Assembly (NCBI GenBank): GCA_003241215.1
Contig: QFOL01000107.1
Span: 1 to 12,020, forward strand
Length of the DNA stretch: 12,020 bases
DNA from: Agrobacterium fabrum
Lineage (GTDB): Bacteria; Pseudomonadota; Alphaproteobacteria; Rhizobiales; Rhizobiaceae
Reading direction: 5' to 3'
A program made the translations under genes and the position numbers. The notes under the pieces are model-generated. The model was given only the letters and a program-made list of their open reading frames with translations, had not been told where the DNA came from and searched no databases. Of this stretch, positions 1-12,020 are shown one piece after another (the stretch's first letter is position 1; each line of letters starts with the position of its first letter).

Positions 1-556
1 TGACGCCAAGCACGGCATAGATCGCCACATCCTTGTCGGCCAGCACGTAAGGGTTGGCAAAGCCGAAGAAATTGGAGATGGCGGCAAACAGGCCGTAATC
101 ACCGTCATAAACGAAACGCCAGATCAGGCCGGCTGCGACATCCGCCAGCACATAGGGCAGAAAGAAAACCAGCCGGAAGGCGACGACGCCTGGAATGCGG
201 TGCGCCAGCATCATCGCCAGCCAGATCGCCAGCGGGATCTGGATCAACACGGAAATCAGGATGATGAGGCCGTTATTGAGCAGGGCCTGCGAAAAGGCGG
301 CATTGCCGAACAGGACCTGAAAATTCCTGAGGCCGACGAAATCGGTCGGCGTGCCATAGCCGTTCCAGCGGTAAAGGCTGTACCACGCCGCCTCGCCCAT
401 GGGCAGAATGACGAACAGGGTAAAGAGCAGCAGGGCGGGTGGCAGGAAGACCAGAAGGGTCAGCGCCCGGTCATGCGCGACCGAACTTTGCTTGCGCTTG
501 ACCTTTGTCGCGCCGCGCGCCGGTATGGACGCAGAAGTCATGGAAATATCCGTCAT
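1..556 (-). CDS. Sugar ABC transporter permease, MalF/UgpA type (partial, C-terminus off the left edge)
   Basis: Inner-membrane permease subunit of a carbohydrate ABC importer. The leftward reading frame is open from the ATG at 556-554 to the window edge, giving about 185 residues. It has a basic cytoplasmic N-terminus, then a first membrane helix (around residues 33-52, ending FVILPMGEAAWYSLY), the family-typical stretch FVGLRNFQVLFGN, and further helices (LIILISVLIQIPLAIWLAM and the LVFFLPYVLADVAAGLIWRF region). That N-terminal pattern is characteristic of MalF-like sugar permeases (BPD_transp_1). The EAA loop that docks to the ATPase lies outside the window. The gene follows the binding-protein gene by 70 bp on the same strand, the usual order in such operons, and a hairpin lies in the gap. 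A second in-frame ATG at 541 is a possible alternative start; ribosome-binding signals are weak for both. The sugar cannot be deduced. Confidence 0.9.
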   Translation of the reverse strand, partial: MTDISMTSASIPARGATKVKRKQSSVAHDRALTLLVFLPPALLLFTLFVILPMGEAAWYSLYRWNGYGTPTDFVGLRNFQVLFGNAAFSQALLNNGLIILISVLIQIPLAIWLAMMLAHRIPGVVAFRLVFFLPYVLADVAAGLIWRFVYDGDYGLFAAISNFFGFANPYVLADKDVAIYAVLGV

Positions 557-584
557 CTCTATCCGCTTTCATTGAGGCAGATAA

Positions 585-610
585 GCAGCGCCGCACATTC
601 GCGACGCTGC
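585..610 (-). promoter_or_regulatory. Intercistronic RNA hairpin between binding-protein and permease genes
   Basis: A 10-bp stem (one G-T wobble, otherwise Watson-Crick) encloses a 6-nt loop; in leftward-strand sense the arms are GCAGCGTCGC and GCGGCGCTGC around GAATGT. It starts 16 bp beyond the binding-protein stop codon and ends 28 bp before the permease start. There is no T-run after it, so it is not a classical full terminator. In bacterial importer operons such hairpins often protect the upstream binding-protein mRNA from 3' decay and lower permease expression. That role is inferred here by analogy. Confidence 0.6.
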
Positions 611-626
611 CATGGAAACCGTCAGA

Positions 627-1928
627 TCAGCGCAATTCGAATGCATCCTGAATCTGCTGGGCGCCCTCTTCCGCGCTCATCTGGCCGGAAACGATCTCGA
701 CGGAAACGTCATTGACGACGCGGCCGACGGCGGCGCCCAGCGTCTGGTCGAAGAAGTTCTGGTGCCAGGTGGAGCCGGCAAGCTGCTTGGCCGAATCCGC
801 CAGCAGCGGGTTCTTGACCGCGCCGTCAGCGCCCGTGGCAACCGGCAGGATCATGCCGGCGGTCGCCATCTTCTCTTCGCTTTCCTTGCTGGTCAGGAAG
901 GCCGCGAAATCGATCGCTTCCTTGGAGGCGTTCTTAGTGACCGCCCAGCCGTTCAGGCCGCCTAGCGTATCGGTGGCCTTGCCGGCGCCGCCCTCGACGA
1001 CGGGGAAGGCGAAGCGGCCGATATTGTCTGCGGCCAGCCCCTTGCCGTCACCGGCATTCTTGCGCTGGTTGGCTTCCGTATTGTCGAAACCGAGAATAAT
1101 CGCCGCCTTGCCGTCGCCGAAGACACCGAGCGCCTGTGGCCAGGTGGAGCCGAGATAACCGGGCTGGAAGGGTTCGAGCTTGCCGAACTCGGCCAGCTGC
1201 TCACCAGCCTTGATGATGGCCGGGTCCATGAAACCTTCACCCTCGCCCTTGCGGGCGGCATCGAACACGGCCTGCCCGCCATTGCGCATGACGAGATAGC
1301 TCCAGTAGAAATGGATCGGCCATTTCTCACCGCCGCCGCCGGCAATCGGGACGATGCCCGCTTCCTTGATCTTCTTGACCGTGGCGCTGAAATCGTCCCA
1401 GGTTTTGATGTCCTCGGCCTTCACGCCGGCCTTGGCAAACAGCTCGTTGTTGTAAAAGAAGCTGACGAGACTGACCTTGTAAGGCACGGCCCAGACCTTG
1501 CCGTCAAACGACAGGCCGTCGATTGCGGAAGAGTTATAGGCCTGCCGAAGCTTGCCGCCATCGGCGTCGAAAACCTCGGTCAGATCCTTCAGCGCACCGG
1601 TTTTGGACTGTTCTTCGAGAACGCCGCCACCCCAGCTATAGAAGAAATCCGGCACGTCGTTGGATTGTAGGAGGGTCGGCAATTTCGCCTTGAAGGCTTC
1701 GTTTTCCAGAAATTGCAGCTGTACATCCACACCAGGATGCTTGGTCTCGAAATCCTTGGCAATCTCCTCCCAGACGGCCACGGCTTTCGGGTCCAGTTCC
1801 ACATGCATCCATTTAACGACCGTTGCGGCCGAGGCGCTTGCGGCGCCGAGCATGAGAGCAATGCTTGTCGTTGTGGCAAAGCCTGTCAGCCTGCCGCTCA
1901 GGCTTGCGCCTGCGTGCCAAATCGTCAT
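627..1928 (-). CDS. Extracellular solute-binding protein, family 1 (sugar ABC transporter)
   Basis: Periplasmic receptor that captures a sugar and delivers it to the ABC permease encoded just downstream. The preferred start gives 433 residues: a hydrophobic signal peptide ending near ASASA, then a mature protein beginning around TVVKWMHVE. Family 1 features include the opening beta strand followed by the ETKHPGVDVQLQFLENEAFKAKLPTLL region, the VWAVPYKVSLVSFFYNNELF segment, and the ALGVFGDGKAAIILGF segment that precedes the C-terminal lobe. Length is normal for the family. A longer reading from ATG 1958 (443 residues) is open, but AGGGAGG (1938-1944) lies 9 nt before ATG 1928, so the shorter form is chosen. 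Transcription probably starts in the divergent region shared with the ROK gene. The ligand is unknown; the neighbouring Gfo/Idh and ThuA genes point to a sugar or disaccharide. Confidence 0.93.
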   Translation of the reverse strand: MTIWHAGASLSGRLTGFATTTSIALMLGAASASAATVVKWMHVELDPKAVAVWEEIAKDFETKHPGVDVQLQFLENEAFKAKLPTLLQSNDVPDFFYSWGGGVLEEQSKTGALKDLTEVFDADGGKLRQAYNSSAIDGLSFDGKVWAVPYKVSLVSFFYNNELFAKAGVKAEDIKTWDDFSATVKKIKEAGIVPIAGGGGEKWPIHFYWSYLVMRNGGQAVFDAARKGEGEGFMDPAIIKAGEQLAEFGKLEPFQPGYLGSTWPQALGVFGDGKAAIILGFDNTEANQRKNAGDGKGLAADNIGRFAFPVVEGGAGKATDTLGGLNGWAVTKNASKEAIDFAAFLTSKESEEKMATAGMILPVATGADGAVKNPLLADSAKQLAGSTWHQNFFDQTLGAAVGRVVNDVSVEIVSGQMSAEEGAQQIQDAFELR

Positions 1929-1970
1929 GATTGTGATCCTCCCTGGGGATTTCCTCATTTATTCCCCAAT

Positions 1971-1984
1971 GCGGATTAATTCAC
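1971..1984. promoter_or_regulatory. Putative ROK operator, left half of a divergent pair
   Basis: GCGGATTAATTCAC matches at 12 of 14 positions the reverse complement of 2060-2073, and the first nine bases are identical. The site covers the -10 region of the leftward promoter. ROK-family regulators commonly bind AT-rich operators near their own divergent promoter, so control by the adjacent repressor is likely but inferred. Confidence 0.5.
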
Positions 1985-2006
1985 ATTAGGCCTCGCCCAA
2001 TGTCAA
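1978..2006 (-). promoter_or_regulatory. Putative sigma70-type promoter for the sugar-binding protein operon
   Basis: On the leftward strand a perfect TTGACA (2006-2001) is followed, after 17 nt, by TGAATT (1983-1978). The -10 match is poor, though the surrounding bases are AT-rich. The -10 region overlaps the left copy of the GCGGATTAA half-site, which fits repression by steric block. No transcription start is known, so this is a pattern match only. Confidence 0.5.
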
Positions 2007-2036
2007 GGCGCTATGCCGATTTTTTGCCAAAACAGC

Positions 2037-2067
2037 TTGACACACCCCTCCCCTACACCGTTATTTA
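2037..2067 (+). promoter_or_regulatory. Putative sigma70-type promoter for the ROK-oxidoreductase-ThuA operon
   Basis: A perfect TTGACA (2037-2042) is followed after 18 nt by TTATTT (2061-2066), or after 19 nt by TATTTA (2062-2067). It would start transcription about 50 nt upstream of the ROK start codon. The -10 region lies inside the right-hand copy of the GCGGATTAA half-site. This is a pattern match only. Confidence 0.5.
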
Positions 2068-2073
2068 ATCCGC
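2060..2073. promoter_or_regulatory. Putative ROK operator, right half of a divergent pair
   Basis: GTTATTTAATCCGC is the inverted, near-identical partner of 1971-1984 (12 of 14 positions, nine consecutive). It overlaps the -10 region of the rightward promoter, so one regulator could repress its own operon and the transporter operon together. The two copies are 89 bp apart centre to centre. Confidence 0.5.
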
Positions 2074-2125
2074 AACCCGATATAAATCGGCTTCACGAAC
2101 AGGCATCGATCGCAGCAGGACCCCC

Positions 2126-3325
2126 ATGAAGACCGCAGACCCAGAACTGATGCGCGCGATCAACAGGCTGAGCGTACTTGATAGCATCCGCCGCCACGGG
2201 CCGATCTCGCGGGTGGAAATCAGCGAAAGAACTGAGCTCTCCACCACCACCGTCTCGGCGATTACCGCCTCGCTGCTCGATGACGGGCTTATCCTCACCC
2301 GCCATATCGGCGATATCCGCACTGAAGGCGCGCGCGGCAGGCCGCGCGTGATGCTGGAGCTGAACCCGGATGCAGCCCGCGTGGTGGGCGCCAAGATCGC
2401 CGCAAGCCGCATGGTCTTTGTCGTCACCGATTTCTGCGGCAACGTGCTTTCAACGCTTGCCCTGCCGATCCGTGTCGACCGTCAGCCTATCGGCGTCATC
2501 GCCGATCTGGTGGAGGACGGAGTGCGGCGCTGCGTCGTCGATGCCGGTCTTTCGCTTGAGGATGTGGACATGGTCTGCCTCGGCCTGCCCGGCGTCATCG
2601 AACATCGCACCGGGAAAATCCGCAGCAGCCCGATCCTGCGCGAGGTGAACGTCAATTTCGCCGAGGAAATGACGGCGCGGCTGAATTCGCCGACCATCAT
2701 CGAAAGCGACGCCCACGCCATCACGCTCGCCCACCACTGGTTCGGCCATGCGCGTGATCTCGAAGACATGGTGCTGATTTCGCTGGAACAGACGCTCGGG
2801 CTTGGCGTTCTGCACCAGAACCAGCTGTTTCGCGGCGCCGGCGGCCTCAGCCACAATCTTGGCGACCTTGTCATCGGCCTTGCCAATGAGGGCACGGTGC
2901 GGCTGGCGAGTCAGGCGGGTGAAAACGCCATTCTGGGCTCCCGCCCGGCGGATGGGCGTTTTGCCGAGGCCATCAGGCTTGGCCGTGGCATGCAGCATGC
3001 CCATGCGCTGATTGCGGCTGAAGACCACGATCTCATCACGGCCGCTTTGCGCGCCGGCGCAGCCCTCGGCCTGACGCTTGCCAACATCGTCACGCTGTTT
3101 GCACCGCCACGGGTCATCATTACCGGCTCCAGCCTCGAACTCGGCGAACCCTTCATCGCCAGCATCCGCGACAGCTACAACGCCGCCGTGCCGCCCTCGC
3201 TGGCCGGTGTCGCCGAGTTGGTTTTCGACGTTGCGAGCGATGAATTGTGGGCGCAGGGGGCTGCGGCCGTCGCGCTTTACGAGCTTTACGAATCGCCATG
3301 GAACACCACCGGGCCGGCGCTCTAG
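2126..3325 (+). CDS. ROK-family transcriptional regulator (NagC/XylR type)
   Basis: Likely sugar-responsive repressor of the divergent transporter and of its own operon. The 399 residues, near the usual length of ROK regulators, comprise an N-terminal winged helix-turn-helix (about 12-75, with SRVEISERTELSTTTVSAI as recognition region) and a C-terminal sugar-kinase-like ROK domain. The latter shows CLGLPGVIEHRTGKI near 151-165, a DAHAITLAHHW motif near 195-205, QTLGLGVLHQNQLFRGAGG near 222-240, and the closing strand APPRVIITGSS near 327-336. The cysteine-rich zinc motif found after GxxGH in most ROK proteins is absent: the region reads SHNLGDLVIGLANEGTVRL and has no cysteine. Start ATG 2126 is preceded by AGGA and gives a standard ROK N-terminus. 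The inducer is unknown, presumably the transported sugar or a derivative. Confidence 0.93.
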   Translation: MKTADPELMRAINRLSVLDSIRRHGPISRVEISERTELSTTTVSAITASLLDDGLILTRHIGDIRTEGARGRPRVMLELNPDAARVVGAKIAASRMVFVVTDFCGNVLSTLALPIRVDRQPIGVIADLVEDGVRRCVVDAGLSLEDVDMVCLGLPGVIEHRTGKIRSSPILREVNVNFAEEMTARLNSPTIIESDAHAITLAHHWFGHARDLEDMVLISLEQTLGLGVLHQNQLFRGAGGLSHNLGDLVIGLANEGTVRLASQAGENAILGSRPADGRFAEAIRLGRGMQHAHALIAAEDHDLITAALRAGAALGLTLANIVTLFAPPRVIITGSSLELGEPFIASIRDSYNAAVPPSLAGVAELVFDVASDELWAQGAAAVALYELYESPWNTTGPAL

Positions 3326-3377
3326 CCGGCAGGCTCACGCCGGGGATTCGGCATTTCTGATTTACGGGAGGAATCAT

Positions 3378-4478
3378 ATGAAAAAAGTCGGTATCGGCAT
3401 CATCGGCTGCGGCAATATTTCCAGCGCCTATCTCAAGGCCATGGCCTCGTTTCCCATTCTCGACATTCGTGGTCTTGCGGATATGAACGAGGAGGTCGCA
3501 AAGGCCCGCGCGGCGGAATTTGGCCTGCAGGCCAAAAGCGTCGACGCGCTTCTCTCCGACCCCTCGGTGGAGATCATCGTCAACCTGACGATCCCCAAGG
3601 CGCATGTGGAAGTGGGCCTGCGCGCGCTGGATGCCGGAAAACACGCCTATTCCGAAAAACCGCTCGGCATCAATTTCACCGAAGGCAAACGCCTTGCGGA
3701 TACGGCAAAGGCAAAGGGCCTGCGCATCGGCTCGGCCCCCGACACTTTCCTCGGCGGCGGACACCAGACCGCACGCCGGCTGATCGATGAGGGCGTACTG
3801 GGCCAGCCGGTTGGCGGAACGGCCACCTTCATGTGCCCCGGCCATGAGCGCTGGCACCCCAACCCGGCCTTTTATTACGAGGTTGGCGGCGGACCGATGC
3901 TGGACATGGGTCCTTATTACATCACCGATCTCGTCAACCTGTTCGGCCCGGTCACCAAAGTAGCGGGTTTTGCCATTGCGCCGCGTAACGAGCGTCTCAT
4001 CACCAGCGAGCCGAAGAACGGCGAAAAAATCCCCGTCCATGTCGCCACCCATGTCTCCGGCCTGCTGGGTTTTGAGAATAGCGCCGTGGTGCAGGTGGGC
4101 ATGAGCTTCGATGTGGCGGGCCACAAACATGTGCCGCTGGAACTCTATGGCACGGAAGGCACGCTGATCGTGCCCGATCCCAACCATTTCGGCGGCGAGG
4201 TGCAATTGCTGAAGAAGGGCGGCCAGTTCGAGCCGCAGGCCCTGTCATCCCCCTATGCGGATGGCAATTACCGCTCGATAGGCGTCGCCGACATGGCCCA
4301 TGCGATCCGCGAGAACCGCCCGCATCGCGCCAATGGCGATCTTGCCCTGCATGTGCTGGAGGTGATGGAAGCCTTCCAGACGGCATCGGACAGCGGCACC
4401 GCCGTTTCCATCACCACCAAGGCGGAGCGCCCTGCTCCACTCGAAACATCGCTGGTCGAAGGCCAGCTCGGCAAATAA
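3378..4478 (+). CDS. Gfo/Idh/MocA-family NAD(P)-dependent oxidoreductase
   Basis: Probably oxidises a sugar or sugar derivative in the cytoplasm using NAD(P). The 366-residue protein has an N-terminal Rossmann fold (GIGIIGCGNISSAYL, residues 5-19), the family EKP motif (93-95, Lys94 being the expected catalytic or cofactor-contacting lysine), and the substrate-domain motif GGGPMLDMGPYYITD (170-184). In many family members that motif is DxGxH; here the histidine position is Tyr180, as in a subset of the family. The start is the ATG at 3378, with GGGAGGA a few bases upstream; the reading frame is open further upstream but there overlaps the ROK gene in another frame. It lies 52 bp after the ROK gene and 17 bp before the thuA-like gene, so all three probably share one transcript. 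The pairing with ThuA recalls ThuB, which forms 3-keto-disaccharides; the substrate is not determined. Confidence 0.92.
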   Translation: MKKVGIGIIGCGNISSAYLKAMASFPILDIRGLADMNEEVAKARAAEFGLQAKSVDALLSDPSVEIIVNLTIPKAHVEVGLRALDAGKHAYSEKPLGINFTEGKRLADTAKAKGLRIGSAPDTFLGGGHQTARRLIDEGVLGQPVGGTATFMCPGHERWHPNPAFYYEVGGGPMLDMGPYYITDLVNLFGPVTKVAGFAIAPRNERLITSEPKNGEKIPVHVATHVSGLLGFENSAVVQVGMSFDVAGHKHVPLELYGTEGTLIVPDPNHFGGEVQLLKKGGQFEPQALSSPYADGNYRSIGVADMAHAIRENRPHRANGDLALHVLEVMEAFQTASDSGTAVSITTKAERPAPLETSLVEGQLGK

Positions 4479-4495
4479 TTCGGAGGAGAAAATAA

Positions 4496-5137
4496 ATGCG
4501 CGAAGCACTCATCGTCTGGGGCGGCTGGAGCGGCCACGAACCGCAGGAATGCGCCACCATCGTCAAGGACATGCTGGAGGAGGACGGTTTCAAGGTCTAT
4601 GTGGAGCACTCAACCGAGGCCTTCGCCGATCCTTCGGTACATGATCTGAGCCTTGTCGTGCCAATCGTCACCATGTCGAAGATCGAGAAGGAAGAGATTA
4701 AGAACCTTACGGCCGCGGTCGAAAACGGTGTCGGCATTGCCGGTTTCCATGGCGGTGCGGGCGACAGTTTCCGCGAATGCGTCGAATATCAGTTCATGAT
4801 CGGCGGCCAGTGGGTCGCCCATCCCGGCAATATCATCGACTATCACGTCAACATCACCCGTCCCGACGACCCGCTGATGGAGGGGATTTCCGATTTCCCC
4901 TATACGTCGGAGCAATATTACATGCATGTCGATCCCTCAAACGAGGTTCTGGCAACGACTAAATTTACAGGCGATCATGCCTGGTGGATCGACGGCGTGG
5001 TGATGCCGGTGGTGTGGAAACGCAAATACGGCAAGGGCCGGGTTTTCTATTCGGCGCTCGGCCATCAGGCCAAGGAATTTTCCGTGCCGCAGATGAAAAC
5101 CATGTTCCGCCGCGGCGCCAACTGGGCGGCGCGGTGA
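4496..5137 (+). CDS. ThuA-domain protein (trehalose-utilisation-like)
   Basis: Cytoplasmic protein of 213 residues made up entirely of a ThuA domain, a fold related to class I glutamine amidotransferases but without the catalytic cysteine. Recognisable parts are the opening strand ALIVWGGWSGHEP (4-16), the nucleophile-elbow-like GIAGFHGGAGDSF (80-92), GGQWVAHPGN (103-112), the EQYYMHVDP segment (129-137) and the closing PVVWKRKYGKGRVFYSALGH (161-180). In rhizobia ThuA works with the dehydrogenase ThuB in trehalose and related disaccharide catabolism, downstream of the 3-keto product. Here it sits 17 bp behind a Gfo/Idh gene with a strong GGAGGAG ribosome-binding site, so a role in the same keto-sugar route is likely. 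It is not called thuA because the surrounding gene set is not clearly the thuEFGKAB operon. Confidence 0.88.
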   Translation: MREALIVWGGWSGHEPQECATIVKDMLEEDGFKVYVEHSTEAFADPSVHDLSLVVPIVTMSKIEKEEIKNLTAAVENGVGIAGFHGGAGDSFRECVEYQFMIGGQWVAHPGNIIDYHVNITRPDDPLMEGISDFPYTSEQYYMHVDPSNEVLATTKFTGDHAWWIDGVVMPVVWKRKYGKGRVFYSALGHQAKEFSVPQMKTMFRRGANWAAR

Positions 5138-5194
5138 GGCTATAGGAGGAGGCGGTCAAATACCAACCGCTTCAGAATGTCGAGGCAGCTCCCT

Positions 5195-5291
5195 ACCCAC
5201 CCTCCGTCATCCTCGGGCTTGACCCGAGGATCCACTGGCCTGCACAGGTAATGGATCCTCGGGTCAAGCCCGAGGATGACGGAGGGTGGGT
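5195..5291. repeat. Nested perfect inverted repeat (two 40-bp arms), REP/MITE-like element
   Basis: The left arm 5195-5234 and right arm 5252-5291 are perfect reverse complements around a 17-nt loop. Each arm also contains its own palindrome, ATCCTCGGG-CTTGA-CCCGAGGAT, so the element can fold as one long hairpin or two short ones. The loop itself contains a short palindrome (CCTGCACAGG). Elements with this CCTCGGGCTTGACCCGAGG core are familiar to me as dispersed palindromes in intergenic regions of several alphaproteobacteria. Here it lies between the convergent ThuA-like and amidase genes and may act as a bidirectional transcription end or mRNA stabiliser. No ORF or obvious target-site duplication is visible. 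Confidence 0.85.
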
Positions 5292-5339
5292 TTGAAACGC
5301 TTTCACCAACACCGAGGGCGACCAGATGTCGCCCTCTCC

Positions 5340-6698
5340 TCAGCCGCGAACGATCTCTTCCGCTGCCATCGCAACACCGAGAACATGGTCATCCGTGCCG
5401 TGCAGGCCAGAAAGCAGCAGGCCAACCGGCATTCCCGCCTCGCCTGTTCCGCAGGGGATCGAGACACCACAGAGATCGAAAAAATTGCCGATCTGGGTGT
5501 TGCGCAGGGTCTTCGCATTCATGGCGAAAAAGGCTTCGTCATCATCGATGAGCGGCGCGACCTTTGCGGCCACATGCGGCAATGTCGGTGACACAAGCAG
5601 CTCGTCCTTGCCGATCATGCCCATAAACGCAGCCGTCATGCGTTCGCGCGCTTCTATGATGCCAATGTAATCCGGCATGGAGATATTCGCGCCCAACCTC
5701 GTTCTTGCCACCACCCGCGGGTCCATCCGCGCGGCATCCACACCTTCCAGCCGCGCCTTGTGCAGGGCAAATGCTTCCGCCGTCACCAGCGCGCCCTTTT
5801 CCCTGATAAGATCGAACAATTGCGAAAAGATCGGGAATGCCTGCCGCCGCACTGAGGCGCCGGCATGGGAGAGCCGCTCCACCGCCTGTTCGAAAGCAGC
5901 TGCGACACCCTCCTCGATACCATCGAAAAACACCGTTTCCGGCACGACGAGCGACAGGCCGGCAAGAGGCTTGCGTGCCAGATCGGCAGCAGCCCTGCCA
6001 CGCATGGCGGCATCCACCCAAACGGCATCCTGCACGGTGCGGGTAAGCGGCCCGAGCGAATCGAGGCTTTTCGCCAATGGATAGACGCCGCGCATCGAAT
6101 AACGGCCGCGGCTGGCCTTATACCCCACCACACCGTTGAAGGCGGCGGGAATGCGCACCGATCCGCCAGTATCCGTGCCGATTGCCACCGGCACCAGACC
6201 GGTAGCCACAACAACGCCCGCGCCGGAAGAGGAGCCGCCGGGCAAACGGTGGCCGTCCCGCGAGACTGGATTGCGCGGCGTGTCGAAATGCGGATTGATG
6301 CCGAGACCGGAAAAGGCGAACTCGCTCATATTGGTGCGGCCGACGCAGATCATGCCCGCCTGTTTCAGCGCCGTCACCACATCCGCATCGCGGGATGCGG
6401 GCGCATCGTCCGACAGCACCGTCGATCCGGCCGTCGTTACCATGCCCTCGAGATCAAAGAGATCTTTCCAGGCCACCGGAATGCCGTCGAGAGCGCCGCA
6501 GGAGCGGCCGTCACGAATGCGTTTCGATGCCGCTTCCGCCTCCGCCATGGCCCGCTCTTCCGTCAATCCGACAAAAATAGCCTGATCCTCTTCCCCACGT
6601 ATCGCATCCAGTGTCTCTTCCGCCAGTACACGCGGATCGAGTTGGCCGCTCTGGATGAGAATGGAAAGCTGCGCGACGTTTTTGCCCCTGTGAGCCAT
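5340..6698 (-). CDS. Amidase, amidase-signature family
   Basis: Cytoplasmic hydrolase of a carboxamide to acid and ammonia; the substrate is unknown. The 452-residue protein carries the full amidase-signature triad: Lys78 in IPVAWKDLFDLEG, the cis-Ser Ser156 in LPGGSSSGAG and the nucleophile Ser180 in GTDTGGSVRIPAAFNG. The spacing of 24 residues between the two serines is as in characterised family members. Length is normal for GatA-like amidases. The start at 6698 is preceded by AGGGA (leftward strand) 8 nt upstream. It is transcribed alone, convergent with the thuA-like gene across the inverted repeat and divergent from the GGDEF-EAL gene. There are no gatB or gatC neighbours, so it is unlikely to be the tRNA amidotransferase subunit. 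It could be a catabolic amidase such as an indoleacetamide or allophanate hydrolase relative; sequence alone does not decide. Confidence 0.92.
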   Translation of the reverse strand: MAHRGKNVAQLSILIQSGQLDPRVLAEETLDAIRGEEDQAIFVGLTEERAMAEAEAASKRIRDGRSCGALDGIPVAWKDLFDLEGMVTTAGSTVLSDDAPASRDADVVTALKQAGMICVGRTNMSEFAFSGLGINPHFDTPRNPVSRDGHRLPGGSSSGAGVVVATGLVPVAIGTDTGGSVRIPAAFNGVVGYKASRGRYSMRGVYPLAKSLDSLGPLTRTVQDAVWVDAAMRGRAAADLARKPLAGLSLVVPETVFFDGIEEGVAAAFEQAVERLSHAGASVRRQAFPIFSQLFDLIREKGALVTAEAFALHKARLEGVDAARMDPRVVARTRLGANISMPDYIGIIEARERMTAAFMGMIGKDELLVSPTLPHVAAKVAPLIDDDEAFFAMNAKTLRNTQIGNFFDLCGVSIPCGTGEAGMPVGLLLSGLHGTDDHVLGVAMAAEEIVRG

Positions 6699-7041
6699 GA
6701 TGATATTCCCTGAAATCCGACAGTGCGCACAACATGCCGTTTATCGGCTGCTTGGCAAGGCCGGTCGGTGCCCGGCGCCGCAGAGAAGTCGACTTGAGAA
6801 ACGCGCAAAGGTTGTCATACTGAATTGGCGGTTTTGTTCCGGCGCATGACCGTAAGTCGGCGATTTTTTCAATCTGCGGTGCAGGAACACCGGGCTTGCA
6901 CAAGCGGCGACTATAAAAAGACGGATTAATTCTTAATCGCATCTAAACTTTGTTGAATTATTTAGCAGACACCGTTGAAATGCATGTCCTATAAAATTCC
7001 ATAAAACAATTATAACGCGACATCGCGGGGGACTATCGCGA
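6699..7041. other. Intergenic region between divergent amidase and GGDEF-EAL genes
   Basis: This 343-bp stretch has no convincing gene; the leftward reading that crosses it is in another frame of the amidase and has no recognisable protein character. From about 6905 to 7015 it is markedly AT-rich for this genome and probably holds the promoter of the GGDEF-EAL operon, with TTGAAA at 6975-6980, TTGAAT at 6953-6958 and several TATAA-like hexamers at 6990-7016. No combination has an ideal spacing. A perfect palindrome GATTAA-TTC-TTAATC lies at 6924-6938 and a CGCGA-CA-TCGCG palindrome at 7016-7027 just before the ribosome-binding site. I could not pick a clear leftward promoter for the amidase. 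Confidence 0.6.
6924..6938. promoter_or_regulatory. Palindrome, possible operator upstream of the GGDEF-EAL operon
   Basis: GATTAATTCTTAATC is a perfect 6-bp inverted repeat with a 3-nt spacer, located about 105-118 bp upstream of the GGDEF-EAL start. With its flank it shares the 11-mer CGGATTAATTC with the presumed ROK operator at 1972-1982. It may be a binding site for a dimeric regulator, but no regulator is identified. Confidence 0.3.
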
Positions 7042-9360
7042 ATGGAAGAGACTGCCTATCGGGGGATAGATAGACAGACTGAACCCGGCCACACGCTTCG
7101 CTCAACGACGCAGCCGGAAACGAGCCGCCTTTCGCGGCGACGTTCGCTCGCCAGCAAGATAACCCTGATATTTCTGGGCGGCGTGATTTTTTCCTACAGC
7201 ATCGGCGCGCTGGTCGGCTGGTATATGTTCGTTGCCGCCGCCAGCGAGCAATGGCTCAACCAGGCACGCGTCAATTCGCAGATCGCCAGCGCTACGCTGC
7301 GCAGCATCTACACCTATGTCAGCGTCACCGCCGATACGGACGGGCAGGTCAACGGCATATTGACCGACAAGCCGATCGGTGACGACGAATCCATTCTCGT
7401 CACCGGCTTCAACCCCAGCGACGTTCTCGCCCTCATCGGCGCACAAACCAAAAATGCCGTCTGGCTTTTTCGTTATGACGAGGACGATTCCGGCTTCAGG
7501 CAGATTGCGGCGGCTTTCGACAACGCCACCGACGACGATGAAAAGCCGCTCGCCACCGATCCGATATTTTCAAAAGATGCGGTCGCCGCGCGTTTTTCCA
7601 CCGGTTTTGCGACCATTGGTGACACCAGCCATTATATCGGCCTGCTGCCGATCATCAGCACGGAAACGAAGAAACCCATCGGCGCGGTCGCCGTCAGCAT
7701 CGGCGGCTCTGACGCGCTTTACGGCGCACAGCGCAAACTGATCTATAATTCTCTCGCCGCGCTGATCGTGGTCCTGACCGTCACCGGCGTGCTTGTGACC
7801 ATCATCGCCCGGCATTTCCTGAAGCCGGTCCCGGCGCTGGTGCAGGCGACACTCCGGATCGCCCGCGAGGAGACCGATGTCGTCACACCGTTTCAAAACC
7901 GGCGGGACGAGATCGGCGATATGGCCACCGCCATCGAAACCCTGCGCGAAGCGGTTCTGGAACGTGGACGCCTGCGGCAGATACGCGACATGGCGCAGCA
8001 GCTGGAGCACATGGCTCATCACGATGCGCTGACCGGACTGCCCAACCGTGTGCTGCTGATGAAGACGCTGGAAAACCGTCTCGAACAGCTTTCCGCATCC
8101 GGCCAGCCATTTAATGTCATGCTGCTCGATCTCGACCGCTTCAAGGCCGTCAATGACACGCTGGGCCATGCCGCCGGCGATGCCTTGCTGGTGGCGGTGG
8201 CATCGCGGATTTCTTCCGTGCTCGGTGAAAACGACATGGTGAGCCGCCTCGGCGGCGACGAATTCGCGATCATACAATCGGCAAGCACCGACTGCGAGAG
8301 CAGCGCGGCGATGCTGGCCGCGCGGGTGGTGCATGCGGTCTCACGTAGCTTCAACCTCGAAGGCAGCAAAATCAGTATCGATACCAGTATCGGCATCGCC
8401 TGCGCGCCGGGCCACGGCACATCCGCCACCCAGCTTCTGCAACATGCCGATCTCGGCCTTTATCGCGCGAAATCCATGGGCTGCGGTTATTTCGTGTTTT
8501 ACGAACCCGGCATGGACATGGCGGTGCAGCACAAGCATGCGCTGGAAATAGACATGAAATCCGCGCTCGAAAACCAGGAATTCGAATTGCATTACCAGCC
8601 CGTGGTCAATCTGCAGAGCGGTCGCATCGTTGCTTATGAAGCGCTGGCCCGCTGGCGGCATAGCAAGCTCGGCCTCATCGCCCCGGACCGTTTCATCACG
8701 CTTGCCGAAGAAAACAACTTCATCAAACCCTTGGGCGAATGGGTTCTGGGGCAGGCCTGCATGGATGCCATGACCTGGCCGAAGGATATCCGGCTCGCCG
8801 TCAATCTGTCCGCCGTTCAGCTCTCCAATGACGATATCGTCCCTGTCGTTGACCGGGCGCTTGAGACATCCGGTTTCCCGGCGGAACGGCTTGAGCTGGA
8901 GGTGACGGAAACGGCCATGCTGGAGCGTGACAGCAGCGCCCGAGCGCTGAAGCTGCTGAAGGAAAGGGGCGTGCGCCTCGCACTTGACGATTTCGGCACC
9001 GGTTATGCCGGGCTCAGCACGCTGACCCATGTCGCCTTCGACAAGATCAAGATCGACCGGGAATTCGTCTCCGGCCTGCCGGCCAATCCCATGTGTTCGG
9101 CCATCGTCAACACCGTCATCGACATGGCCGAACAGATCGGCCTGAAGGTGACCGCCGAGGGTGTCGAAAACAGGGATCAGCTCGAGGCGCTCAAGCTTTC
9201 CGGATGCGATGAAGCACAGGGCTATTATTTTGCCGAGCCCGCCCCGCTGGCCCGCATCCTCAGGAATCGCACCGTTATCGCGCCGCTCGCAAAGGACGAG
9301 CCCGGCGATGCCGGCCGCTCGTCACTGGAAACCAATTGCCCACCGCAAAAAGCCATTTGA
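7042..9360 (+). CDS. Membrane-anchored GGDEF-EAL protein (c-di-GMP synthase/phosphodiesterase)
   Basis: Predicted cyclic di-GMP turnover enzyme with a periplasmic sensory region, 772 residues. Order: cytoplasmic tail, membrane helix about 41-63, periplasmic domain about 64-235, second helix about 236-257, HAMP-like linker about 258-310, GGDEF domain about 320-485, EAL domain about 500-740. The synthase signature is intact (RLGGDEF, GGDEF at 404-408), but the allosteric RxxD inhibition site is missing, the matching positions reading GEND. The phosphodiesterase motifs also look complete: YEAL (532-535), NLS (588-590), ELEVTE (618-623), DDFGTGY (649-655), KIDREF (670-675), AEGVE (705-709) and QGY (726-728). 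Both activities are therefore possible. The start has GGGGGA upstream. Two periplasmic binding-protein genes follow on the same strand, the first after only 30 bp, so they may supply the ligand input. Confidence 0.93.
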   Translation: MEETAYRGIDRQTEPGHTLRSTTQPETSRLSRRRSLASKITLIFLGGVIFSYSIGALVGWYMFVAAASEQWLNQARVNSQIASATLRSIYTYVSVTADTDGQVNGILTDKPIGDDESILVTGFNPSDVLALIGAQTKNAVWLFRYDEDDSGFRQIAAAFDNATDDDEKPLATDPIFSKDAVAARFSTGFATIGDTSHYIGLLPIISTETKKPIGAVAVSIGGSDALYGAQRKLIYNSLAALIVVLTVTGVLVTIIARHFLKPVPALVQATLRIAREETDVVTPFQNRRDEIGDMATAIETLREAVLERGRLRQIRDMAQQLEHMAHHDALTGLPNRVLLMKTLENRLEQLSASGQPFNVMLLDLDRFKAVNDTLGHAAGDALLVAVASRISSVLGENDMVSRLGGDEFAIIQSASTDCESSAAMLAARVVHAVSRSFNLEGSKISIDTSIGIACAPGHGTSATQLLQHADLGLYRAKSMGCGYFVFYEPGMDMAVQHKHALEIDMKSALENQEFELHYQPVVNLQSGRIVAYEALARWRHSKLGLIAPDRFITLAEENNFIKPLGEWVLGQACMDAMTWPKDIRLAVNLSAVQLSNDDIVPVVDRALETSGFPAERLELEVTETAMLERDSSARALKLLKERGVRLALDDFGTGYAGLSTLTHVAFDKIKIDREFVSGLPANPMCSAIVNTVIDMAEQIGLKVTAEGVENRDQLEALKLSGCDEAQGYYFAEPAPLARILRNRTVIAPLAKDEPGDAGRSSLETNCPPQKAI

Positions 9361-9390
9361 GAAACCGGCCGCCGGCCAAGAGGACATAAA

Positions 9391-10284
9391 ATGCGCCTTT
9401 CAGTATTTTGCCTTTTCCTCACATGCTTTGCTCCCATCACGCCCCTCCAGGCCGCCGACGAAGGCGACACGCTTCAGCAGATCGCCAGAACCGCAAAAAT
9501 CCGCATCGGTTACCGCGAGGCCGAACCGCCTTTTTCCTACCAATTGCCGAACGGGGAAATCACCGGCTTCTCGACCGACCTCTGTCGGGCGATCAGTGAA
9601 GATATTCGCAGGAAGCTGAAGCTCGACAGGATCGAGCTCGAATATGTCAAGGCCACGCCCGCCACCCGCTTCATCCTTGTCCGCGGCGGCCAGATCGATA
9701 TCGAATGCGCAGCCACGACCAATAATAGCGAGCGCCGCAAGATCGTCGATTTCTCCTACCCCAATTTCATGACCGCGACGCAATTTCTCTCCCGCAGGCA
9801 GGACAATCTGAAAAGCCTTGCCGATCTCGCGGGACGGTCCGTCACATCCGCCTCCGGCACCGTCAATATCGAGCAGCTCAACGCCATAAACCGGGCGAAG
9901 AACCTCAATATCTCGGTGATGCCGACCAAAACCAATGAGGAGGCCTTCGAACTCGTTGTTTCCGGCAAGGCCTCGGCCTTCGTCATGGACGGCATATTGC
10001 TCGCGGCGCTGGCGGCGACATCGGAAAATCCGGACCTCTATGCACTCTCTGAGGAAACGCTGAGCGCACCCGAGCCCTATGGCCTGGTTTTCCGGCGTGA
10101 CGACCCGGCTTTCAAGGCCGCTGTCAATGAAAGCCTCAGGCATATTTTCACCGGGCCGGCCATTCACGGCCTTTATGAAAAATGGTTCACCATGCCCATT
10201 CCGCCCAACGGCATGAACCTGAACCTGCCGATGGCCGCCGCCTTGAAACAAGCCTACGAACATCCGCGCGAATACCAGGACTGA
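9391..10284 (+). CDS. Periplasmic amino-acid-binding protein, SBP family 3 (GltI-like)
   Basis: Secreted periplasmic binding protein of 297 residues with a signal peptide ending near PLQA/ADEG. It resembles the glutamate/aspartate receptor GltI from memory: IRIGYREAEPPFSYQ at the N-terminal lobe, GQIDIECAATTNNSERRK (compare FECGSTTNNVER in GltI) in the ligand cleft, ASGTVN after the hinge, AFVMDGILLAA, PYGLVFRRDDPAFK, and the tail KWFTMPIPPNGMNLNL (compare KWFKNPIPPKNLNMNF). An acidic amino acid is thus the first guess for the ligand. The start has AGAGGA upstream. No permease or ATPase gene accompanies it; instead it lies 30 bp behind a GGDEF-EAL gene and 72 bp before a paralogue, suggesting a sensory rather than transport role. 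It could still feed a transporter encoded elsewhere. Confidence 0.92.
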   Translation: MRLSVFCLFLTCFAPITPLQAADEGDTLQQIARTAKIRIGYREAEPPFSYQLPNGEITGFSTDLCRAISEDIRRKLKLDRIELEYVKATPATRFILVRGGQIDIECAATTNNSERRKIVDFSYPNFMTATQFLSRRQDNLKSLADLAGRSVTSASGTVNIEQLNAINRAKNLNISVMPTKTNEEAFELVVSGKASAFVMDGILLAALAATSENPDLYALSEETLSAPEPYGLVFRRDDPAFKAAVNESLRHIFTGPAIHGLYEKWFTMPIPPNGMNLNLPMAAALKQAYEHPREYQD

Positions 10285-10356
10285 AAGTGCCAGGCGTCAA
10301 CCCGTATCGATTTTCATGAAAATGTCTTGATGGATTATTTTGGCTGGAGATGCGCG

Positions 10357-11260
10357 ATGCAGAGATCGACATTATGGCTCATGCTGGTTTTTTCAAGTCT
10401 CCTGCCCGCGCATGCGGCCAGTGAAGATGCCCAACCGCCGACGCTTGAAACCATCGCCAAGACCGGCGCGATCCGGCTCGGTTATGCCGACCGTAACATC
10501 CCCTTTTCCTATCTGGGCGCCGGCCCCGAGCCTATCGGTTACAGTATCGAGCTGTGTTTGAGGGTGGCGGATTCCATCAAGAAGAAACTCGGCCTGCCGG
10601 CATTGAAGATCGATTTCGTCAAGCGCACCCCCCAGCAACCGGATCATGCTTCTCAATGACGGCACGATCGACATGGAATGCGTGGCGAGCACGAATACCG
10701 AGGAGAGGCGCAAGGCGGTATGGTTTTCCTACAGCCACTTCATCACCGGCACACGTTATGTGGCGCTGAAGTCGAGCGGTCTGAACACGGTTGCCGATCT
10801 TGCCGGGCGAACGGTGGTCGTGACGACGGGGACCATCAACATCACCCAACTGAACGTCATCAATCGCAAATTGGGACTGAACATCGCCGTGCTGCAAAAT
10901 GACAGCACCGAGGGTAGTTTCGACATGGTGACGGAAAACCGCGCCTCGGCCTTCGTCATGGACGATATTCTCCTGCGGTCCTTCGTGGCCGAAACCGGCA
11001 GGCCGCAGGATTATTCCATATCCAGTGAATATCTTGCTCCGCCGCAACCCTATGGCCTGATGCTCCGGCATGGCGACAGCGGCTTCCGGGATGCGGTCAA
11101 CGAGGCGCTGGGACAAATCTACGCCAGCGGAGAAATCGAGAAAATCTACGACAAGTGGTTCAACGCACCGATCCCGCCGAACGGCATCAACCTGAAACGC
11201 CCGCTGCCCGGTGATCTGGCCGAGGCATTTCGAAGGCCCGTCGATACGACCGCGGAATAA
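10357..11260 (+). pseudogene. Second GltI-like periplasmic binding protein, interrupted by a +1 frameshift
   Basis: Paralogue of the preceding gene, split into two frames. From ATG 10357 (GGAGA just upstream) the first frame encodes a signal peptide ending near AHAASED and the start of lobe 1 (IRLGYADRNIPFSYLG), then runs through a C6 tract at 10628-10633 and stops at 10657-10659. The rest continues in the next frame (IDMECVASTNTEERRK, GTINITQLNVIN, AFVMDDILLRS, PYGLMLRHGD, KWFNAPIPPNGINLK) to the stop at 11258-11260. Removing one C gives TPSNRIMLLNDG, aligning with TPATRFILVRGG of the neighbour, and a 300-residue protein. The intact downstream half suggests a recent mutation, a sequencing error, or recoding. 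A longer start at 10327/10330 is in frame but less well placed. The fragment from ATG 10646 would lack a signal peptide. Confidence 0.85.
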
Positions 11261-11289
11261 AAAACGCCGCCGGTGGCTGGCGGCGTTTT
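11261..11289. terminator. Bidirectional intrinsic terminator
   Basis: AAAACGCCGCC and GGCGGCGTTTT form a perfect 11-bp stem around a 7-nt loop (GGTGGCT). The rightward copy ends in four T, and the leftward copy ends in six T because of the A-run at 11259-11264. It begins immediately after the stop codon of the binding-protein pseudogene and 12 bp beyond the minE stop codon, so it can end both convergent transcripts. Confidence 0.9.
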
Positions 11290-11301
11290 CATGGCGTGAT
11301 T

Positions 11302-11562
11302 TTAGGCGGCGCGCAGGTCAGCGCCCAATGGTATCTCGACATCGATCTCCAATATGGAGACATGTTCGTCGCGATCCATCTTCACATGCACCCGGTCATT
11401 GTCGATCTGCACATGCTTGGCGATGACGCCGAGAATTTCTTCCCTGAGGATGGCGACGAGATCGGAGCCCGAGGATGCCCTTTCGTGGGCGAGCAGCACC
11501 TGCAGGCGTTCGCGCGCAAGCGGTGCCGACTTCTGTTTGCGGAAAAGACTGAAGATGCTCAT
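11302..11562 (-). CDS. minE: Cell division topological specificity factor MinE
   Basis: MinE stimulates the MinD ATPase and drives the Min oscillation that keeps the division site at mid-cell. The 86-residue length is normal. The amphipathic N-terminus [28 protein letters not shown] is followed by the anti-MinCD helix and the topological-specificity domain ([18 protein letters not shown] and the [21 protein letters not shown] strand pair). The start ATG overlaps the minD stop codon as ATGA, showing translational coupling. The product matches rhizobial MinE in size and motifs. Transcription ends at the shared hairpin at 11261-11289. Confidence 0.96.
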
Positions 11563-12020
11563 GCAGCCCTCCTTGCGAAGATCTTTGAGAAGATGCCGCG
11601 CTTCTCACCCGGGACAACCACAGGAATATCCTCGCCGGACAGGCGGCGGGCGGCGTCGAAATAGGCCATGGCAGGCGCGCAGCGGGCGTCCGCCAGCGTG
11701 ACAGGCGCACCGACGTTCGAAGCCCGCAGCACATCCGTGCTTTCGGGAATGATGCCGAGCAGCGGGATGGAGAGGATTTCCAGAACGTCATCGACCTTCA
11801 GCATGTCGCCGCGCTCGGCGCGGGACGCATCGTAACGTGTCAGAAGCAGGTGCTTCTCCATGCGCTCGCCGCGTTCGGCCTTCAGCGTCTTGGAATCCAG
11901 CAGGCCGATGATGCGGTCGCTGTCGCGCACCGACGAGACTTCCGGATTGGTGACGACGACGGCCACATCCGCATGGCGCATCGCCAGCGTCGCGCCGCGT
12001 TCGATTCCGGCGGGGCTGTC
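11559..12020 (-). CDS. minD: Septum site-determining protein MinD (partial, N-terminus off the right edge)
   Basis: Membrane-cycling ParA-type ATPase that recruits MinC to the poles and is discharged by MinE. Only the C-terminal 153 residues are inside the window; a complete MinD has about 270, so the P-loop lies outside. The visible part opens with [20 protein letters not shown], the Walker-B-like region and helix typical of MinD, continues with [21 protein letters not shown] and LLLTRYD, and ends in a short amphipathic tail ([14 protein letters not shown]), the expected membrane-targeting sequence. It is translationally coupled to minE through a 4-bp overlap. minC would be expected just beyond the right edge. 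Confidence 0.96.

Follow-up and report, generated by a model that had tools for sequence, protein, structure and literature searches.

Inputs have been identified for only a few c-di-GMP enzymes, and the locus described here raises the question of whether a membrane GGDEF-EAL protein is governed by two putatively secreted binding proteins (SBPs) whose genes follow its own. The window, by which we mean the whole stretch of DNA analyzed (12,020 nucleotides from Agrobacterium fabrum, assembly GCA_003241215.1, contig QFOL01000107.1, positions 1–12,020, forward strand), carries this cluster with the following features.

6904–7041, plus strand: leader- or promoter-like conserved DNA 5′ of the GGDEF-EAL gene (alignment of Agrobacterium-complex loci)
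7042–9360, plus strand: gene for a transmembrane sCache-HAMP-GGDEF-EAL protein, 772 aa (Pfam HAMP, GGDEF, EAL)
7219–7746, plus strand: periplasmic sensor domain, residues about 60–235, predicted single-Cache fold
7804–7956, plus strand: HAMP, residues 255–305 (PF00672, 32.5 bits)
8014–8481, plus strand: GGDEF, residues 325–480, GGDEF motif intact (PF00990; motif table)
8557–9240, plus strand: EAL, residues 506–733; EAL, DDFGTG, KIKID, EGVE, and QG motifs intact (PF00563; motif table)
9391–10284, plus strand: SBP1, GltI-like family-3 SBP, 297 aa, signal-like N-terminus (PF00497; NCBIfam NF008063 below cut-off)
10357–11260, plus strand: SBP2, second family-3 SBP, frame-broken (ORFs 10357–10659 and 10646–11260, in different frames)
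11265–11285, no strand assigned: stem resembling a terminator, T tails present on both strands (terminator scan)

The cluster, hereafter the module, has the order sensor–HAMP–GGDEF(±EAL), SBP1, SBP2. The ORF list bears out the gaps given in the original prediction, 30 bp between the enzyme gene and SBP1 and 72 bp between SBP1 and SBP2. The accompanying statement that no permease or ATPase gene lies nearby holds for the cluster; elsewhere in the window, more than 5 kb away, a partial sugar-type ABC permease frame was read by eye at positions 2–556, adjoining a family-1 SBP. The minE frame is convergent with SBP2, and minD lies farther on, on the minus strand. A G+C stem with a T tail was found between SBP2 and minE where a terminator after the last gene had been proposed, a call that is weak by itself because the scan returned 17 sites where shuffled sequence would be expected to give 12.3.

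The first gene encodes a two-helix membrane GGDEF-EAL protein, as originally described: its ORF matches the Pfam HAMP, GGDEF, and EAL models, and an AlphaFold model of the enzyme has long helices (residues 36–89 and 223–260) enclosing a periplasmic alpha/beta domain. The RxxD inhibitory site was looked for in the GGDEF domain of the window protein and is absent, with GEND in its place. The GGDEF motif is present in 73 of the 74 aligned proteins from the module loci described below, the exception being the split gene of locus L179, and an EAL or ETL motif occurs in all 60 aligned proteins having an EAL domain. No EAL domain was seen at 15 of the 74 loci, where the sensor, GGDEF, and both SBPs are nonetheless kept. 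The module enzyme is predicted to synthesize c-di-GMP and, in most relatives, to break it down as well.

The modeled periplasmic domain has a single-Cache fold, an assignment made from a fold list of a kind that cannot exclude other families, and its nearest structural match is a sensor domain whose solved structure contains formate. Pfam Cache models gave no match above cut-off to the window sensor. Among five module sensors scanned with Pfam, there was one sCache_3_3 match, at 14 bits and below the cut-off of 28.8.

The original prediction placed two secreted family-3 SBPs in tandem after the enzyme. SBP1 is indeed an intact SBP_bac_3 protein, which among NCBIfam models scores highest with the GltI-type NF008063 (183.5 bits against a cut-off of 375) and whose PDB relative is GltI (2ia4/2vha), but SBP2 is split over two frames in the window, with the break located in a C run near 10630–10637. 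Both SBP2 pieces likewise have the GltI-type model as their top NCBIfam match, and both match the Pfam SBP_bac_3 model, the first piece falling below cut-off with the latter. Signal-like N-termini, read by eye, suggest that SBP1 and SBP2 are secreted. The second SBP frame is open in 39 of 39 genomes of the same genus, and besides the window it is broken at 2 of 74 other module loci.

Those loci come from a scan of named genomes in which we considered the best 80 of 336 loci, chosen by similarity to the module SBPs. The three genes have the same order and strand at 74 of these 80 (55 in Alphaproteobacteria and 19 in Gammaproteobacteria), a proportion that gives no rate for all GltI-like SBPs because the loci were picked by that similarity. 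The remaining six have permease genes downstream of the SBP. In one of the six (L200), the SBP is preceded by a response-regulator GGDEF gene, and the contig ends after one permease. At none of the 74 module loci does a permease or ATPase match lie between the module genes; within 5 kb of the module, permease matches were found at two loci (L137, with its own SBP, and L191, on the opposite strand) and ATPase matches at eight. At most of these loci, then, the SBP genes accompany the enzyme gene and do not adjoin a permease or ATPase of their own, the reverse of the outcome named in the original prediction as refuting it.

A GGDEF(-EAL) gene lies directly 5′ of the SBP pair at all 30 loci checked. 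Within the genus of the window, tandem SBPs occur in 39/39 genomes and the enzyme gene was confirmed in 35/35 examined. Among 394 Rhizobiaceae genomes, a sensor search that scored at most five candidates per genome, and whose absences are therefore soft, gave 18 matches; all 16 strong ones are followed by the SBP pair, whereas neither of the two weak ones has an SBP close by, and the one of these that was scanned is a chemoreceptor. The module is found beside min genes, at other sites, on the A. vitis plasmid pAt, and on a Halomonas plasmid, and it also occurs in Halomonadaceae, Brenneria, Edaphovirga, and Nitrincola, the gammaproteobacterial carriers including plant-associated and halophilic ones. 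Linkage of the enzyme gene and the SBP pair is far beyond chance.

The DNA upstream of the enzyme gene is also conserved. When the window was compared with 12 Agrobacterium-complex loci, about 140 bp proved near-invariant in all but one of these (L186, which is more diverged), and the sequence preceding this stretch is poorly conserved. A 23-base core, with up to three mismatches allowed, has a single site per genome, at the module locus, in 4/4 genomes. For a 13-base core, exact matching gave a site in one genome out of three, and allowing one mismatch gave six sites in four genomes (four at the module locus and two elsewhere) versus two control matches. A regulon was rejected. An Rfam search of the window gave no match.

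Phylogenetic analysis with IQ-TREE placed the module SBPs (SBP1 and SBP2 together) in one clade (UFBoot 95) apart from transporter-linked homologues, with SBP2 as a clade within the tree at UFBoot 100 and SBP1 alone not recovered. FastTree gave supports of 0.26 for SBP1, 0.46 for SBP1 plus SBP2, and 0.99 for SBP2, and SBP1 as a separate clade was rejected. By these trees, SBP2 is a single old duplicate, and SBP1 may be the form that gave rise to it. Distances for the sensor, GGDEF, SBP1, and SBP2 correlate (r of 0.84–0.94 over 71 loci), as is expected of any co-inherited operon and without proving contact. An apparent fusion of an SBP to a receptor (G282, a 742-aa frame) was rejected, as the SBP proved no longer than usual and the preceding frame looked noncoding by eye. 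GltI-like SBPs without a transporter nearby also occur in Bradyrhizobium-like genomes; of seven proteins scanned beside four such solitary SBPs, five belong to neither a receptor nor a transporter family and two have no family. As a separate association, a plasmid of Bradyrhizobium sp. 195 carries a dCache-PAS-GGDEF-EAL gene with one solitary-type GltI-like SBP.

What the two proteins might bind was approached by comparing 75 SBP1, 72 SBP2, and 26 transporter-linked sequences, GltI itself included, in GltI numbering, where R24, R75, T92, R97, H164, and D182 are positions that we take to have ligand-pocket roles. R75, R97, and D182 are kept in 75/75 SBP1 and 72/72 SBP2 sequences and T92 is nearly invariant; the amino acid anchor residues are preserved in both. 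The transporter-linked set retains R24 (25/26), S27 (25/26), S72 (23/26), and H164 (24/26). The SBP1 set keeps R24 in 74/75, S27 in 0/75, S72 in 13/75, and H164 in 21/75, with E at S27 in 69/75 and P, A, or T at S72 in 62/75; SBP1 of the window has R24, R75, T92, R97, and D182, together with E at S27, P at S72, and N at H164. SBP2 has R24 in 0/72 and Arg at position 70 in 72/72. In these alignments, the module SBPs show two distinct, conserved ligand pockets.

In work on the GltI-based jAspSnFR3, S72P/A/T moves preference to aspartate, and S27 also touches the ligand carboxylate (PMC10942590). The substitutions at S72 would alone suggest aspartate as the ligand of SBP1, but E at S27 speaks against a ligand with a free side-chain carboxylate. 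Glutamate or aspartate, as put forward in the original prediction, is therefore unsupported and stays a weak guess: the pocket positions that transporter-linked homologues share with GltI are altered in SBP1 and in SBP2, and differently in each.

Because the SBP pair is inherited with the enzyme as a fixed three-gene set, its members are likely the sensing parts of that enzyme. Our preferred reading, to which we assign a probability of roughly 0.77, is that the three genes form a periplasmic-ligand-to-c-di-GMP receptor with two SBPs docking on the Cache domain of the enzyme; the conservation data (74/80 best loci and 16/16 strong Rhizobiaceae sensors) support this relay idea well. The two exported SBPs, derived from one transporter-type GltI-like ancestor, would bind different small amino acid–like ligands and dock on the single-Cache domain, and the docked state would be relayed by the second membrane helix and HAMP to GGDEF (GGDEF plus EAL in most relatives), setting the balance of c-di-GMP synthesis versus breakdown. 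Docking, dual input, the direction of output, and an effect on attachment belong to the proposed part of this reading. What the sequences themselves show is a fixed module, co-inheritance, lost transporter linkage, conserved catalytic motifs, a Cache fold, and two pockets.

The SBPs could instead be ordinary transport proteins for an ABC permease encoded elsewhere, sharing only transcription with the enzyme. Their GltI-like ancestry, relatives that adjoin permease genes, and the transporter-less SBPs of Bradyrhizobium-like genomes are compatible with this, but the module genes are uninterrupted by transporter genes at all 74 loci, the sensor linkage holds across Alphaproteobacteria and Gammaproteobacteria and on plasmids too, and the module SBPs group apart from transporter-linked ones and have altered pockets, which makes such a role quite improbable. 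Functionless local gene order in Agrobacterium would fit the A. tumefaciens complex, in which the entire amidase-module-min neighborhood is conserved. The trio nevertheless remains intact without that neighborhood, at other sites in the genus, on pAt, and in Halomonadaceae, Brenneria, Edaphovirga, and Nitrincola; because the context changes in this way, local order is refuted as the sole explanation, and we give it almost no weight.

Less easily set aside, though still unlikely, is that the Cache domain senses a small ligand of its own while the SBPs scavenge, or that one SBP is a true partner and the other a spare copy. Cache domains commonly bind ligands directly, and the formate found in the closest fold agrees with this. 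The broken SBP2 of the window and of two other loci would suit a spare copy, but both SBP genes are present at 74/74 module loci, and the invariant pocket changes of SBP2 (Arg at 70, no Arg24) do not resemble decay.

The receptor reading can be carried further, tentatively and with somewhat less than even odds, to a two-channel receptor in which SBP1 and SBP2 report different amino acid–type ligands and either contend for a single Cache dimer or occupy it together. If so, the ratio of two extracellular metabolites would set c-di-GMP, and the module would be a dedicated comparator that has spread as a unit in Alphaproteobacteria and Gammaproteobacteria and whose output, GGDEF-EAL in some cases and only GGDEF in others, can be exchanged. 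The module would also offer a compact receptor with two dedicated binding proteins, both likely ligand-binding parts of which are named, and a natural comparison of GGDEF-EAL with GGDEF-only enzymes on one sensor type. Since the SBPs can be purified and ligand-screened at once, the metabolites that set c-di-GMP in root-associated bacteria become directly testable.

The original prediction did not recognize this arrangement as a described system, and a full-text literature search aimed at such a module likewise found no description of the tandem-SBP arrangement. The principle itself is already known from NspS–MbaA, ScrB–ScrC, PruR–DcpA, and ArtI–STM1987. NspS acts on the periplasmic domain of MbaA and thereby sets c-di-GMP in V. 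cholerae (PMC8079147), and NspS–MbaA of Vibrio cholerae and Sinorhizobium meliloti resembles the module in pairing an SBP with a two-helix HAMP-GGDEF-EAL protein encoded by an adjoining gene (PMC9993111); a periplasmic domain, HAMP, and GGDEF-like and EAL-like domains are common to both. In those accounts, however, NspS is a single PotD/PotF-like SBP encoded upstream of mbaA, mostly by overlapping genes, and MbaA has the motif SGDEF, whereas the module has GGDEF and two GltI-type SBP_bac_3 proteins, which are not of the PotD/PotF type, encoded downstream at 74/74 loci. ScrB–ScrC of Vibrio parahaemolyticus is similar in that one operon encodes both a dual-function c-di-GMP enzyme and the periplasmic ligand-binding protein that switches it (PMC10269520), but the described order is scrA-scrB-scrC, with a signal-making ScrA and scrB before scrC, whereas the module SBPs follow the enzyme gene at all 74 module loci.

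PruR of the PruR–DcpA pair in Agrobacterium tumefaciens is a SUOX-type (sulfite-oxidase-type) pterin protein encoded upstream, whereas the module partners are PF00497 proteins encoded downstream. DcpA-type domains carry a WX7E motif; Glu stands eight residues after the conserved Trp71 in 0/74 module proteins, and a W-x7-E string occurs anywhere in the periplasmic region in 4/74. In Salmonella, the response of STM1987 to L-arginine needs the putative arginine SBP ArtI and a Cache domain (PMC8846402), again tying an SBP and a Cache domain to a diguanylate cyclase; STM1987 has dCache_1, and the portion of that account available to us describes no linked SBP pair, whereas the module has a linked, dedicated pair and a putative single-Cache domain. 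GltI (DEBP), the glutamate/aspartate SBP of E. coli and Shigella, belongs to the same SBP family, but GltI-type transport has linked permease and ATPase genes, both lacking from the module cluster, and its side-chain pocket (R24, S27, S72, H164) is altered in the module SBPs. Overall, the conservation, trees, and fold support a c-di-GMP receptor gated by SBPs that would work like NspS–MbaA, ScrB–ScrC, and PruR–DcpA yet departs from defining features of each.

The tandem pair of GltI-like family-3 solute-binding proteins (SBPs) forms a conserved module with the membrane enzyme encoded immediately upstream, whose periplasmic sensor is a single Cache domain. In the window, the module occupies the following forward-strand coordinates.
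7042-9360: enzyme gene, 772 aa, with HAMP, GGDEF, and EAL domains
9391-10284: SBP1, family-3 SBP, intact frame
10357-10659 and 10646-11260: SBP2, in two frames, with the junction in a C run near 10630-10637

A Pfam scan of the periplasmic part of the 772-aa enzyme returned no match. The gaps separating the enzyme gene from SBP1 and SBP1 from SBP2 are 30 and 72 bp, exactly as originally described. The two tandem SBP genes reported at the same time both belong to family 3 and SBP1 is intact, but SBP2 is frame-broken in the window. Both SBP2 pieces match GltI-type SBPs, and the second SBP frame is open in 39 of 39 same-genus genomes; the split is either a recent break by mutation or a sequence error. 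A stem does lie between SBP2 and the convergent minE/minD genes, where a terminator had been proposed, but this constitutes weak evidence because shuffled sequences yield 12.3 terminator-like sites vs 17 in the window. The roughly 140 bp ahead of the enzyme gene (6904-7041) are almost unchanged when the window is compared with Agrobacterium-complex loci (11 of 12), and a 23-base core of this stretch was located at the enzyme locus only, among four genomes searched. Window positions 2-5137 hold an ordinary sugar-type cluster (partial permease frame, family-1 SBP, ROK regulator, GFO/MocA oxidoreductase, and ThuA-like protein).

Judged by coordinates, each of the 39 same-genus genomes has an SBP1 homologue and an SBP2 homologue arranged in tandem. 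A GGDEF(-EAL) gene resides immediately upstream on the same strand in 30 of 30 same-genus loci fetched, and no permease or ATPase match occurs in the 1.5-kb flanks of these 30. The enzyme gene was also confirmed from larger regions or coordinates in 5 of the remaining 9 genomes, which leaves out G002, G018, G024, and G030. Three tandem SBPs rather than two are present in the module of genome G011 (L048 7653-10647).

A named-genome collection was then scanned with an alignment of module SBP1s, and the best 80 of 336 relatives were used. The sensor-GGDEF(-EAL), SBP1, and SBP2 genes occur in that order on one strand at 74 of these best 80 loci, which bears out the three-gene conservation that the original prediction had put forward as a check. 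Note that 74/80 is not a rate for GltI-like proteins overall because the search was seeded with module SBPs and used the best 80 of 336. The other six loci (L196, L198, and L200-L203) have permease genes downstream of the SBP; at L200 (3570-6614, a Candidatus Acidiferrales MAG), a response-regulator GGDEF gene is followed by a GltI-like SBP, a permease, and the contig end. Sorted by record title, the 74 module loci derive from Alphaproteobacteria (55; Rhizobiaceae and allies, Devosia, and two MAGs), Halomonadaceae (11), Enterobacterales (7; Brenneria and Edaphovirga), and Nitrincola (1). None of the 74 has a permease or ATPase match between module genes, and the loci with matches within 5-kb flanks number two for permeases (L137, with its own SBP, and L191, on the other strand) and eight for ATPases. 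The enzyme gene is split into frames in L138, L179, and L114, and the SBP2 frame is broken in two of the 74 loci besides the window (L176 and L179). Two module copies in one genome, both with GGDEF-only enzymes, were observed at L106/L107 (G693; L124/L125, Ectorhizobium quercum).

Of 74 aligned enzymes, 73 retain an intact GGDEF motif, and the split gene of L179 is the exception. Among the 60 aligned enzymes with an EAL domain, the EAL motif is present in 58 and reads ETL in 2, and the remaining EAL motifs are mostly retained; the window enzyme carries GEND where the inhibitory RxxD site would be. No EAL domain was seen at 15 of the 74 loci (11 Halomonadaceae, 1 Nitrincola, and 3 Rhizobiaceae), two of which have split enzyme genes (L138 and L179). 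Therefore, the constant parts of the module are the sensor, HAMP, GGDEF, and two SBPs, and so the SBPs are tied to the sensor and not to one output.

Converse searches covered sensor and SBP homologues outside the module. With residues 1-312 as the query and the best five or fewer candidates scored per genome, 18 sensor-region matches were recovered in 17 of 394 Rhizobiaceae genomes. Sixteen are strong (E <= 1e-59; 15 genomes), and an SBP pair lies downstream of every one; two are weak (E 1e-16 to 1e-18) and have no SBP nearby. The one weak match scanned is a methyl-accepting chemotaxis protein of G052 (L112 4981-6864) with no SBP nearby. Its Cache domain, ~28% identical to the module sensor region, represents a related sensor carried on a chemoreceptor. 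In a phylum-wide sample, 21 of 398 genomes encode an SBP1 homologue at E <= 1e-60; the module is present in G001, G167, and G506, and the remaining loci fetched mostly adjoin permease genes or are solitary. Plasmid p195_1 of Bradyrhizobium sp. 195 (L036 3090-6831) carries a dCache-PAS-GGDEF-EAL gene with one GltI-like SBP gene after it; this link between an SBP and c-di-GMP is separate from the module and has a different sensor type. Solitary GltI-like SBPs occur in Bradyrhizobium-like genomes (L052, L121, L122, and L123), with no permease or c-di-GMP gene found nearby.

In the A. tumefaciens complex, the module lies between an amidase gene and min genes; another part of the genus has it at other positions, and it is plasmid-borne in A. 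vitis (pAt) and in Halomonas. It moves as a unit. The window, which has the amidase-module-min arrangement, probably belongs to the A. tumefaciens complex; among the genomes compared, the nearest shares 21% of sampled words with it. Across 71 loci, the pairwise distances computed for sensor, GGDEF, SBP1, and SBP2 correlate at r 0.84-0.94, which shows co-inheritance rather than contact. An IQ-TREE analysis of 116 SBPs (46 SBP1, 49 SBP2, 18 transporter-linked, and 3 others, with sequences >85% identical removed) placed the module SBPs in a single clade (UFBoot 95) and likewise grouped SBP2 as one clade (UFBoot 100), and SBP1 was not recovered as a separate clade. FastTree support with all 180 SBPs was 0.46 for SBP1+SBP2, 0.99 for SBP2, and 0.26 for SBP1. 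In the simplest interpretation, a transporter-type SBP was recruited a single time and underwent a single duplication ahead of spread to both classes.

Pocket residues were compared against GltI (2ia4/2vha). All 75 SBP1 and all 72 SBP2 proteins have R75, R97, and D182, and T92 is almost invariant, so both SBPs appear capable of holding an amino-acid-like ligand. The 26 transport-linked sequences, GltI plus 25 homologues, are GltI-like at R24 (25/26), S27 (25/26), S72 (23/26), and H164 (24/26). SBP1 keeps R24 in 74/75 and has E at S27 in 69/75, P/A/T at S72 in 62/75, and mostly N at H164 (53/75). SBP2 has lost R24 and carries Arg at position 70, each in 72/72, with mostly D/E at K162 (62/72). 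In GltI, S72 and S27 are described as touching the side-chain carboxylate of glutamate, and S72P/A/T substitutions as moving preference to aspartate (PMC10942590). The acidic E at S27 argues against a free carboxylate in SBP1. The proposal that the ligand is glutamate or aspartate is thus unproven, as GltI-like side-chain residues are replaced in both proteins, and we infer from the pockets that SBP1 and SBP2 probably bind different ligands.

In the best-supported model, SBP1 and/or SBP2 would dock onto the Cache domain in a ligand-dependent manner and thereby shift the enzyme, with the second membrane helix and HAMP as the route. In reported work on MbaA, phosphodiesterase activity is constitutive when the SBP is missing, and the SBP with norspermidine bound favors synthesis (PMC8079147). 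By analogy, a similar switch is possible in the module enzyme, and two SBPs on one receptor would permit two inputs.

Full-text literature searches, judged mostly by titles and abstract starts and with most subscription papers outside their reach, yielded no description of the tandem-SBP module. SBP-driven c-di-GMP enzymes are described as an established kind (PMC9602780), and the closest cases are NspS-MbaA (PMC9993111), ScrB-ScrC (PMC10269520), PruR-DcpA (PMC13259868), and ArtI-STM1987 (PMC8846402). The module differs from NspS-MbaA and from PruR-DcpA in features that help to define each of those systems, and from ScrABC in gene order.
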